Shown here piece by piece: positions 1-64,000 of a DNA stretch of 64,000 nt. The stretch lies in the NCBI RefSeq assembly GCF_003014555.1, contig NZ_PYGE01000001.1, positions 248,001-312,000 on the forward strand, given 5' to 3'. Positions within the stretch are counted from its first letter, which is position 1; each line of letters starts with the position of its first letter. A model generated the notes under the pieces. The model was not told the origin of the DNA, did no database searches, and worked only from the letters and a program-made list of their open reading frames with translations. Origin of the DNA: Haloactinopolyspora alba (GTDB lineage: Bacteria; Actinomycetota; Actinomycetes; Jiangellales; Jiangellaceae). A program made the position numbers and the translations under genes.

Positions 1-800
1 TACTGGCTGACCTCGCCGTGCCCGTACGCGGAGATGCTGTCGTACGCCGTCACGGCGACCTGCTTCGACGCGTCCACCACGGCCGGATCGACCTCGGGGT
101 TCAACGGCCACATGACCGACGTGGTGATCAGGCTGCCGTCGTCGGCGACGTAGGAGCCCTGATGGTGGTAGTCGACGGTGATGTCCGGTCGCCAGTCCCG
201 GAACATCGCCTGAACCGCGGCGGACTCCGGCACCGGGTTGTCCTCCGGATCGACCGCAGGATCGTGGAAGCGGTTCATGTCGTATCCGACGCCGGGCTCG
301 CAGTACTGGCCCGAGCAGTCCGGGTCGACGTTCTGCCGCTGGTAGCGCTCGGTGCCGTCGGGGTTGGCCCGGACGATCACCCGCAGCGTGATCTCGTCCA
401 GGATGTCCCGCACCCACGACGCCTTGGACGTGCCCAGCTGCTTCACCGTGGCCAGCGCCGCCTCGGTGGTCAGCGGCTCGTCGCCGTGCTGCTGGGTCAC
501 GTACAGCACCTTGGTCGGACCGGTGCCGAGCTCGGCCTGCCAGATGTCGCGGCCTTCGTTCGTCGTGCCGATGCTGCTCAGCTCGAGCTGCCCCTGACTG
601 CGGCGTTCGAGCTTGCGCAACTCCCGGGTCAGTTCGTCGTAGGTGTGCAGGCGTTCCAGCGACACGTGCTGGGAGTCCTCGACCCACGGCCCGTTGGGCG
701 TCGTGGTCGGGTCGGCGCTCGCGACGGCGCCCAAGCCGAGGCCGGTGGCCACGGCTGTCACGGCGGCCGCGGTCGCGGCGAGTCCGCGGTGCAGTCTCAT
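1..800 (-). CDS. Secreted M14 zinc carboxypeptidase (3' end off window)
   Basis: Secreted metallocarboxypeptidase that removes C-terminal residues from peptides outside the cell. The ATG at 800 opens a signal peptide (Arg-rich start, Ala/Val/Gly core, cut near SAD at residue 30). The 266 visible residues carry the first zinc pair HGDE (H105, E108), the substrate-binding pair N176-R177 in YDMNRFH, and the third zinc ligand in DYHHQG (H212/H213). The catalytic Glu expected later in the fold lies beyond the left edge, so completeness is unknown. It starts 42 bp after the stop of the next M14 gene on the same strand and resembles it motif for motif, so the pair is probably a tandem duplication in one operon. 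Confidence 0.85.
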   Translation of the reverse strand, partial: MRLHRGLAATAAAVTAVATGLGLGAVASADPTTTPNGPWVEDSQHVSLERLHTYDELTRELRKLERRSQGQLELSSIGTTNEGRDIWQAELGTGPTKVLYVTQQHGDEPLTTEAALATVKQLGTSKASWVRDILDEITLRVIVRANPDGTERYQRQNVDPDCSGQYCEPGVGYDMNRFHDPAVDPEDNPVPESAAVQAMFRDWRPDITVDYHHQGSYVADDGSLITTSVMWPLNPEVDPAVVDASKQVAVTAYDSISAYGHGEVSQ

Positions 801-842
801 GTGCGATCTCCTGTTCTGTCGGCGCACGCGGTGCCTGCCGGC

Positions 843-2033
843 TCAGCGGTCGGTTTCGGGGATCCGGTCGTACCGTTCGGGATCGAGTTGGCGCACCGAT
901 CCGTCCGCGACCGACTCGACGATGCCGACCAGGCCGCGCTCGACCGTCGAGATCAGCTGGCCGCGCTTCTTCGCGCCCCAGCTGTGCGTCTGCCCGCGCA
1001 CCTCGAACAGCACCGTCCCCGAGCCGTTCAGCGCGAACGACCCCAGCGCGGTGCCCGGCAGGTCGATGTCCTGCGGGTACAGCGTGATGTTGCTGAACGG
1101 CGAGTTCGCCTGCTGCAACTCGTCGTACGCGGCGAGCGTGACCTGCTTCGAGAATTCGAGGTCGTAGCCGTTGTTCCACTCCTGGTGGTTCTCGACGTCG
1201 ATGAACTTGCCGGACACCGACATCGTCACCCGGTCGTCACCGCCCTCGACGGCATAGCACGGCCCCTGGTGGTGCAGGTCGAGGAAGACGTCGACGGTGC
1301 CGAACTCGTTCTGCAGGTCGACGTAGAGGTCCCGGATCGTCTGCGACTCGGGGTGGATGTACCAGCCCGGCTCACTCGACGATCCGGGGAAGTCGTCGGC
1401 CTGCGGGACGTAGTCGAGGTCCGGGTGGAAGTCCCGGTTCACGTCGAACCCGGGGCGCTCGCCGTACTCGTCGCCCTGCACCGTCCCGGTGTAGTAGTTC
1501 CATGCCGGTTCGGCGTCCGCGAGCTGGGGGAAGTCCTGGACGACCTCGGCCCAGCTGCGGTCGTTGGCGCGACGGTCGAGCTCCGAGGCGTCCGGGTTCA
1601 TCTTCGGCACCGCGACCACCGTGACCTGCTGGCGCAGCCGTTCCGCCTCCGGTGTGGGAGCGGACATGGTGCGCAGCAGCGCCAGCAGCGCCTCGGTGCC
1701 GGTCTTCTCGTTCCCATGGATCTCGCTCTGGGCGAGGATGACGTCGTCGCCCTCGCCGACGCGGGCAGCCCAGATGTCGCGGCCCTGGTTCGACTGCCCG
1801 ACCACGTCGACGCTGAGCGTTCCGCGGGAGCGTTGCTCCAGGCTGTCGAGTTTGCGGCCGAGTTCGGCGTGGTCGGTCCAGGACTCTCGCCCGGTGTCCC
1901 CGGTCTCCGAGCCGCAGTGCGCGTGATCGGGCTCGGCGGCCGCGGGACCGGCCGCGAACGAGATCGCCAGCGTCCCGGAGATGCCGGCCGCCAGGACGGT
2001 TCCGAGTGTGCGAGACAGACGTGAACGAAGCAT
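843..2033 (-). CDS. Secreted M14 zinc carboxypeptidase
   Basis: Complete 396-residue extracellular carboxypeptidase of the M14 family. Residues 1-33 are a signal peptide ending AAA. The zinc site is HGNE (H106, E109) plus H254/H255 in DLHHQG; N199-R200 in FDVNRDFH bind the substrate carboxylate; E344 in LFEVRGQ fits the catalytic Glu. The ATG start is supported by AAAGGAG about 7 nt upstream. It is the first gene of a two-gene M14 tandem and has its own candidate promoter upstream. The exact specificity (A-type or B-type side chains) cannot be read from the sequence. Confidence 0.9.
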   Translation of the reverse strand: MLRSRLSRTLGTVLAAGISGTLAISFAAGPAAAEPDHAHCGSETGDTGRESWTDHAELGRKLDSLEQRSRGTLSVDVVGQSNQGRDIWAARVGEGDDVILAQSEIHGNEKTGTEALLALLRTMSAPTPEAERLRQQVTVVAVPKMNPDASELDRRANDRSWAEVVQDFPQLADAEPAWNYYTGTVQGDEYGERPGFDVNRDFHPDLDYVPQADDFPGSSSEPGWYIHPESQTIRDLYVDLQNEFGTVDVFLDLHHQGPCYAVEGGDDRVTMSVSGKFIDVENHQEWNNGYDLEFSKQVTLAAYDELQQANSPFSNITLYPQDIDLPGTALGSFALNGSGTVLFEVRGQTHSWGAKKRGQLISTVERGLVGIVESVADGSVRQLDPERYDRIPETDR

Positions 2034-2100
2034 GCGCGGCTCCTTTGCCGGATCGCGCCGTCCCCCCTGCGGGATCGTTCGATCTCACGGCTAGTCGACA

Positions 2101-2131
2101 AAGATAGTCGGCGAGTTGTCAACTTTGTCAA
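2101..2131 (-). promoter_or_regulatory. Candidate promoter of the M14 pair
   Basis: On the minus strand a perfect TTGACA (2131-2126) is followed after 19 bp by TATCTT (2106-2101). A second TTGACA lies at 2122-2117. A GACAAAG/CTTTGTC inverted repeat (2097-2103 and 2123-2129) overlaps both elements and could be an operator. The nearest start codon is that of the M14 gene at 2033. Confidence 0.5.
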
Positions 2132-2195
2132 GGTTGAAATCGAAGTGCGCAGCAACGTGCGGACTTCCTGCTGCGACCGGAGCCGCTGCCCGCCG

Positions 2196-2732
2196 TCAGC
2201 CGGCGGTCATGTCGAGAAGCTTGCGGACGGTGGTGAGGTTGCGCGCAGTGCCGGGCACGCCGAGCCGCTTCTCGATCGACGCGGCGAGCTTGCTCCGACC
2301 CACACCGTCCGGACAGTGCAGAAAAAGGGTCGTGCCGACCACCCGGAACTCGTCGGCACCCGATTCGATCTCGGTGGCCCGAGCCACGGCGTCGGCGTCC
2401 GGTGTGCCCTGCATGAACGAGATCAACAGCCGGTTCGGCTGCGCCTCGGGGAAAGGGTTCACGCGCAGCGTGTCCGCGAGTTCGGCGTGCGAACGCACCA
2501 TGACCGGAACCCGGACATCGACTCGCGTCGCCAGCGCCTCTTCGACAGCGCGGGCCAGCCCGGCTCGGTCGAGCTCCGGCGTGCCGCTGGTGAACACGAC
2601 GTTTCCGCTGTTGATGTAGGTCGACACCTCGGTGTGCCCCAGAGACTCCACGAGTGCACGCAGGTCGGACATAGGGACCTTGTTGTGACCGCCGAGGTTG
2701 ATCCCCCGCAGGAGCGCGACGTACCGAGCCAT
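2196..2732 (-). CDS. DUF1697 family protein
   Basis: A 178-residue soluble protein of the DUF1697 family, whose biochemical function is not established. It opens with the family signature MARYVALLRGINLGG, followed by a conserved STYINSGNVVF segment and a C-terminal RNLTTVRKLLDM motif, and has the usual family length. The ATG at 2732 is chosen because the family signature begins there; further upstream the frame runs through the preceding gene and is not credible. It lies 13 bp after the M20 peptidase on the same strand, so the two are probably co-transcribed. The neighbour does not suggest a shared pathway. Confidence 0.85.
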   Translation of the reverse strand: MARYVALLRGINLGGHNKVPMSDLRALVESLGHTEVSTYINSGNVVFTSGTPELDRAGLARAVEEALATRVDVRVPVMVRSHAELADTLRVNPFPEAQPNRLLISFMQGTPDADAVARATEIESGADEFRVVGTTLFLHCPDGVGRSKLAASIEKRLGVPGTARNLTTVRKLLDMTAG

Positions 2733-2745
2733 CGGCGTTCCCGCG

Positions 2746-4080
2746 TCAGTCGTCCGAAAGCCGCTGGAGCAGCAGTGCCTCGGCTCGGCAGACCTTGGCG
2801 AACTGCCCGAGGTGCAGGCTCTCGTCCACACCGTGCGCGCCGGAAGCCGGGTCCTCGACACCGGTGACCAGAACCGCCGCGTCCGGGAAGATCTCCTGGA
2901 ACTCGGCGATGAACGGGATCGATCCGCCGACGCCGATCCGCACCGGCGGCACCCCGAAAGCGGCGCCGAACGCCGCCTCGGCGGCGCCGAACGCCGCGTT
3001 CGCGGTCTCGAGCTCGACCCCACCGCCCGCCATGCCGTCGGTCACGGTGACGTGTGCGCCGAAGTCCGCGTGGTCGCGCAGGTGCTGCTCGAGCGCGTCG
3101 AGCGCCACCCGCGGGTCCTGGTTCGGCGCCAGCCGCATGCTGACCTTCGCCCCGGCGCGGTGCACCAGGACGTTCGCCGCGTCGGCCACGCTCGGCGCGT
3201 CGATACCGACGACGGAGACCGCCGGCCGCGCCCAGATGCGGTCCGGCAACGAGCCGGTGCCCGTCAGTTCGACGCCGTCGAGCAGCCCGGCCTCAGCGCG
3301 GAATCGGTCCGCCGGGTAGTCCACGTCCGCGGCGTGGTCCGTGACCAGCCCCGGCACCGCGACGTCACCGTTCTCGTCGTGCAGCGTGGCCAGCATCCGA
3401 CACAGCACGGTCAGCGCGTCGACCACCGGACCGCCGAACATGCCCGAGTGCACCGCCTGCTCGAGCACCTGAACCTCGACGTGGCAGTCGACGCCGCCGC
3501 GCAGGCTGACGGTCAGCGCAGGCGTGTCGATGCTCCAGTTCATCGAGTCGGCCACGACGATGACGTCGGCGGCGAGACGATCGCGGTACGTACGCAGGAA
3601 CGAGGTGAACGTCGGCGAGCCGATCTCCTCCTCGCCCTCGACGAACAGCACAACGCCCACCGGCGGGTGGCCGTCGTGGGCCCGCAGGGCGGCGAGATGG
3701 GCGGCCACCCCGGCCTTGTCGTCGGCCGCGCCCCGGCCGTAGAGACGTCCTGCCCGCTCGGTGGGTTCGAACGGCGCGCTGCTCCACGCGCCCTCCGGAC
3801 CGGTGGGCTGGACGTCGTGGTGTGCGTAGAGCAGCACGGTGGGCTGCCCGTCGGGTGCCGGCCACCGTGCGATGACCGCAGGTGCGCCGTCGTCGACGCT
3901 GACCACGTCGGCTTCCGCGGCCCCGGCCTCGCGCGCCAGCCGCGCCACCTCGTCGGCGCTCGCGCGGACGTCACCGGAGCGGTCCGGGTCGGCGCTGACA
4001 CTCGGAATGCGCACCAGCCGTTCGAGGTCGGCGCGGACGGACGGCAGGATCGCCTCGACGGCAGCGGAGATGTCGGTCAC
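2746..4080 (-). CDS. M20 family zinc dipeptidase/aminoacylase
   Basis: A 444-residue cytoplasmic metallopeptidase of family M20 (dipeptidase branch). Metal ligands are visible in order: His in LLYAHHDVQPTG, bridging Asp in GRGAADDKAG, the Glu pair in VEGEEEIGS, and the last His in SGAHGVDESLHL. The dimerisation insert lies between them. The start is GTG; TAGGGT lies 8 nt upstream and could be a -10 element giving a very short leader. The gene probably degrades dipeptides or deacylates amino acids taken up after extracellular proteolysis, fitting the neighbouring carboxypeptidases; the substrate is not determined by sequence. Confidence 0.87.
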   Translation of the reverse strand: MTDISAAVEAILPSVRADLERLVRIPSVSADPDRSGDVRASADEVARLAREAGAAEADVVSVDDGAPAVIARWPAPDGQPTVLLYAHHDVQPTGPEGAWSSAPFEPTERAGRLYGRGAADDKAGVAAHLAALRAHDGHPPVGVVLFVEGEEEIGSPTFTSFLRTYRDRLAADVIVVADSMNWSIDTPALTVSLRGGVDCHVEVQVLEQAVHSGMFGGPVVDALTVLCRMLATLHDENGDVAVPGLVTDHAADVDYPADRFRAEAGLLDGVELTGTGSLPDRIWARPAVSVVGIDAPSVADAANVLVHRAGAKVSMRLAPNQDPRVALDALEQHLRDHADFGAHVTVTDGMAGGGVELETANAAFGAAEAAFGAAFGVPPVRIGVGGSIPFIAEFQEIFPDAAVLVTGVEDPASGAHGVDESLHLGQFAKVCRAEALLLQRLSDD

Positions 4081-4126
4081 GATCTCGCACCCTAACGCCT
4101 GCGGCCCGTGCCGACGCGGCTCGGCC

Positions 4127-4187
4127 GGAGACGATCAGGTGACAAAACGAGCGGCATCCGGCCGAAGTTTGTCACCTGATCGTCTCC
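4127..4187. repeat. Perfect 20-bp inverted repeat
   Basis: GGAGACGATCAGGTGACAAA (4127-4146) is matched by its exact reverse complement at 4168-4187, leaving a 21-nt loop. It lies between the M20 gene and the nuclease gene. It could fold into a long hairpin ending the nuclease transcript or act as a protein-binding site; there is no U-tract. Confidence 0.8.
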
Positions 4188-4205
4188 AGTCCACATTCTG
4201 GAGAT

Positions 4206-4264
4206 GATCAGGTGACGGTCGGCCGCCCTTCAGCAGGCCCTCTTCGTCAATCCGTCACCTGATC
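4206..4264. repeat. 13-bp inverted repeat with the GATCAGGTGAC core
   Basis: GATCAGGTGACGG (4206-4218) is exactly complementary to CCGTCACCTGATC (4252-4264), with a 33-nt loop. The core is the same 11-mer as in the hairpin at 4127-4187, but the loop sequence is unrelated. Confidence 0.75.
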
Positions 4265-4278
4265 GCGGCAGAACGAAC

Positions 4279-4308
4279 GATCAGGTGCCGGAACGACGAT
4301 CAGGTGAC
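4279..4308. repeat. Two direct copies of the GATCAGGTGAC core
   Basis: GATCAGGTGCC (4279-4289, one mismatch) and GATCAGGTGAC (4298-4308) are in direct orientation 19 bp apart. The second copy supplies the stop codon and last two codons of the nuclease gene, so the repeat has extended into coding sequence. Confidence 0.7.
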
Positions 4309-7023
4309 GGCGCCGGTGTACCGCCTCCGCGGGCGCGACCAGGCGTACAGGCCCGCGCCGAGGCCGAGCACGGCCAGCATGCTGACCAACCAGCCACCGA
4401 GCCCGGCGCCGGTGTCGGGAAGCATCCCGCCGCCGTCGCCGGCGGCCGCCGCGCCGGCACCGTCGTCGCCCGAACCGTCCGCCGCGCCGGCACCGTCCGC
4501 CGCCCCGGAACCGTCATCGGTGCCCGTCTCACCGGAGCCGTCGTCAGCGCCCGTCGTCCCCGTGCCGTCGTCCGTTCCCTGTTCCGAGCCGCTGTCCGTC
4601 CCCGGATCCGTGCCGTCCTCGCTGCCGGGCTCACTGCTGTCCTCGGCCGCGCCGACGCCGACGACGATCGGGTCGTGGTCGCTCGCCCGGAACACCGACT
4701 CGCCGTCGAAGAGGTCGCTGGCGAAGTAGTTGTACCGCGAGTACTCGAACAGCACCGACTCGACCGAGTTGATGTTCCACACGTCGACACCGCGGATCAG
4801 GTCGTTCTCGATCACCGACCGGCTGGCCAGCACATGATCGAGCGAGCCGACCTTGCCGTCGAACACGTAGGTGTGCTCGCCGGCGTACTCGGCGTTCAGG
4901 TTGGTGTAGCCGGCGTCGGCGAACACCTGCATCGGGTTCTCGTGGGTGTAGGAGTTGAAGTCGCCGAGCAGGAACACGTCCTCGGTGCCGGTCTCGGCGA
5001 CCAGATCGTCGGCGAAGCTCACCAGCGCCTGCGCCTGTGCCACCCGGTCGGCGTCGAAGCACCCCTCCGGCGGTTCCGGGTCGCCGCAGTCGCCGCCCTT
5101 GGACTTGAAGTGGTTGGCCACGGCGATGAACGAGTACCCGGTGTCGGTGGCCGTGAACCGCTGCGCCAGCGGCTCACGTGCGTTGTCGAACGCCGGCGAC
5201 CCGGTCAGCACGACCGACTCGCCGACCGGCTGGACGGCGTCGGTGCGGTAGATGAACGCGTTGCGGATGACGTCCTGCTGCTCCAGCGCCGGCAGCTCTG
5301 CCGGAGAGGCCGCGTAGGCCCAGGCGCCCGCCCCGGCGTCCTCGTTCAGCGCGTCCACCAGCGCGGCCAGCGCGGCGTCGCGGTCCTTGTCGAACTTCGC
5401 GGAGTTCTCGATCTCCTCCAGCGACACGACGTCGGCGTCCAGGCCGTTGATCGCCTTGACGATCTTGCCCTCCTGCCGCTCCAGGTTCTCCGCGTCCCAT
5501 GCGCCGCGAAGCTCACAGCCGCCACGGACGCTGATCGGGTTGCCCTCGCGGTCGGTGTACGGCTCGCAACCATCGACGTCCACGCCGAGGGTCGTGAAGT
5601 AGTTCAGCACGTTGAAGGTGGCGATCTCGACGTCACCGCCGACGTCCTCCGGTGCCTGGTTCGCCGCGCGGGTGTTCCCGGAGTCGAACGTGACGACGTC
5701 GGGCGCGGGCCCCTCGACCGGCGCCTTCGGCTGGAAGTTCCACTGGAACCGGTAGTCGAAGATCACGTCCGCCTGGAACGTGGCGTCCGTGCCGGTACGC
5801 GGCGGCGCCTCCGGCGACAGATACGGAACCTCGCTGTCGGTGGGCGTCCGGTTGGACCGGCCGTCGTCCAGGGTGACCGCGCGCGCCGCGTTGTCGGCCA
5901 CGGCCGCGTCGTACTCGGGCGTTCCCGGCGCGGCGACGTCGGTCTCCTGCACCAGCGGTCCACCGAAGCCCAGCCCGATGGAGCCGAACGCGTTGTCGCC
6001 CCAGCCGCCGAGCGCGTACGTGTCCGAGACCACGTAACCGGCAGCGGGATCGACCAGCATCCCCTCGTACACCTCGCGGCGCTCGTCGCCGGCGGGCAAC
6101 TCGAACGGCACCGCCTTCACGGCCTCGGCCGGCTCGTCGAGCACACTCAGCCCACCGTCGTCGACGCTCACCTCGGTCAGTCCGTAGTACTCGGTGACCT
6201 CGCCGGTGACCTCCACGTGGTCACCGACGGCCACGTCACCGGCGGTGGCCGGCGAGTAGACGAACACCGCGTCGGAGGCGGTGCGCTCGCCCGGCTCCTC
6301 GTCGCCGCCGGTGCCCGGTGTCTGGATGTAGTACCCGTCGAACCCGCCCACGGGATACGCGGCCGTCACCACGCCCGAGGTGGTGATCGTCTCGTCCACC
6401 AACGGCGAGCCGGATCCTTCGCCCTGGATCTCGGCGATCGTCACCCGCTCGGCCTCACCGGGTGGCTCGTCGTCGGGCGGCGTGTTGACCTCGCCGAACG
6501 ACGCGTCGACCGGACCGATCCATGTGCCGTCCACCTTCTGCAACGACTGGCCGGCCGACGCGGACGACCCCTCCGAGACCCCGATGTCGGTGCTTTCGAC
6601 GTCCTGCAGCGGTCGCCCGAGTGACGCGGTGAACGTGCCCTCGTACGAGAGGAACTCGACGACGTCCTGCCGGCGATTCAGCAGCGCGACACCGTCCGGC
6701 GCGCCGTTCTGCAGGCCGTTCGTCTCGAATTCTTCGACCATGACGCCGGACTCGGGCACCGATCCGCGCAGCTTCACCTCGCCGTACGTCGAGCTGTTGC
6801 TGCCGTTCAGGAGTACGAGCCGCCAGCCGTTCAACCGTGTCCCCGGCTCTGCCTGGATCTCGATGGCTTCACCGGTGTCGGTGCCGCTGTTGTCGTAGTG
6901 GATCTCGCTGATGAAGGGGTCGCCCTCGGCAGCGACGGCGGGCACGGCCGCGAGGCCCGTTCCCGCCAGGCCGGCTGCGGCAAGTACCGCGGCCGCTGGG
7001 ATGCAACGCCTGGTCAGGCGCAT
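4300..7023 (-). CDS. Cell-wall-anchored extracellular nuclease (ExeM/NucH type)
   Basis: A 907-residue secreted nuclease tied to the cell wall. In order: signal peptide (about 1-32), a lamin-tail-like beta domain (SEIHYDNSGTDTGEAIEIQ), an OB-like middle region with GYYIQTP, then an endonuclease/exonuclease/phosphatase domain with VEIATFNVLNYF, VSLEEIENS, NHFKSKGGDC, LLGDFNSY and the terminal SDHDPIVV. A Ser/Gly/Asp/Glu-rich linker leads to LPDTG, a hydrophobic segment and an RPRRR tail, the layout of a sortase substrate. The ATG at 7023 has AGGAG 7 nt upstream. It follows the 5'-nucleotidase gene by 53 bp on the same strand, so the two may together degrade extracellular DNA to nucleosides and phosphate. 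Confidence 0.88.
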   Translation of the reverse strand: MRLTRRCIPAAAVLAAAGLAGTGLAAVPAVAAEGDPFISEIHYDNSGTDTGEAIEIQAEPGTRLNGWRLVLLNGSNSSTYGEVKLRGSVPESGVMVEEFETNGLQNGAPDGVALLNRRQDVVEFLSYEGTFTASLGRPLQDVESTDIGVSEGSSASAGQSLQKVDGTWIGPVDASFGEVNTPPDDEPPGEAERVTIAEIQGEGSGSPLVDETITTSGVVTAAYPVGGFDGYYIQTPGTGGDEEPGERTASDAVFVYSPATAGDVAVGDHVEVTGEVTEYYGLTEVSVDDGGLSVLDEPAEAVKAVPFELPAGDERREVYEGMLVDPAAGYVVSDTYALGGWGDNAFGSIGLGFGGPLVQETDVAAPGTPEYDAAVADNAARAVTLDDGRSNRTPTDSEVPYLSPEAPPRTGTDATFQADVIFDYRFQWNFQPKAPVEGPAPDVVTFDSGNTRAANQAPEDVGGDVEIATFNVLNYFTTLGVDVDGCEPYTDREGNPISVRGGCELRGAWDAENLERQEGKIVKAINGLDADVVSLEEIENSAKFDKDRDAALAALVDALNEDAGAGAWAYAASPAELPALEQQDVIRNAFIYRTDAVQPVGESVVLTGSPAFDNAREPLAQRFTATDTGYSFIAVANHFKSKGGDCGDPEPPEGCFDADRVAQAQALVSFADDLVAETGTEDVFLLGDFNSYTHENPMQVFADAGYTNLNAEYAGEHTYVFDGKVGSLDHVLASRSVIENDLIRGVDVWNINSVESVLFEYSRYNYFASDLFDGESVFRASDHDPIVVGVGAAEDSSEPGSEDGTDPGTDSGSEQGTDDGTGTTGADDGSGETGTDDGSGAADGAGAADGSGDDGAGAAAAGDGGGMLPDTGAGLGGWLVSMLAVLGLGAGLYAWSRPRRRYTGAVT

Positions 7024-7076
7024 CTGCTGTCTCCTCTGGATTCGGTGCAGACACTCGTCCGACGTGGTGTCAGGGC

Positions 7077-9536
7077 TCAGCTGTTCGAGTCTCCGGAGTC
7101 GCTGCTGGGTGTCGAGGTGCGACGGCGGGACAGCGCGTACAGACCGCCGCCGAGAACCAGGACGACGATGCCGCCGACGATCCACCAGGTGATGCCGGAG
7201 GACCCGGTGTCCGGCAGCTCGTCGGTGCCGTCGTCGGTACCGCCGGTCGCGTCACCACCCGTCTCGTCACCGGAGTCACCGCCGGTCTCGGTGCCCGGCT
7301 CGTCTCCGGCGTCGACAGTGATCGGCAACGTCACCTCGGTGCCGGTCTCGGGCAGCGAGACCGTGAGCTCGGTGTCGGTGGCGCCCGCCTGCTGCAGACC
7401 GGCACCGGAGAGATCGTCGGGGACGGTGACGCGGACCTCGGCGGAGCCGACCTGGTCAGTGGTGTCGACGATCGTGTCGTCGATCTCGAACTCGCCGAGC
7501 TCAGCGTCGCCGAGCGCCACCGTGAGCGTCTCGTCCATCGGCTCGGTGGTGCTGAACAGCAGCGAGGACAGGTCCAGGGCCACCTCGTCGCCGGGCGTGT
7601 AGACGGCGTCAGGATCGCTGACCCACTGGACGCCGACGGCACGCTGCGCGTAGTCGGGGGTGACCGGCGAGTTCTCGGCGAGATAGTCGACCATCGCCTG
7701 CAGGTCGATCTGCCCGGTGTCCGCGACGTCCGTCCCCTCGGCGAGGGTGCTGAAGTTGTCGCCGCCGGAGGCCAGGAAGGAGTTCGCGACGACCCGGTAC
7801 TCGGCGTCCGGATCGAGGGACTCACCCCCGAGGGTCACCGACGTGATGTGCTCGCCCTCCGCGCCCTGCGGGTCGTAGGTGTAGTCGAGCTCCGCGTTGA
7901 CGCCGAGCTTGAGGAACGGACGGCTCGCCCCCTCCGGCTGCCACTGCTCCTCGAGCACGTCGACGACCTGCTCACCCGTGAGTGTCATCGTGACCAGCGT
8001 GTTCGCGAACGGCTGCACCTCGGCGGCCTCCCGGTAGGTGACCGTGCCGTCCGGGTCGTCCGCACCGGTGCCGGCGTAGGTCATGTCCGTGCGCAGGCCG
8101 CCGGGGTTCATGAACGCGATCTGCGTCTCGGGGTCGGTCACCTGGGCCGCCGACAGCTGAACGTCGGCGACGAAGTTGCCGAGCGTCGACTCGCCACCGC
8201 GGTTCTCGGAACCATCGCTCTGCTGAGCACGGTTGAAGTCCGCGGTGATCTCGCCCAGCGGCTCCGCTCCCAGTTCCTCGGCCTTCTTGACGGCGTCCTC
8301 GACGATGCCGGCCACGGTCGGGTCCGGCTGGAACTCGGGGTTGGGCTGCCAGTTTCCCTCGTCGTCCTCGACGGTCAGCGGGACGATCTCGGAGTCGACG
8401 CCGGTGATCTCGTCGGCCGCCGGGTCGTACGAGAACCGGATCTTGTTCAGGTTGTAGCCGTACTGCCCGGCGCTGACGACCGGGCGGCCGAAGTCACGGT
8501 CGTCCCACTCGGGCACCGCGATCTCGTGGTCGTAGGCGAGGTGGGTGTGCCCGGAGACGATCGCGTCGACGTTCTCGTTCACTCCGTTGACGATGGCGCC
8601 GAAGTCGGTGTCGGGATCCGTGGCGGACGACTGGTCGGTCGTCGCCGCGCCCTCGTGCACCAGCAGCACGACGATGTCGGCGCCTTCCTCCTGCGTCAGC
8701 TGGTCGGCGACCCGGTTGGTCTCCTCGACCACGTCGAGCACGTCGACCTGGGCGATGCCGTCGGGGCTGACGAGCTCGGGCAGGTGCTCGGTCACGGCGC
8801 CGACGAAGCCGACCGTCGCGCCGCCGACCTCGGTCGTCCACGACTCGGCGAGCTCCGCCGGCTCGCTGTTCTCGCACCCGTGCGTCTGGCCGTCCTTGAC
8901 CTTGACGTTCGCGGCCAGGTACTGCCACGGCTCGCGGCCGTACTCGGCGGACATCTCCTCGATGAACGGGATCACGCGGTCAACCAGGTCGCAGTAGCCC
9001 TGATCGAACTCGTGGTTGCCCACCGCGCTGACATCCAGCCCGGCGGCGGTCAGCGCCTCGAGCGTCGGGTGGTCCTGGTCGACGAACGACACGAACGTGG
9101 AGGCCCCGATCAGGTCGCCCGCGGCCGCGAACAGTGTGTTCGGGTTGTCGGCACGCATCTGGTTCACCGCACCCGCCAGCACGGCGGCGCCGGCGGCCTG
9201 GCCGTCGGCCTCGATACGACCGTGGAAGTCGTTGATGCCGAGGACGTCGATCGGCACCGTGTCCGCCGTTTCGTCGGCCGGTGTCGCAGCAGGCGTCGCG
9301 CTCGGCGTTGCACTTGGCGTCGCGCTCGGCGTCGCACTGGGCGTCGCGCTCGGCGTCGACGTGGGTTCGGGCGTCGGCGAGGCGGTGGGCTCGGACAGGA
9401 CGGTTGCCGAGGGCTCGCCGGTGGGCTGTGCCGCGGGTTCGTCGGCAGCGGACGGCACGGACGCCATCCCGACCGCTGCCAGGCCGATGGCGGCGGTCGC
9501 CGCGACGGCCCGATGAGAACGCCTGATCAGGCGCAT
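7077..9536 (-). CDS. Cell-wall-anchored 5'-nucleotidase / UDP-sugar hydrolase
   Basis: An 819-residue secreted bimetallic phosphoesterase. After a signal peptide (about 1-31) and a low-complexity Thr-Pro-Ser-Ala linker comes the metallophosphatase domain (VLGINDFHGRIE, AAGDLIGAS, AVGNHEFDQG, SGHTHLAYDHE), then the C-terminal 5'-nucleotidase substrate domain (NFVADVQL, MNPGGLRTD, VVANSFLASGGDNF). A Gly/Asp/Glu-rich stretch precedes LPDTG, a membrane segment and an SRRR tail: a sortase signal like that of the downstream nuclease. The ATG at 9536 has GGAGG upstream; longer in-frame starts lack a signal peptide. It probably takes phosphate from nucleotides released by the nuclease. Confidence 0.88.
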   Translation of the reverse strand: MRLIRRSHRAVAATAAIGLAAVGMASVPSAADEPAAQPTGEPSATVLSEPTASPTPEPTSTPSATPSATPSATPSATPSATPAATPADETADTVPIDVLGINDFHGRIEADGQAAGAAVLAGAVNQMRADNPNTLFAAAGDLIGASTFVSFVDQDHPTLEALTAAGLDVSAVGNHEFDQGYCDLVDRVIPFIEEMSAEYGREPWQYLAANVKVKDGQTHGCENSEPAELAESWTTEVGGATVGFVGAVTEHLPELVSPDGIAQVDVLDVVEETNRVADQLTQEEGADIVVLLVHEGAATTDQSSATDPDTDFGAIVNGVNENVDAIVSGHTHLAYDHEIAVPEWDDRDFGRPVVSAGQYGYNLNKIRFSYDPAADEITGVDSEIVPLTVEDDEGNWQPNPEFQPDPTVAGIVEDAVKKAEELGAEPLGEITADFNRAQQSDGSENRGGESTLGNFVADVQLSAAQVTDPETQIAFMNPGGLRTDMTYAGTGADDPDGTVTYREAAEVQPFANTLVTMTLTGEQVVDVLEEQWQPEGASRPFLKLGVNAELDYTYDPQGAEGEHITSVTLGGESLDPDAEYRVVANSFLASGGDNFSTLAEGTDVADTGQIDLQAMVDYLAENSPVTPDYAQRAVGVQWVSDPDAVYTPGDEVALDLSSLLFSTTEPMDETLTVALGDAELGEFEIDDTIVDTTDQVGSAEVRVTVPDDLSGAGLQQAGATDTELTVSLPETGTEVTLPITVDAGDEPGTETGGDSGDETGGDATGGTDDGTDELPDTGSSGITWWIVGGIVVLVLGGGLYALSRRRTSTPSSDSGDSNS
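9292..9359 (-). repeat. 12-nt coding microrepeat (TPSA linker)
   Basis: A roughly 12-nt unit (GGCGTCGCGCTC on the plus strand) is repeated about five times and encodes a Thr-Pro-Ser-Ala tetrapeptide linker just after the signal peptide of the 5'-nucleotidase. Such a tract can gain or lose units without breaking the frame. Confidence 0.75.
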
Positions 9537-9774
9537 GAGTGACCTCCGAATGGCTTCGTCAACGGCGGGACCGTACCGATCGGGCGTGAACGGCAGGCAT
9601 ACGCCACGGCACAGGCTGTCGATACCTGTGCGATCCGTCAATGGGTCGCGCCGTCCGGTCGGCAGCCACGGGACATGGCGTGCCCACCCGGTTCACGCGC
9701 ACCGCCCGAAGCCGCCGTGCCGGTCGCGGAGATCCGGTCCGTCGTGCCGTGACCGGTGCCGTCGCGCGGCGGCG

Positions 9775-10608
9775 TTACGGTTTGCGGCCCACGCCGCCCG
9801 CGAAGAGCTGATGCGTCTCGTCCGGGGCCTTCAGCTTCGGGCCGTCGGGCCACCAGTCCACGGCTTGGACGACTCCGGGTGACATCATCTCGAGACCGGG
9901 GAACAGCTCCTCGATCTCGGACAGCGTGCGGAACGTCCCGCTGCCGAGGTCACCCTCGACGAGGATGCGCTCGAAGTCGCGGGCCTTCTGGGTGTACTCG
10001 TTCTCCGGATCCGCGAAGTGCCCGATGGCGACGAACGAGCCGGACGGCAACCGGTCGACGTACTCTTTCATGATCTCGGCGGGCCGGTGCCGGTCGCCGA
10101 CGTGGTGGTGCAGCGTGCTGATGTGCAGCAGGGCGATCGGCTCGGTCAGGTCGAGGTGCTTGTTGACGTGCTCGTTGGCGAAGACCTGTTCGGGCTCGAA
10201 CAGGTCCGCGTCGGCGAGGAAGGTCCGGTCGTTGTCTTCCAGCAGGGCCCTGCCGTGAGCCAGAACGACGGGATCGTTGTCGATGTAGATGACGCGCGCG
10301 TCCGGATTGACACGCTGGACGACCTGGTGGGTGTTCTCGGCCGTGGGAAGTCCGGAGCCGCAGTCGATGAACTGGTGGACATCGGTCTGATCCGCCAGAA
10401 AGCGTGCGACCCGGATCAGGAAGTTCCGGCCCGTCCACGCGAGATCGAGGACGGTGGGCACCACCTGCTCGAGTTCGGCGAGAACCTTCCGGTCGACCTC
10501 GTAGTTGTCCTTGCCACCGAGCGCGGCGTCGTACACGCGGGCGATGCTCGGCCGGCGGGGGTCGACGCCGGCAGGCGCACGCCTGCCGGACGGTTTGGCG
10601 GCGGCCAT
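9775..10608 (-). CDS. Actinobacterial SAM-dependent methyltransferase (PF04672 type)
   Basis: A 277-residue protein of the SAM-methyltransferase family largely restricted to actinobacteria (formerly DUF574). The hallmark near the N-terminus is SIARVYDAALGGKDNYEVD, followed by the SAM-binding segments FIDCGSGLPT and VIYIDNDPVV and a late VDWWPDGP. The ATG at 10608 has GGAGG 7 nt upstream. The gene stands alone between the nucleotidase and the LacI gene, so its substrate cannot be inferred from context. Confidence 0.85.
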   Translation of the reverse strand: MAAAKPSGRRAPAGVDPRRPSIARVYDAALGGKDNYEVDRKVLAELEQVVPTVLDLAWTGRNFLIRVARFLADQTDVHQFIDCGSGLPTAENTHQVVQRVNPDARVIYIDNDPVVLAHGRALLEDNDRTFLADADLFEPEQVFANEHVNKHLDLTEPIALLHISTLHHHVGDRHRPAEIMKEYVDRLPSGSFVAIGHFADPENEYTQKARDFERILVEGDLGSGTFRTLSEIEELFPGLEMMSPGVVQAVDWWPDGPKLKAPDETHQLFAGGVGRKP

Positions 10609-10827
10609 CTGTAACCTCCAGAACGTCGACCGGTCGGCGAGTTGGAAACCAGAGTAAAGGTGGGCGCACCGGCCGTGAACGCCGGGTCACCGGCATTGCC
10701 GCGGACCGCGTGACAACCGTGGCCGCAGACAGTCACCCGGACGGATACACGCACCCGCGCATCAGTGCGAACGGTACCAGTCGCCGCCCGCCCGTCCGGC
10801 ACGAGAACTCCGGACGACCACCGCCGT

Positions 10828-11847
10828 TCACCTGCTCGCGCGGCTGGAATCGCGCACGACGAGTTCGGGTTCGAACACGACCTGCTGATGTTCGTGATCG
10901 ACCTCGGTGGTCTCGGCGAGCAGCAGCTCCGCGGCGGTCCGGCCGAGGAGCTGACGTGGCTGCCGCACCGAGGTGAGCGGCACGGCCGCGGCGGCGGCGA
11001 AGTCGATGTCGTCGTAGCCGACGATGGCCAGGTCCTGCGGAACCCGCAGGCCCGCGTAGGTCAGCGCCTGCAGCACGCCCAGAGCGAGCATGTCGTTGGC
11101 GCAGAACACCGCGGACGGCAGCTCGCTCGCGCTCATCGCGGCGATCTCGTCGCCGGCCGCGCGCCCTGCGGCCACATTGAGCGCCGGCGTGGCCAGCACC
11201 CGCAGGTCGACGTCAGCATCCGAGGTGAGCACGGCGTTGAGCGCGCCGTCGTGGCGTTCCCGGACCTGTTGCAGGGTCGCCGGTCCGCCGACGAACAGGA
11301 TCGCACGATGCCCGCTGTCGATCAGGTGCTGCGCCGCCAGCCGGCCGCCTAGCAGGTCGTCGACGGCCACCGAGCATTCGTTGACCGGATCGCCGCACCG
11401 ATCGAACAGCACGACCGGCGTCCCCCGCTCACGCAACGCGGCAACGCGTCCGTCGGACTCGTCGACCGGGTTGATCAGGACGCCCTGCACCCGCATCTCC
11501 GCCAGCAGATCGAGGTTCGACGCCTCCTTCTGCGGATTCTCGTCGGAGTTGCAGAGGATGACCGCCAGCCCGTGCCGGTTCGCCAGGTCCTCGACACCCC
11601 GCGCGACGTCGGTGAAGAACGGGTTGGCGACGTCGAGCACGACCAGGCCGATCGTTCTGCTCTGCCCCACCCGCAACTGCCGCGCGGAGTCGTTGCGGAC
11701 GAACCCGAGCGCGGTGATCGCCGCATGCACCCGCTCGCGCGTCTGCTCCGCGACGAGTTCGGGCCGGTTCAGCACGTTCGACACCGTGCCGACGGATACA
11801 CCTGCCCGGACGGCGACCTCTCGGATGTTCGGGGAGGAGCGAGCCAT
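10828..11847 (-). CDS. LacI-family repressor of the rhamnose genes
   Basis: A 339-residue LacI/GalR regulator. Residues 6-28 form the helix-turn-helix and hinge start (IREVAVRAGVSVGTVSNVLN); the rest is the periplasmic-binding-like sensor domain (TIGLVVLDVANPFF, FCANDMLALG, VGYDDIDFAA). It is divergent from rhaI with less than 200 bp between, so it probably represses the rha genes until rhamnose or a phosphorylated derivative binds. The ATG at 11847 lacks a Shine-Dalgarno sequence but has TAGGCT exactly 6 nt upstream, which suggests leaderless transcription. A perfect inverted repeat covers that region. Confidence 0.88.
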   Translation of the reverse strand: MARSSPNIREVAVRAGVSVGTVSNVLNRPELVAEQTRERVHAAITALGFVRNDSARQLRVGQSRTIGLVVLDVANPFFTDVARGVEDLANRHGLAVILCNSDENPQKEASNLDLLAEMRVQGVLINPVDESDGRVAALRERGTPVVLFDRCGDPVNECSVAVDDLLGGRLAAQHLIDSGHRAILFVGGPATLQQVRERHDGALNAVLTSDADVDLRVLATPALNVAAGRAAGDEIAAMSASELPSAVFCANDMLALGVLQALTYAGLRVPQDLAIVGYDDIDFAAAAAVPLTSVRQPRQLLGRTAAELLLAETTEVDHEHQQVVFEPELVVRDSSRASR

Positions 11848-11872
11848 CGAAGCAGCCTACTGCTTCGATGGC
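11843..11872 (-). promoter_or_regulatory. 13-bp palindrome over lacI -10 and start codon
   Basis: GCCATCGAAGCAG (11843-11855) and its exact complement CTGCTTCGATGGC (11860-11872) flank CCTA. On the minus strand the presumed -10 TAGGCT (11859-11854) is in the centre and the start codon (11847-11845) in one arm. This could be an autorepression operator or, if transcribed from further upstream, a hairpin masking the start. Confidence 0.6.
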
Positions 11873-11932
11873 GCACGCCGATCGCGGTCACGTCTTGACG
11901 CGGCCGACGCCGGAGCGTAGTTTTCCTTCACA

Positions 11933-11966
11933 TGAAACGATTCATCTCTCCGGATGAATCGACTCG
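11933..11966 (+). promoter_or_regulatory. Paired LacI-type operators upstream of rhaI
   Basis: TGAAACGATTCA (11933-11944) is a near-perfect palindrome with the central CG typical of LacI-family sites. A second, weaker copy, TGAATCGACTCG (11955-11966), follows 22 bp on, about two helical turns. Both lie between the divergent lacI and rhaI genes. Confidence 0.6.
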
Positions 11967-12006
11967 GACCGACGACGACAGGCACTGCGCAAGGTGGAGG
12001 AAACCG

Positions 12007-12039
12007 ATGACGCTGCAGAGCCCGGAGGGCACGGCATGA
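12007..12039 (+). CDS. Possible 10-codon leader peptide before rhaI
   Basis: ATG at 12007 follows a strong GGAGG (spacing about 7 nt) and encodes MTLQSPEGTA before TGA at 12037-12039. The stop overlaps the rhaI ATG at 12036 in an ATGA arrangement, as in translationally coupled genes. rhaI also has its own GGAGG at 12024-12028 inside this mini-frame. Whether the peptide is made is unknown. Confidence 0.35.
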   Translation: MTLQSPEGTA

Positions 12040-13202
12040 GGCATGAAGACGCGGCGAAGGCGGCGGTGCGCGGCCTCGGCGTCGAGACCGCATCCTGGGC
12101 CTACGCCAACTCCGGCACGAGGTTCAAGGTCTTCCCCCAGCCCGGGGTCCCGCGTGACCCGTACGAGAAGATCGACGACGCCGCCGTCGTGCACCGTCTC
12201 ACCGGCGCCGCGCCCACCGTGGCCCTGCACATCCCGTGGGACGAGGTCGACGACTACACCGCCCTGGCCGCGCACGCCCGCGACCAGGGGGTGCGCATCG
12301 GCGCCATCAACGCCAACGTCTTCCAGGACGACGACTACAAGCTGGGCAGCGTCACCAACCCCGATCCGGGCGTACGCCGCAAGGCCACCGATCACCTGCT
12401 CGAGTGCATCGACATCATGGACGCCACCGGGTCGAAGGACCTCAAGTTGTGGTTCGCCGACGGCACCAACTACCCCGGCCAGGACAGCATCCGCGCCCGC
12501 CAGGACCGGCTGGCCGAGGCGCTCGCCGAAACCTACGGCCGCCTCGGCGCCGACCAGCGGATGCTGCTGGAGTACAAGCTGTTCGAGCCGGCCTTCTACA
12601 GCACCGACGTGCCGGACTGGGGCACGTCCTACGCGCACTGCCTGCAGCTCGGCGAGCGGGCCCAGGTCGTCATCGACACCGGGCACCACGCCCCCGGCAC
12701 GAACATCGAGTTCATCGTCGCGTTCCTGCTACGCGCGGGCAAGCTCGGCGGGTTCGACTTCAACTCCCGCTTCTACGCCGACGACGACCTGATGGTCGGC
12801 GCGGCCGACCCGTTCCAGCTGTTCCGCATCATGCACGAGATCGTCAGCGCCGACGCACACGACCCTGCCCAGGGCATCGCGTTCATGCTCGACCAGTGCC
12901 ACAACATCGAGCCGAAGATCCCGGCGATCATCCGCTCGGTACTGAACGTGCAGGAAGCCACGGCCAAGGCCGCACTGGTGGACGCGGACGCACTGGCAAA
13001 GGCACAGCAGGACGGCGACGTCCTGGGCGCCAACGGCACCCTGATGGACGCCTTCAACACCGACGTCCGGCCGCTTCTGGCCACGATGCGCGAGGACCAG
13101 GGCCTCGACCCGGACCCGGTCGCCGCCTACGAGCGCTCCGGGCACTTCGAGACCATCCGCGACCAGCGCGTCGGTGGCGAGCAGGCCGGCTGGGGAGCGT
13201 GA
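12036..13202 (+). CDS. rhaI: L-rhamnose isomerase
   Basis: A 388-residue xylose-isomerase-fold enzyme converting L-rhamnose to L-rhamnulose, the first committed step of rhamnose breakdown. It closely matches the actinobacterial RhaI type: ETASWAYANSGTRF near the N-terminus, then PTVALHIPWDEVDDY, LKLWFADGTNYPGQ, MLLEYKLFEPAFY, VIDTGHHAPGTNIEF, GGFDFNSRFYADDDL and AFMLDQCHNIEPK, which hold the metal-binding His, Glu and Asp residues. The ATG at 12036 is chosen because family similarity begins just after it and GGAGG lies 7 nt upstream; an in-frame GTG at 11994 has no ribosome site. It heads the rha operon and overlaps the mutarotase gene by 4 bp. Confidence 0.92.
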   Translation: MRHEDAAKAAVRGLGVETASWAYANSGTRFKVFPQPGVPRDPYEKIDDAAVVHRLTGAAPTVALHIPWDEVDDYTALAAHARDQGVRIGAINANVFQDDDYKLGSVTNPDPGVRRKATDHLLECIDIMDATGSKDLKLWFADGTNYPGQDSIRARQDRLAEALAETYGRLGADQRMLLEYKLFEPAFYSTDVPDWGTSYAHCLQLGERAQVVIDTGHHAPGTNIEFIVAFLLRAGKLGGFDFNSRFYADDDLMVGAADPFQLFRIMHEIVSADAHDPAQGIAFMLDQCHNIEPKIPAIIRSVLNVQEATAKAALVDADALAKAQQDGDVLGANGTLMDAFNTDVRPLLATMREDQGLDPDPVAAYERSGHFETIRDQRVGGEQAGWGA

Positions 13203-13582
13203 CCGTGCCCCGCTACTGCCTGGTCGGCCAGGTCCGTCCGGACCGGCTCGACGAGTACCGGCGGCGCCACGCCCAGGTCTGGCCGGAGCTGCTGACCGCG
13301 CTGAAAGAGGCGGGCTGGCGCCACTACACACTGTTCCTCGGCGACGACGGCCTGCTGGTCGGCTACGTCGAGGCCGACGACCTGGCCGCGGCGCAGGCAG
13401 CGGTCGCGGCCACCGAGGTCAACGACCGATGGCAACGGCAGATGTCCGACCTGTTCAGCGGGCTGGACGGCGGCGCTCCGGATCGTCACTGGCGACTGCT
13501 GGACGAGGTCTTCGATCTCGACGACCAGTTCGACGCCGCGAACGGAACAGCGGCACGAAACGAACCAGGGAAGGAACGATGA
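13199..13582 (+). CDS. rhaM: L-rhamnose mutarotase
   Basis: A 127-residue RhaM/RhaU-type protein that interconverts rhamnose anomers before isomerisation. Family features are YCLVGQVRPDRLDEYRRRHA at the start, the His followed by VWPELL, HYTLFLGDDGLLVGYVE in the middle and MSDLFSG later. The GTG at 13199 overlaps the rhaI stop (GTGA), and the stop overlaps the rhaD start (ATGA), so the three are translationally coupled. A second GTG at 13205 is a possible start two codons in. The C-terminal 25 residues are a hydrophilic extension beyond the usual ~105-residue core. Confidence 0.85.
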   Translation: MTVPRYCLVGQVRPDRLDEYRRRHAQVWPELLTALKEAGWRHYTLFLGDDGLLVGYVEADDLAAAQAAVAATEVNDRWQRQMSDLFSGLDGGAPDRHWRLLDEVFDLDDQFDAANGTAARNEPGKER

Positions 13583-15621
13583 CCACCACACCGCCGGGCG
13601 TGGCGGACCTGCTCGAGCGCAGCAACCGCCTCGGCGCCGATCCGCGCAACACCAACTATGCGGGCGGGAACACGTCCGCCAAGGGCACGGGGATCGATCC
13701 CGTCACCGACACCGACGTGGAGCTGCTGTGGGTGAAGGGGTCTGGGGGCGATCTGGGCACGCTCACCGAGAACGGGCTCGCGGTGCTGCGGCTGGATCGG
13801 ATGCGCGCACTCGTCGACGCCTATCCGGGGGTCGACCGCGAGGACGAGATGGTCGCGGCGTTCGACTACTGCCTGCACGGCAAGGGTGGCGCCGCGCCCT
13901 CGATCGACACCGCGATGCACGGCCTGGTGGATGCTCCGCACGTGGATCACCTGCATCCGGATTCCGGGATCGCACTGGCCACCGCCGCCGACGGGGAGGC
14001 GCTGACGCGGGAGTGTTTCGGCGACCGGGTGGTGTGGGTGCCGTGGCGGCGCCCGGGTTTCCAGCTGGGGCTGGATATAGCGGCGATCGCCGCCGACAAC
14101 CCACAGGCCATCGGCTGCGTCCTGGGCGGTCACGGCATCACCGCGTGGGGCGCCACCAGCAAGGAGTGCGAGGCGAACTCCCTGGAGATCATCCGCACCG
14201 CGGAACGGTTCCTGGCCGAGCGTGGCGACCCGGAGCCGTTCGGCGCGATCGTGGACGGCTTCGAGGCGTTGCCCGAGGACGAGCGGCATGAACGCGCCGC
14301 CGCACTGGCACCGGTGATCCGCGGCCTGGCCTCGACCGACAAGCCACAGGTCGGGCATTTCACCGACAGCGACGTGGTGCTGGACTTCGTGGCCCGGGAG
14401 AAGCTGGCGCCACTGGCCGCCCTGGGCACGTCCTGCCCGGACCACTTCCTGCGCACGAAGGTCCGGCCGCTGGTGCTCGACGTGGCGCCGTCGGCGCCGC
14501 TGGACGAAGCGGTTGCCCGGCTGCGTGAACTGCACACGGCCTACCGCGAGGACTACGCCGTCTATTACGAACGCCACGCCGACGCCGACACGCCGCCGAT
14601 GCGCGGCGCCGACCCCGCGATCGTGCTGGTCCCGGGCGTGGGCATGTTCAGCTTCGGCAAGGACAAGCAGACCGCGCGGGTCGCCGGCGAGTTCTACGTC
14701 AACGCGATCAACGTGATGCGTGGCGCCGAAGCGGTCTCGTCGTATGCGCCGATCCCGGAGAAGGAGAAGTTCCGGATCGAGTACTGGGCGCTGGAGGAGG
14801 CGAAGCTGGCCCGGATGCCCGCGCCGAAGCCGCTGGCCACACGGGTGGCGCTGGTCACCGGTGCCGCGTCGGGTATCGGCAGGGCGACCGCGCAGCGGCT
14901 GGCGGCCGAGGGCGCCTGCGTCGTCGTGGCCGATCTGAACGCCGACGCCGCCGCGGAAACCGCACACGAGCTCGGCGGTGGTGACGTCGCCGTGCCGGTG
15001 ACCGTCGACGTCACCGACGAGGAGCAGATCGCCGCCGCGTTCGCCGAGGCCGCCCGGGCTTTCGGCGGTGTCGACCTGGTCGTCAACAACGCCGGCCTGT
15101 CCATCTCCAAGCCGCTGCTGGAGACCACCACCCGGGACTGGGACCTGCAGCACGACGTGATGGCGCGCGGATCGTTCCTGGTGTCCCGTGAGGCCGCCCG
15201 CGTCATGACCGCCCAGGGTCTCGGCGGCGACATCGTCTACATCGCCAGCAAGAACGGCGTGTTCGCCGGCCCGAACAACGTCGCCTACGGCTCCACCAAG
15301 GCCGACCAGGCCCACCAGGTGCGTCTGCTCGCCGCCGAGCTCGGCGAGCACGGCATCCGGGTCAACGGCGTCAACCCCGACGGCGTCGTCCGCGGCTCCG
15401 GCATCTTCGCCGGCGGCTGGGGCGCCCAGCGCGCCGCGGTGTACGGGGTGCCCGAGGAGGAACTCGGCGCGTTCTACGCCCAGCGCACCCTGCTCAAACG
15501 CGAAGTGCTGCCCGAACACGTCGCCAACGCGGTGTTCGCGCTCACCGCCGGCGACCTGTCCCACACCACCGGACTGCACATCCCCGTCGACGCGGGCGTG
15601 GCAGCCGCGTTCCTGCGCTAG
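13579..15621 (+). CDS. rhaD: Bifunctional rhamnulose-1-phosphate aldolase / alcohol dehydrogenase
   Basis: A 680-residue fusion. Residues 1 to about 400 are a class II aldolase domain (TNYAGGNTSAKGTG, LLWVKGSGGDLG, zinc His residues in DHLHPDSGIA and LGGHGITAWG) that splits rhamnulose-1-phosphate into DHAP and lactaldehyde. From about 424 a short-chain dehydrogenase follows (ALVTGAASGIG, VVNNAG, catalytic YGSTK near 571) that probably oxidises or reduces the lactaldehyde. This fusion is the normal form in many actinobacteria, not an artefact. The ATG has GGAAGGAACG upstream and overlaps the mutarotase stop. Confidence 0.92.
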   Translation: MTTTPPGVADLLERSNRLGADPRNTNYAGGNTSAKGTGIDPVTDTDVELLWVKGSGGDLGTLTENGLAVLRLDRMRALVDAYPGVDREDEMVAAFDYCLHGKGGAAPSIDTAMHGLVDAPHVDHLHPDSGIALATAADGEALTRECFGDRVVWVPWRRPGFQLGLDIAAIAADNPQAIGCVLGGHGITAWGATSKECEANSLEIIRTAERFLAERGDPEPFGAIVDGFEALPEDERHERAAALAPVIRGLASTDKPQVGHFTDSDVVLDFVAREKLAPLAALGTSCPDHFLRTKVRPLVLDVAPSAPLDEAVARLRELHTAYREDYAVYYERHADADTPPMRGADPAIVLVPGVGMFSFGKDKQTARVAGEFYVNAINVMRGAEAVSSYAPIPEKEKFRIEYWALEEAKLARMPAPKPLATRVALVTGAASGIGRATAQRLAAEGACVVVADLNADAAAETAHELGGGDVAVPVTVDVTDEEQIAAAFAEAARAFGGVDLVVNNAGLSISKPLLETTTRDWDLQHDVMARGSFLVSREAARVMTAQGLGGDIVYIASKNGVFAGPNNVAYGSTKADQAHQVRLLAAELGEHGIRVNGVNPDGVVRGSGIFAGGWGAQRAAVYGVPEEELGAFYAQRTLLKREVLPEHVANAVFALTAGDLSHTTGLHIPVDAGVAAAFLR

Positions 15622-15654
15622 CCCGTCGAGTTGATCGCGGAAGGAAGGTGAGCG

Positions 15655-17106
15655 GTGAGCGAAGCGAACGGATCCACCCTCGCGGCCGTCGATCTCGGCG
15701 CCTCAAGCGGCCGCGTCATGCTCGGCCGGGTCGCCCCGGACCGGCTCGAGCTGACCGAGGCGCATCGCTTCCCCAACGTGCCGGTCCGGCTTCCGGACGG
15801 GTTGCACTGGGACGTCCTCCGGCTGTACCGCGACCTGCTGGACGGGCTGGCCGCGGCTCGACGAGCCTGCGACGGAGAGCTGCGCAGCGTGGGGATCGAC
15901 TCCTGGGCGGTCGATTACGGCCTGCTCGACGCGGCGGGCACGCTCGTGAGCAATCCGTACCACTACCGGGACTCACGGACCGACGGCGTCGCCGCCGAGG
16001 TGCACGAGCGGATCGACCCCGCGCAGCTGTACGCGACGACCGGCCTGCAGTTCCTGCCGTTCACCACGATCTATCAGCTCGCCGCCGAGAGCCCGGTCCG
16101 GCTGCGGCACGCGGAACATCTCGCGCTCCTGCCCGACCTGTTCACCTACTGGCTGACCGGCGAACTCGGCACCGAGCGCACCAACGCCTCGACGACCGGG
16201 CTGTTCGACGCCCGCCGCGGCACCTGGGCCGACGAGCTCGTCCGGCAGGCCGGCCTGTCCCGCGACCTGTTCGGCGAGCTGCGCCGGCCCGGCGACGTCG
16301 TCGGCCCGCTGCTGCCCGAGGTCCGGGCCGAGACCGGGGTCGCGTCGTCGATGGTGGCAACGGCCGTCGGCTCGCACGACACCGCCTCGGCCGTCGTCGG
16401 CGTGCCCGCCGCTGACGAGCGGTTCGCCTACGTGTCGTGCGGCACGTGGTCGCTGGTCGGTGTCGAGCTGGACGGACCGGTGCTGACCGCCGCGAGCCGC
16501 GAGGCGAACTTCACCAACGAGGGCGGCGTCGACGGAACGGTTCGATACCTGCGCAATGTCATGGGCCTGTGGCTGCTCGCGGAGTCGGTCGCGGAGTGGG
16601 AACGCGCCGGGCTGACCAGCGACCTGCCGACCCTGCTGGCGATGGCCTCCGACGTCGGCCCCGGCGGGCCGGTCTTCGACCCCGACGACCCGGCGTTCAT
16701 CCCGCCCGGCGACATGACCGGCCGGATCGCCGACGCGTGCCGGCGCGCCGGGCAACCGGTTCCGGAAGGACAGGCCAGGACCGTCCGGTGCATCCTCGAC
16801 AGCCTCGCGGACGCGTACGCGCGCACCGTCCGCGACGCGGTCGCGCTGTCCGGCCACGAGGTCGACGTCGTGCACCTCGTCGGCGGCGGCGCGCAGAACG
16901 AGCTGCTGTGCAGGCTGACGGCCGACGCATGCGGGCTTCCCGTGGTGGCCGGTCCGGTCGAGGCGACCGCTCTCGGCAACGTGCTCGTGCAGGCACGAGC
17001 GCACGGCGCGGTCACCGGCGACCTGTGGACGATGCGCGCGTTGATCCGCGCCACCCATCCGGTGCGCCGCTACGAGCCACGCCCGCGAACGAGCACGGAC
17101 CGCTGA
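15655..17106 (+). CDS. rhaB: Rhamnulokinase
   Basis: A 483-residue FGGY-family sugar kinase phosphorylating L-rhamnulose at C1 to supply the substrate of the adjacent aldolase. The N-terminal phosphate loop is AAVDLGASSGRVM; further marks are GIDSWAVDYGLLD, GSHDTASAV, SCGTWSLVGVE and the C-terminal GGGAQNELLCRLTADACG and EATALGN. The GTG start follows GGAAGGTGA. It lies 33 bp after rhaD in the same direction, completing isomerase, mutarotase, kinase and aldolase in one transcription unit. Confidence 0.92.
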   Translation: MSEANGSTLAAVDLGASSGRVMLGRVAPDRLELTEAHRFPNVPVRLPDGLHWDVLRLYRDLLDGLAAARRACDGELRSVGIDSWAVDYGLLDAAGTLVSNPYHYRDSRTDGVAAEVHERIDPAQLYATTGLQFLPFTTIYQLAAESPVRLRHAEHLALLPDLFTYWLTGELGTERTNASTTGLFDARRGTWADELVRQAGLSRDLFGELRRPGDVVGPLLPEVRAETGVASSMVATAVGSHDTASAVVGVPAADERFAYVSCGTWSLVGVELDGPVLTAASREANFTNEGGVDGTVRYLRNVMGLWLLAESVAEWERAGLTSDLPTLLAMASDVGPGGPVFDPDDPAFIPPGDMTGRIADACRRAGQPVPEGQARTVRCILDSLADAYARTVRDAVALSGHEVDVVHLVGGGAQNELLCRLTADACGLPVVAGPVEATALGNVLVQARAHGAVTGDLWTMRALIRATHPVRRYEPRPRTSTDR

Positions 17107-17118
17107 ACAGCCCTCACG

Positions 17119-17131
17119 TAAGCTCACGTCG
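17119..17131 (+). promoter_or_regulatory. TANNNT -10 element 6 nt before a start codon
   Basis: TAAGCT (17119-17124) ends exactly 6 nt before the GTG at 17131, and no Shine-Dalgarno sequence is present. This is the layout expected for a leaderless transcript starting at the GTG, giving the serine hydrolase a promoter separate from the rha operon. Confidence 0.5.
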
Positions 17132-18486
17132 TGATCCAGGACACCACCGCCGCACACCTGTCGCACCGCATCGACGTCGCGCAGTCCGAAGCCCGGCTGC
17201 CGTCGCTGGCCGCCGGTCTGGTCCGCGGCGGCCGGCTGGTCTGGTCGCACGCACGCGGCACCATCGACGGGCGAGTCACCGGCCACGAGGCCGACGAACA
17301 CACCCAGTACCGCATCGGCTCCATCACGAAGACACTGGTGGCGGTCGTCGTGATGCGGCTGCGCGACGAAGGGGCTCTCGACCTCACCGACCCGTTCGAG
17401 CAACACGTCCCCGGTACCGCCATCGGGCACGTCACCGTCGCCCAGTTGCTGTCGCACGGTGCCGGCCTGCAGGCCGAGACCGACGGCCCGTGGTGGGAGC
17501 GGACAGCGGGCGAGTACTGGCGCACGCTCGTCGACCAGCTCGGGCTACGGCATCCGCCGGGGCGCCGGTTCCACTACTCGAACGTCGGCTACGCCGCTCT
17601 CGGCGAGCTGATCGCACGGCACCGCGGCCATCCGTGGGCCACGGCCGTGTCGGCGGAGCTGCTCAACCCGCTGGAGATGCAGCGCACCACCGCGCGCCCG
17701 GTGGCCCCGCACGCGCACGGGCTGGCCGTGCACCCGTTCGCCGACGTCGTGCTGGCCGAGCCGGAGCACGACGCGGGCGCCATGGCCCCGGCCGGGCAAC
17801 TCTGGTCGACGGTGCGCGACCTGGCCCGCTGGGCGGCGTTCCTGGCCGGTGACACCGGCGGGCTGCTGGATCCGGACACGCTGGCGGAGATGCGCTCACC
17901 GCTGGTCGTCGACGACACGCCCGGCTCACCCTGGACCGCCGCGCACGGGCTCGGTGTTCAGGTGTGGAACATCGAGGGGCGCAGGTTCGTCGGGCACGGC
18001 GGGTCGATGCCGGGATTCCTGGCCTCGGTGCGCGTGGACGTCGAGACCGGCGACGGCGTCGTGCTGTTCACCAACTCCACCTCCGGGCTGCCGCGTAGCC
18101 TCGGCACCGACCTGCTGTCCGAGCTCACGCAGGCCGAGCCGCTGCCGCCGGAGCCGTGGCACGTCGCCGAGGGGGACGCCGAGGTCCTCGACCTGGTCGG
18201 TCCCTGGTACTGGGGTCCCGCGGGCTTCGAGCTGCGCGCGGCCGGCGACGGGCGCCTGCACCTGCGACCGGTCGACGGCGCCGGCCGCGCGTCCCGGTTC
18301 GATGCGTGCGGACCGGACCGGTGGGTGGGGCTCGACGGGTACTTCGCCGGCGAGCCGCTGCACGTGATCCGCCGCCGCGACCGTTCCGTCAGCCACCTGG
18401 ATCTCGCCTCGTTCCGGTTCACCCGCACGCCCTACGACCCGGACGCCGACGTTCCCGGCGGGGTCGACGAGGCCGGCTGGCGCTGA
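17131..18486 (+). CDS. Serine hydrolase, beta-lactamase class C family
   Basis: A 451-residue PF00144-type serine hydrolase. The catalytic S-x-x-K is in RIGSITKTL, the Y-x-N in FHYSNVGYAALG, and the third motif is VGHGGSMPGF. A C-terminal domain of about 100 residues follows (LVGPWYWGPAGFELR). No signal peptide is visible, so it is probably cytoplasmic and acts on esters, amides or small peptides rather than cell wall; the substrate is unknown. It lies 24 bp after rhaB and may serve a rhamnose-containing ester, but this is inference from position only. Confidence 0.82.
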   Translation: MIQDTTAAHLSHRIDVAQSEARLPSLAAGLVRGGRLVWSHARGTIDGRVTGHEADEHTQYRIGSITKTLVAVVVMRLRDEGALDLTDPFEQHVPGTAIGHVTVAQLLSHGAGLQAETDGPWWERTAGEYWRTLVDQLGLRHPPGRRFHYSNVGYAALGELIARHRGHPWATAVSAELLNPLEMQRTTARPVAPHAHGLAVHPFADVVLAEPEHDAGAMAPAGQLWSTVRDLARWAAFLAGDTGGLLDPDTLAEMRSPLVVDDTPGSPWTAAHGLGVQVWNIEGRRFVGHGGSMPGFLASVRVDVETGDGVVLFTNSTSGLPRSLGTDLLSELTQAEPLPPEPWHVAEGDAEVLDLVGPWYWGPAGFELRAAGDGRLHLRPVDGAGRASRFDACGPDRWVGLDGYFAGEPLHVIRRRDRSVSHLDLASFRFTRTPYDPDADVPGGVDEAGWR

Positions 18487-18598
18487 CTCGGCATCATTCG
18501 CGGTGATCATGCCGCGCCCGCATCTCGGGTACGGCCCTTCGCAATGCCGGTTGTCCGGCACCGTGGCCGTCGCCGACCTGGATGCGGAGCGTGCACGT

Positions 18599-20284
18599 AT
18601 GACCGTTCTCGCCCAAGCCGACCTGCGCCTGGACGCAGGGTTCTGGGACTACACCCTGATCGCGATCTACTTCGTGTTCGTACTGGGTATCGGGCTCATG
18701 GCGCGGTACGCGGTGTCGAACAGCCTCGACTTCTTCCTGTCCGGCCGGTCACTTCCGGCCTGGGTGACGGGACTGGCGTTCATCTCCGCCAACCTCGGCG
18801 CCATCGAGATCATCGGCATGTCCGCCAACGGCGCGCAGTACGGCATGCCGACCATGCACTACTTCTGGATCGGCGCCGTGCCGGCGATGCTGTTCCTCGG
18901 CGTCGTGATGATGCCGTTCTACTACGGCTCCAAAGTGCGCAGCGTCCCGGAGTTCATGCTCAGGAGGTTCAGCTCGCCGGCACACCTCGTCAACGCCATC
19001 AGCTTCGCCCTCGCGCAGGTCCTGATCGCCGGCATCAACCTCTACCTGCTGGCGACGCTGGTGAACGTCCTGCTCGGCTGGCCGATCACGGTGTCGGTCG
19101 TGGTGGCGGCAGCCATCGTCCTGAGCTACATCACGCTCGGGGGCCTGTCCGCCGCGATCTACAACGAGGTACTGCAGTTCTTCGTGATCGTGGCGGCGCT
19201 CTTCCCGCTCACCATGGTCGCGCTGCAACGCGTCGGCGGCTGGGACGGCCTGGTGTCGCGGATCGAGCAGCAGACCGGCTCGGGCGCGCAGACGGGGGCG
19301 TGGCCGGGATCGGAACTGGCCGGGTTCGACTCCAGCGTGCTGTCGGTGATCGGGATCGTCTTCGGGCTCGGCTTCGTGCTCTCGTTCGGCTACTGGACCA
19401 CGAACTTCGTCGAGGTCCAACGGGCGATGGCGTCGAAGAGCATGTCGTCGGCGCGGCGCACGCCGATCATCGGCGCGTTCCCGAAGATGTTCATTCCGTT
19501 CATCGTCGTGATCCCCGGCATGATCGCCGGGGTGCTGGTGCCCGAGCTCGCCCGCTACAAACAGACGCAGTCGGCGCAGACAGGGGTGGACTACAACGAC
19601 GCGCTACTCCTGCTGATCCGCGACCTGCTGCCGAACGGGATGCTCGGGCTCGCGATCTCCGGCCTGCTGGCGTCGTTCATGGCCGGTATGGCGGCGAACG
19701 TGAGCTCGTTCAACACCGTGTTCAGCTACGACATCTGGCAGCGCTACGTCGTCAAGGACCGCGACGACGCCTACTACCTGCGGGTCGGCCGGGTGGTCAC
19801 CGTACTGGCCACGGTCGCGGCCATCGGCACCGCGGCCATCGCCGCGACCTACTCCAACCTGATGGACTATCTGCAGCAGCTGTTCTCGTTCTTCAACGCG
19901 CCGCTGTTCGCCACGTTCATTCTGGGCATGTTCTGGAAGCGGATGACACCGGCCGCGGGCTGGACGGGGCTGGTGGCCGGCACCCTGGCCGCGGTCACGG
20001 TGTTCATCATGTCCGAGACCGGTCTCGTGGGACTGCCCGGTCAGGGCACCGCCTTCGTGGCCGCCGGCGCGGCGTTCGTCGTCGACATCGCGGTCAGCGT
20101 CGCGGTCACCGCCGTCACCGCGCCCAAGGCGGAGGCCGAGCTGGTGGGTTTGGTGTACAGCTTGACGCCGCGGGAGAGCTTCTACGATCCGCGAGACGAG
20201 GGACAGGCCTGGTACCAGCGGCCGACCCTGATGGCCGGCATCGCCCTCGCCCTGATCATCATCCTGAACGTCGCGTTCGCGTGA
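18599..20284 (+). CDS. Sodium:solute symporter (SSS family), probable sugar importer
   Basis: A 561-residue membrane protein of the SLC5/SSS family with about 13-14 hydrophobic segments. Recognisable stretches are IAIYFVFVLGIGLMARY (TM1), FFLSGRSLPAWVTGLAFISA, IEIIGMSANGAQYGMP, a Na+-site helix SGLLASFMAGMAANVSSFN and FNAPLFATFILGMFWKR. The sequence resembles the sugar (SGLT-like) branch. The ATG at 18599 is chosen because TM1 begins about 20 residues on and GGAG lies upstream; the longer frame adds an Arg-rich unlikely N-terminus. No other sugar transporter lies in the rha locus, so it may import rhamnose. That is inference. Confidence 0.85.
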   Translation: MTVLAQADLRLDAGFWDYTLIAIYFVFVLGIGLMARYAVSNSLDFFLSGRSLPAWVTGLAFISANLGAIEIIGMSANGAQYGMPTMHYFWIGAVPAMLFLGVVMMPFYYGSKVRSVPEFMLRRFSSPAHLVNAISFALAQVLIAGINLYLLATLVNVLLGWPITVSVVVAAAIVLSYITLGGLSAAIYNEVLQFFVIVAALFPLTMVALQRVGGWDGLVSRIEQQTGSGAQTGAWPGSELAGFDSSVLSVIGIVFGLGFVLSFGYWTTNFVEVQRAMASKSMSSARRTPIIGAFPKMFIPFIVVIPGMIAGVLVPELARYKQTQSAQTGVDYNDALLLLIRDLLPNGMLGLAISGLLASFMAGMAANVSSFNTVFSYDIWQRYVVKDRDDAYYLRVGRVVTVLATVAAIGTAAIAATYSNLMDYLQQLFSFFNAPLFATFILGMFWKRMTPAAGWTGLVAGTLAAVTVFIMSETGLVGLPGQGTAFVAAGAAFVVDIAVSVAVTAVTAPKAEAELVGLVYSLTPRESFYDPRDEGQAWYQRPTLMAGIALALIIILNVAFA

Positions 20285-20294
20285 GGAGACAACC

Positions 20295-20603
20295 ATGAGC
20301 ACAACCGACAACTCCGGCGGCGGGCCGCGCCGGACCAGTGTCTTCGACATCCGCGTCGTCATCGCCAGCCTGCTCGGACTGTTCGGAGTGATCATCCTGT
20401 TCATGGGGTTCTTCGGCACCAGCGACGCGGATCTCGAACGCGCCGACGGCACGAACCTCAACCTGTGGACCGGAGCGGGCCTGCTGGTCGCCGCCGCCGT
20501 GTTCGTCGTCTGGGGACAGCTGCGCCCGGTCCGGCCGGACGAGGAGGCGCCGGAGGAGGACACAGGCGACCAGCACACGGGAGACGACACCGAGCAGCGC
20601 TGA
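20295..20603 (+). CDS. Small two-helix membrane protein next to the symporter
   Basis: A 102-residue protein with two hydrophobic helices (VVIASLLGLFGVIILFMGFF and LWTGAGLLVAAAVFVVW) and an acidic, hydrophilic C-terminus. The ATG has GAGGAG upstream and is 10 bp after the symporter stop, so the two are co-translated. No family is recognised. The position suggests an accessory subunit or stability partner of the symporter. Confidence 0.75.
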   Translation: MSTTDNSGGGPRRTSVFDIRVVIASLLGLFGVIILFMGFFGTSDADLERADGTNLNLWTGAGLLVAAAVFVVWGQLRPVRPDEEAPEEDTGDQHTGDDTEQR

Positions 20604-20702
20604 GATCGCCCCGCACCGCACCCGGTGTGATGTGATGTCACCCGACCAGTGACCGCGTGGGCAATCGTTGTCGGCGCGGATCGCGTATACAAAGGTGTGG
20701 GA

Positions 20703-21236
20703 GTGTCGGACGAAGCGCTTCTCGCCGGGATGGCCACCGGCGACGCGGACGCGATGGCCGGCTTCGTCCGGCGCCATCAGGCGCGCGTCTACGGCCTGGC
20801 GCTGTCGGTCGTCGGCGTCCCGGCCGTCGCCGAGGAGGTGGCGCAGGAGGCGTTCGTCCGGGCCTGGCGCCACGCCGGCAACTACGACCCGCGCCGGGCA
20901 CAGGCGTCCACCTGGTTGCTGACCATCACCCGCAACGTCGCGATCGACGTCGTCCGGGTGCGGCGCGAGCTGGCCACCGATCCGGTCGCCGTCGCCGAGA
21001 TGATGACGACGGCGGCGTCCGACGGCGACCGCGTCGAGGACTGCGATCGGGTCGCCGCGGCGCTGCGCGAACTGCCCAGCGAACAGGCCACCGCGGTGCT
21101 GCTGTCCGTGCACTTCGGGCTCACCGCACGCGAGATCGGCGAGCGGCAGGGGGTGCCGTTGGGCACGGCGAAGACCCGCATCCGGACCGGCCTGTCCCGG
21201 CTGCGCACGATGCTGGAGGTGAGTCATGGCGAATGA
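20703..21236 (+). CDS. ECF-type RNA polymerase sigma factor
   Basis: A 177-residue group 4 sigma factor. Region 2 is seen in FVRRHQARVYGLALSVVG, AEEVAQEAFVRAWRH and TWLLTITRNVAID; region 4 is LPSEQATAVLLSVHFGLTAREIGERQGVPLGTAKTRI. The GTG at 20703 is preceded by AAAGG at 7 nt; an upstream GTG at 20697 is also in frame. It overlaps the following anti-sigma gene by 11 bp, the usual cognate pairing. Confidence 0.88.
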   Translation: MSDEALLAGMATGDADAMAGFVRRHQARVYGLALSVVGVPAVAEEVAQEAFVRAWRHAGNYDPRRAQASTWLLTITRNVAIDVVRVRRELATDPVAVAEMMTTAASDGDRVEDCDRVAAALRELPSEQATAVLLSVHFGLTAREIGERQGVPLGTAKTRIRTGLSRLRTMLEVSHGE

Positions 21237-22005
21237 TCCGAACCGGTGCGCCGAACTCGCCGAGTCCCTGGCCGAGGTCGCCACCGGGGCTGCCAGCGGG
21301 CCGGACCGCGCCCGTGTCCTCGACCATCTGTCCGAGTGCGACGACTGTCGCGCCGAGCTCGAACGGCTGAGCCGGGTGGCCGACGAGGTGCTGCTGCTCG
21401 CTCCCTCGCACGAGCCGCCCGCGGGTTTCGAGAGCGCGGTCCTCGAACGGATCGCCGGCTCGGACGACGCCGGACCGGAAGGCACCGGGCCGGACGACGG
21501 CTCGGGTGCGGGTTCGGACGACGGCCACGCCGGTGGCGAGCCGGCCGACGGCACACGACGGCACTGGGTACGTGGCCTGGTGCTCGCAGCGGCCGCCGCC
21601 GTCATCGGTCTGGCCGGTGCCGGCATCGTCTGGCAGACGACATCCGACGAACGTGAGCTGGCCGAGGGGTACCGCAAGACGCTCGACATCGCGGACGGGC
21701 AGTACTTCTCCGCCGCCCCGGTCCGCGACGCCTCCGGTGAGCAGGTGGGACACGTGTTCCTGTACCAGGGCGAGCCGTCGTGGGTGTTCGCCGTGCTCGG
21801 CGACGCCCCGGCGCCGGGTGTCTACGACGTCCGGGTGGCGACCGACGACTGGACCGGTGACGTCGCCAGCTGCGACGTCGAGGCCAAGACCGGCGGCGCC
21901 GGCGGCACCATCAACGCCGACATCTACCAGGTCCGCGAGGTCCGGCTGGTCGCCCCGGACACCCCACCGCTCATCGCGACGCTGCCCGACCGCTCCGGAG
22001 AATGA
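21226..22005 (+). CDS. Membrane anti-sigma factor (zinc-binding ZAS domain)
   Basis: A 259-residue anti-sigma factor. The N-terminal cytoplasmic domain carries the H-x3-C-x2-C motif HLSECDDC that marks zinc-associated anti-sigma proteins. An acidic linker leads to one transmembrane helix (LVLAAAAAVIGLAGAGIVW), then an outside domain of about 120 residues (VGHVFLYQGEPSWVFAVL) resembling the anti-sigma-K sensor domain. It overlaps the sigma gene and would hold it at the membrane until a signal releases it; the signal is unknown. Confidence 0.85.
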   Translation: MANDPNRCAELAESLAEVATGAASGPDRARVLDHLSECDDCRAELERLSRVADEVLLLAPSHEPPAGFESAVLERIAGSDDAGPEGTGPDDGSGAGSDDGHAGGEPADGTRRHWVRGLVLAAAAAVIGLAGAGIVWQTTSDERELAEGYRKTLDIADGQYFSAAPVRDASGEQVGHVFLYQGEPSWVFAVLGDAPAPGVYDVRVATDDWTGDVASCDVEAKTGGAGGTINADIYQVREVRLVAPDTPPLIATLPDRSGE

Positions 22006-22023
22006 TCACGTTGTTGAAGGCAT

Positions 22024-22039
22024 GCATGGAATTCCATGC
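22024..22039. other. Perfect 16-bp palindrome
   Basis: GCATGGAATTCCATGC is fully self-complementary with no spacer. It lies in the 82-bp gap between the convergent anti-sigma and MDMPI genes, so a role as a two-way terminator stem or protein site is possible. Confidence 0.5.
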
Positions 22040-22087
22040 GTCGCCACCCTTGCAAGCCTCGTGACGCGAGCAGAAGCCTGGTGGTGC

Positions 22088-22879
22088 TCACAACAACGGC
22101 AGCAACCCGCTGAGGTCCGCCCGGTCGCCGCTCGCGCTGACGTTGCCGGCCGCGACCTCGTCCTCCCACGACGTCCGACCAGCGGCCAGCCGTAACCACG
22201 ACGCCGACGTCAGCTCCACGACGTTGGCCGGCGTCCCGCGGGTGTGCCGCGGCCCCTCGACACACTGCACCGCGGCGAACGGCGGGACCCGAACCTCGAC
22301 GCTGCGCCCCGGTGCCCGCTCGGCCAGCACGTCCAGCAGTGCACGGGCTGCCATCCGAACGGTGTCCCGGGGCAGCGCCGGAGCGGTCACGTCTGGCACC
22401 GACCGCGCGAGGTCGTCGGCGTGCACGGCGATCTCGACGACGCGCGTCAGCAGGTAGTCACCGAGACGGACCGGCACCCGGCGCGTGGTCACGACCTGGT
22501 CGTGCAGTCCGATGCGTTCGACGACCTCGGCGGCGGCCGCGCGCTGTTCGTCGATCCGCGCCAGAACGGCCGCGGGCTCGCGGTCCCCGTCATCGGCGAG
22601 CTCACGCGCGGTGTCCGCGATCTCGTCCGCCACGGCCGCGTAGGAGGCCAGATAATCGCTCGCCGTCCCCGCATGCGCGTCCGATGGCGCCGCGGCCAGG
22701 ACCGTCACCGAAGCGGACACCGTGGCCAGGTGCGCCGCCAGATCCGTGACGTCCCACCCCGGCAGCACGCTGGGCTGCGCCCACGCCTGCTCGGGGAGGT
22801 CGTCGAGCCAGCTCCGCACCGTCGATATGCCGACCTCGTAGGCCGCCCACGCCGTGACGGGATCGATCCGTTTCGCCAT
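22088..22879 (-). CDS. Mycothiol-dependent maleylpyruvate isomerase family protein
   Basis: A 263-residue DinB/MDMPI-fold protein. The N-terminal domain has WDVTDLAAHLATVS (metal-binding His) and a later LLTRVVEIAVHADDLARS, typical of the family; the C-terminal part resembles the small MDMPI C-terminal domain. Members use mycothiol as cofactor or thiol substrate, and most are uncharacterised. There is no gentisate-pathway gene nearby, so the isomerase name is a family label only. The ATG has no ribosome site but TAACCT lies exactly 6 nt upstream. Confidence 0.75.
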   Translation of the reverse strand: MAKRIDPVTAWAAYEVGISTVRSWLDDLPEQAWAQPSVLPGWDVTDLAAHLATVSASVTVLAAAPSDAHAGTASDYLASYAAVADEIADTARELADDGDREPAAVLARIDEQRAAAAEVVERIGLHDQVVTTRRVPVRLGDYLLTRVVEIAVHADDLARSVPDVTAPALPRDTVRMAARALLDVLAERAPGRSVEVRVPPFAAVQCVEGPRHTRGTPANVVELTSASWLRLAAGRTSWEDEVAAGNVSASGDRADLSGLLPLL

Positions 22880-22891
22880 CGGGGCAGGTTA
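22880..22891 (-). promoter_or_regulatory. TANNNT -10 element 6 nt before a start codon
   Basis: TAACCT (22891-22886 on the minus strand) is followed by 6 nt and the ATG at 22879. With no Shine-Dalgarno sequence this predicts a leaderless mRNA for the MDMPI-like gene. Confidence 0.5.
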
Positions 22892-22956
22892 ACCCGCTGG
22901 ACGGTGGCAGAGCCTCACAGGGGCGAGCCGAGAGGTCGACGCCGACGGCAACGGCG

Positions 22957-23553
22957 CTACGTCAGCTTCGGGTGGCGCAACGAGTCCAGCAACCGCGACA
23001 ACGCCACGATCGTGTCGTCGAGATCCCGCGGGCGTGTCGACTGTGCGAGCCACAGGGCGGCCTCGTTCATGGCGCCGGACAACAGATGAGTCAGCGGTGC
23101 GATCGGCTGTTCCGGGATGGTTCCCTGCTCGATCAGCTCAGCCAACGCCTCGCTCAGGTGCTGGCCCGAGGCCGCCTCGTCCATGGTTCGCCATTCGTGC
23201 CACCGCAGGATCGCCGGACCGTCGACGAGCATGATCTGTTGAACGTCCGGATCGGCACTCGCGCGGAGGAACGCTTCGCATCCGGCGGTCAGCCGCAGCC
23301 ACGGATCGTCAGACGTCTCAGCCGCTGCGACGACTCGTGCCGCCACCTCGCTCTGCACCTGTTCGACGACCGCGTGGAACAGCGCGGCCTTGTTGTCGAA
23401 GTGGTGGTACAGCGCTCCCTTGGTCAAGCCGACACCGTCGACGATGTCGGCGAGGCTCACCGCGGCGTATCCGTGCCGGGCGAACAATGTCCTGGCCTCG
23501 GTGACGAGAGCGTGCGTGGTGTCTTGTCGTTGTTGTGCCTTGGTTCGGCGCAC
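22957..23553 (-). CDS. TetR-family repressor
   Basis: A 198-residue TetR regulator. The DNA-binding domain spans residues 10-56 (HALVTEARTLFARHGYAAVS, then LADIVDGVGLTKGALYHHF); the C-terminal domain binds an unknown ligand. The GTG start is preceded by GGAGGAG. It is divergent from the VOC gene, with two CATACC/GGTATG palindromes between, so it most likely represses itself and the VOC gene. Confidence 0.88.
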   Translation of the reverse strand: MRRTKAQQRQDTTHALVTEARTLFARHGYAAVSLADIVDGVGLTKGALYHHFDNKAALFHAVVEQVQSEVAARVVAAAETSDDPWLRLTAGCEAFLRASADPDVQQIMLVDGPAILRWHEWRTMDEAASGQHLSEALAELIEQGTIPEQPIAPLTHLLSGAMNEAALWLAQSTRPRDLDDTIVALSRLLDSLRHPKLT

Positions 23554-23572
23554 GCGGGACTCCTCCAGTTGA

Positions 23573-23622
23573 CATACCGATGGTATGCGACCTACCGTCT
23601 CACATACCTACCGTTGGTATGT
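23573..23622. promoter_or_regulatory. Two TetR operators
   Basis: CATACC-GAT-GGTATG (23573-23587) and a longer 21-bp palindrome at 23602-23622 (arms ACATACC and GGTATGT, one mismatched pair, C at the centre) share the same half-site. They lie between the divergent tetR and VOC genes and would cover both promoters. Confidence 0.75.
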
Positions 23623-23641
23623 TTCTTCGAATGGAGCATCC

Positions 23642-24067
23642 GTGTCCGTCACCAGCTTCTATCCCGTGATCCAGTCGTCCGACCCGGCGACGTCACACGC
23701 CTTCTACCGCACGCACTTCGGCTTCGAGACGACGTTCGAGTCCGACTGGTACGTCAGCCTCAGACACCCCGAACCACCGCACGACGAGCTCGCTCTGCTC
23801 GACCACCGCCACCCGACCCTGCCACCCGCATACCGCGCGCCGGCCCGAGGCTTGCTCCTCAACTTCGAGGTCACCGATGTCGACGCGGAGTACGACCGCC
23901 TCGTCCGCGGCGCCGGCCTGAGCGTCGAGTTGGACCTGCGCAGCGAGGACTTCGGCCAGCGTCACTTCATCATCGCAGCGCCGGACGACGTTCTCATCGA
24001 CGTGATCACACCGATCGAACCGGTCGGCGAGTTCGCCGACCAGTACACGAAGGCTGCCACCGGCTGA
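23642..24067 (+). CDS. VOC (glyoxalase-fold) protein
   Basis: A 141-residue vicinal-oxygen-chelate protein: [20 protein letters not shown] at the start, [17 protein letters not shown] in the middle and a C-terminal [21 protein letters not shown]. Such proteins can be dioxygenases, glutathione/thiol transferases or drug-binding resistance proteins, and the sequence does not decide between them. The GTG at 23642 follows GGAG; the upstream in-frame ATG would overlap the TetR operator. Control by the divergent TetR suggests a role in response to a small toxic compound. Confidence 0.8.
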
Positions 24068-24177
24068 ACGAACGAGGCGCTCCGACGTGATCATCAACGA
24101 TCGTCCGCGCCCGGGGCGCCTGTGATCATGTGCGATGGCGGGCATCACTAGGCGTCCAACTGCGGTGACGCGATTGA

Positions 24178-24335
24178 CAGTATGGGCGCACCGCGCGGAC
24201 GTACCTGTTCGAAGGGCTGGACCGCGAGAGTTTCGAAGGCATCGGGACCAGCCCGATGAACCTGATCGCCACCGCAGCAGCGGAGATGGCGAAACCGCCC
24301 CCGGACTGGCGAACCACCCACGCGCGCATCGACCC
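24178..24335 (+). pseudogene. Unassigned protein remnant
   Basis: A plus-strand open stretch encodes a protein-like segment (TYLFEGLDRESFEG, SPMNLIATAAAEM) with no credible start, and runs into unrelated sequence downstream. The family is not recognised. With the MFS tail next to it this suggests a decayed region between the VOC and pur genes. Confidence 0.3.
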
Positions 24336-24339
24336 GCCT

Positions 24340-24560
24340 TCGGCTGGGGCGCGATGTCACTGGGCACGCTGCTCGGCGGCGCCCTGGTCGCGGCCGGCGA
24401 AACCGTGCTCGGCCGTGAGTGGGCGCTGCGCACACCGTTTCTCGTTGCCGCGGCGATGCACGTAGCGTTGCTCGTCTACGTCGCGCCGCGGTTGACCACC
24501 CGCCGGATCGAACAAGCCAGGGTTCAGGCGTCGAACACCGCCGGCAACGTCGACTCGTGA
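24340..24560 (+). pseudogene. C-terminal remnant of an MFS transporter
   Basis: The frame reads WGAMSLGTLLGGALVAAGE, then LRTPFLVAAAMHVALLVYVA and PRLTTRRIEQAR: the last two transmembrane helices and tail typical of a drug-type MFS transporter. The other ten helices are absent, and upstream sequence in the same frame is not membrane-like. The stop at 24558-24560 lies inside the end of the convergent purL gene. This is a truncated relic. Confidence 0.6.
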
Positions 24561-26791
24561 GCGTTCCGCAGCTCGTCGACACCGACAGCGAGAACGTTCT
24601 GGACGTCGAGCACGCCGCCGTCGTCGACGACGCCGATGCGCTGGTGGCCGAACCGCCGCGCCGTGCACATGTCGGTGAAGCGGACCTCCTCGGACCGCGG
24701 CACGGACACGATCGCCCGCGCCTGCGACTCGGAGAACAGGAACACGAACGGATCGACGCCGTCGGGAACCCACACCCGCGCGCCGGTGCCGTGCCGGAGG
24801 ACCGCCTCGGCCAGTGCCTGCGCGACGCCGCCGTCGGAGACGTCGTGCGCCGCGTCGACGAGCCCGTCCCTCGACGCGTTGACCAGGATCTCCGCGAGTT
24901 CACGTTCGGCGTCGAGGTCGACGGACGGCGGCATCCCGCCGAGGTGCCCGTGCGTCACCCACGCCCACTCCGAGCCGCCGAACTCGTCGCCGGTCTCGCC
25001 GAGCAGGTAGATCACCTGGCCGGGCTCGCGGAAGCCCTGCGGGATTCGCCGGCCGACGTCGTCGAGCACGCCCAGCACGCCGACGACCGGGGTCGGCAGG
25101 ATGGCGGCCTCGCCGGTCTGGTTGTAAAGCGAGACGTTCCCGCCGGTGACCGGCGTGCCGAGCACCTGGCAGGCGTCCGCGAGCCCTCGTACGGCCTCGG
25201 CGAACTGCCACATGACAGCAGGGTCCTCCGGCGAGCCGAAGTTGAGGCAGTCGGTCACGGCCAGCGGGCGGGCTCCGGTGGTCGCGACGTTGCGGTACGC
25301 CTCGGCCAGCGCGAGCTGCGCTCCGGTGTACGGGTCGAGCTTGGTGTAACGGCCGTTGCCGTCGGTGGACACCGCGACCCCCAGCCCGCTGGACTCGTCG
25401 AGACGCAGCACACCGGCGTCCTCTGGCTGGGCGAGGACGGTGTTGCCCAGAACGTAGCGGTCGTACTGGTCGGTGACCCAGGCCTTGGACGCGAGGTTCG
25501 GCGAGGCGAGCATCCGCAGCAGCGTGTCGCGCAGCTCGGCGCCGGTGGACGGACGGGGCAGCGCCGACGGGGATGCCGCCTGCAGCTCGTCCTGCCAGGC
25601 CGGACGCGCGTAGGGCCGCTCGTACACCGGGCCCTCGTGCGCGACCGTGCGCGGGTCGACGTCCACGATGGTCTCGCCGTGCCAGTCGATGACCAACCGT
25701 CCGGTGCCGGTGACCTCGCCGATGACGGCGGTCTCGACGTCCCACTTGCCGGTGACGGCGAGGAACGCGTCGAGGTTCTCGGGCGTGACGACGCCCATCA
25801 TCCGCTCCTGCGACTCCGACATCAGGATCTCGCCGGGGGTCAGGGTGGGGTCACGCAGCAGTACCGTCTCGAGGTCGACGTGCATGCCGCCGTCGCCGTT
25901 GCTGGCCAGCTCGGACGTCGCGCAGGAGATGCCGGCGGCGCCGAGGTCCTGGATGCCGTCGACCAGCCGCCGCTCGAACAGCTCGAGGCAGCACTCGATC
26001 AGCACCTTCTCCATGAACGGGTCGCCCACCTGCACCGACGGGCGCTTGCTCGACTTGCTGTCGTCGAAGCTCTCGGAGGCCAGGATGGACGCGCCGCCGA
26101 TGCCGTCGCCGCCGGTGCGGGCGCCGAACAGGACGACCTTGTTACCGACGCCGGAGGCGCTGGCGAGATGGATGTCCTCGTGCCGCATCACGCCCACGCA
26201 GAGGGCGTTGACCAGCGGGTTCGCCGCGTAGCTCGGGTCGAAGACGACCTCGCCGCCGATGTTCGGCAGCCCCAGGCAGTTGCCGTAGCCGCCGACGCCG
26301 GCCACGACCCCCGGCAGCACCCGCTTCGTGTCGTCGGCGTCCATCGGCCCGAACCGCAGCGGGTCCATGACCGCCACCGGGCGCGCGCCCATGGCGAGGA
26401 TGTCGCGCACGATGCCGCCGACGCCGGTGGCGGCGCCCTGGTAGGGCTCGACGTAGGACGGGTGGTTGTGCGACTCCACCTTGAAGGTCACGGCCAGGCC
26501 GTTGCCGATGTCGACGACGCCGGCGTTCTCGCCCATGCCGACCAGCAGCGCGTCGCTCGCCGGCGCCTTCTGCCCGAACTGGCGCAGGTGCGCCTTGGAG
26601 CTCTTGTACGAGCAGTGCTCGGACCACATGACGCTGTACATGGCGAGCTCGGAGTTGGTGGGGCGGCGCCCGAGGATGTCCCGGATACGGGTGTACTCGT
26701 GCTCCTTCAGCCCCAGCTCGTCCCACGGCTGCGCCTGGTCGGGGGTCTTGGCGGCGGCGTCGGTGGTGTCGAGTTCGCGGTGCGTCGTCAC
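24524..26791 (-). CDS. purL: Phosphoribosylformylglycinamidine synthase subunit PurL
   Basis: A 755-residue small-type PurL, the ATP-dependent synthetase subunit of step 4 of purine synthesis (FGAR to FGAM). Characteristic stretches include [66 protein letters not shown] and, in the second half, [11 protein letters not shown] and [13 protein letters not shown]. The GTG at 26791 overlaps the purQ stop by 4 bp (GTGA). The PurS/PurQ/PurL complex is encoded in order by this operon. Confidence 0.95.
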
Positions 26792-27471
26792 GCTCGGGCC
26801 ATTCCTTCGATCGTTTCCAGCACGGACGTGAAGAAGCCGAGACCGTCGGTGCTGCCCGGCCCCACGGTGGGCTCGACCGCGTGCTCGGGGTGCGGCATCA
26901 GCCCGACGACGTTGCCGGCGGCGTTGGTCACGCCCGCGATGTCGCGCAGGGAGCCGTTGGGGTTGTGTCCGTCGTAGCGGAAGGCCACCCGGCCCTCGCC
27001 CTCGAGCTGGTCCAGGGTGCGCTCGTCGGCGACGTAGCAGCCGTCGATGTTCTTCAGCGGGACGACGATGCGCTCGCCGGGCTCGTAGGCCGAGGTCCAC
27101 GCGGTGTCGGCGTTCTCGACCCGCAACGGCTGGTCGCGGCAGACGAACCGCAGCCGGTCGTTGCGGATCATCGCGCCGGGCAGCAGATGTGTCTCGCACA
27201 GCACCTGGAAGCCGTTGCAGATGCCGAGCACCGGCATCCCGCCGCGGGCGGCGTCGACCACGGCCCTCATCACCGGGGCCATCCCCGCGATGGCTCCGGC
27301 GCGCAGGTAGTCGCCGTAGGAGAATCCGCCGGGCAGCACGACGGCGTCGACACCGTGCAGGTCGGCGTCGGCGTGCCAGAGCTCGACCGCGTCGCCGCCG
27401 GCGAGACGGACGGCTCGCGCCGCGTCACGGTCGTCCAGGGAGCCGGGAAAGGTCACCACACCGATGCGCAC
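26788..27471 (-). CDS. purQ: Phosphoribosylformylglycinamidine synthase subunit PurQ
   Basis: A 227-residue class I glutamine amidotransferase supplying ammonia to PurL. It has [37 protein letters not shown], the nucleophile Cys in [13 protein letters not shown] and the His/Glu pair in LMPHPEHA. The GTG start is 4 nt from the purS stop and the stop overlaps the purL start, so the three subunits are translationally coupled. Confidence 0.95.
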
Positions 27472-27474
27472 GGC

Positions 27475-27726
27475 TCACGCCTCGGTCTCGACGTGCAGGG
27501 TGTAGTCCTCGATGACCGGGTTGGACAGGAGCGTGGAGGCGGCACGCTCGATCTCGGCGACGGCTTCGGGGCCGGCGTCGCCGGTGAGCTCGATCTCGAA
27601 CCGCTTGCCTTGGCGGACGGAGGCGACACCGTCGAACCCGAGCCGGTCGAAGGCGCCGTGCACGGCCTTGCCCTGGGGGTCGAGTATCTCCGGTTTCAGC
27701 ATGACGTCGACGACGACGCGGGACAC
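27475..27726 (-). CDS. purS: Phosphoribosylformylglycinamidine synthase subunit PurS
   Basis: An 83-residue PurS, the small scaffold that bridges PurQ and PurL in the three-subunit synthase. It matches the family in length and in VDVMLKPEILDPQGKAV, FDGVASVRQGKRFEIEL and the terminal NPVIEDYTLHVE. The GTG follows GAGGAG. A TATCCT at 27770-27765 on the minus strand is a candidate -10 for the purSQL operon. Confidence 0.92.
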   Translation of the reverse strand: MSRVVVDVMLKPEILDPQGKAVHGAFDRLGFDGVASVRQGKRFEIELTGDAGPEAVAEIERAASTLLSNPVIEDYTLHVETEA

Positions 27727-27781
27727 GGGCGGTGCTCCTCACCAGCGGACGACGGGGCGTGCCCAGGATACCCAGCCCGCG

Positions 27782-28273
27782 TCAGTCCGGGACGACCAGC
27801 CGGAAACCCACGCCGCGGACGGAGACCACCCGCAGCTCGGCGACCGCGACGGCGAGCCGTTTGCGCAGCCGCTTGACGGCGGAGACGACCGGGTCGGCGT
27901 CACCGAGGTAGCGGGTCTTCCAGATCCGTGACATCAGTTCCTCGAAGGTCCACACCCGGCCCGCGTCGCTGGCCAGGGTGGCCATCAGGTCGAACTCGCG
28001 CGCGCTGAGCTCGATGTTCACCCCGGCCCACGTGACCTCGCGCGCGGTGGCGTCGACCCGGAGATGACCGTGCACGATGATGTCGGCCGACTCGGACCGT
28101 CGAGATGCCGGCGGTTGCTCGCGCAACAGGCCACGCGCGGTGTCGGTGTCCGGCGCCACCAGGACCACCGCCCGTCTGTCCACAGCTTCCGCGATTCCTG
28201 CCGTGTCCTCCAGCGTCGTGCCCACGCAGATGACGTACGGCGCGCTGATTCCGGATGACGGTGTCTCCGTCAC
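27782..28273 (-). CDS. OmpR/PhoB-type winged-helix regulator with atypical N-terminus
   Basis: A 163-residue protein with a C-terminal OmpR-type DNA-binding domain (LRVDATAREVTWAGVNIELS, REFDLMATLASDAGRVWTFE, VKRLRKRL, VRGVGFRLV). The N-terminal ~70 residues are too short for a full receiver domain and show no conserved acidic pocket, so it is not an ordinary response regulator. The start is uncertain: GTG at 28273 follows GGGGTGG; an ATG at 28315 would add 14 residues. It is divergent from the large subtilase gene, which it may control. Confidence 0.75.
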   Translation of the reverse strand: MTETPSSGISAPYVICVGTTLEDTAGIAEAVDRRAVVLVAPDTDTARGLLREQPPASRRSESADIIVHGHLRVDATAREVTWAGVNIELSAREFDLMATLASDAGRVWTFEELMSRIWKTRYLGDADPVVSAVKRLRKRLAVAVAELRVVSVRGVGFRLVVPD

Positions 28274-28309
28274 GGCACACCACCCCTTGAGGAAACCCCT
28301 TACCCGCCC

Positions 28310-28327
28310 TGTCATGTGAGCATGACA
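28310..28327. promoter_or_regulatory. 18-bp palindrome upstream of the winged-helix gene
   Basis: TGTCATG-TGAG-CATGACA has perfect 7-bp arms. A further self-complementary GTCATGAC lies at 28413-28420. Both are in the 284-bp gap between the regulator and the divergent subtilase and share GTCATG, so they are candidate binding sites for that regulator. Confidence 0.45.
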
Positions 28328-28557
28328 TCTTTGCCTCGGTTTGTGTATGTCTGCCGGAGTTTTTCCCATTAATCGGTCGTCAAGTCGGAGTCACTCCGGC
28401 GTGGCCCGGTCAGTCATGACCGCATATTGCCCATGTCGCGACCTTGTCCACCGATAGTTCATATCGCAAGGATGACTGCACCGCATATCGGGACGCTCGT
28501 GGCGAAGATGTCCGATCGCGTCGAGTCACGGTGTCCGCTCGATCCGAGGAGGTTCCC

Positions 28558-31500
28558 GTGCAGCATCCACCACCACGACGCCGGCGACATCTCGCCGTCC
28601 TGCTCTCGGTGTTCGCCCTGATCGCGACCGTGCTGGGCGCGGCGCCCGCGGCCCAGGCCGACTTCGGCCGCCCCGCCGAGCCCGTCGACCCGATGGACAA
28701 GATCGAACAGGGCGTCTTCGACGACCTGGACACGAAGAACGTCGCCGACTACTGGGTCCGGCTCAGCGCGAAGGCCGACACCGGCAAGGCCGCGACCACC
28801 GACGACTGGACCACACGCGGTCAGCAGGTGGTCGACGAGCTGAAGAGCACCGCGCGGCGCTCACAGGCCGGCGTACGCAAACTGCTGGACAGCCGCGGGA
28901 TCGGCTACGAACCGTACTGGATCACCAACGCGATCCTGGTGCGCGACGGCGACCGGGCGCTGGCCGAACGGCTGGCCGCGATGGACGCCGTCGAACAGAT
29001 CCGGGCGCCGCGGACGTACCAGCCGCCCGACCCGGTCGAGTCCAAGCCGTCCTCGGACATGGGAACGAACGCTCTCGAGTGGGGCGTGGAGAACATCAAT
29101 GCCGACGACGTCTGGGCCGACTACGGCGTCACCGGCGAGGGCATCGTCGTCGCCAACATCGACAGCGGTGTCGACTACGACCACCCCGCGCTGGTCGACT
29201 CGTACCGCGGCAACAACGGTGACGGGACCTTCGACCACGACTACAACTGGTTCGACGCCACCGGCACCAGCGACGAGCCCTTCGACGGGGCCGCCAGCTC
29301 GCACGGCACCCACACCATGGGCACCATGGCCGGCGACGACGGCGAAGGCAACCAGATCGGTGTCGCGCCTGGCGTTCAGTGGATCGCCGCCAACGGCTGC
29401 AACACCTGCTCCGACGCGGACCTGATCGCCTCCGGTGAGTGGATGCTGGCGCCAACGGACCTCAACGGCGAGAACCCGGACGTGTCGATGCGCCCGCACA
29501 TCATCAACAACTCGTGGGGCAGCCGGTTCCCGTCGAACGACCCGTTCATGGAGGACATCCTCAACGAGTGGGCGGCGTCGGGGATCTTCGGCGTCTGGTC
29601 GAACGGCAACAGCGGCAGCTCCTGCGAGAGCAGCGGATCGCCGGGCAGCCGCATCATCAACTACTCGGTCGGCGCCTACGACAGCTCCGGTTCCATCGCC
29701 TCGTTCTCCGCCCGCGGACCGGGCCAGGAGGGCGAGATCAAACCGAACATCGCCGCGCCCGGCGTCGACGTCCGCTCGTCCGTCGACGGCGGCGGGTACG
29801 GGTTCTTGTCCGGAACGTCGATGGCGTCGCCACACGTCGCGGGTGCGATCGCGCTGCTGTGGTCCGGCGCGCCGGCGCTGATCGGTGACGTCGACGGCAC
29901 CCGGACGCTGTTGAACGAGACGGCCATCGACACCGCCGACGACCAGTGCGGCGGCACCCCGGAGAACAACAACGTCTGGGGCGAAGGCAAGCTGGACGCG
30001 CTGGCCCTTCTGGACGCCGCACCCACCGGCGACACCGGCACGTTGGCGGGCACGGTCACCGACGCCGACGGCGCCCCCGTCGAAGGCGCAACGGTCAGCG
30101 TCACCGGTCCCATGGAACGCGAGACCAGCACCGACGCCGTCGGCGCCTACGGGCTGACCCTGAGCACCGGCAGCTACGCCGTCACGGTGTCCGCGTTCGG
30201 TTACGAGACCACGACGACCACCGTCGAGATCGTCGCCGAGGAGACGGCGACCCACGACGTCACTCTCGAGACGGCGACGTCGTTCCCGGTCAGCGGCACC
30301 GTCACCGACGCCGTCAGCGGCGAGCCGGTCGCCGGCGCCACGGTGACCGTCGACGGGACGTCCATCGCGCCGGCGACCACCGACGCCACCGGCGCGTACA
30401 CCTTCGACTCGGTCCCGGCGGGCTCGTACACCGTGACGGCCGACGGCGGCCGGTGCAGCGTGCCGGTGACCGAGGACCTGACCGTCGACGGCCCCACGAC
30501 ACTGGACGTGGTGCTGGAGAAGCGGACGGACGGGTTCGGCTACTTCTGCTCCACCGGGCCGGCCGACTACGTCGAGGGCGACACGCCCGTCGGCCTCAGC
30601 GGGGACGAGTCGACCACGACGGTGGAGCTGCCGTTCGACTTCCCGCTGTACGGCGAGAGCTACGACACCGCGTACCTGTCCACGAACGGGCACCTGAACT
30701 TCCTGGAGCCCGTGACCGACTACTCCAACTCGGAACTGCCGGAGTCGTCGGCGCCGAACGCGGCGCTCTACCCGTTCTGGGACGACATGCGCGTCGACGA
30801 CACCGCGTCGGTCCACACCGGAACGGTGGACGGCGGGTTCGTCATCGAGTACCGCGACGTCGAGTTCTTCGGCGATGACGACGTGCGTGTCGACTTCGCC
30901 GTCACGCTGCACGAGGACGGTTCGATCGACTTCGCCTACCGCAACCTCGACCCCGGCGTGGAGCGTGAACTGGGCGCCAGCGCGACGGTCGGTATCGAGA
31001 ACGCCGACGGCACGGACGCGTTGCAGTACTCGTTCAACGAGGCCGCGTTGTCCAGTGGCACCGGCATCACGTTCGCGCTGCCGCCGAACGGTTTCGTCAG
31101 CGGGACGGTCACCGACGCCAACGACGGCCTGCCGGTCGCCGGCGCGACGGTCAGCGCCGTCAGCCCCGACGGCACCGTGGCCCGAGAGGTGACGACCGGC
31201 GACGACGGCAGCTACTCGATGCAGTTGTTCCTCGGCTCGTACACGGTGCGGGCCGCGAACTCCGGTTACGTCACCGGCAGCGACGACCTGGTCGTCGACA
31301 CCGACGGCGAGACGAACACGGTCGACTTCGCGCTGAACACCGGTGTCGCCGACATCGAACACGACCCGCTGTCCTGGACGATCACCGAGGGACAGTCCAG
31401 GAGCGGCGAGGTCACCGTGACCAACACCGGCTCGGCGGACCTGAACTGGGAGATCGGCGAGCTGATCCGCAGCGCCGGCCGGCAGCGGACACCGTCGATC

Positions 31501-32970
31501 GACCGGGACGGTATGGCCAGGCAAGCGGACCCGAACGCGCGGACGGCCCTGGGCCTGTACACCGACGAGCAGCTGAAGCAGATGCGCAAGACCGAGCCCA
31601 CCCCGACCGACACCGGCGACGTTCTGCGGCAGTGGAACACCGAAGGGGTCTCGGTCGCCTGGGGCACCGGCTACGACGGCGACGTCTGGGTGTCCGACCC
31701 CGACGCCGTCACGAACCACCAGTTCAGCCCGGACGGCACACCCGGCGACGTGTTCTCCGGCGACTGGGGCGGCACCTGGAACGGCGACATGGCGCAGGAC
31801 ACCAGCTCGGGCGCGATGTGCCAGGTCAACGTCGGTGGGGACAACGCGATCCACTGCTTCGACCAGGCCGATGGCTCGGAGCAGTACACGATCTCCGGCT
31901 CCGGGTGGACCGGGATCTCGCAGCGCGGGCTCGCCTACAACCCGACGGACGACACGTTCTACGTCGGCGGCTGGAACGAGGGCGTCATCTACACCGTCGC
32001 GGGGCGGTCGCACGACAACCCGGGCGAGACGCTCGCGCAGTGCACACCGGAGGACGGTTCCATCGCCGGGCTGGCGTACAACCCGACGGCCGACGTCATC
32101 TGGATGGTGAACAGCTCACTGACCACGTACCTGTACCAGCTCAGCCCGGAGAACTGCGAGACGATCTCCACGATCGCGTTCCCCGAGCAGGGTTCCGGTC
32201 CGGGTGCCGGGCTGGCCATGAACGCCTCCGGCGCGCTGTGGGCCACCAGCCAGCTGTCCAACACCGCGTACCTGATCGACAGCGGTGTCCCGAACGTCAC
32301 GGACGTGCCGTGGGTCGGGTCCGACCCGTCGTCCGGCACGCTCGCACCGGGAGAGTCCACCACGGTGACGGTGACGGTCGACAGCACCGGCATCGAGCGT
32401 GGTCTGCACGAGGCGACGCTGAACATCGCCACGAACGCCGGACGGGTGCCGACCACGTCGGTCCCGGTCTCGATCCTGGTGCCGGCCTACCGGACCGGTG
32501 TCAACGCCGGTGGCGGCGAGCACACCGACGGCATCGGGGACCTGTGGTCTGGTGACCAGCGCTACTCGTCCGGCTCGTGGGGCTGGGTCGGTCAGCGAGC
32601 GCAGCCCGAGAAGACCGGCAAGACGGTCGGGGGTACCGACGAGCAGGGCCTGTTCCAGAGCAGGCGCCAGGGCATCTTCGGCTACCGGTTCGACGACGTC
32701 CCGGCCGGCACCTACGAGGTGGAGCTCGGCTTCGCCGAGTTCAAGGCGAACATGCTGCCGGCGAGGCGAGTGTTCGACGTGAGCGTCAACGGTGACTACG
32801 TGCTGGTGAACCACGACGTCGCCGCCGAGGTCCGCGGACTCTGGGCGGACGAGCACACGTTCGTCGTCGAGCACGAAGGCGGTCCGCTCGAGGTCACCTT
32901 CCACGACCGGTTCGGCTACCAGTTGCCGATCGTCAACGCCCTGCGCGTGACGGACCGGCCCGACCTGTAG
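28558..32970 (+). CDS. Large secreted multidomain subtilase (S8)
   Basis: A 1470-residue secreted serine protease. The GTG at 28558 has AGGAGG 5 nt upstream and opens a signal peptide (poly-Arg, hydrophobic core, AQA). An I9-like propeptide follows, then the bacillopeptidase F-like catalytic domain with D202 (NIDSGVDYDHP), H249 (SSHGTHTMG) and S421 (SGTSMASPHVAG). After it come two carboxypeptidase-regulatory-like beta repeats (GTVTDADGAPVEGATV and a second copy), a NIDO-like domain, a third regulatory-like repeat, BACON-like segments flanking a propeller-like region, and a C-terminal malectin-like domain from about 1310. The extra domains suggest binding to polysaccharide or matrix. It was probably acquired or built by domain accretion. 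Confidence 0.88.
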   Translation: MQHPPPRRRRHLAVLLSVFALIATVLGAAPAAQADFGRPAEPVDPMDKIEQGVFDDLDTKNVADYWVRLSAKADTGKAATTDDWTTRGQQVVDELKSTARRSQAGVRKLLDSRGIGYEPYWITNAILVRDGDRALAERLAAMDAVEQIRAPRTYQPPDPVESKPSSDMGTNALEWGVENINADDVWADYGVTGEGIVVANIDSGVDYDHPALVDSYRGNNGDGTFDHDYNWFDATGTSDEPFDGAASSHGTHTMGTMAGDDGEGNQIGVAPGVQWIAANGCNTCSDADLIASGEWMLAPTDLNGENPDVSMRPHIINNSWGSRFPSNDPFMEDILNEWAASGIFGVWSNGNSGSSCESSGSPGSRIINYSVGAYDSSGSIASFSARGPGQEGEIKPNIAAPGVDVRSSVDGGGYGFLSGTSMASPHVAGAIALLWSGAPALIGDVDGTRTLLNETAIDTADDQCGGTPENNNVWGEGKLDALALLDAAPTGDTGTLAGTVTDADGAPVEGATVSVTGPMERETSTDAVGAYGLTLSTGSYAVTVSAFGYETTTTTVEIVAEETATHDVTLETATSFPVSGTVTDAVSGEPVAGATVTVDGTSIAPATTDATGAYTFDSVPAGSYTVTADGGRCSVPVTEDLTVDGPTTLDVVLEKRTDGFGYFCSTGPADYVEGDTPVGLSGDESTTTVELPFDFPLYGESYDTAYLSTNGHLNFLEPVTDYSNSELPESSAPNAALYPFWDDMRVDDTASVHTGTVDGGFVIEYRDVEFFGDDDVRVDFAVTLHEDGSIDFAYRNLDPGVERELGASATVGIENADGTDALQYSFNEAALSSGTGITFALPPNGFVSGTVTDANDGLPVAGATVSAVSPDGTVAREVTTGDDGSYSMQLFLGSYTVRAANSGYVTGSDDLVVDTDGETNTVDFALNTGVADIEHDPLSWTITEGQSRSGEVTVTNTGSADLNWEIGELIRSAGRQRTPSIDRDGMARQADPNARTALGLYTDEQLKQMRKTEPTPTDTGDVLRQWNTEGVSVAWGTGYDGDVWVSDPDAVTNHQFSPDGTPGDVFSGDWGGTWNGDMAQDTSSGAMCQVNVGGDNAIHCFDQADGSEQYTISGSGWTGISQRGLAYNPTDDTFYVGGWNEGVIYTVAGRSHDNPGETLAQCTPEDGSIAGLAYNPTADVIWMVNSSLTTYLYQLSPENCETISTIAFPEQGSGPGAGLAMNASGALWATSQLSNTAYLIDSGVPNVTDVPWVGSDPSSGTLAPGESTTVTVTVDSTGIERGLHEATLNIATNAGRVPTTSVPVSILVPAYRTGVNAGGGEHTDGIGDLWSGDQRYSSGSWGWVGQRAQPEKTGKTVGGTDEQGLFQSRRQGIFGYRFDDVPAGTYEVELGFAEFKANMLPARRVFDVSVNGDYVLVNHDVAAEVRGLWADEHTFVVEHEGGPLEVTFHDRFGYQLPIVNALRVTDRPDL

Positions 32971-32984
32971 GAGTTCGATCCACG

Positions 32985-33770
32985 TCATTCGAGTCCCGGG
33001 GACGGTGTCTGCGCGACACCGTCCCCGGATTCGTTCGTCATCTCCCGCAGCACGCGAAGGACGCGTAGCGCGTACTCGTCGGCGACGACGTCGATCTCGT
33101 GCACGGGCGCGACCCGGACCCGGCCATGCGGCGTCTCGACGTGGACGTGCCGGGACACGTCGTCCGGCGGAGCCAGCCGCGTCCGCGCTTCGGAGAACGC
33201 GCAGCGCAGCCAGAAGGTCCCGTCCGGACAGTGTGCAGCCAGCCAGGCACGTAGCTGCGCTCCCAGCGGTTCCGGGTTCGACCGCGGCACCCGGAACTTC
33301 GGACCACGTCGACGCGCCGCCTCGACGATGTAGCTGTGCTCGGTCACCAACCCCGCCAGCGCTTCGAAGGTCTCAGGGGTGTCCGCGACCGCGAGATCGT
33401 AGTGATCGGCCGGCAACGGCGCGCCCAACAGGCTCGCCGCCGCCAACCCTTCGACCCGGTACGCGACGCGGGCCAGTTCGGTGAACGACACCCACCGCGA
33501 CACGGCGACGCGGTCGTCCAGGGGCTCGGACGCCACTCGAGCGATAGCCGCACGCACATCCGCGTCGAGCTGTTCGAGTTCGGCCCGGATCTGCCACCCG
33601 GCCGCCGCGAGAATGGCCGTCAACGTCCCGATCGACGGCGCCCTGTTGCCGCACTCGTAGCGCGAGAGCGCGTGCCTACTGACATCCGCCCGCTCGGCCA
33701 ACACTCGCTGAGACAAGCCCGCGGCGAACCGCGCCTGTTTGATCAATCCGCCCGTGTCCACAATGGACAC
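32985..33770 (-). CDS. XRE-family regulator with unassigned C-terminal domain
   Basis: A 261-residue protein. Residues 5-60 are a Cro/C1-type helix-turn-helix (LIKQARFAAGLSQRVLAERA, SRHALSRYECGNRAPS). Residues about 95-245 form a second domain that I cannot name firmly; YRVEGLAAASLLGAPLPADH followed by YDLAVAD has the Gly-rich turn and Asp-x-x spacing seen in some nucleotidyltransferase-fold proteins, but a conserved catalytic pair is not clear. The GTG start lies within a palindrome GTGTCCA-CAA-TGGACAC, which suggests autoregulation. No partner gene is adjacent on the same strand. Confidence 0.7.
   Translation of the reverse strand: MSIVDTGGLIKQARFAAGLSQRVLAERADVSRHALSRYECGNRAPSIGTLTAILAAAGWQIRAELEQLDADVRAAIARVASEPLDDRVAVSRWVSFTELARVAYRVEGLAAASLLGAPLPADHYDLAVADTPETFEALAGLVTEHSYIVEAARRRGPKFRVPRSNPEPLGAQLRAWLAAHCPDGTFWLRCAFSEARTRLAPPDDVSRHVHVETPHGRVRVAPVHEIDVVADEYALRVLRVLREMTNESGDGVAQTPSPGLE
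32996..33028. terminator. Strong hairpin between convergent genes
   Basis: CCGGGGACGGTGTC (32996-33009) pairs perfectly with 33015-33028 around a 5-nt loop, a 14-bp GC-rich stem. It starts 25 bp after the subtilase stop and lies inside the last codons of the convergent XRE gene. It fits a terminator, at least for the subtilase transcript. Confidence 0.6.
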
Positions 33771-33851
33771 TCTGTCGCCGGACGACGATGTCGACCACGT
33801 CCGGCCGAGCGAATGTGGACAACCGCCACACGTACCGGCCCCTGTGGACGA
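33754..33851. promoter_or_regulatory. Cluster of GTGGACA half-sites upstream of the XRE gene
   Basis: The palindrome GTGTCCA-CAA-TGGACAC (33754-33770) covers the start codon, and further half-sites TGTGGACAA (33814-33822) and TGTGGACGA (33843-33851) lie upstream. The repetition of one 7-mer in about 100 bp fits an autoregulatory operator of the XRE protein. Confidence 0.45.
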
Positions 33852-33895
33852 CGTTGCAGCGTCCGCAGGGTTGGGGGCAGGTGCTTCCTGTCGAG

Positions 33896-34100
33896 GTAGT
33901 GACGTGGAGGCAACTGGTTGCTCGCCGTGTCACCGCCTGACGGTCAGGGGCTTCCGCACTGAGATGACACAGCAGACAACCATGGATCACAACGTCACCA
34001 CCTGACGATCAAACGCTTTCCCACTGAGATGACACAGGAGGCAACGGATGCTCGCTGTGTCACCCTGCGAGGAAATCGACCGTCTGCTACGGAGATGACA
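33896..34100. repeat. Imperfect ~65-bp tandem repeat array
   Basis: GAGATGACACA recurs at 33961 and 34026, a weaker copy (GTAGTGACGTG) begins near 33896 and a truncated one near 34092. The units share a GGCAAC core followed by GTGTCACC and end in CCCACT or CGCACT. The third unit has perfect arms TGACACAG (34030-34037) and CTGTGTCA (34055-34062). No gene is visible in the 428-bp gap 33771-34198 that holds this array. Confidence 0.7.
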
Positions 34101-34111
34101 TGACCGGCTGC

Positions 34112-34170
34112 CGCGTCCGGACGGTAGCCGCACGCGTCCGGACGGTAGCCGCACGCGTCCGGACGGGTGG
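34112..34170. repeat. 21-bp tandem repeat, 2.8 copies
   Basis: Units begin CGCGTCCGGACGG at 34112, 34133 and 34154. The first two are identical over 21 bp and the third diverges at its end. Each holds the palindrome TCCGGA. The array ends about 30 bp before the purB stop codon on the opposite strand. Confidence 0.8.
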
Positions 34171-34198
34171 CCGTATCAGGACGGGCGGTGCCAGTTCG

Positions 34199-35641
34199 TC
34201 ACAGGATCGGTGCCGGAACGTAGGTGGCCGCGTCGGGGAACCGGGCCGCCACCTCGTCGACGCGCCGGACGACGTCGTCGACCTGGCCGGTGGCCGCACC
34301 GGTGAACTCCAGCGGCGAACGCACCAGCGCGTCGAGCTGTTCGCGGTCGAGCCCCAGCCGACTGTCGGCGGCCAGCCGGTCGAACAGGTCGTTGTGCTCG
34401 GCTCCGCGCTCGCGCATGTCGAGCGCCACCGCCACGGCGTGCTCCTTGATCGCCTCGTGCGCGACCTCGCGACCCACCCCGGCCTTGACCGCGGCCATGA
34501 GCACGCTCGTCGTCGCGAGGAACGGCAGGTACCGGTCCAGCTCACGCGAGATGACCGCCGGGTACGCGCCGAACTCGTCGAGCACGGTGAGGAACGTCTC
34601 GATCAGCCCGTCGACGGCGAAGAACGCGTCCGGCAACGCGACCCTGCGCACCACCGAGCAGAACACGTCGCCCTCGTTCCACTGTGCACCGGCCAGCTCG
34701 CCGGCCATGGACGCGTACCCGCGCAACACCACGGCCAGGCCGTTCACCCGCTCGCACGAGCGGGTATTCATCTTGTGCGGCATCGCGCTGGACCCGACCT
34801 GCCCGGGCTGGAAACCCTCCGTCACCAGCTCTTGCCCGGCCATCAGCCGTACCGTCGTGGCCATCGACGATGGCCCGGCTGCCACCTGGACCAAGGCGGA
34901 GACGACGTCGTGGTCCAGGGAGCGCGGGTAGACCTGGCCGACGCTGCTCAGCACCCGCTCGAACCCCAGGTGCTCGGCCACCTGCCGCTCGAGCCGGGCC
35001 AGCAGGTCGGCATCGCCGCCGAGCAGGTCGAGCATGTCCTGGGCCGTACCGACGGGCCCTTTGATGCCGCGCAGCGGGTACCGGCCGATCAGGTCGTCCA
35101 GCCGTTCGAAGGCAACCAGCAGCTCGTCGGCGGCCGAGGCGAACCGCTTGCCCAGCGTGGTGGCCTGGGCCGGAACGTTGTGGCTGCGACCGGCCATGGT
35201 GAGCTCGGAGTACTCGCGAGCGCGAGCGGCCAGCCGGACCAGGACCGCCGCCACCCGGGAGCGGACGTGCTCCAGCGAACGCCGCACCTGCAGCTGCTCG
35301 ACGTTCTCGGTGAGGTCCCGGCTGGTCATGCCCATGTGGACATGCTCGTGTTCGGCGAGGGCGTTGAACTCCTCGATGCGAGCCTTGACGTCGTGCCTGG
35401 TCACTCGCTCGCGCGCGGCGATCGACTCCAGGTCGACGTGCTCGGCGACCTGCTCGTACGCGTCGGCGACACCGGCTGGGACGTCCACGCCGAGCGCCTG
35501 CTGAGCGCGCAGCACCGCGAGCCACAAGTGACGCTCGAGCACGATCTTGTGCTCCGGGGACCACAGCCGCCGCAGCTCCGGCGAGGCGTAGCGGGCGGCG
35601 AGGACGTCGGGAATCGGCGTGGCATCGGGCACGCGGCCCAT
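34199..35641 (-). CDS. purB: Adenylosuccinate lyase
   Basis: A 480-residue lyase of the fumarase/aspartase superfamily that acts twice in purine synthesis (SAICAR to AICAR, adenylosuccinate to AMP). It holds HVHMGMTSRDLTENVEQLQ, an AGRSHNVPAQATTLGKRF motif with the general-acid His, and the family signature GSSAMPHKMN at about residue 285. Start ATG at 35641. Its promoter must lie within the chimeric GAP/LLM frame, as the two start codons touch back to back. Confidence 0.93.
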   Translation of the reverse strand: MGRVPDATPIPDVLAARYASPELRRLWSPEHKIVLERHLWLAVLRAQQALGVDVPAGVADAYEQVAEHVDLESIAARERVTRHDVKARIEEFNALAEHEHVHMGMTSRDLTENVEQLQVRRSLEHVRSRVAAVLVRLAARAREYSELTMAGRSHNVPAQATTLGKRFASAADELLVAFERLDDLIGRYPLRGIKGPVGTAQDMLDLLGGDADLLARLERQVAEHLGFERVLSSVGQVYPRSLDHDVVSALVQVAAGPSSMATTVRLMAGQELVTEGFQPGQVGSSAMPHKMNTRSCERVNGLAVVLRGYASMAGELAGAQWNEGDVFCSVVRRVALPDAFFAVDGLIETFLTVLDEFGAYPAVISRELDRYLPFLATTSVLMAAVKAGVGREVAHEAIKEHAVAVALDMRERGAEHNDLFDRLAADSRLGLDREQLDALVRSPLEFTGAATGQVDDVVRRVDEVAARFPDAATYVPAPIL

Positions 35642-36606
35642 TGTCGCCTACGGCACCCGAGAGCGGGTCAGTGGACCTCGAGCACGCAGAGATGGCCCTG
35701 GATGCCCTCGTGCTCGTGGTCACCGCGCCGGTGCTGGTGCTGTTCCTCGGCTGGCGCGCCCTCGGCGAACGGGTACGGCACCGGCTCGAGCGCGCCCGGG
35801 CATGGCTGGCGGACCGATCCCGATCGGCGTTCGCGTGGATGATCGGCATCGCCGGTTTCATGATCGGCACCGATGCGCTGGCAGCGTTGGAGATCGGCGT
35901 CGACATCGTCTACAACTGGGACCACTTCTTCCCGCTCAGCGGCGAGCCGGACGGTAAGCACTTCGAGTGCTGGACCATGCTCGGCGCCTGGGCCGAGGCC
36001 ACGTCGCAGGTCGAGATCGGCGCGCTGGTCAGCTGTAACAGCTACCGCAACCCGGAACTGCTCGCCGACATGGCGCGCACCGTCGACCACATCAGCGACG
36101 GCAGGCTGATTCTCGGCATCGGCTCCGGCTGGTTCCAGCGCGACTACGACGAGTACGGCTACGAGTTCGGCACCGCCGGCGGACGCCTCGACGACCTCGG
36201 CGAGGCGCTGCCCCGGATCCGCTCCCGCTGGGCAAAGCTGAACCCGGCGCCGACCCGCGACATCCCGGTCCTCATCGGCGGCGGCGGCGAGAAGAAGACG
36301 CTGCGCCACGTCGCCGAGCACGCCACCACGTGGCACAGCTTCTCCGACGCCCCGACGCTCGCTCGCAAGAGCGAGATCCTCGACAAGCACTGTGTCGACG
36401 TCGGACGCGACCCGGCGCAGATCGAACGCTCCGTGGGCGTCGCCGACGGCCCGCTGGGCATCGGCTCGACCGCGGATGGTGTCGGTGACAGCCTGTTGGC
36501 CGCGGGCGCGAACCTGTTCACGGTCGGCGTCTCGGGGCCGTCGTACGATCTCGGCGCCGTCCGGGAGTGGGTCGCCTGGCGCGACGAGCGCAACGCCGCA
36601 CGCTGA
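35641..36606 (+). pseudogene. Chimeric frame: GAP-type membrane tail joined to N-truncated LLM oxidoreductase
   Basis: The first ~82 residues, with a helix DALVLVVTAPVLVLFLGW, a basic RVRHRLERARAWLADRSR segment and a second helix, resemble the C-terminal end of GAP/Sap membrane proteins. From about residue 85 the frame is the body of an F420-type LLM oxidoreductase (VDIVYNWDHFFPL, ALVSCNSYRNPELLADMART, DGRLILGIGSGWF, IPVLIGGGGEKKTLRHVAEH) but lacks its first strand and helix (~50-60 residues). The join is in frame near 35890. Starts are poor (TTG 35641, GTG 35671, ATG 35692). It looks like a deletion fusion of two genes; function is doubtful although the LLM motifs remain intact. Confidence 0.6.
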
Positions 36607-36631
36607 CGAGCCGCAGGCGCCGCCGGCGCCG

Positions 36632-37246
36632 TCAGCGGCCGATGATCAGGCTCATCGCCTCCGAGCGCGTCGCGGGGTCACGCAGCTGACCCCGCACCGC
36701 GCTCGTAAGCGTCTTCGCGCCGGGCTTGCGGACACCGCGCATCGTCATGCACAGGTGCTCGGCCTCGATGACGACGATGACGCCGCCGGGCTTGAGCAGG
36801 TCGCGCAACGAGTCGGCGATCTGCGATGTCAGCCGCTCCTGCACCTGCGGGCGTTTCGCGAACACGTCCACCAGCCGGGCGAGCTTCGACAGCCCGGCGA
36901 TGCGGCCGTCCGACCCCGGCACGTAGCCGATGTGCGCGTAGCCGTAGAACGGGACCAGGTGGTGCTCGCACATCGAGGCCAGCTCGATGTCCTTGACCAG
37001 CACCATCTCGTCGTGGCCGAGCTCGAACGTCGTCGTCAGAGCAGCCGAGGGGTCTTGGCGCAGGCCGCGGAACATCTCCTCGTACGCCCGCGCAACCCGC
37101 TCCGGCGTCTGCGCCAGCCCGTCGCGCTCCGGGTCCTCACCGACGGCGAGCAGCAACTCGCGGACGGCCGCCTCGGCGCGCTCGTAATCGAACGGTCGAG
37201 CCGACGAGCTCAGTTCGAGCTCGCCCGACTCACCGTCAGCCTCCAC
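36632..37246 (-). CDS. folE: GTP cyclohydrolase I
   Basis: A 204-residue type IA GTP cyclohydrolase making dihydroneopterin triphosphate, the first step of folate synthesis. The zinc ligands are Cys and His in [11 protein letters not shown] and the later Cys in [25 protein letters not shown] and [20 protein letters not shown] are also typical. The GTG at 37246 is chosen because GGAG lies 7 nt upstream and the length then fits the family; it overlaps the ftsH stop by 11 bp, so the two are coupled. The ftsH-folE order is common in actinobacteria. Confidence 0.93.
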
Positions 37247-39242
37247 CGGAAGACTCCGACTCGCCGGAGGAGTCGTGGTCCGGGTCGGGGGCAACGGTGA
37301 TGCCCTGCTCGTGGCCGGACTCCTTGCCGTTGGTCGAGACCTTCATCGGAATCGGCACCGGCCCCTCGTCGGAGGGTTTGCGGGTGGCCGAACCGGTCCA
37401 CGCCGGGCGGCGCTCACGCTGCCGGATCTGGGCGAAGACCTCCTCGACTTCTTCCTTGTTCAGCGTCTCGCGCTCGAGCAGTGCGACCACCAGGGTGTCG
37501 AGCACCTCGCGGTTGTCGACCAGGATGTCGAACGCCTCCTGGTGCGCGGTCTCGATCAGCCTGCGGACCTCCTCATCGACCTGGCCGGCGATGTTCTCGG
37601 AGTAGTCGCGCTCGTGGCTCATGTCGCGGCCGAGGAACGGCTCGGATCGGTCGGAGCCGAACTTGATCGCGCCGAGACGCTCGGTCATGCCGTACTGGGT
37701 CACCATCCGCCGCGCGAGCGTCGAGGCCTTGTCGATGTCGTTCGCCGCACCGGTGGTGGGGTCGTGGAACACCAGCTCCTCGGCGGCGCGCCCACCCATC
37801 ATGTAGGCGAGCTGGTCGAGCATCTCGTTGCGCGTCGTGGAGTACTTGTCCTCGTCCGGGAGCACCATGGTGTAACCGAGGGCGCCGCCACGCGGCAGAA
37901 TCGTCACCTTGTGCACCGGGTCGGTGTGCCGCAGCGCCGCCGCGACCAGCGCGTGCCCGCCCTCGTGGTAGGCGGTGATGCGCTTGTCCTCGTCGTTCAT
38001 CAGGCGCGAGCCCTTCTGCGGGCCCGCCACCACACGGTCGATGGCCTCGTCCAGCATCTGCGGCGTGATCATCTGCTGGTTCTTCCGCGCCGTCAGCAGC
38101 GCCGCCTCGTTCAGCACGTTCGACAGATCGGCGCCGGTGAACCCGGGGGTACGGCGCGCGACCGCACGCAGCTCGGCGTCCTCGCTCATCGGCTTGCCAC
38201 GCGCGTGCACCTGCAGGATCTTGTCGCGGCCCTCGAGGTCGGGCGCCTCGACCGCGATCTGGCGGTCGAACCGGCCCGGCCGCAGCAGCGCCGGATCCAG
38301 GATGTCCGGGCGGTTCGTGGCGGCGATCAGGATGATGTTCGTCTTGATGTCGAACCCGTCCATCTCGACCAGCAGCTGGTTCAGCGTCTGCTCGCGCTCG
38401 TCGTGGCCACCGCCCATGCCGGCGCCACGGTGCCGCCCGACCGCGTCGATCTCGTCCACGAACACGATGGCGGGGGCGTTCTCCTTCGCCTCCTTGAACA
38501 GGTCGCGCACGCGGGACGCACCGACACCGACGAACATCTCGACGAAGTCCGAACCGGAGATGGAGTAGAACGGGACCCCGGCCTCACCGGCGACGGCACG
38601 TGCGAGCAGCGTCTTACCGGTACCGGGTGGGCCGTACAGCAGCACGCCCTTCGGGATCTTCGCGCCGACCGCCTGGAACTTGCCGGGCTCCTCGAGGAAC
38701 TCCTTGATCTCGTGCAGCTCCTCGACCGGCTCGTTGGCGCCTGCGACGTCGGAGAACGTCGTCTTGGGCGCGTCCTTCGACGCCAGCTTGGCGCGGGACT
38801 TGCCGAACTGCATGACCCGGCCGCCGCCGCCCTGCATCTGGGTCATGAAGAAGAAGATCAGCGCACCGAGGATCAGGAACGGCAGCAGCGTGCCGAGAAT
38901 CCCCCACAGCAGGCTCGGCTGCGGCACCTCGACGTCGTACCCGTCGGGGAGGTTGCCGGCCTGGTACTGCTCCTGCAGCGCATCCTTCAGCTGGATGCCC
39001 TGACCGTCGACGTACTGCGCCTTCATGCGCGTGTCGTCGCGCAGCGTCAGCTCGATCTCCTGCGTGTCACCACCGGTGATCTTCGCGCCGGTGACGTTGC
39101 CAGCCTCGACCTCGGAGACGACCTGAGCGGTGTCGACCTCCTCGACGTCGTTGGAGCCGTCAAGGACGCTGCTCAGCACAACGGCGGCGAGCACGAAGAC
39201 GAGCAACCAGATCAGTGGTCGCGTGAATCGCTTGGCGTTCAT
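37236..39242 (-). CDS. ftsH: ATP-dependent zinc metalloprotease FtsH
   Basis: A 668-residue membrane AAA protease for quality control of membrane proteins. Two helices (about 10-26 and 111-134) flank a small outer domain. The AAA module has Walker A GPPGTGKT (204-211), Walker B IVFVDEID (259-266) and the second region of homology [20 protein letters not shown]. The zinc site is HEGGH (426-430). The C-terminus is a charged, Ser/Gly-rich tail. ATG at 39242 with a weak ribosome site. folE follows with an overlap. Confidence 0.96.
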
Positions 39243-39331
39243 GATGCGAGACCCTGCGGCCTCGTTCCTCCTGCTAGTCGGCTGGCAATCTCAGCACCGG
39301 ACGGGGCCGAGAACCCACATCGGACTGAAGA

Positions 39332-39351
39332 CGTCGGATCGTCCGACGATA
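39332..39351 (-). promoter_or_regulatory. Candidate ftsH promoter with palindrome at the start site
   Basis: TATCGT (39351-39346, minus strand) is a candidate -10. The palindrome CGTCGGA-TCG-TCCGACG (39332-39348) overlaps it and the expected transcription start. It is about 90 bp from the ftsH ATG, in the 215-bp gap after hpt, and could be an operator. Confidence 0.4.
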
Positions 39352-39474
39352 CCCTGCTCAGGCCCGGCACAACCATTGGCGTACCGGTCCCTCACCAAAC
39401 CAGAACGACGCAGGTGAACCCGGATGTTCCCGCCGGCGCGTGCCACCTTGGTCACATCTGTGTATCACCGGTGG

Positions 39475-40026
39475 TCACGTGTAGACGTGCGGCGCGAGAG
39501 TTCCGACGACGCGCAGGTTCCGGTACTTCTCGTTGAAATCGAGGCCGTAGCCGACGACGAACGCGTTCGGGATGTCGAAGCCGACGTAGTTGACGTCGAC
39601 CGGAGTCTTCTCCGCCTCGGGCTTGCGCAGGAGGGTGCAGATCTCGACGGACGCGGGCCCGCGCGAACGCAGGTTCGACACCAGCCACGACAGTGTCAGC
39701 CCGGTGTCGATGATGTCCTCGACCACCAGGACGTGCCGGTCGAGGATGTCGGTGTCGAGGTCCTTGACGATGCGAACCACGCCGCTGGACCGGGTGCCCG
39801 AGCCGTACGACGAGATCGCCATCCAGTCCTGCTCGGCGTGCCGTGGCAGGTGCCTCGACAGATCGGCCATGACCATGACGGCGCCCTTGAGGACACCGAG
39901 CAGCAACAGATCCTTGCCTTCGTAGTCGCGGCTGATCTCCGCCGCCATCTCCGCCAGTCGGCCCTGAATCTCCTCCTCGGTCAATAAGATCGTTTCAAGG
40001 TCGCCGTCGATGTGTCGAGGATCCAC
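39475..40026 (-). CDS. hpt: Hypoxanthine phosphoribosyltransferase
   Basis: A 183-residue purine salvage enzyme using PRPP to make IMP/GMP. The PRPP loop is VLVVEDIIDTGLTLS; LLLLGVLKGAVMVMADLSRH and VGYGLDFNEKYRNL are also characteristic. The GTG at 40026 gives the normal family length; an in-frame TTG at 40059 would touch the tilS stop. It lies in the common tilS-hpt-ftsH order. Confidence 0.92.
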   Translation of the reverse strand: MDPRHIDGDLETILLTEEEIQGRLAEMAAEISRDYEGKDLLLLGVLKGAVMVMADLSRHLPRHAEQDWMAISSYGSGTRSSGVVRIVKDLDTDILDRHVLVVEDIIDTGLTLSWLVSNLRSRGPASVEICTLLRKPEAEKTPVDVNYVGFDIPNAFVVGYGLDFNEKYRNLRVVGTLAPHVYT

Positions 40027-40055
40027 AGACCGCAGCCTGCCATACGTTCCGACGA

Positions 40056-41024
40056 TCAACGCGACGAGGCGAACGAGAGCACACCGTCACGGCGGACGGC
40101 ACGCACCGATCCGGGCAGGTCGATGCCTGCCTGCCCACGCCAGGCCGTCACCAGCATCTCCACCGATCGGACGTGGCCCGCGGTGAGGTCTGTCGGTGGA
40201 CTGCCGGCGGCGATCGCCGCGGACCGGATGACCCTCCCGCGCACCGCCGCCGACAGCCGGCCCAACTCGGCCACGTCGTACGACGCCCTGTCGATCACCG
40301 AGGCGCGCCGCGCCAGCTCGGCCTCGGCGTCCAGCGCGTCGGCGTCCGCTCGCAACAGCTCGGCGCTGCGCGCCAGCGCCGCGGCGACCCCCGGGCCGAG
40401 CTCCTTCTCCAGCACCGGCAACACCTGATCACGCACCCGTACCCGTGCGTAGGCGGGCTCACGGTTGTGCGGGTCGTCCCACGGCTCGAGGTCGCCGGGC
40501 ACACTCGCGCGCACGACCTCACGGGCCAGGCCGAGCAACGGACGCCGGTACCGCCCGGTGCGCGGCGCCATGCCGGCCAGCGACCGCGCACCCGACCCGC
40601 GGGCCAGCCCCAGCAGGACGGTCTCGGCCTGGTCGTCGCGGGTGTGTCCCAGCAGGACGCACGCGTCGCCGAACCGCGCCGCGGCGGCGTCGAGCGCGGC
40701 GTACCGTGCCGCTCGCGCCGCGCCCTCGGGACCCGGGCCACCGGCCGGCACCCGCAGGTGGACGGCCGTTACCGGGTCGAGCCCGAGCCGTGCCATGGCC
40801 GCCGCGGCCGCCCGCGCCCGGTGCGCCGATCCGTCCTGCAGCCCGTGGTCGACGGTGACGCCGCCGGTGCGCAGGCCCGCCCGCCGTCCCACCCACGCCA
40901 GCGCCGCGGCCAGAGCCAGCGAGTCCGCTCCGCCGGAACAGGCCACCAGCACCGTGGCGCCGCGCGGCAGATCGTCCAGTTCGGCACGGACGGCCCGCCG
41001 GACGTCGAGGTGCGCCGGTGCCAT
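40056..41024 (-). CDS. tilS: tRNA(Ile)-lysidine synthase
   Basis: A 322-residue ATP-dependent enzyme placing lysidine on the wobble C of the tRNA(Ile) that reads AUA, and therefore essential. The PP-loop is ACSGGADSLALAAAL (S30 on), with GHTRDDQAETVLL and RPLLGLAREVV further on. It has the short actinobacterial form with a reduced C-terminal region. The ATG is 4 nt from the stop of the zincin gene upstream, indicating coupling. Confidence 0.93.
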   Translation of the reverse strand: MAPAHLDVRRAVRAELDDLPRGATVLVACSGGADSLALAAALAWVGRRAGLRTGGVTVDHGLQDGSAHRARAAAAAMARLGLDPVTAVHLRVPAGGPGPEGAARAARYAALDAAAARFGDACVLLGHTRDDQAETVLLGLARGSGARSLAGMAPRTGRYRRPLLGLAREVVRASVPGDLEPWDDPHNREPAYARVRVRDQVLPVLEKELGPGVAAALARSAELLRADADALDAEAELARRASVIDRASYDVAELGRLSAAVRGRVIRSAAIAAGSPPTDLTAGHVRSVEMLVTAWRGQAGIDLPGSVRAVRRDGVLSFASSR

Positions 41025-41028
41025 GGAG

Positions 41029-42138
41029 CTAGCCGGTCGCGCCGACCGGCTCGACCCCGTGCGTGCGCCGGATCCAGCTGACCGGATCGGCGATCTCGTC
41101 CTTCGTCGGCAACGTGTCCGGAGAGTTCCACACCCGGTTGAACCCGGTCATGCCGACCCGCTCGACCACGGTGTTCACGAACGCGGCGCCGTCGCGGTAC
41201 TGGCGCATCTTCGCCTCGAGACCGAGTAGCCTGCGCACGGTCCGGTCGAGCCCCTGCGAGGAGTTCCGCCGCCGCTGGAACCGCCGGCGGATGGTGGCGA
41301 CGCTGGGGATGACGTCCGGGCCGACGCCGTCCATGACGACGTCCGCATGCCCCTCGAGCAGCGACATCATGGCCGTCACCCGGTCGACGATCTCGCGCTG
41401 CGCCGGCGTCTGCACGAGGTCGAGCAACGACACCTCGCGCCCGCCCGAACGCGTCGCCTCGCCGATGGTGCGCGCCGCCTCGCCGACCCGCGACAGGAAC
41501 GCGGTGGGGTCGACGTCGGTGGCGGCGACGAACGCCTCGACCTCCGCGGCGAGATGGTCACGCAGCCACGGGACGGCGGTGAACTGCACCCTGTGCGTCT
41601 CCTCGTGCAGCGCCACCCAGAGCCGGAAGTCCCGCGGCTCGACGCCCATCTCGCGCTCAACGTGCACGATGTTGGGCACCACCAGCAGCAGCCGGCCGCG
41701 GCTGTGTGCCCCGGACGGGTCGCCGGGCCCGGTCCAGAACGGGTCGAACTGGCCCAGCACCTTGCTCGCCAGGAACGCGAGCAACGCGCCGGTCTGGACG
41801 CCGGTGGCCTTGGCCCCGAACCTGCGCGAGACGGACACGTCGCGCTCGCCGCGCAGCTTGTTCTCCAACGGAGCGATCATCGTGCGCATGCTCTGCGCGT
41901 TCGCGCGGGCCCAGTTGCCCCGGTCGACGACGACCACCGGCGCCGAGACCGCGGAACCGTCGAGGCCGGTGAAGGAGTGCACGTGCGCCTCGGCCTCGTC
42001 GGCGACCCGGCGCAGGTCGGTGACGACGGTGCGCGCCTCGGCGCCGTCGACCGCCGGGCCGCGCCCGGCCAGCCGTCGAGCCGTCGCGACCGCGAGGTCC
42101 CAGTCCACCATGTCCGGCGCGGTTTCGCTGGGCGTCAT
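41029..42138 (-). CDS. Zinc-dependent metalloprotease (zincin_2, DUF2342 family)
   Basis: A 369-residue protein of the actinobacterial zincin-like family, sometimes annotated as F420-biosynthesis associated without proof. The predicted metal site is HEETH (178-182) in [28 protein letters not shown]-like and [13 protein letters not shown] segments are further marks. It has no signal peptide. It begins the zincin-tilS-hpt run and has TAGCGT exactly 6 nt before the ATG, without a separate ribosome site, so the operon may start leaderless. Its substrate is not known. Confidence 0.85.
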
Positions 42139-42150
42139 GGCTCCACGCTA
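42139..42150 (-). promoter_or_regulatory. TANNNT -10 element 6 nt before the zincin start
   Basis: TAGCGT (42150-42145 on the minus strand) is followed by GGAGCC and the ATG at 42138. The GGAG is too close to act as a Shine-Dalgarno site. The layout fits a leaderless transcript for the zincin-tilS-hpt operon. Confidence 0.5.
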
Positions 42151-42184
42151 CGTCACCGGTGTCGCCGCGGCGGCGTGCCGGCGT

Positions 42185-43561
42185 TCAGCCGCACGCGCAC
42201 GCCGCGATGGCGGCCGCGACGTCGTCGAGGGCGGCACGCGCCGCCAACGTGCTCGAGACCTCGTCGGCGAGCACGGCGAAGACGAACGTCGCGCCGCCGG
42301 CGGTGGTGGCGATGCCCGCCAGCGCGCTCACGCCGGTGAGGGTGCCGGTCTTCGCCCGTACCAGTCCGGCGCCGGCGGACTCGTCGAACCGGTCGGCCAG
42401 GGTTCCGGTGAAGCCCGCGACCGGAAGCCCGGTCACGACGGGACGCAGCTCCGGGTGCGCGGGGTCGGTGGCCAGCGCCAGGGCGGCGGCCACGGCGTCG
42501 GCGGGCACGGCGCTTCCCCGGGCCAGTCCGCTGCCGTCACGCACGTCGGCGGCCGTCGTGTCGATGCCGAGCTCGTCCAGTGCGCCGGTCACGGCGGTCT
42601 CGGCGTCAGCGGCGGTGCCCGGCAGGCCCGAGCCCACCGCCACGTGCCGGGCGAGCACCTCGGCTCCGTCGTTGTCGCTGGTGGTGAGGACCTCTTCGAC
42701 GATGCCGGCCAACGGCGCCGACCGCACGGCGGCCACCTCGCTCGCGTCGTCGCCCGCATCCGTCTCGCCGATCATGGTGGCGACGTCGACGCCGTGCTCG
42801 TCCAGCAGGTCGGCGAAGCTCGCGGCGGCCGCCGCCGGCGGGTCGTCGGGGCGGGTCTCGGCGACGTCGACGCCCAGCGCGGTCACCGGCGACACGATGT
42901 CCGAGGCCACGTAGCTCGGCCGCCAGTCCGGATCGACCGCCGGGCCGGTGAACAGCGAGCTGTCGTGGGCCAGTTCGACCGCGTCCACGCCGGCCTCGTC
43001 CAATGCGGCGGCCGTACGTTCGGCCAGCTCGGCCAACGACGTCCCGCCGGAGGAATCGGAGGTGGTCAGCGTCGGATCGCCGCCGCCGACCAGGGTGATG
43101 CGTGCGGTGCCCGGCGACAGGCCGGCACGGCCGGTCACGACCCGGGTGGTGAACGTGTGCTGCGGGCCGAGCACGTGCAGCGCCGCGGCGCCGGTGAGGA
43201 TCTTCATCGTGCTGGCGGGGGTGCGGGCGACGTCGCTGCCGGACTCGTACACCGTCTCGCCGGTGGCCGGGTCGACGACGCTGACGCCCACACCGTCGCC
43301 CAGGCCGGCCGCCCCCACCGGCCCGGACAGCGCGTCCGAGAGGGCACCGCCGGCGCCCGAGCCGCCCGCGGACGCGGTGAGCACCTCACCGCCGGCCGCC
43401 GGCACCGCCGGGGCCGGGGTGTCCGGCGTCACCGCGAGCGGGCCCGCGGAGCTCTCGGTGACCTGCCACGGCAGGCCGAAGGTGCTGCCCACCGCCACCG
43501 CGGCGCCCGCGGCGACGAGCACGGCGCAGCACATCGTGATGATCGCGCCCCGCCAGGACAT
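42185..43561 (-). CDS. dacB: D-alanyl-D-alanine carboxypeptidase/endopeptidase (PBP4 type)
   Basis: A 458-residue class C penicillin-binding protein (S13) that trims or cuts peptidoglycan cross-links. It has an N-terminal signal/anchor helix (about 7-28), S117-T-M-K120, S295-D-N297 and K404-T-G. The ATG follows GGAAGGAG. It is divergent from ppa with 96 bp between, an arrangement common in actinobacteria. Confidence 0.92.
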
Positions 43562-43657
43562 GGCACTCCTTCCGGCCTCGGTGGTCGGCGCGAGTCACCG
43601 TACGGGACACTGGTGACACTCGGCACAGGCGGCAACGCGAAAAGAGGACAGGTTTCC

Positions 43658-44146
43658 GTGGAGTTCGACGTCACCATCGAGATCCCGGCCGGCAGCCGGA
43701 ACAAGTACGAGATGGACCACGCCACCGGGCGGCTCAAGCTGGACCGGCGGCTGTTCACGTCCACGCGCTACCCGCACGACTACGGGTTCATCGACCACAC
43801 CCTCGGGCTCGACGGCGATCCGCTCGACGCTCTCGTGCTGATCGAGGAACCGACCTTCCCGGGCTGCCTGATCCGCTGCCGTGCCATCGGCATGTTCCGT
43901 ATGAAGGACGAGGCCGGCGGCGACGACAAGGTGCTGTGTGTGCCGACCGCCGACCCGCGCAAGGACGTGATGCAGGACATCGACGACGTCAAGGAGTTCG
44001 ACCGGCTCGAGATCCAGCACTTCTTCGAGGTGTACAAGGACCTCGAGCCGGGCAAGTCGGTCGAGGGTGCCGCCTGGACCGGCCGGGAAGGCGCCGAGGA
44101 GGAGATCCGCGCGTCCCAGGCGCGCCACGAGGCCCAGTCCCGCTGA
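43658..44146 (+). CDS. ppa: Inorganic pyrophosphatase
   Basis: A 162-residue family I pyrophosphatase. The signature [10 protein letters not shown] binds the catalytic metals; [18 protein letters not shown] and [13 protein letters not shown] are also conserved. The GTG start is preceded by AAGAGGACAGG, and family similarity begins at once ([13 protein letters not shown]). It is soluble and cytoplasmic. Confidence 0.95.
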
Positions 44147-44164
44147 TCTCAGGGAGTAACCCGC

Positions 44165-45049
44165 ATGACCACAGTCGCCGTTGTCGGACTCGGCATCATG
44201 GGCGCGCCCATGGCCCGCAACCTGCTCGACGCGGGGTTCGACGTCGTCGGATGCAATCGCAGCCGCGCACCGGTCGACGCGTTCGTCGAGGCCGGTGGGC
44301 GGGGCGCGGACGACGTCGCCTCCGCCGTCGGCACCGCCGACGTCATCATCACCGTGCTGCCGGACGCCCCTGACGTCGCCGAGGTCACGTCCGGTCCGGA
44401 CGGCATCCTCGCGCACTGCCCGCGGGGTGCGCTGCACATCGACATGAGCACCATCGCGCCCGCCGCCGCGCGCGAGCTCGCCGAGGCGGCCGCCGAAGCC
44501 GGCGTGCGTTCCCTGGATGCCCCGGTCAGCGGCGGCGACCAGGGCGCCGCCGACGGCACGCTGTCCATCATGGTCGGAGGCGAGGCCGCCGACGTCGAGG
44601 AGGCCCGGCCGCTGTTCGAGGCGATGGGCTCGACCATCGAACACGTCGGCCCGTCCGGCGCCGGGCAGACGCTGAAGGCCGCGAACCAGCTCATCGTCGG
44701 CGGCACCATCCAGCTCGTCGCCGAGGCCATCGTGATGCTCGAGGCCTCCGGCGTCGACCCCGAGGCAGCGGTTCCCGTGCTCGCCGGCGGCATGGCCGGC
44801 AACCGGATCCTGGACCGCAAGGCCGAGGGCATGCTGAAACGGGACTTCACCCCCAGGTTCCGGGTCGACCTGCACCACAAGGACCTCGGCATCGTCCTCG
44901 ACACGGCGCGCGAGGCCGGCGCGACGATTCCGCTCGGCGCCGCGGTGGCTCAGCTGATGGGCGCCGCCCGTGCGCGCGGCGACGGGCAGCTCGACCACAC
45001 CGCGCTGTTGCGCCTGGTCGAGGAGCTGTCCGGGCGCTCCGGGGAGTGA
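44165..45049 (+). CDS. NAD(P)-dependent beta-hydroxyacid dehydrogenase (GarR/MmsB type)
   Basis: A 294-residue enzyme of the 3-hydroxyisobutyrate / tartronate semialdehyde reductase family. The cofactor loop is VVGLGIMGAPMARNLLDAGF; the substrate loop DAPVSGGDQGAADGTLSIMVG and the catalytic Lys in GQTLKAANQLIVGG are both present. Sequence favours 2-hydroxy-3-oxopropionate reductase, but no glyoxylate or glucarate genes are nearby. ATG with AGGGAG upstream, 18 bp after ppa. Confidence 0.85.
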   Translation: MTTVAVVGLGIMGAPMARNLLDAGFDVVGCNRSRAPVDAFVEAGGRGADDVASAVGTADVIITVLPDAPDVAEVTSGPDGILAHCPRGALHIDMSTIAPAAARELAEAAAEAGVRSLDAPVSGGDQGAADGTLSIMVGGEAADVEEARPLFEAMGSTIEHVGPSGAGQTLKAANQLIVGGTIQLVAEAIVMLEASGVDPEAAVPVLAGGMAGNRILDRKAEGMLKRDFTPRFRVDLHHKDLGIVLDTAREAGATIPLGAAVAQLMGAARARGDGQLDHTALLRLVEELSGRSGE

Positions 45050-45068
45050 GCGCATATCGTGTCATGTC

Positions 45069-46718
45069 GTGAGCGGGGGTGAGGAGGCGCGGACGGCAGC
45101 GATCGTCGTCGGGCCGCTGCTGCGGTACGTCGACGCGACGTCGGCGCTCGTGTGGGTCGAGACGGACCGGCCGTGCACCGTACGCGTGCTCGGCACCGAC
45201 GCCCGAACGTTCACCGTGCACGGACACCACTACGGCGTGGTCGAGATCGACGGGCTGACGCCGGGCACGTCCACCCGCTACGACGTCGCCCTGGACGGCC
45301 GGGTGGCGTGGCCGGAGCCCGGTTCGCCGTTCCCGCATCCGCGCATCCGCACGCCTGACACCGACCACGGCACGACCCGGCTGGTGTTCGGGTCGTGCCG
45401 GATGAGCGTCCCGCACGACTCGAGGCACGACCGTGTCTACGGCATCGACGCGCTGCGCGCCTACGCTCTCGGCCTGACGGTGGCCGACGACGCCGACTGG
45501 CCCGACCTGGTGGCGCTGCTGGGTGACCAGGTGTACGCCGACGAGACGTCGCCGGCGGCACGGGAGGTCATGGCCGCGCGCCGCGACCTCTCCGAGCCGC
45601 CCGGGGCCGAGATCGCCGATTTCGAGGAGTACACCCAGCTCTACCGGATCGCCTGGACCGATCCGGCGGTGCGCTGGCTGTTGTCGACGGTGCCGTCAGC
45701 GATGCTCTTCGACGACCACGACGTGCGCGACGACTGGAACACGTCGGCGACGTGGCGCGAGCAGATGGAGCGCACGCCGTGGTGGCGGGACCGGATCGTC
45801 GGTGGCATCGGAGCGTACTGGCTCTACCAGCACCTGGGGAACCTGTCACCTGCCGAACGGGCGGACGATCCGGTCCTGGCCGCGATGCGCGCGGCCGACG
45901 GCGACGCGGGCAGCGTGCTGGACGAGTTCGCGTCGACCGCCGACCGCGACCCGCCGTCGTACCGCTGGAGCTTCGTCCGTGACCTCGGGCCGGTGCGGCT
46001 GGTGATGATCGACTCGCGGTGCGGCCGGATGCTCGAGCCGGGCCGGCGCACCATCGTCGACGACGACGAGTGGTCGTGGATCGAGAGCCAGGCCCGCTCC
46101 GCCGCGCACGCGGACCACCTGCTGATCGGGAGCTCGCTGCCGTACCTTCTCCCGCAGGGCCTGCACGACCTCGAGGAGTGGAACGAGGCGGTGGCCGACG
46201 GAGCGTGGGGCCGGTGGTGCGCGGCGCCGGCCGAGGCGCTGCGCCAGGCCGTCGACCTGGAGCACTGGGCGGCGTTCGGCCGCTCGTTCCGGGCCATGGC
46301 GCGGCTGGTCACCGAGATCGCCACCACGCCGGACGGTCCCGGCACGATCAGTTTCCTCTCCGGCGACGTGCACTACTCCTACGGCGCCCGGATGAGCTAC
46401 CCGGGCGAGTCCGCACGGACCAGCCGCGTGCACCAGCTGGTCTGCTCGCCGCTGCGGAACCCGCTGAGCAGGACCATCCGTTACCTCAACGGTGCCGCCG
46501 CGTTCGCCGTCGCCCGCGTCGTCGGCTCGGCACTGATGCGCCTGGCCCGCGTCCCGGACGCGGGCGTCGACTGGTCGATCACGTCCGGACCCCGGTTCGA
46601 CAACGCACTGGCGACGCTCGAACTGAGCAACGGGGCGGGCCGGGTGCGGTGGCACACCGCGTGCAAGGGCAGCGACGGCGCCCCCGTCATGGACGAGATC
46701 ATGAGCGCGCAGTTGTGA
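45069..46718 (+). CDS. PhoD-like alkaline phosphatase family protein
   Basis: A 549-residue metallophosphoesterase. An N-terminal fibronectin-like segment (SALVWVETDRPCTVRVLG) precedes the catalytic domain with LVFGSCRMS, DLVALLGDQVYADE, LFDDHDVRDDWN, LVMIDSRCGRML and LSGDVHYSYGARM, which supply the metal ligands. No signal peptide or Tat motif is seen, unlike true PhoD, so it probably acts inside the cell on an unknown phosphoester. The GTG lies 20 nt after the previous stop; TATCGT is 8 nt upstream. Confidence 0.82.
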   Translation: MSGGEEARTAAIVVGPLLRYVDATSALVWVETDRPCTVRVLGTDARTFTVHGHHYGVVEIDGLTPGTSTRYDVALDGRVAWPEPGSPFPHPRIRTPDTDHGTTRLVFGSCRMSVPHDSRHDRVYGIDALRAYALGLTVADDADWPDLVALLGDQVYADETSPAAREVMAARRDLSEPPGAEIADFEEYTQLYRIAWTDPAVRWLLSTVPSAMLFDDHDVRDDWNTSATWREQMERTPWWRDRIVGGIGAYWLYQHLGNLSPAERADDPVLAAMRAADGDAGSVLDEFASTADRDPPSYRWSFVRDLGPVRLVMIDSRCGRMLEPGRRTIVDDDEWSWIESQARSAAHADHLLIGSSLPYLLPQGLHDLEEWNEAVADGAWGRWCAAPAEALRQAVDLEHWAAFGRSFRAMARLVTEIATTPDGPGTISFLSGDVHYSYGARMSYPGESARTSRVHQLVCSPLRNPLSRTIRYLNGAAAFAVARVVGSALMRLARVPDAGVDWSITSGPRFDNALATLELSNGAGRVRWHTACKGSDGAPVMDEIMSAQL

Positions 46719-46776
46719 CCCGGCCCCTGCTGCATTGGTGTGGGCCATGTCGGGTCGGCTGCGTTCCGTTCGAGTC

Positions 46777-46815
46777 GGGTGACACCAGTGGCAACTGTTG
46801 ACCACGGCGTCACCC
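46777..46815. repeat. Single intergenic inverted repeat with GGCAAC core
   Basis: GGGTGAC (46777-46783) and GTCACCC (46809-46815) are perfect arms around a loop containing GGCAACTGTTG. The order GTGAC, GGCAAC, GTCACC matches the units at 33896-34063. It lies in the 185-bp gap between the convergent phosphatase and lipid kinase genes, where no gene is seen. Confidence 0.5.
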
Positions 46816-46903
46816 CTTTCCGACGACGACGCCCTCCTGAGCGCGGACGCCTCGTCGTGTGAAGTCCGCGGCACTGCAACCGCGCGACTTGCGACGGCGC
46901 TGG

Positions 46904-47797
46904 TCACTCCGGCACCCGAACGGTGAGGGCACCGGGATGCACGGTCCAGGTGCGACCGGTCGCGTCGAGCCGCGACAGCTCGCCGTCGGCGTTCGACGGC
47001 ACCGCGACGCCGTCGACCGTCACCCGATGGCCGCGCCGGAGCACGACGTCCTCGCGGCGCGGATGCCGTCCGCGGGCGAGAGCGAAGCCGTACGCCATCC
47101 GCGCCCACCACCCGGTCGAGTACGACACGACCAGGTCGACGTACCCGTCATCGGGGCTCGCGTGCGGAGCGACCGGCGCGCCGCCGCCGATGGTCACCCC
47201 GTTGCCCAGGGCCACCATCAACACTCGGCGGCGGCCGTCGGCCACCACGTCGCCGTCCAGCCGGATCCGCAGCGGCCAGCCCTGATCGAGCATCCCCGCG
47301 CAGAGGCTGCCGAACGGGTAGGCGAAGCGCCCGAGCCGTCGTTTCAACGGCGCCGCGCGGCGTGCGGCGTCGGCGCCCACGCCCAGGTGGACCGCGTTCG
47401 CCACGACACCGCCGGCGTCGTCGGTCAGCACGTCGAGCCGGCGCTCCCGCCCGGACACGACCACCTCGGCCGCCGCGAGGGGGTCCAACGGCAGGTTCAA
47501 CGTCCGCGCCAGATCGTTCCCGGTGCCCATCGGGACGATGCCGAGCCCACGGTTGCCCTGGTCGACCTGCCCGAGCCGGTAGAGCGCGGCCACCACCGCG
47601 TGCACCGACCCGTCACCGCCCAGCACCACCGGCATCCGCTGCTCGTGCCGCTCGAGCACCGAGGCCAGTTCGGACAGGTCGTCGAGCCGTGCGACGTGGA
47701 CGTCGGCGCGGGCGCGCAACGCAGCGACGACGGCGTCGCGGCTCGCGCCGCCGCTGCTGCCCGCGTGACCGTTGGTGATGACGAGCAGTCCGTGCAC
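46904..47797 (-). CDS. Diacylglycerol/lipid kinase family protein
   Basis: A 297-residue DAGK-fold kinase. The nucleotide loop is PVVLGGDGSVHAVVAAL, followed by GIVPMGTGNDLARTL, the typical GGDG and GTGND pair; a beta-rich C-terminal domain ends with DGELSRLDATGR. It phosphorylates diacylglycerol, sphingoid base or another lipid; the substrate is open. The GTG at 47797 has GGAGG close upstream and family similarity starts there. Confidence 0.87.
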   Translation of the reverse strand: MHGLLVITNGHAGSSGGASRDAVVAALRARADVHVARLDDLSELASVLERHEQRMPVVLGGDGSVHAVVAALYRLGQVDQGNRGLGIVPMGTGNDLARTLNLPLDPLAAAEVVVSGRERRLDVLTDDAGGVVANAVHLGVGADAARRAAPLKRRLGRFAYPFGSLCAGMLDQGWPLRIRLDGDVVADGRRRVLMVALGNGVTIGGGAPVAPHASPDDGYVDLVVSYSTGWWARMAYGFALARGRHPRREDVVLRRGHRVTVDGVAVPSNADGELSRLDATGRTWTVHPGALTVRVPE

Positions 47798-47933
47798 GTG
47801 TCCTCCGCTTCGGTCCCGGCGCGTGCACCGTCTGCCCACCACCGATGCACGCCGCCGACATGCTCAACGCCGCGGCCGCTCCCGTCGTTCCGCGCGCCCG
47901 TGGTTTCATGACCTCGACAGCGAGGAGATCATC

Positions 47934-48494
47934 ATGGCCGACCTGATCTACACGGCGATCACGTCCCTGGACGGCTACATCGCGGACGAGAACGGCTCGT
48001 TCGACTGGGCCGTACCGGACGAAGAGATACACGCATTCATCAACGACCTCGAGCGGCCGGTCGGCACCTACGTCTACGGCCGCCGGATGTACGAGACCAT
48101 GGCCGTCTGGGAGACCGACCAGACACTCGCCGACCAATCGCCGCTGATGCGCGACTTCGCGCAGGTGTGGCAGGCCGCCGACAAGATCGTCTTCTCCGGG
48201 ACGCTCGAGGCGGTGTCCACCACGAGAACGCGGATCGAGCGGACGTTCGACGCGGCGACCGTCCGGCGGCTGAAGGCGAGCACCGCCCACAACCTCAGCA
48301 TCGGCGGAGCCGAGATCGCCGGTCACGCCATCCGGACCGGGCTCGTCGACGAATGCCGCCTGTTCGTGAACCCGGTGGTGGTCGGTGGCGGCACCCGGGC
48401 GCTGCCCGACGGCGCCCGCCTCGATCTCGATCTGGTGGACGAGCGCCGCTTCGGCAACGGCGTCGTCTACCTCGACTATCGCACGCGGCCGTAG
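47934..48494 (+). CDS. RibD C-terminal / dihydrofolate-reductase-fold protein
   Basis: A 186-residue NADPH-binding reductase-fold protein. It opens with LIYTAITSLDGYIADENGSF, then YVYGRRMYETMAVWE, LSIGGAEIAGHAIRTGLVDE and VNPVVVGGGTRALP, all typical of the family common in actinobacteria. It is distinct from housekeeping FolA. ATG follows AGGAG. It overlaps the 3' end of the convergent NlpC gene by 19 bp. Confidence 0.87.
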   Translation: MADLIYTAITSLDGYIADENGSFDWAVPDEEIHAFINDLERPVGTYVYGRRMYETMAVWETDQTLADQSPLMRDFAQVWQAADKIVFSGTLEAVSTTRTRIERTFDAATVRRLKASTAHNLSIGGAEIAGHAIRTGLVDECRLFVNPVVVGGGTRALPDGARLDLDLVDERRFGNGVVYLDYRTRP

Positions 48495-49921
48495 AACGCC
48501 GGGTCCACCCAGTAGAAGACGTCCTGCACCTCGACGGGCTTGCCCTCTCTCGGCGCGTGGATCATCTGACCGTCGCCGACGTACAACCCCACGTGGTACA
48601 CACCGGAGGTCTGCCCGTTGTCCGACCAGAAGATCAGGTCGCCCGGACGCAGGTCCGCGTAGGACACCCGGGACGTCTGCTGCGCCTGCGCGACGCTCCA
48701 GTGCGGCAGGCTCACCCCGCCGGCCTCCCAGGCGCGCATGGTCAGCCCGGAGCAGTCGAACGAGTCCGGCCCGTCGGCACCCCACTCGTAGGGCTTGCCG
48801 AGCTGGGCGTACGCATAGTCGACCGCTGCTGCGGCCCCCGAAGCCGGTGGGTCCGGGTCCGGATCGGGCTCCGGGTCCGGATCGGGTTCCGGGGGCTCGG
48901 GGTCCGGCTCGGGTGGCTCGGGGTCTGGCGTGCGGCTCGGCTCCGGATCGGGTTCGGGTTCGGTTTCCGGAGGCTCGGGTTCCGAAGGCTCGGGGTCTGG
49001 CGTACGGCTCGGCTCCGGCGTGGACGTCGGTGTCCGGGACGGCGGCGGCGTGGTGGGGTCTGCCGTCGGCTCCGGCTCGGCCGTCGCCTCAGGCGTCTCG
49101 GGTGTCTCGGGCGTCTCGCCCGGCGGCTCCGGTGACGGGGTCGCGTTCTCGCGTTCTTCACGCTCGCGTTCCGCGGCCTCGCGCGCCGCCAGGGCCTCCT
49201 GCCGGCGGCGTTCCAGCTCTGCAGTGGTGCCCCGGGCCGCCGCCAGCTGGTCCAGGGCCGCGTCGCGTTCGGCCTCGACGGCGGCGAGCGTGCGCTCCTG
49301 CTCGGTGACGGCGGCTTGGGCGTCCGCGCGGGCGGCCCGTGCGGCCTCGGCCGCCTGCTCTTGCTGCTCCACCGCTTCCGCTGCCTGGGCGGCGGCACGT
49401 TCGGCGGCTGCCTCGGCGTCGGCCGCCCGCCGGTACATCCCGGCGTGCGATCCGGTGACGGACCGCAGCGCGGCGGCCCGGTCGTACAGGGCGGACCCGT
49501 CCGTGGCCCCCAGCAGCATGCCGACCGTGGACAGCTCTCCGCCGCGGCTGTACGACGCCGCGGCCATCCGGCCGAGCTCGACCCGCGCGCGCTCGGCAGC
49601 CGCGTCCTTCCTCGCTGCCCGGTCCTTCGCCTCGGCTGCCGCGTCCTCGGCCTCGGCCAGCCGCACGCGGGCGCCGTTGTACCGCTCGACCGCACGCGCG
49701 ACGCGGACGTGCAGCTGGTCGGCGCGCGCGGCGAGGTCGTCGAGCCGCGCTTCGAGCGTGGCCACCGTCCGGCCCGCGGCCGTCTGCGCGTCGCGCGCGT
49801 CCTGCAGATCCTGCTCGGTGGGATACGACGGGCCGTCAGCAGGGGCGGCGTCAGCGGCCGGGGTCAGCACCCCGGTCATGAGTGCGCCGGTCGCCAGCCC
49901 TGCGATGACTCCCCTGCGCAT
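48476..49921 (-). CDS. Secreted NlpC/P60 peptidoglycan hydrolase (RipA-like)
   Basis: A 481-residue cell-wall hydrolase. Signal peptide (about 1-26), a long Ala/Glu/Arg-rich coiled coil to about 250, a Pro/Glu/Asp/Thr-rich repetitive linker, then the NlpC/P60 domain with catalytic Cys in FDCSGLTMRAW and the His residues in VYHVGLYVG and MIHAP. It cuts D-Glu/meso-DAP bonds, probably at the septum. The ATG at 49921 has GGAGG 7 nt upstream; the in-frame TTG two codons earlier overlaps that site. Confidence 0.9.
   Translation of the reverse strand: MRRGVIAGLATGALMTGVLTPAADAAPADGPSYPTEQDLQDARDAQTAAGRTVATLEARLDDLAARADQLHVRVARAVERYNGARVRLAEAEDAAAEAKDRAARKDAAAERARVELGRMAAASYSRGGELSTVGMLLGATDGSALYDRAAALRSVTGSHAGMYRRAADAEAAAERAAAQAAEAVEQQEQAAEAARAARADAQAAVTEQERTLAAVEAERDAALDQLAAARGTTAELERRRQEALAAREAAEREREERENATPSPEPPGETPETPETPEATAEPEPTADPTTPPPSRTPTSTPEPSRTPDPEPSEPEPPETEPEPDPEPSRTPDPEPPEPDPEPPEPDPDPEPDPDPDPPASGAAAAVDYAYAQLGKPYEWGADGPDSFDCSGLTMRAWEAGGVSLPHWSVAQAQQTSRVSYADLRPGDLIFWSDNGQTSGVYHVGLYVGDGQMIHAPREGKPVEVQDVFYWVDPAFYGRVR
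48845..49140 (-). repeat. Pro/Glu/Asp-rich coding repeat in the NlpC linker
   Basis: Short CCGGAXCCG-type units repeat throughout, encoding PEPSRTPDPEPSEP-like segments twice and long PDPEP runs. It forms an extended acidic spacer between coiled coil and catalytic domain; its length is likely to vary between strains. Confidence 0.7.
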
Positions 49922-50159
49922 CGTCAACCTCCCCCGTCACAACTGCCACAGGAAGGGAGCCTAGCCACCAGAGTCCCGTGACGGAACACCAGTCACAGAA
50001 TTTTCACCAACTATTCGGCGTGTCGCCTTGACGAACTACGTCGTTGTCATTCTTGCCAATGTCTGTGCGCTACACCTTCTCGTCCGCCGACTTGCGAGGC
50101 GGTGGCAGGGCGTCCGGGGGAGGGTGCGCGTCATCCACCGGAATCGCCTGGGACGGATG

Positions 50160-50627
50160 TCACGCGTCGGTGTCGCCTTCACGCGGGGTCTGGCTCCTCC
50201 GCAGCAGCGACGACAGCACGATGACGCTGCGCGTGCGGGCGACGAACGGTTCGGCGGAGATCTGCGTCAGCACCCGCTCGAAGTGCTGCATGTCGCCCGC
50301 GAACACGTGCAACAGCGCGTCCGCGTCGCCGGTGACGGTGAAGGCCTCCACGACCTCGGGGTAGGTCCGTGTCCGCTCGAGGATCTCCGCGCCCGACGTG
50401 CGCCGGTTGCAGAACAGCTCGACATAGGCCTCGGTGCTCCAGCCGATCGCGGAGGGCTCGACGCGTGCGGTGAATCCGGTGACCACGCCGCGGGCTCGGA
50501 GGCGGTCGACGCGTCGCTTCACCGCCGGCGCCGACAGGTTGACCTTGGCGCCGATGGCTCCGTAGCTGGCCCGCCCGTCCACCAGCAGGGCACGGACGAT
50601 CTGCTCGTCCAGAGCATCGAGGGTCAC
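50160..50627 (-). CDS. Lrp/AsnC-family regulator
   Basis: A 155-residue Lrp/AsnC protein: N-terminal winged helix (LDEQIVRALLVDGRASYGAI, NLSAPAVKRRVDRLRARGVV) and a C-terminal RAM-type ligand domain (VVEAFTVTGDADALLHVFAG). The GTG at 50627 is chosen since family similarity begins there; a GTG at 50690 would add 21 poorly conserved residues. It lies next to ddaH and rocD and probably responds to arginine, ornithine or a related amino acid. Confidence 0.83.
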   Translation of the reverse strand: MTLDALDEQIVRALLVDGRASYGAIGAKVNLSAPAVKRRVDRLRARGVVTGFTARVEPSAIGWSTEAYVELFCNRRTSGAEILERTRTYPEVVEAFTVTGDADALLHVFAGDMQHFERVLTQISAEPFVARTRSVIVLSSLLRRSQTPREGDTDA

Positions 50628-50722
50628 CGGAAGATTCTGTCCCTTCGCGGCACACTCACTCAACGATCCGCCGGATTCAGCGGCACTCACGGCAGCTTCG
50701 TTGCGCGCGACCGGACGGCCGG

Positions 50723-50734
50723 TACCGTGCCGTC
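50723..50734 (+). promoter_or_regulatory. TANNNT -10 element 6 nt before the DUF952 start
   Basis: TACCGT (50723-50728) is followed by 6 nt and ATG at 50735, with no Shine-Dalgarno sequence. The pattern predicts a leaderless mRNA. Confidence 0.5.
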
Positions 50735-51118
50735 ATGCGCCGGATCCTGCACCTCGCGAAGCGCTCGGACTGGGAAGCCGCCCGGCTCGACGGCACGTAT
50801 CGGTGGTCGACCCGCGACGCCACCGTCGCCGACACCGGGTTCGTGCACGCCTCGACGTCGGCACAACTGCCGCGCGTCGCCGCCATGGCCTACGCGGATC
50901 TGCCGTCGGCGGATCTGGTGGTCCTGGTCGTGGACCTCGACACCCTGACGTCGCAGGGCATAGAGGTCCGCTGGGAGAGCCTCGACGGCGCAGCCGAGCC
51001 GTTCCCGCACGTCTACGCCCCGCTGCCCACGTCGGCCGTCATCGCGGTGCTGGACGTCGACGACGACGGCGCGGGCGGGCACGCGATGCCCGATGTCACC
51101 GGTTTCGCCGTGGCTTGA
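50735..51118 (+). CDS. DUF952 family protein
   Basis: A 127-residue protein of the DUF952 family, whose function is unknown. It opens with MRRILHLAKRSDWEAA and has the core FVHASTSAQLPRVAAM and a WESLDGAAEPFPHVYAPL segment that form the family signature. It lies between the divergent Lrp gene and ddaH but has its own apparent promoter. Confidence 0.85.
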   Translation: MRRILHLAKRSDWEAARLDGTYRWSTRDATVADTGFVHASTSAQLPRVAAMAYADLPSADLVVLVVDLDTLTSQGIEVRWESLDGAAEPFPHVYAPLPTSAVIAVLDVDDDGAGGHAMPDVTGFAVA

Positions 51119-51146
51119 CACCGAGCACGACGGCCTGGCGTCAGTC

Positions 51147-51189
51147 GACGCAACAATTCGTTCGTACAACGCCTTCAGACGCAACGTTC
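51147..51189 (+). promoter_or_regulatory. Direct repeats upstream of ddaH
   Basis: GACGCAACAATTC (51147-51159) and GACGCAACGTTC (51178-51189) are direct repeats exactly 31 bp apart, close to three helical turns. They lie in the gap before ddaH and are candidate sites for the adjacent Lrp/AsnC protein. Confidence 0.4.
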
Positions 51190-51253
51190 TGCCTGTATGA
51201 GCGCAATGGAACGGTATCGATGCGCAGCCTCCCGCTGCCCTACCTTTGCTGCT

Positions 51254-52159
51254 GTGACCGTGTATGCAACACCACCGCTGACCAGCGGTTCCGCAGCCCC
51301 GACAGCACCCCGCTCCGCGACCGTGCGCGACTACGTCATGTGCCCGCCCGAGCACTTCGACGTGCAGTACGCGATCAACGTGTGGATGGATCCGGCGCGC
51401 CCGGTGGACCGGGACCTCGCCTACCGGCAGTGGCGCGATCTCCGCGACGTGTACGAGCGCCTCGGGCACCGCGTGCGCGTCCTCGACCCGCTCCCCGGCC
51501 TGCCCGACATGGTGTTCGCGGCGAACGGGTCGTTCGTGGTCGGTGACCACGCGCTCGGCGCGCGGTTCAGAGAGCTGGTGCGAGAGCCGGAAGCTCCGGC
51601 GCACCGGAGCTGGCTGGAGAACGCCGGCGTCACCGTGCACGCACCCACCGCCGTCAACGAGGGCGAGGGTGACTTCGCCTGGGCCGGCACCCGCATCCTC
51701 GCCGGCGCCGGGTTCCGTTCCGACCCGGCCGCGCACGCCGACCTCGAGGCGACGTTCGGCGTGCCGGTCGTGCCCCTCGAGCTCGTCGACCCGCGCTTCT
51801 ACCACCTGGACACCGCACTCGCGGTGCTGGACGCGACCACGATCGCCTACTACCCGCCGGCGTTCGCGCCGCACAGCCGGGAGCTGCTCGCCGAGATGTA
51901 CCCGGACGCCGTCGTCGCGACCGAGCAGGACGCGCTGGTGCTCGGCCTGAACGCGGTCAGCGACGGCCGCCACGTCGTCCTCGCCGAGCAGGCGCGCGAC
52001 CTCGCCGGCGCCGTCGCCGCCGTCGGGTTCGAGCCGGTCCCGGTCGACGTGTCCGAGCTGTTGAAAGCCGGCGGTGGCGTGAAGTGCGCGACACTGGAAC
52101 TGCACCGCCCGGCTCCCGCGATCATCCCCGCATCCACCACCGACGAGGAGCACCCGTGA
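51254..52159 (+). CDS. ddaH: Dimethylarginine dimethylaminohydrolase
   Basis: A 301-residue member of the amidinotransferase/arginine-deiminase superfamily, best matched to DDAH, which hydrolyses methylated arginine (or arginine-like guanidines) to citrulline. Active-site elements are seen: NGSFV, the acidic GEGDFAW, His in FYHLDTALAVL and the nucleophile Cys in GGGVKCATLEL. The start is uncertain (GTG 51254 or ATG 51197, neither with a good ribosome site). It overlaps rocD by 4 bp, placing it in amino acid breakdown. Confidence 0.83.
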   Translation: MTVYATPPLTSGSAAPTAPRSATVRDYVMCPPEHFDVQYAINVWMDPARPVDRDLAYRQWRDLRDVYERLGHRVRVLDPLPGLPDMVFAANGSFVVGDHALGARFRELVREPEAPAHRSWLENAGVTVHAPTAVNEGEGDFAWAGTRILAGAGFRSDPAAHADLEATFGVPVVPLELVDPRFYHLDTALAVLDATTIAYYPPAFAPHSRELLAEMYPDAVVATEQDALVLGLNAVSDGRHVVLAEQARDLAGAVAAVGFEPVPVDVSELLKAGGGVKCATLELHRPAPAIIPASTTDEEHP

Positions 52160-53379
52160 CCGTTCACACCGGCCGCACCGACGAGCTCATCACGCTGACC
52201 GAGCGCGTCACGGCGCACAACTACCATCCGCTCCCGGTCGTCGCCGCCGAAGCCGAGGGCGCCTGGGTCACCGACGTCGACGGCCGTCGCTACCTCGACT
52301 GCCTGGCGGCCTACTCGGCCCTGAACTTCGGGCACCGGCACCCGGACATCGTGGCGGCCGTACGTGAACAGCTCGACCGGCTGACGCTGACCAGCCGCGC
52401 GTTCCATCACGACCAGCTCGGCCCGTTCGCCCGCGAGCTCGGCGAGCTCGCGGGCAAGGACCTCGTGCTGCCGATGAACACCGGCGCCGAGGCCGTCGAG
52501 ACCGGACTCAAGGTCGCACGGAAGTGGGGCTACGAGGTCAAGGGCGTGCCCGAGGACCGCGCGACCATCGTCGTCGCCGAGGGAAACTTCCACGGCCGCA
52601 CCATCAGCGTGGTGAGCTTCTCGACCGATCCCGAGGCGCGTACCCACTTCGGTCCGTACACGCCCGGTTTCCGGGTGGTTCCGTACGGTGACGCGGCAGC
52701 CGTCGCCGACGCGATCGACGACACGACGGTCGCGGTGCTGATCGAACCGATCCAGGGCGAAGCGGGGGTCGTCGTCCCGCCGGACGGGTACCTGTCGAAG
52801 GTGCGCCAGCTCTGTGACGCCCGCAACGTGCTGTTGGTCGCCGACGAGATCCAGTCCGGGCTCGGGCGCACCGGAACGACCTTCGCCTGCGAGCACGAGA
52901 ACGTCGTCCCTGATCTGTACCTGCTGGGCAAGGCGCTGGGCGGTGGCATCGTCCCGGTGTCGGCGGTGGTCGGCGACCACGCCGTGCTGGACGTCATCCA
53001 CCCCGGCGAGCACGGCAGCACCTTCGGTGGCAACCCGCTGGCGTGTGCCGCCGGGCTGGCCGTGGTCGGCATGCTGGCCACCGGCACGTGGCAGCGTCGT
53101 GCCGCGGAGCTCGGCGAGCACCTGCACGCGCGGCTGCGCGAACTGGTCGGCCACGGTGTGGTCGCGGTCCGCGGCCGCGGGCTGTGGGCCGGCGTGGACA
53201 TCGACCCCGATCTGATGACCGGCCGCGCGGCAAGCGAGGCGCTGCTGGACGAAGGCGTCCTGGTCAAGGACACCCACGGGTCGAGCATCCGGCTCGCACC
53301 GCCGCTGGTCGTCAGCCGGGACGAGATCGACCTCGCCGTCGACGCGCTGGCGCGGGTGCTCTCCCGGCATGCCGCCTGA
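52156..53379 (+). CDS. rocD: Ornithine aminotransferase
   Basis: A 407-residue class III PLP transaminase moving the delta-amino group of ornithine to 2-oxoglutarate. Marks are LNFGHRHPDIVAAVREQLDR, NTGAEAVETGLKVARKW, EGNFHGRTISVVSFS, LIEPIQGEAGVVVPP, LVADEIQSGLGRTG and the PLP Lys in YLLGKALGGGIVPVSA. GTG at 52156 follows GAGGAG and overlaps the ddaH stop. Confidence 0.93.
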   Translation: MTVHTGRTDELITLTERVTAHNYHPLPVVAAEAEGAWVTDVDGRRYLDCLAAYSALNFGHRHPDIVAAVREQLDRLTLTSRAFHHDQLGPFARELGELAGKDLVLPMNTGAEAVETGLKVARKWGYEVKGVPEDRATIVVAEGNFHGRTISVVSFSTDPEARTHFGPYTPGFRVVPYGDAAAVADAIDDTTVAVLIEPIQGEAGVVVPPDGYLSKVRQLCDARNVLLVADEIQSGLGRTGTTFACEHENVVPDLYLLGKALGGGIVPVSAVVGDHAVLDVIHPGEHGSTFGGNPLACAAGLAVVGMLATGTWQRRAAELGEHLHARLRELVGHGVVAVRGRGLWAGVDIDPDLMTGRAASEALLDEGVLVKDTHGSSIRLAPPLVVSRDEIDLAVDALARVLSRHAA

Positions 53380-53399
53380 GCCGTCGCCGGGCAGAGGCG

Positions 53400-53411
53400 T
53401 ACGGTAGCCAG
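53400..53411 (+). promoter_or_regulatory. TANNNT -10 element 6 nt before a small gene
   Basis: TACGGT (53400-53405) is followed by 6 nt and GTG at 53412, with no Shine-Dalgarno sequence, as in the other five cases in this window. It helps decide the start of the small gene. Confidence 0.45.
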
Positions 53412-53597
53412 GTGGCCAACAAGTCCGGCTCCGACATGACCGTCCTCCGCGTCGACCCCACCGTCTGGTCGCACGCACTCGAGGCCGCCGACGGTGACGC
53501 CAGACGCATCGAGATCCGCGGCGAGTTCGACGTGGTCGTCCACAACGAACCGCTCCCGGCCGGCCAGCGGGTCAACCGTACGACGCCCTCCGGATAA
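53412..53597 (+). CDS. Small hypothetical protein (61 residues)
   Basis: A short frame with a compact core (VLRVDPTVWSHALEAADGDA, then RRIEIRGEFDVVVHNE) resembling small conserved actinobacterial proteins without assigned function. The GTG at 53412 is supported by TACGGT 6 nt upstream; ATG at 53436 would give 53 residues. It ends 5 bp before the convergent hydrolase stop. Confidence 0.55.
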   Translation: MANKSGSDMTVLRVDPTVWSHALEAADGDARRIEIRGEFDVVVHNEPLPAGQRVNRTTPSG

Positions 53598-53602
53598 CGG
53601 CG

Positions 53603-54544
53603 TCAGCGCAGGAATTCACCGATCGTCTCGGCGGTCCGCGCGGGTTGCCCCAGCCACGGCCCGTGGCCGGTGGGCAGCACCACCAGTCGCGCACCTGGGA
53701 TCAGCTCGGTCACCGTGCGCGCGACCGAAGCGTCGCCGAGCGGGTCCCGTTCACCCCACACCATCAGTGTCGGCACGACCACCCGGTGCAGCTCGTCGGG
53801 CCGCACGCGTGAACGACCCGGGATCCCGGAGGGCCACAGCAGGCCGAACGGTGAGGTCACCGCACGCAGCTCCGCCCTGCCGACGGCCGCGGTGGTCGGG
53901 TCCCGGCCCTCGGCAACCATCAGCGCGATCTGGTCCGGGTACTCGGCGAGGGTCTCCTTCTCCCGGGCCGCATGGTGCGCGAACCGCAGGGTCGACTTCG
54001 GGCTGGGTGGCACCAACCGCGGCAGCAATTCCCCCACGCCGAACGTGGCGGCCAGCCGGATCGGCAGCGCGAGGCGCGTCTTCGGCACGGCGGGTGGGCC
54101 GATCAGCACGAGGCGAGTGACGCGCTCCGGGTGAGCCAGGGCGTACCACAGCGCCCACATCGCGCCTCCGGAGTGACCCGCCAGCGCGGTGGTCTCCAGC
54201 TCGAGGGTGTCGAGCAGACGGTCGAGCCACGCGACCGTGGTCTCTCGGTAGCGACGCCGCGCGAGGTCGATCGGGTCGCTCAGCCCGTTTCCCGGCCGAT
54301 CGGGGGCCAGCACGCGGACCCCGTGGAGCTCGTTCAGCAACGGCAGCATGAACCCTGCCGTGCCTGCGGTGCCGTGCAGAAGCACCAGCGGGGGCCCGGT
54401 GCCCTTCTCCAGAAGATGGACCTGCCGGCCGCTCACCTCGACATATCGGCTGTCGACCTCGGCTGCGGCCACCACCCGCTCGTAGGCCTGGTGGACCTCG
54501 GCGGAGTGGGTGTGCCGCTCGTGCTCCTGTGTCCGCCTGCTCAT
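53603..54544 (-). CDS. Alpha/beta hydrolase
   Basis: A 313-residue alpha/beta-fold hydrolase. The oxyanion motif is LVLLHGTAGTAGFM, the nucleophile elbow LAGHSGGAMWAL, the acid in MVWGERDPLGD and the His in PTGHGPWLGQ. No signal peptide. ATG with AGGAGG 6 nt upstream. It follows the LuxR gene on the same strand after 123 bp containing an inverted repeat. Substrate unknown. Confidence 0.87.
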   Translation of the reverse strand: MSRRTQEHERHTHSAEVHQAYERVVAAAEVDSRYVEVSGRQVHLLEKGTGPPLVLLHGTAGTAGFMLPLLNELHGVRVLAPDRPGNGLSDPIDLARRRYRETTVAWLDRLLDTLELETTALAGHSGGAMWALWYALAHPERVTRLVLIGPPAVPKTRLALPIRLAATFGVGELLPRLVPPSPKSTLRFAHHAAREKETLAEYPDQIALMVAEGRDPTTAAVGRAELRAVTSPFGLLWPSGIPGRSRVRPDELHRVVVPTLMVWGERDPLGDASVARTVTELIPGARLVVLPTGHGPWLGQPARTAETIGEFLR

Positions 54545-54616
54545 CCCACGCCTCCTCGGGCCACGAACTCAGTGGTCACCGACGCTATGGCGGACCGGCA
54601 CCACCGTCATCGCACG

Positions 54617-54661
54617 CTGGTACCAACGTGGCGCACGCTCGGCGTGGTCCGTTCGTACCAG
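54617..54661 (-). other. 12-bp inverted repeat between luxR and hydrolase
   Basis: CTGGTACCAACG (54617-54628) and CGTTCGTACCAG (54650-54661) are complementary at 11 of 12 positions, with a 21-nt loop. The element starts just after the LuxR stop and lies about 70 bp before the hydrolase start; it fits a terminator or an operator. Confidence 0.45.
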
Positions 54662-54667
54662 GGCTCG

Positions 54668-56299
54668 TCAGAGCAGGCCGTGCCGATAGGCATAGGCGGT
54701 TGCGGCCGCCCGGGAGCTGAGGCCGAGCCTGCCGAAGATGTTCTGCACGTGCCGGCGGACGGTGTGCTCGCTGATGACCAACTCGGCAGCGATCTGCTGA
54801 TTCGTCATCCCGGTCGCCACCAACCCGAGCACCTCGACCTCGCGGCTGGTCAGCGAACTCCCGGTCGCCGCCGGCCGGAACAGCGCCTCCAGTCTCGCGA
54901 GGTCAGGCACGGCGGACAGCTCCTCGAACACCCGACGCGCGCCGTCGCACTCCACACTCGCACTGTCGGTGTCGCCCATCCGGAGGCAGACGACCCCGAT
55001 CAACGCCCGCGCTCGCGCCGCTTCGTACGGTGCCCCGAGCTCGCACCACGATGTCCAGGACTCGCGGAGCACACTGCCTGCAGCAGTCGCGTCGCCTTCG
55101 GTCAGCAGCACCGCTCCCTGGGCGTATCCGGCCACGGCACGCAGGTACGGCGTGGCGAACGCCTCGGCTGTCGCCGCCAGCTCGTCGGCCGCTGAGCGTC
55201 CGGCCTCGACGTGGCCGCCGGCGAGCATGATCTCGACGTATGCCGACAGCACCCTGGCCCGCTCCACGGGCCCGGTGGCCTCGTCGATGACCCGGCGGAT
55301 CGCCGCTTCCGCGTCACTCCCGCGTCCCTGAGCCAGCCGCAGCAACGCCAGCCCTGGCTGGGCCGCATGTCCCCAGTTGCCTGCCTCGCGGTAGGCCGCC
55401 TCAGCCTTCGTGAACTCGCCGCGTAGCCGTAACAACTCGCCCTGCTGGTACATGGCCGACCCCATGACCGGGTCGCCCGGCGGGTCGGCCAGGTGCGCAC
55501 AAGCCTCCTGCACCTCGGCCATGGCGTCCGACCACTCACCGCGCAGCTGCATGATCTCCGAACGGTGCACGAGGCACTGGCCGCGATAGGGCTTGAGATC
55601 GGGCTGTTCGGCACACCAGCGACTCAGCGCTGCTGTCCATTCCTGCGCCCGGCGCAGATCGAAGATGTCCCTGCACGCGATGATCACCGCGCAGTACACG
55701 ATCCCGGCTGCGAGCGGGGACACGTCGCCGGTCGTGACCGTGAGCATCGCGTCGTCGAGCAGGGCGACGCCTTCGGACGCCTGACCCATCGTCACCAAGG
55801 ACTGGCCCCGGCCGAGTCGGCCGAGCGCGACGAGATCCGGGTCGCCGAACCGGTCTGCGATGTCGCTGACCGCGGCGAACAATGTGGACGCAGCGGCCGG
55901 GTCGCCACTGCCGAGGGCTTGCAGTGCCGTGGGAACCATCAGGTACCCGCGCTCGACCGAATCCGCCGGCATCTCCTCCAGGAGTCGCCGGCCACGAGCC
56001 ATCCAGCCACCGCCGCGCGCATGGTGACCCCGGAGGAACAACGTCATGCCGAGCCAGAACGCGCATCGCACGGCTCGAGCGGTCTCTCCGTGCGCCACGA
56101 ATACCTGATGCGCCCGTTCCCAACCGTCGGCCGCCTTCTCCATCCGGCCCGTCAGATGCGCGGCCAGTGCGAGCCGTTCGAGATCGTCGGGTCCGAGAGC
56201 TGTGTGCCGATCGGCGGCGGTCAGCTGTTCGTATGCCTCACCCCATGCCTGGTGCTCGAATGCCACGCGAGCCCGGGCACGGGCGTCGACGGTGGTCAT
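54668..56299 (-). CDS. TPR-containing LuxR-family regulator
   Basis: A 543-residue regulator. Residues about 10-460 are TPR-like helical repeats (AYEQLTAADRHTAL, AEAAYREAGNWGHAAQPGLA); the last 65 are a LuxR/GerE helix-turn-helix (LTSREVEVLGLVATGMTNQQ, then IAAELVISEHTVRRHV). There is no ATPase domain, unlike LAL/MalT regulators. The ATG at 56299 follows GGGGGAG; the longer frame has no ribosome site. It may control the hydrolase downstream. Confidence 0.85.
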   Translation of the reverse strand: MTTVDARARARVAFEHQAWGEAYEQLTAADRHTALGPDDLERLALAAHLTGRMEKAADGWERAHQVFVAHGETARAVRCAFWLGMTLFLRGHHARGGGWMARGRRLLEEMPADSVERGYLMVPTALQALGSGDPAAASTLFAAVSDIADRFGDPDLVALGRLGRGQSLVTMGQASEGVALLDDAMLTVTTGDVSPLAAGIVYCAVIIACRDIFDLRRAQEWTAALSRWCAEQPDLKPYRGQCLVHRSEIMQLRGEWSDAMAEVQEACAHLADPPGDPVMGSAMYQQGELLRLRGEFTKAEAAYREAGNWGHAAQPGLALLRLAQGRGSDAEAAIRRVIDEATGPVERARVLSAYVEIMLAGGHVEAGRSAADELAATAEAFATPYLRAVAGYAQGAVLLTEGDATAAGSVLRESWTSWCELGAPYEAARARALIGVVCLRMGDTDSASVECDGARRVFEELSAVPDLARLEALFRPAATGSSLTSREVEVLGLVATGMTNQQIAAELVISEHTVRRHVQNIFGRLGLSSRAAATAYAYRHGLL

Positions 56300-56360
56300 C
56301 GGCGCTCCCCCACGGGAACCACACCGGGCCCCGTTCACACGTCGGCCGCAGCTGATGAGC

Positions 56361-57044
56361 TCAACGTACACCCCGCTGCGCACTGAATCTCTCGACGATC
56401 AGGTCGACGACGCGTTCGTGCGGCCCGATGGGCGGCGCCACGAGGTCCGCACCGACGCCGTCGAGCCGACGCTGGAACAGCCCCGGCGCCAGCAGGTACG
56501 ACGCCACGCCGACGCTCGCCGCACCCGAGGCGCGCAGCGACGCCACCGCTTCGCCGACCGACGGAGACGCGGTCGTCACGTACCCGACGACGACCTCGCG
56601 GTCCAGCAACGCTCCGAGCCGCCGGCCGGCCGTCTCGACCTCCGCGAGCGCGTCGGCGTCCGACGACCCGGCGGCGGCCATCACGACCGCGTCCGGCAGG
56701 TCGCCGGCGGCACGAAGCCGCGCCGCGACCGCCTCGACCACGGCGTCGTCCGGTCCGAGGGCGGGCGTCACGACGGCGGTCCCGCCGGTGGCCTTGACGG
56801 CGTCCGGCACGTCCACGCGGACGTGGTAGCCGGAGGCGAGGAACATCGGCACGACGACGGCGTCCTCGCCGACCGTGGCCAGGACGTCCTCGAGCGTCGG
56901 CTCGATCACGTCGACGTAGCCGACGCGCACGTCCACGTCCGGCAGCCGTCGCCGTACATCGTCGAGCAGCTGTTCCAGCACGACCGGACCGTCCGGGTCG
57001 CGCGTCCCGTGCGCCACCGCGACCAACACACCGGCGTCCGTCAC
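56361..57044 (-). CDS. Sirohydrochlorin chelatase/CbiX family protein
   Basis: A 227-residue chelatase-fold protein with two similar halves. His in VAVAHGTRDPDGP and the later MFLASGYHVRVDVP resemble the metal-binding site. It probably inserts Fe (or Co) into sirohydrochlorin to make siroheme for NirB. GTG at 57044 overlaps the cobA stop (GTGA). A precorrin-2 dehydrogenase for the intervening step is not seen here. Confidence 0.83.
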   Translation of the reverse strand: MTDAGVLVAVAHGTRDPDGPVVLEQLLDDVRRRLPDVDVRVGYVDVIEPTLEDVLATVGEDAVVVPMFLASGYHVRVDVPDAVKATGGTAVVTPALGPDDAVVEAVAARLRAAGDLPDAVVMAAAGSSDADALAEVETAGRRLGALLDREVVVGYVTTASPSVGEAVASLRASGAASVGVASYLLAPGLFQRRLDGVGADLVAPPIGPHERVVDLIVERFSAQRGVR

Positions 57045-57775
57045 AGAGACCGCGCCTCAGCGACGACGTCGCCGACGACGATGATCGCCGGCGGTCTCAC
57101 CTCGCGCGCGGCCTCGGCGACCGTCGCCAGCGTCGCGGTGACGAGCTGGGCGGACGCGCCGGCGACATCCCTGACCACCGCCACCGGCGTCTGTTCCGGA
57201 CGGCCACCGCGCACCAGCCGTTCGGCGATCACCGGCAGGTGGGTCACGCCCATGAGCACGACGACCGTGCCGCCGCCGGCACCAAGGCGTTCCCAGTCGA
57301 CGGTGCTGCCCGGATCGTCCGGGTGCGCGTGCCCGCTGACGAGCGTGACCTCCTGGGTGACGCCGCGCTGGGTGACCGGGATCCCGGCCAGCCCCGGCAC
57401 CGCGGTGGCGCTGGTGACGCCGGGCACCAGCTCGTACGCGACGCCTGCCCGCGCGCATGCCGCGGCCTCTTCCGAGCCGCGGCCGAACACGTACGGATCG
57501 CCGCCCTTGAGCCGGACCACCCGTTTCCCGGCACGGGCACGCTCGAGCATCAGCTCCTCGATCTCTTCCTGGCTGCGCCGCTGCTTGTGCGGCGCCTTCC
57601 CGACGTCCACGATCTCGACGTCCGGGCGCAGCCCCTCCAGGAGCTCGTGCGGCGCCAGCCGGTCGACCAGCACGACGTCGGCCTGTTTCAGCAGGTCGAA
57701 GCCGCGCAGTGTCAGCAGCCCGGGATCACCCGGACCGCCGCCGACGATCGCCACGTGTCCGATCACACCGCTCAT
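57041..57775 (-). CDS. cobA: Uroporphyrinogen-III C-methyltransferase
   Basis: A 244-residue SAM-dependent methyltransferase making precorrin-2, the branch to siroheme and cobalamin. The signature HVAIVGGGPGDPGLLTLRG is followed by ADVVLVDRL, VVRLKGGDPYVFGRGSEE, VPGVTSATAVPGLAGIPVT and VLMGVTHLP. Stand-alone form without CysG dehydrogenase domain. In the nitrite reductase cluster, so chiefly for siroheme. Confidence 0.92.
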   Translation of the reverse strand: MSGVIGHVAIVGGGPGDPGLLTLRGFDLLKQADVVLVDRLAPHELLEGLRPDVEIVDVGKAPHKQRRSQEEIEELMLERARAGKRVVRLKGGDPYVFGRGSEEAAACARAGVAYELVPGVTSATAVPGLAGIPVTQRGVTQEVTLVSGHAHPDDPGSTVDWERLGAGGGTVVVLMGVTHLPVIAERLVRGGRPEQTPVAVVRDVAGASAQLVTATLATVAEAAREVRPPAIIVVGDVVAEARSL

Positions 57776-57803
57776 CCCCTCTCGTCACCCCGCCGTCCGC
57801 CGC

Positions 57804-58970
57804 TCAGGCCCCGTCCTTCTCGCCAGCCTCCGGCTCGTACGCCAGCCGGTACCCGCGCTTCACCACAGTCTGGACGACCCGTGCGCCCACGGCGCCGCGC
57901 AGCCGGGTGACCGCCATCTCGACGGCGTGCTCGTCGGAACCTCCACCGGGCAGCACGGCCAGCAGGTCGGCGCGGGACACGACGACGCCGGGGCGCCGGG
58001 CCAGCGCGGTCATCACGGCCATCGGCGCCGGCGCGAGCTCGCACACGTCACCGTCGACGACGACGGCGTGCCCGCGCAGCTGGACGTCGTGCCCGGCGGC
58101 GCGGATCGTGCGGCAGCGTGCCGGAAGTTCGCCGGCCACCTCACGCACCAGCGCACCGATGCGAGCGCGACGCGGCTGCACCGTCGTGATGCCGGCACGT
58201 TCCAGTCGCGAGGCGGTCACCTGTCCGACGCAGGCGGGCATCACGGCACCGGTGCGGAAGGCGGCGTCGACCTCGTCGGCCAGCCCGGCCCGCTCGCCCA
58301 GCTCGAGCAGGCTGGCCACGGCCGGAGCGCTGGTGAACACGACGCAGTCGACCTGGTGCGCGGCCACCGACTCGACCAGCCGGGCCAGCGGCGTGACGTC
58401 CTCGGGCAGCTCCCATCGGTAGACCGGGAGCGGCACGACCTCCGCACCGGCCGCTTCGAGCGCGTCGGTGAAGTCCGGCAACGGCTCGCCGTGCAACTGG
58501 ACCGCGACCCGCCGCCCGTCGAGGTCGCGTTCCAGCAGGTACTCGAGGACCTCCGCAGACGATTCGGACTCCGGCGACCAGTGGTCGGTGAGTCCCGCGG
58601 CGCGGACGGCACCGCGGGCCTTGGGCCCACGCGCGAGCAGGGTCGCCCCGGACAACCGGTCGCGCAGGCTTTCACCGAGGTCCCATCCGTCCGCGGCCTC
58701 CATCCAGCCGCGGAAGCCGATGCCGGTGGTCGCGACGGCGATGTCCGGCGGCCGCTGGACACAGTCCCGCGTGGCCGCCAGCAGTTCGGCGTCGTCGTCC
58801 AGCGGAACGATCCGGATCGCCGGGGCCTGGACCACCCGGGCGCCACGGCGTTCGAGCAACGACCCCAGCTCCTCGCGCCGCCGCGCGGCGGTCACGGCGA
58901 CCGTGAACCCCTCCAGCGGCGCGGACGCATCGGACCGGGGGCCGTCGACGGTGTCGCGCACCGCTGTCAC
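57804..58970 (-). CDS. nnaR: HemD-like / winged-helix nitrate regulator (NnaR-like)
   Basis: A 388-residue fusion. Residues about 20-275 are a uroporphyrinogen-III-synthase fold (VAVTAARRREELGSLLERRG, ATTGIGFRGWMEAA, VVFTSAPAVASLLELGERAG); the last 95 form an OmpR-type winged helix (AMAVMTALARRPGVVVSRAD, AVEMAVTRLRGAV, TVVKRGYRL). This architecture is that of actinobacterial NnaR, which acts with GlnR on nitrate/nitrite genes. GTG at 58970 overlaps the nirD stop, so it is made with the enzymes it would control. Confidence 0.82.
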   Translation of the reverse strand: MTAVRDTVDGPRSDASAPLEGFTVAVTAARRREELGSLLERRGARVVQAPAIRIVPLDDDAELLAATRDCVQRPPDIAVATTGIGFRGWMEAADGWDLGESLRDRLSGATLLARGPKARGAVRAAGLTDHWSPESESSAEVLEYLLERDLDGRRVAVQLHGEPLPDFTDALEAAGAEVVPLPVYRWELPEDVTPLARLVESVAAHQVDCVVFTSAPAVASLLELGERAGLADEVDAAFRTGAVMPACVGQVTASRLERAGITTVQPRRARIGALVREVAGELPARCRTIRAAGHDVQLRGHAVVVDGDVCELAPAPMAVMTALARRPGVVVSRADLLAVLPGGGSDEHAVEMAVTRLRGAVGARVVQTVVKRGYRLAYEPEAGEKDGA

Positions 58971-59320
58971 GCGGACCCCACCTCGACGCGGCCGGCACGC
59001 ACACGCACCGGATACACCGTCACCCGAACCTCCGGGTCGTCCAGGCACGCGCCGGTACGCAGGTCGAACACCTGCTTGTGCATCGGCGACGCGACCGTGG
59101 GCACGCCGTCGCGCGAGCCGACGATCCCGCGCGAGAGCACGCTCGCGGTGGAGAACGGGTCGTGGTTGGACAGCGCGTACACCGCACCGTCGTGGGTGCG
59201 GAAGACGGCCACCTGGTCCGTGCCGACCAGGGCCGGCGCCCCGGACTCGGGCACCAGGTCGTCGTAGCCGCACACCGCCGTCCAGGTGCGGGCGGGCGCG
59301 GTGACGGTTCCGGATGTCAT
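58967..59320 (-). CDS. nirD: Nitrite reductase small subunit NirD
   Basis: A 117-residue Rieske-fold subunit of assimilatory NADH nitrite reductase: TWTAVCGYDDLVPESGAPAL, ALSNHDPFSTASVLSRGIVG and SPMHKQVFDLRTGACLD. The Cys ligands of a true Rieske cluster are absent, which is normal for NirD. ATG at 59320 overlaps the nirB stop (ATGA); the stop overlaps nnaR. Confidence 0.92.
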   Translation of the reverse strand: MTSGTVTAPARTWTAVCGYDDLVPESGAPALVGTDQVAVFRTHDGAVYALSNHDPFSTASVLSRGIVGSRDGVPTVASPMHKQVFDLRTGACLDDPEVRVTVYPVRVRAGRVEVGSA

Positions 59321-61872
59321 CGGCGGACCACCTCCAGCGTCGGTCCGGCCACGGTGACCGGTGCCGCCGTGTCGTCATCGGCAGCGGTCGGGCGGATCTG
59401 CCCCCGCTCGGTGACGAATCGGATGCTCGGGTCGGGCGTACCGGGTGCGTTGACGAACGAGACGAAGCGCTTGAGCTTCTCCTCGTCGTCGAGGACAGCA
59501 GCCCATTCGTCAGTGTACGAGCCGACGTGCCGCTGCACGGCGGCATCGAGGTCGGCGCAGATCGTGAGGTCGTCGTCGACCAGGACCCGGTGCAAGTATG
59601 CCAGCCCGTCGCCGTGCTCGTCCCCCAGCGCCTCCAGCCAGGCGGCCGTGCGCTGCAGCCGGTCGGCGGTCCGGACGTAGAACATCAAAAGGCGGTCGAC
59701 GAGGACAACCAGCCGATCCGTCGTGAGGTCGGAGGCGAACAGGTCGGCGTGCCGGGGCCGGAAGCCGCCGTTGCCGCCGACGTAGAGGTTCCAGCCGTTC
59801 TCGGTGGCGATGACGCCGACGTCCTTGCTGCGGGCCTCGGCGCACTCGCGGGCGCAGCCGGACACCCCGGCCTTGATCTTGTGCGGCGCGCGCAGCCCCC
59901 GGTAGCGCGTCTCCAGCATGATCGCCAGCGAGGTGGAGTCCTGCACGCCATAGCGGCACCAGGTCGACCCGACGCACGACTTCACCGTCCGCAGCGCCTT
60001 GCCGTAGGCGTGCCCGGACTCTAACCCGGCGTCGACGAGCCGGCGCCAGATCGCGGGCAGCTGCTCCACCCGCGCGCCGAACAGGTCGATGCGCTGCCCG
60101 CCGGTGATCTTGGAGTACAGCCCGAAGTCACGGGCCACCTCGCCGATCGTGATCAGCGCCTCGGGCGTCAGCTCGCCGCCGGGCACCCGGGGCACGACCG
60201 AGTACGTCCCGTTGCGCTGGATGTTGGCCAGGAACCTGTCGTTGGTGTCCTGCAACGTCGCCTGCTCGCCGTCCAGGATGTGCCCGGTGCCGAGGCTGGC
60301 CAGGATGGACGCGACGGCGGGCTTGCAGATGTCGCAGCCGCGGCCGCTGCCGTGCCGGGCGATGATCTCGCTGAACGTGCGCAGCCCGGTGGCGCGCACC
60401 ACGTCGAACAGCTCCGCGCGGCTGAGCTCGAAGTGCTCACACAGCGCATTGCTCGCCGCGGCCCCGGACTGCGCCAGCAACGTCTTGATCAACGGCACGC
60501 AGCTTCCGCACGTGGTGCCGGCGCGGGTGCACCCCTTCACCGCGGCGACGTCGTGGCACGCCTCGTCGTGGATCGCCGCGCGGATCGTGCCGGCGGTGAC
60601 GTTCTGGCAGGAACAGACCTGCGCGGCGTCGTCGAGCCCGGACACCTGCGGGCCCGCCGTCAGCAGCTGTTCCGGTGTGTCCGTCAGCGGCTCGCCGACC
60701 ATGGTGCGCAGCGCCGCGTACGCCGACGCGTCCCCCACCAGCACCCCGCCGAGCAGCTGCGACGCGTCGTCGGTCACCACCAGCTTCTTGTACACACCGC
60801 CGACCGGGTCCGCGTAGACGACCTCCAGCGCGTCCGGCGTCGCCGCGTGCGCGTCGCCGAAGCTGGCCACGTCGACGCCGAGCAGTTTCAGCTTGGTCGA
60901 CGTGTCGGACTCGCCGAAGGTCGCGCTGCCGCCCAGCAGCCGGTCGGCGACCACCTCGGCCATCTCGTACCCGGGCGCGACCAGCCCGTAGCCGGACCCG
61001 TCGACGACGGCGCACTCGCCGACCGCCCACACCGCCGGGTCGGAGGTCCGGCAGCCGGAGTCGACCGCGACGCCGCCGCGCGGACCCAGCTCCAGCCCGG
61101 CGGCCCGGGCCAGGCCGTCACGCGGGCGGATGCCGGCCGAGAACACGACCATCCCGGTGTCCAGCACGTCGCCGTCGGCGAACACCATCCGCAGGCCACC
61201 GTCGTCCAGCGGCTCGAGCCGTTCGGTCGCGGTCGCCACCCGCACGGTGAGCCCCAGGCCCTCGATCCGGCGGCGCAACACCTCGCCACCGCCCTGGTCG
61301 ACCTGCGCGGGCATCAGCCGCGGCGCGAACTCCACGACGGTGGTGTCGGCCCCGAGCGAGTGCAGCGCGTTCGCGGCCTCCAACCCGAGCAGCCCGCCGC
61401 CGACCACGACACCCGAGCCGACCCGGCCCGCCCGCTCGCGGATCTTGTCCAGGTCGTCCAGTGTCCGGTAGACGAAGCAGCCGTCGGCGCCCGCACCCGG
61501 CACCGGCGGCACGAACGGCACCGACCCGGTGGCCAGGACCAGCGCGTCATAGCCGACCGTGCGCCCGGAAGCCGTCGTCACGGTGCGCGCGACACGGTCG
61601 ATGTCCTGCGCCGCGTCACCGAGGTGCAGGACGCAGTGCTCGTCGTAGCACCCCTCCGGCACCAGCCCGAGCTCGTCGGCTGTCGTGCCGGTCAGGTACG
61701 ACGTCAGCGCCACCCGGTCGTAGGCGGCCCGGCTCTCCTCGCCGAGGACGGTGATCCGCCACCGCCGTTCCGGGTCCCGTTCGCGGACGGCCTCGACGAG
61801 GCGCTGGCCCACCATCCCGTTGCCGACCACGACGAGGTCGCGGGCGGGTGGGACGTTCGTGTGCGGTGTCAT
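59317..61872 (-). CDS. nirB: Nitrite reductase large subunit NirB
   Basis: An 851-residue NADH-dependent enzyme reducing nitrite to ammonia. In order: FAD/NAD domain (LVVVGNGMVGQRLVEAV, DALVLATGSVPFVPP, VVVGGGLLGLEAANAL), BFD-like [2Fe-2S] region (CSCQNVTAGTI, GTTCGSC), a second Cys cluster (GRGCDICKPAV), then the siroheme/[4Fe-4S] reductase with Cys in GSTWCRYG and SGCARECAEA. The ATG at 61872 overlaps the preceding stop. It receives siroheme made by the cobA/cbiX genes downstream. Confidence 0.95.
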   Translation of the reverse strand: MTPHTNVPPARDLVVVGNGMVGQRLVEAVRERDPERRWRITVLGEESRAAYDRVALTSYLTGTTADELGLVPEGCYDEHCVLHLGDAAQDIDRVARTVTTASGRTVGYDALVLATGSVPFVPPVPGAGADGCFVYRTLDDLDKIRERAGRVGSGVVVGGGLLGLEAANALHSLGADTTVVEFAPRLMPAQVDQGGGEVLRRRIEGLGLTVRVATATERLEPLDDGGLRMVFADGDVLDTGMVVFSAGIRPRDGLARAAGLELGPRGGVAVDSGCRTSDPAVWAVGECAVVDGSGYGLVAPGYEMAEVVADRLLGGSATFGESDTSTKLKLLGVDVASFGDAHAATPDALEVVYADPVGGVYKKLVVTDDASQLLGGVLVGDASAYAALRTMVGEPLTDTPEQLLTAGPQVSGLDDAAQVCSCQNVTAGTIRAAIHDEACHDVAAVKGCTRAGTTCGSCVPLIKTLLAQSGAAASNALCEHFELSRAELFDVVRATGLRTFSEIIARHGSGRGCDICKPAVASILASLGTGHILDGEQATLQDTNDRFLANIQRNGTYSVVPRVPGGELTPEALITIGEVARDFGLYSKITGGQRIDLFGARVEQLPAIWRRLVDAGLESGHAYGKALRTVKSCVGSTWCRYGVQDSTSLAIMLETRYRGLRAPHKIKAGVSGCARECAEARSKDVGVIATENGWNLYVGGNGGFRPRHADLFASDLTTDRLVVLVDRLLMFYVRTADRLQRTAAWLEALGDEHGDGLAYLHRVLVDDDLTICADLDAAVQRHVGSYTDEWAAVLDDEEKLKRFVSFVNAPGTPDPSIRFVTERGQIRPTAADDDTAAPVTVAGPTLEVVRR

Positions 61873-63347
61873 GCGGGCACCTCCACGGTCGGGGTCGATT
61901 GGGTCGCGGCGGCGAGCACGGCGGCGACGTCGCCGCGGCAGCCGCCGCACCCGGTGGTGGCACGGGTCGTGGTGGCGACGTCCGCCACGGTGCCGGCGCC
62001 GTCCGCGGCCGCCGCGCGGATCTGCCCGCAGGACACGCCGTTGCAGCGGCACACCGTGTGCTCGTCCGGCAGCTCGGCGGGTTCGGCAGTTCCGCCGGCC
62101 CCGCCGGCCCCGGCGTCGCGGACACCGGGGAAGATCAGCGTGCGCCGGTCGGGTGGCACCGGAGACGCCCGGTCGAACAGCTGGGTGACCGTGCCGACGG
62201 TCTCCGGCCCGCCGAGCATGATCGCCCCGGTCACGCGGTCACCCCGAATGATCACCTTCTGGTACGTACCGCGCACCGGGTCGGCGAAGCGCAGCACCTC
62301 GAGCTCGTCGTCCAGGTCGTCGACGTTCGTGTCGCCCATCGCGGCCAGGTCGACGTCGGCGGCCTTGAGCCGGGTGACGATCCGCGATCCGCCGTAGCGC
62401 GCCGGACCGCCGGCGATGACGTCGGCGAGCACGGTGGCCTGCTCCCAGGCCGGGGCCACCAGCCCGTAGACCTGCCCGGCGTGCTGGGCGCACTCGCCGA
62501 TCGCGTGGATGCGCGGGTCACTGGTGGCCAGCCGGTCGTCGACGACGACGGCGCGGTCGACGCCGACGCCGGCGGCCCGGGCCAGCGCGGCGTTCGGACG
62601 CACACCGCAGGCCACGACGAGCAGGTCGGCCGGTACGTCGAGGGTCCCGTCGCCGTCGTCGAGCCGGAGCACGCGGCCGTCCGGGCCGTCCTCGTATGCC
62701 AGCGCCTGGGCACCGACGCGGACGCGGACGCCCAGGGCGCGCAACGTGCGGGCCAGCACCCGCCCGGCGTCGAGGTCCAGCTGGCGCTCCATCAACCGGT
62801 CGGCCGCGTGCACGACCTCGACGTCGACGCCGCGGCCGGCCAGCCCACGTGCGGCCTCCAACCCGAGCAGCCCGCCGCCGAGCACGACGGCTCTGCGCAC
62901 GCCGGCGATCCTGGCCAGGATGTCGCGGCAGTCCCGCATGGTGCGGAAGACCGCCACGTCCGGGTCCAGCTCGCCGTCGTCGCCGACGAGCCCGGGCAGC
63001 GGCGGCACCCAGGCGCGGCTACCGGTGGCGAGCACGAGGTGGTCGTAGTCGACGTGCTCTCCGGCGGTGGTGAGCACCCGCCGGCGCCGCCGGTCGATCC
63101 GCGCGACCTCCACACCGGTGCGCAGCTCCACGTCCTCCGCCGCGTACCAGGCCGACGGGACGGTCTCGGCCTGTTCCGGGGAGAGTGATCCGGCCAGCAC
63201 CGACGACAGCAGCACCCGGTTGTAGGCGGCGTCGGGCTCGGCGCCCAGGACGGTGACCCGGAACCGTTGTCCGGAGTCGCGCGCACGCAGCTCCTGCACG
63301 AACCGGGCACCGGCCATGCCGTTGCCGACGACGACGATCCGGGTCAT
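61869..63347 (-). CDS. FAD-dependent reductase with C-terminal [2Fe-2S] domain (nitrate reductase electron transfer)
   Basis: A 492-residue NAD(P)/FAD oxidoreductase like the N-terminal half of NirB: IVVVGNGMAGARFVQEL, HLVLATGSRAWVPPLPG, VVLGGGLLGLEAARGL. The C-terminus has a BFD-type cluster (CRCNGVSCGQI, TTGCGGCRG). Overlaps on both sides by 4 bp tie it to nitrate reductase and nirB, so it probably passes electrons from NAD(P)H to the nitrate reductase (NasB-like role). Confidence 0.85.
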   Translation of the reverse strand: MTRIVVVGNGMAGARFVQELRARDSGQRFRVTVLGAEPDAAYNRVLLSSVLAGSLSPEQAETVPSAWYAAEDVELRTGVEVARIDRRRRRVLTTAGEHVDYDHLVLATGSRAWVPPLPGLVGDDGELDPDVAVFRTMRDCRDILARIAGVRRAVVLGGGLLGLEAARGLAGRGVDVEVVHAADRLMERQLDLDAGRVLARTLRALGVRVRVGAQALAYEDGPDGRVLRLDDGDGTLDVPADLLVVACGVRPNAALARAAGVGVDRAVVVDDRLATSDPRIHAIGECAQHAGQVYGLVAPAWEQATVLADVIAGGPARYGGSRIVTRLKAADVDLAAMGDTNVDDLDDELEVLRFADPVRGTYQKVIIRGDRVTGAIMLGGPETVGTVTQLFDRASPVPPDRRTLIFPGVRDAGAGGAGGTAEPAELPDEHTVCRCNGVSCGQIRAAAADGAGTVADVATTTRATTGCGGCRGDVAAVLAAATQSTPTVEVPA

Positions 63348-64000
63348 CCGTCGCTCCCGTCGTCCGCTGGTCGTCCACCGGCTTCGAGCCGGACCGCGCA
63401 CACCTTGAACTCCGGCATCCGCGACACCGGATCGAGTGCAGGGTTCGTCACCCGGTTGACCGCCTGGAGACCGCCCCAGTGGAACGGCATGAACACGGTG
63501 TCGGCGCGGATCGACGTGGTGACCCGGACGGTGCCCACCGCGTCGCCGCGCCGGCTCACCACCCGCACCGTGCCGCCCTCGACGACTCCGGTGCGCTCGG
63601 CGAGATCCGGGTGCATCTCCACGTGCGGGCCGTCGGCGCTGCCGGCGAGCGACGGGACCCGCCGGGTCTGGGCGCCGCTCTGGTACTGCTGCAGGACCCG
63701 CCCGGTGGTGAGGTACAGCGGGTAGGTGTCGTCGACGTCCTCGGCCACCGGCCGGTGCTCGACCGCGACGAAGACGGCCCGCCCGTCCGGTGTCGGGAAC
63801 CCGTCGGCGAACAGCCGCGGCGTCCCCGGGTGCTCCGGCGACGGGCACGGCCAGAAGACGCCGTCCTCGTCGTCGACACGCCGCCACGTGATGCCGGCGT
63901 AGTCGGCGGTGCCGCCGGCGCTGGCGCGGCGCAGCTCGTCGAAGACGGTATCCGGGTCGGCCGGGAACCGGTCGCCGTGGCCCAGCCGATCTGCCAGCAC
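63344..64000 (-). CDS. Assimilatory nitrate reductase catalytic subunit, C-terminal part
   Basis: The 218 visible residues end a molybdopterin oxidoreductase: YPLYLTTGRVLQQYQSGAQT, VEMHPDLAERTGVVEGGTVR and TVFMPFHWGGLQAVNRVTNP form the molybdopterin-dinucleotide-binding domain. The N-terminal [4Fe-4S] and active-site domains lie beyond the right edge. Its place before the FAD reductase and nirBD identifies it as NasA/NasC-type nitrate reductase. It overlaps the next gene by ATGA. Confidence 0.85.
   Translation of the reverse strand: MLADRLGHGDRFPADPDTVFDELRRASAGGTADYAGITWRRVDDEDGVFWPCPSPEHPGTPRLFADGFPTPDGRAVFVAVEHRPVAEDVDDTYPLYLTTGRVLQQYQSGAQTRRVPSLAGSADGPHVEMHPDLAERTGVVEGGTVRVVSRRGDAVGTVRVTTSIRADTVFMPFHWGGLQAVNRVTNPALDPVSRMPEFKVCAVRLEAGGRPADDGSDG

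Follow-up and report, generated by a model that had tools for sequence, protein, structure and literature searches.

The repeat cluster at positions 4133–4308 of the window, the 64,000-nucleotide stretch of Haloactinopolyspora alba DNA analysed here, appears to be a single copy of a mobile repeat element of the Jiangellaceae that is non-autonomous, non-coding and multi-site. We propose, with a probability of roughly 0.6, that these arrays take part in a REPIN/RAYT-like partnership built on an unrelated nuclease, in which a protein combining AbiEi and DUF559 domains would drive the arrays in trans.

The array in the window contains six arms of the 11-mer GATCAGGTGAC, five of them exact and one, GATCAGGTGCC, with one mismatch. 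Arm 1 (4133–4143, +, exact) marks the inner end of the array and faces arm 2 (4171–4181, −, exact) across a loop of 27 nt between the 11-mers; together with 3–6 bp on each side, these two arms make up a 20-bp perfect inverted repeat (4127–4146/4168–4187; whole span 4127–4187). A 24-nt linker, GTCTCCAGTCCACATTCTGGAGAT (4182–4205, +), leads to arm 3 (4206–4216, +, exact). This linker is the sole conserved part outside the arms, with a family consensus of approximately GTTTCNGTCCACATNNTGGANAT. Arms 3 and 4 (4254–4264, −, exact) enclose a 37-nt loop (4217–4253) of the long class, which equals 26 + 11 and thus adds one extra helical turn, and their region gives a 13-bp inverted repeat (4206–4218/4252–4264). 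A 14-nt linker of the short class (4265–4278) is followed by a direct pair, formed by the mismatched arm 5 (4279–4289, +) and, 8 nt past it, arm 6 (4298–4308, +, exact), the outer, terminal end of the array. The reading frame of a wall-anchored nuclease (4300–7185, −) terminates at a TGA inside arm 6 (4300–4302, −). Each part of the cluster listed in the initial annotation, from the six arms, the two inverted repeats and the direct pair to the stop codon supplied by the last copy, was thus recovered. Allowing up to two mismatches to GATCAGGTGAC, the window contains 38 matches against a mean of 21.7, and none of 100 shuffles reaches 38. The nuclease belongs to the endonuclease/exonuclease/phosphatase type, and its gene adjoins one for a nucleotidase-like protein (4300–9641 for both); each product ends with an LPDTG-type sorting signal, and the two genes possibly form an extracellular DNA-use unit.

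The idea of a local accident, which the initial annotation had tied to a lack of further copies in the genome, can be set aside. The 5.54-Mb H. alba genome (G000) holds 258 exact copies of GATCAGGTGAC and none of the reversed motif used as a control, where 4^-11 predicts about 3 copies; chance is therefore ruled out. Nearly all copies are grouped into arrays, about 50 in number, which we sampled in 47 stretches (46 fetched, plus the window). Across these 47 stretches, arrays oriented so that the direct pair stands on the right usually follow the plan >26<24>26/27/37<14>8>, in which arrowheads stand for arms and numbers for gaps. When distinct gaps from H. alba, Jiangella and Phytoactinopolyspora were pooled, gaps of the >g< type measured 25–28 in 226 of 254 cases and 36–38 in 25, with none at 29–35. 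Gaps of the <g> type (n = 236) fell at 13–15 in 99 cases and at 23–26 in 123, and 59 of 81 >g> gaps measured 8. Arrays that have lost an arm keep the summed distances, for example 62 = 24 + 11 + 27.

The loops are random in sequence. Spacing classes one DNA turn apart, together with random loops and fixed arms, therefore suggest a DNA-binding protein, which would read the double-stranded arms on a helical grid. The earlier proposal that the arms rather than the whole unit are constrained accordingly applies to sequence but not to length, since loop and linker lengths are fixed as well. A hairpin with paired loops was considered and rejected, as neither the loops nor the bases beside the arms covary and compensatory changes in the arms are few. 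A known RNA family was likewise rejected, Rfam having returned only sub-threshold chance matches to miRNAs.

Comparison with relatives points to mobility. At the spacer orthologous to that between the nuclease and M20 genes, the congener G001 shows a repeat-free gap of 16 bp, a short <14> pair is found in J. anatolica, and the hairpins of other species are unrelated. Conservation of the arms in close relatives, as envisaged in the initial annotation, is therefore mostly missing at the site itself but is found for the family, which occurs elsewhere in Jiangellaceae genomes; we attribute the absence at orthologous spacers to movement of the element. In Jiangella G009 a different inverted repeat with 20-bp arms, GTTGATCTTGGAGTTGTTCG, follows the nuclease stop codon in the orthologous spacer (L169) and perhaps represents a second interspersed family. 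In J. muralis (G021), about 12 arrays at unrelated loci are alike in loops as well as arms, with identities of about 87–97%. Five J. muralis loci (L114, L096, L097, L100 and L103) have empty or near-empty counterparts in the sister species G017 and/or G018. At L114, 184 bp are inserted in J. muralis where 2 bp remain in G017, and the insertion provides a new stop codon for the upstream gene. The inserted units, about 180–305 bp, exceed the array in length, and their empty-site junctions are ambiguous, so that no target-site duplication can be read with certainty. A phage origin was also considered and rejected; IMG/VR contains no array sequences and no relative of the AbiEi–DUF559 protein.

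In two Phytoactinopolyspora genomes (G008 and G014) the arrays occur as facing pairs, mirrored arm for arm and mostly loop for loop. These arrays form the terminal inverted repeats of 17 elements spanning 440–1470 bp, with centres of about 100–1140 bp that are mostly short. Left and right arrays are more similar within elements (0.64) than between them (0.38). One such element (L271; G014 C23:298.4–299.5 kb) carries a glyoxalase-superfamily gene as cargo. Each G008 element has its own short inverted repeats at its boundaries, whose Watson–Crick pairing is 0.65 within elements; for shuffled pairs it was 0.50 and never exceeded 0.59 in 2000 shuffles. These boundary repeats may reflect insertion into host hairpins, or may simply extend the mirrored ends; the empty sites of J. 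muralis do not tell the two apart. Arrays in H. alba and J. muralis are mostly solo.

An array pair of H. alba at C8:170.8–172.3 kb surrounds a gene (C8:171056–171994) for a protein of 313 aa. Pfam gave no match for this protein alone, and PADLOC matched it to AbiEi at 1.9e-11. Among 25 homologues, 24 matched PADLOC AbiEi, 13 Pfam AbiEi_4 and 13 DUF559, and matches to DUF559 or MTES_1575 recur in the group. The C-terminal half matches a solved endonuclease-like structure (PDB 3hrl, E 2.7e-5), and of its acidic active-site residues E208 is the same in all homologues, D239 and E250 in nearly all. Judged from these matches, the protein is predicted to join a winged helix of the AbiEi type to a DUF559 PD-(D/E)XK nuclease. 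No AbiEii nucleotidyltransferase toxin gene was seen beside the homologues, whose neighbours include SdhB, PadR, HAAS and PcrA. As a partner of the arrays, a RAYT/Y1 transposase was rejected: PF01797 (Y1/HUH, the RAYT-family transposase) was found in none of 22 Jiangellaceae genomes, with controls positive in 5.

Gene and arrays are co-located well beyond H. alba. Homologues of at least 58% identity are enclosed between two GATCAG-type arrays in G000, G008, G014 and G013, and have an array on the 3′ side only, at the stop codon, in four Jiangella genomes (G018, G007, G015 and G011). The gene adjoins sdhB in H. alba and Jiangella and pcrA in H. alba and G008, and the G014 copy lies elsewhere; from the shared neighbours it follows that the site is old and the gene mainly inherited. 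There is usually one close copy per genome, and some copies seem damaged (two pieces in G013, a 17-residue deletion in G011). The gene occurs in all but one of 9 array-rich genomes and in none of 6 array-poor Jiangella, with a p of 0.0014 that is not corrected for kinship. On the tree, the gene/array correlation comes down to five independent contrasts, all agreeing or neutral, which are too few for significance (sign test p 0.06–0.125). The main contrary fact is J. muralis, which has about 60 array pairs, some of them recent, and no homologue above about 34% identity. Its arrays without a close gene call for a different enzyme, a gap in the assembly or a recent gene loss.

Arm sequence and protein also diverge together. 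Proteins from three genera that go with GATCAG arms form one clade (support 99/98), and a sister clade includes the congener G001 and three genomes of the Phytoactinopolyspora group. G001 encodes a diverged homologue and has arms of its own, GATCATGAGKC, in 19 dispersed pairs that all follow 11-26-11 with a short linker of 13 nt; no such pairs were found in G008, G014 or G012. Geometry has thus been kept while arm and protein changed jointly. The arm sequence tracks the protein clade and not the host species. Across several actinobacterial families, 20 of 30 homologue loci have matching flanking inverted repeats, compared with 0 of 177 control genes, on a flank-match score whose highest control value was 39 and whose lowest value among the 20 was 40. 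Paralogues of about 33% identity (L307–L313), found in many Jiangella with several per genome, have palindromes of 46–60 bp on both flanks, for example CATGATCATCCAGGATCGACC; elsewhere these palindromes have 0–2 copies among the stretches searched. Dispersal has accordingly been established for just two families, GATCAG and GATCATG. The arms of several diverged homologues also begin with GATC (GATCATGAG, GATCTACCGACA, GATCTTGCAGCGG and GATCTTGATGC at L292, L293, L299 and L302), and GATC at the outer arm end may be a shared tag of diverged families.

We hypothesize that each 11-bp arm would be a site for the AbiEi-like domain, and that inverted, helically phased sites would assemble a protein complex on the array. 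The resident nuclease would recognise the arms that flank its own gene as well as those elsewhere in the genome, and its nuclease domain would cut at the array and so promote the copying or insertion of arrays in trans, in the manner of RAYT and REPINs. Stop codons and 3′-end hairpins would then be by-products of insertion next to stop codons. What we infer in this scheme is that the protein binds, cuts and transposes, and in which order these events took place. Arrays might instead be operators of the AbiEi–DUF559 gene that another enzyme has spread. A broader version, in which AbiEi–DUF559 proteins would be a separate class of mobile-element enzymes that recognise their own inverted repeats, cut them through PD-(D/E)XK and seed the genome with cognate palindromes, we put forward tentatively, at somewhat less than even odds.

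The strongest competitor, although an unlikely one, regards the arrays as MITE-like derivatives of an ordinary transposon, with the AbiEi–DUF559 gene as cargo or as a selfish regulator or addiction gene whose operators resemble the arms by chance. The glyoxalase-superfamily cargo between mirrored arrays, the recent J. muralis copies without the gene and the inserted units larger than an array all suit this account. It is hard to reconcile with a family that recurs with its own flanking repeats at 20 of 30 loci in several families, with arms that track the protein clade, and with a gene often fixed at sdhB–pcrA, unlike travelling cargo; the lack of a Y1 transposase across the Jiangellaceae also speaks against it. 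As with MITEs and other miniature transposons, the arrays are short and non-coding with mirrored ends, have multiplied in recent bursts and are absent from matching sites in relatives, and in the 17 Phytoactinopolyspora elements they form terminal inverted repeats, but their ends are multi-arm phased arrays and a conventional transposase was not found.

Placement at gene 3′ ends bears on two further explanations. By our own gene calls, 43 multi-arm clusters lie in 20 convergent, 19 tandem and 4 divergent gene gaps, against a background of 75:287:77 (convergent:tandem:divergent) in the same stretches. Arms frequently overlap stop codons, because GATCAGGTGAC and its complement each contain TGA in one frame. 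Such placement, together with strong RNA folding of the array (z −6.7), would suit host-useful 3′-end hairpins, acting as bidirectional terminators or mRNA stabilisers, whose similarity selection or gene conversion would maintain. A point in their favour is the tig–clpP1 spacer, where most Jiangella have a single hairpin whose 12-bp GATCAGGTGACCA arms are those of the arrays. There, G011 shows a compensatory switch of one pair from T-A to A-T, and both it and G015 contain G.U wobbles. Full arrays occupy this spacer in G000, G014, G006 and G008, and G001 has unrelated hairpins there; within Jiangellaceae, hairpins turn over unusually often at this spacer (L190–L209). The two-arm form has the behaviour of a conserved 3′ hairpin, full arrays can form strong RNA hairpins, and the host may have taken over some array copies. 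As a general explanation we nevertheless find this improbable, since pairing needs no single fixed 11-mer in 258 copies, compensatory arm changes are few outside tig–clpP1 and absent from loops, the spacings are helically phased and the distribution is patchy and mobile. An intrinsic terminator, a stem-loop followed by a T-run, was not found at 3900–4500 of the window. The terminator array suggested by the initial annotation thus fits the 3′ ends and the fold but lacks a U-tract, and with arm conservation far beyond what pairing needs, termination would be a side effect at best. The suggested multi-site operator correctly anticipated arms that resemble protein-binding sites, here phased like those of winged-helix proteins, but a regulon of a transcription factor is very improbable: only 4 of the 43 clusters lie between divergent genes and most are beside stop codons, the neighbouring genes are unrelated, and the copies were recently dispersed.

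The third suggestion, a REP-like element, came near to right, as the arrays are dispersed, extragenic, mobile inverted repeats tied to a dedicated gene. In REPIN/RAYT systems, one dedicated, vertically inherited gene is flanked by its own repeats, which are fewer where the gene is missing (PMC3116915, PMC8049555). The arrays share with these systems inverted-repeat units that are non-autonomous, lie outside genes and number in the tens to hundreds (PMC3116915, PMC8049555), invariant arms with a variable spacer, dispersed inverted doublets and a single-copy, vertically inherited gene flanked by repeats, here array-bounded at sdhB–pcrA in several genomes. They differ in the absence of a Y1/HUH transposase, the gene being AbiEi–DUF559 PD-(D/E)XK, in having six phased 11-bp arms where REPINs have two 16-mers, and in terminal arrays that enclose elements of up to 1.5 kb. 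BOX elements and GTAG- and CGTC-tagged REP families are likewise short interspersed repeats of modular or palindromic build (PMC3733652, PMC3049150). On an informal look, the array consensus has no clear GTAG, GGAG or CGTC tag and no strongly conserved tetranucleotide outside the arms; GATC stands at the outer arm end and is common to several diverged families.

AbiEi proteins bind series of inverted repeats, and in the two studied cases these lie near the protein’s own gene with spacings of 3 and 13 bp, a difference of 10 bp (PMC7319586). The AbiEi antitoxins of type IV toxin–antitoxin systems (S. agalactiae AbiEi and M. tuberculosis Rv2827c) thus resemble the protein described here in an N-terminal winged helix of one family, in inverted repeats near their own gene and in spacing differences (10 bp; PMC7319586). 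Here, by contrast, the C-terminal half is a DUF559-type nuclease, an AbiEii toxin gene was not seen adjacent, and the sites are 11 bp rather than 23 bp long and lie genome-wide at gene 3′ ends. The word Actinobacteria does not appear in the text of the published survey of REP families, and in the open-access literature we found no paper joining DUF559 with inverted repeats or REPIN/RAYT with Actinobacteria.

AbiEi–DUF559 proteins are a large actinobacterial family, filed as orphan antitoxins or as proteins of unknown function, which is now tied to a concrete DNA target, and the interspersed palindromes of actinobacterial genomes gain a candidate maker. If these proteins do cut their own repeats and have seeded genomes with them, many unexplained interspersed palindromes of Actinobacteria would be accounted for. 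With the protein–arm pairs found (GATCAGGTGAC, GATCAGATGCA and GATCATGAGKC), the hypothesis is immediately testable. If the enzyme mobilises the arrays, a PD-(D/E)XK enzyme would be a transposase, or part of one, whose site specificity co-diverges with the arms, and the REPIN/RAYT way of life would have arisen at least twice, from unrelated nucleases.
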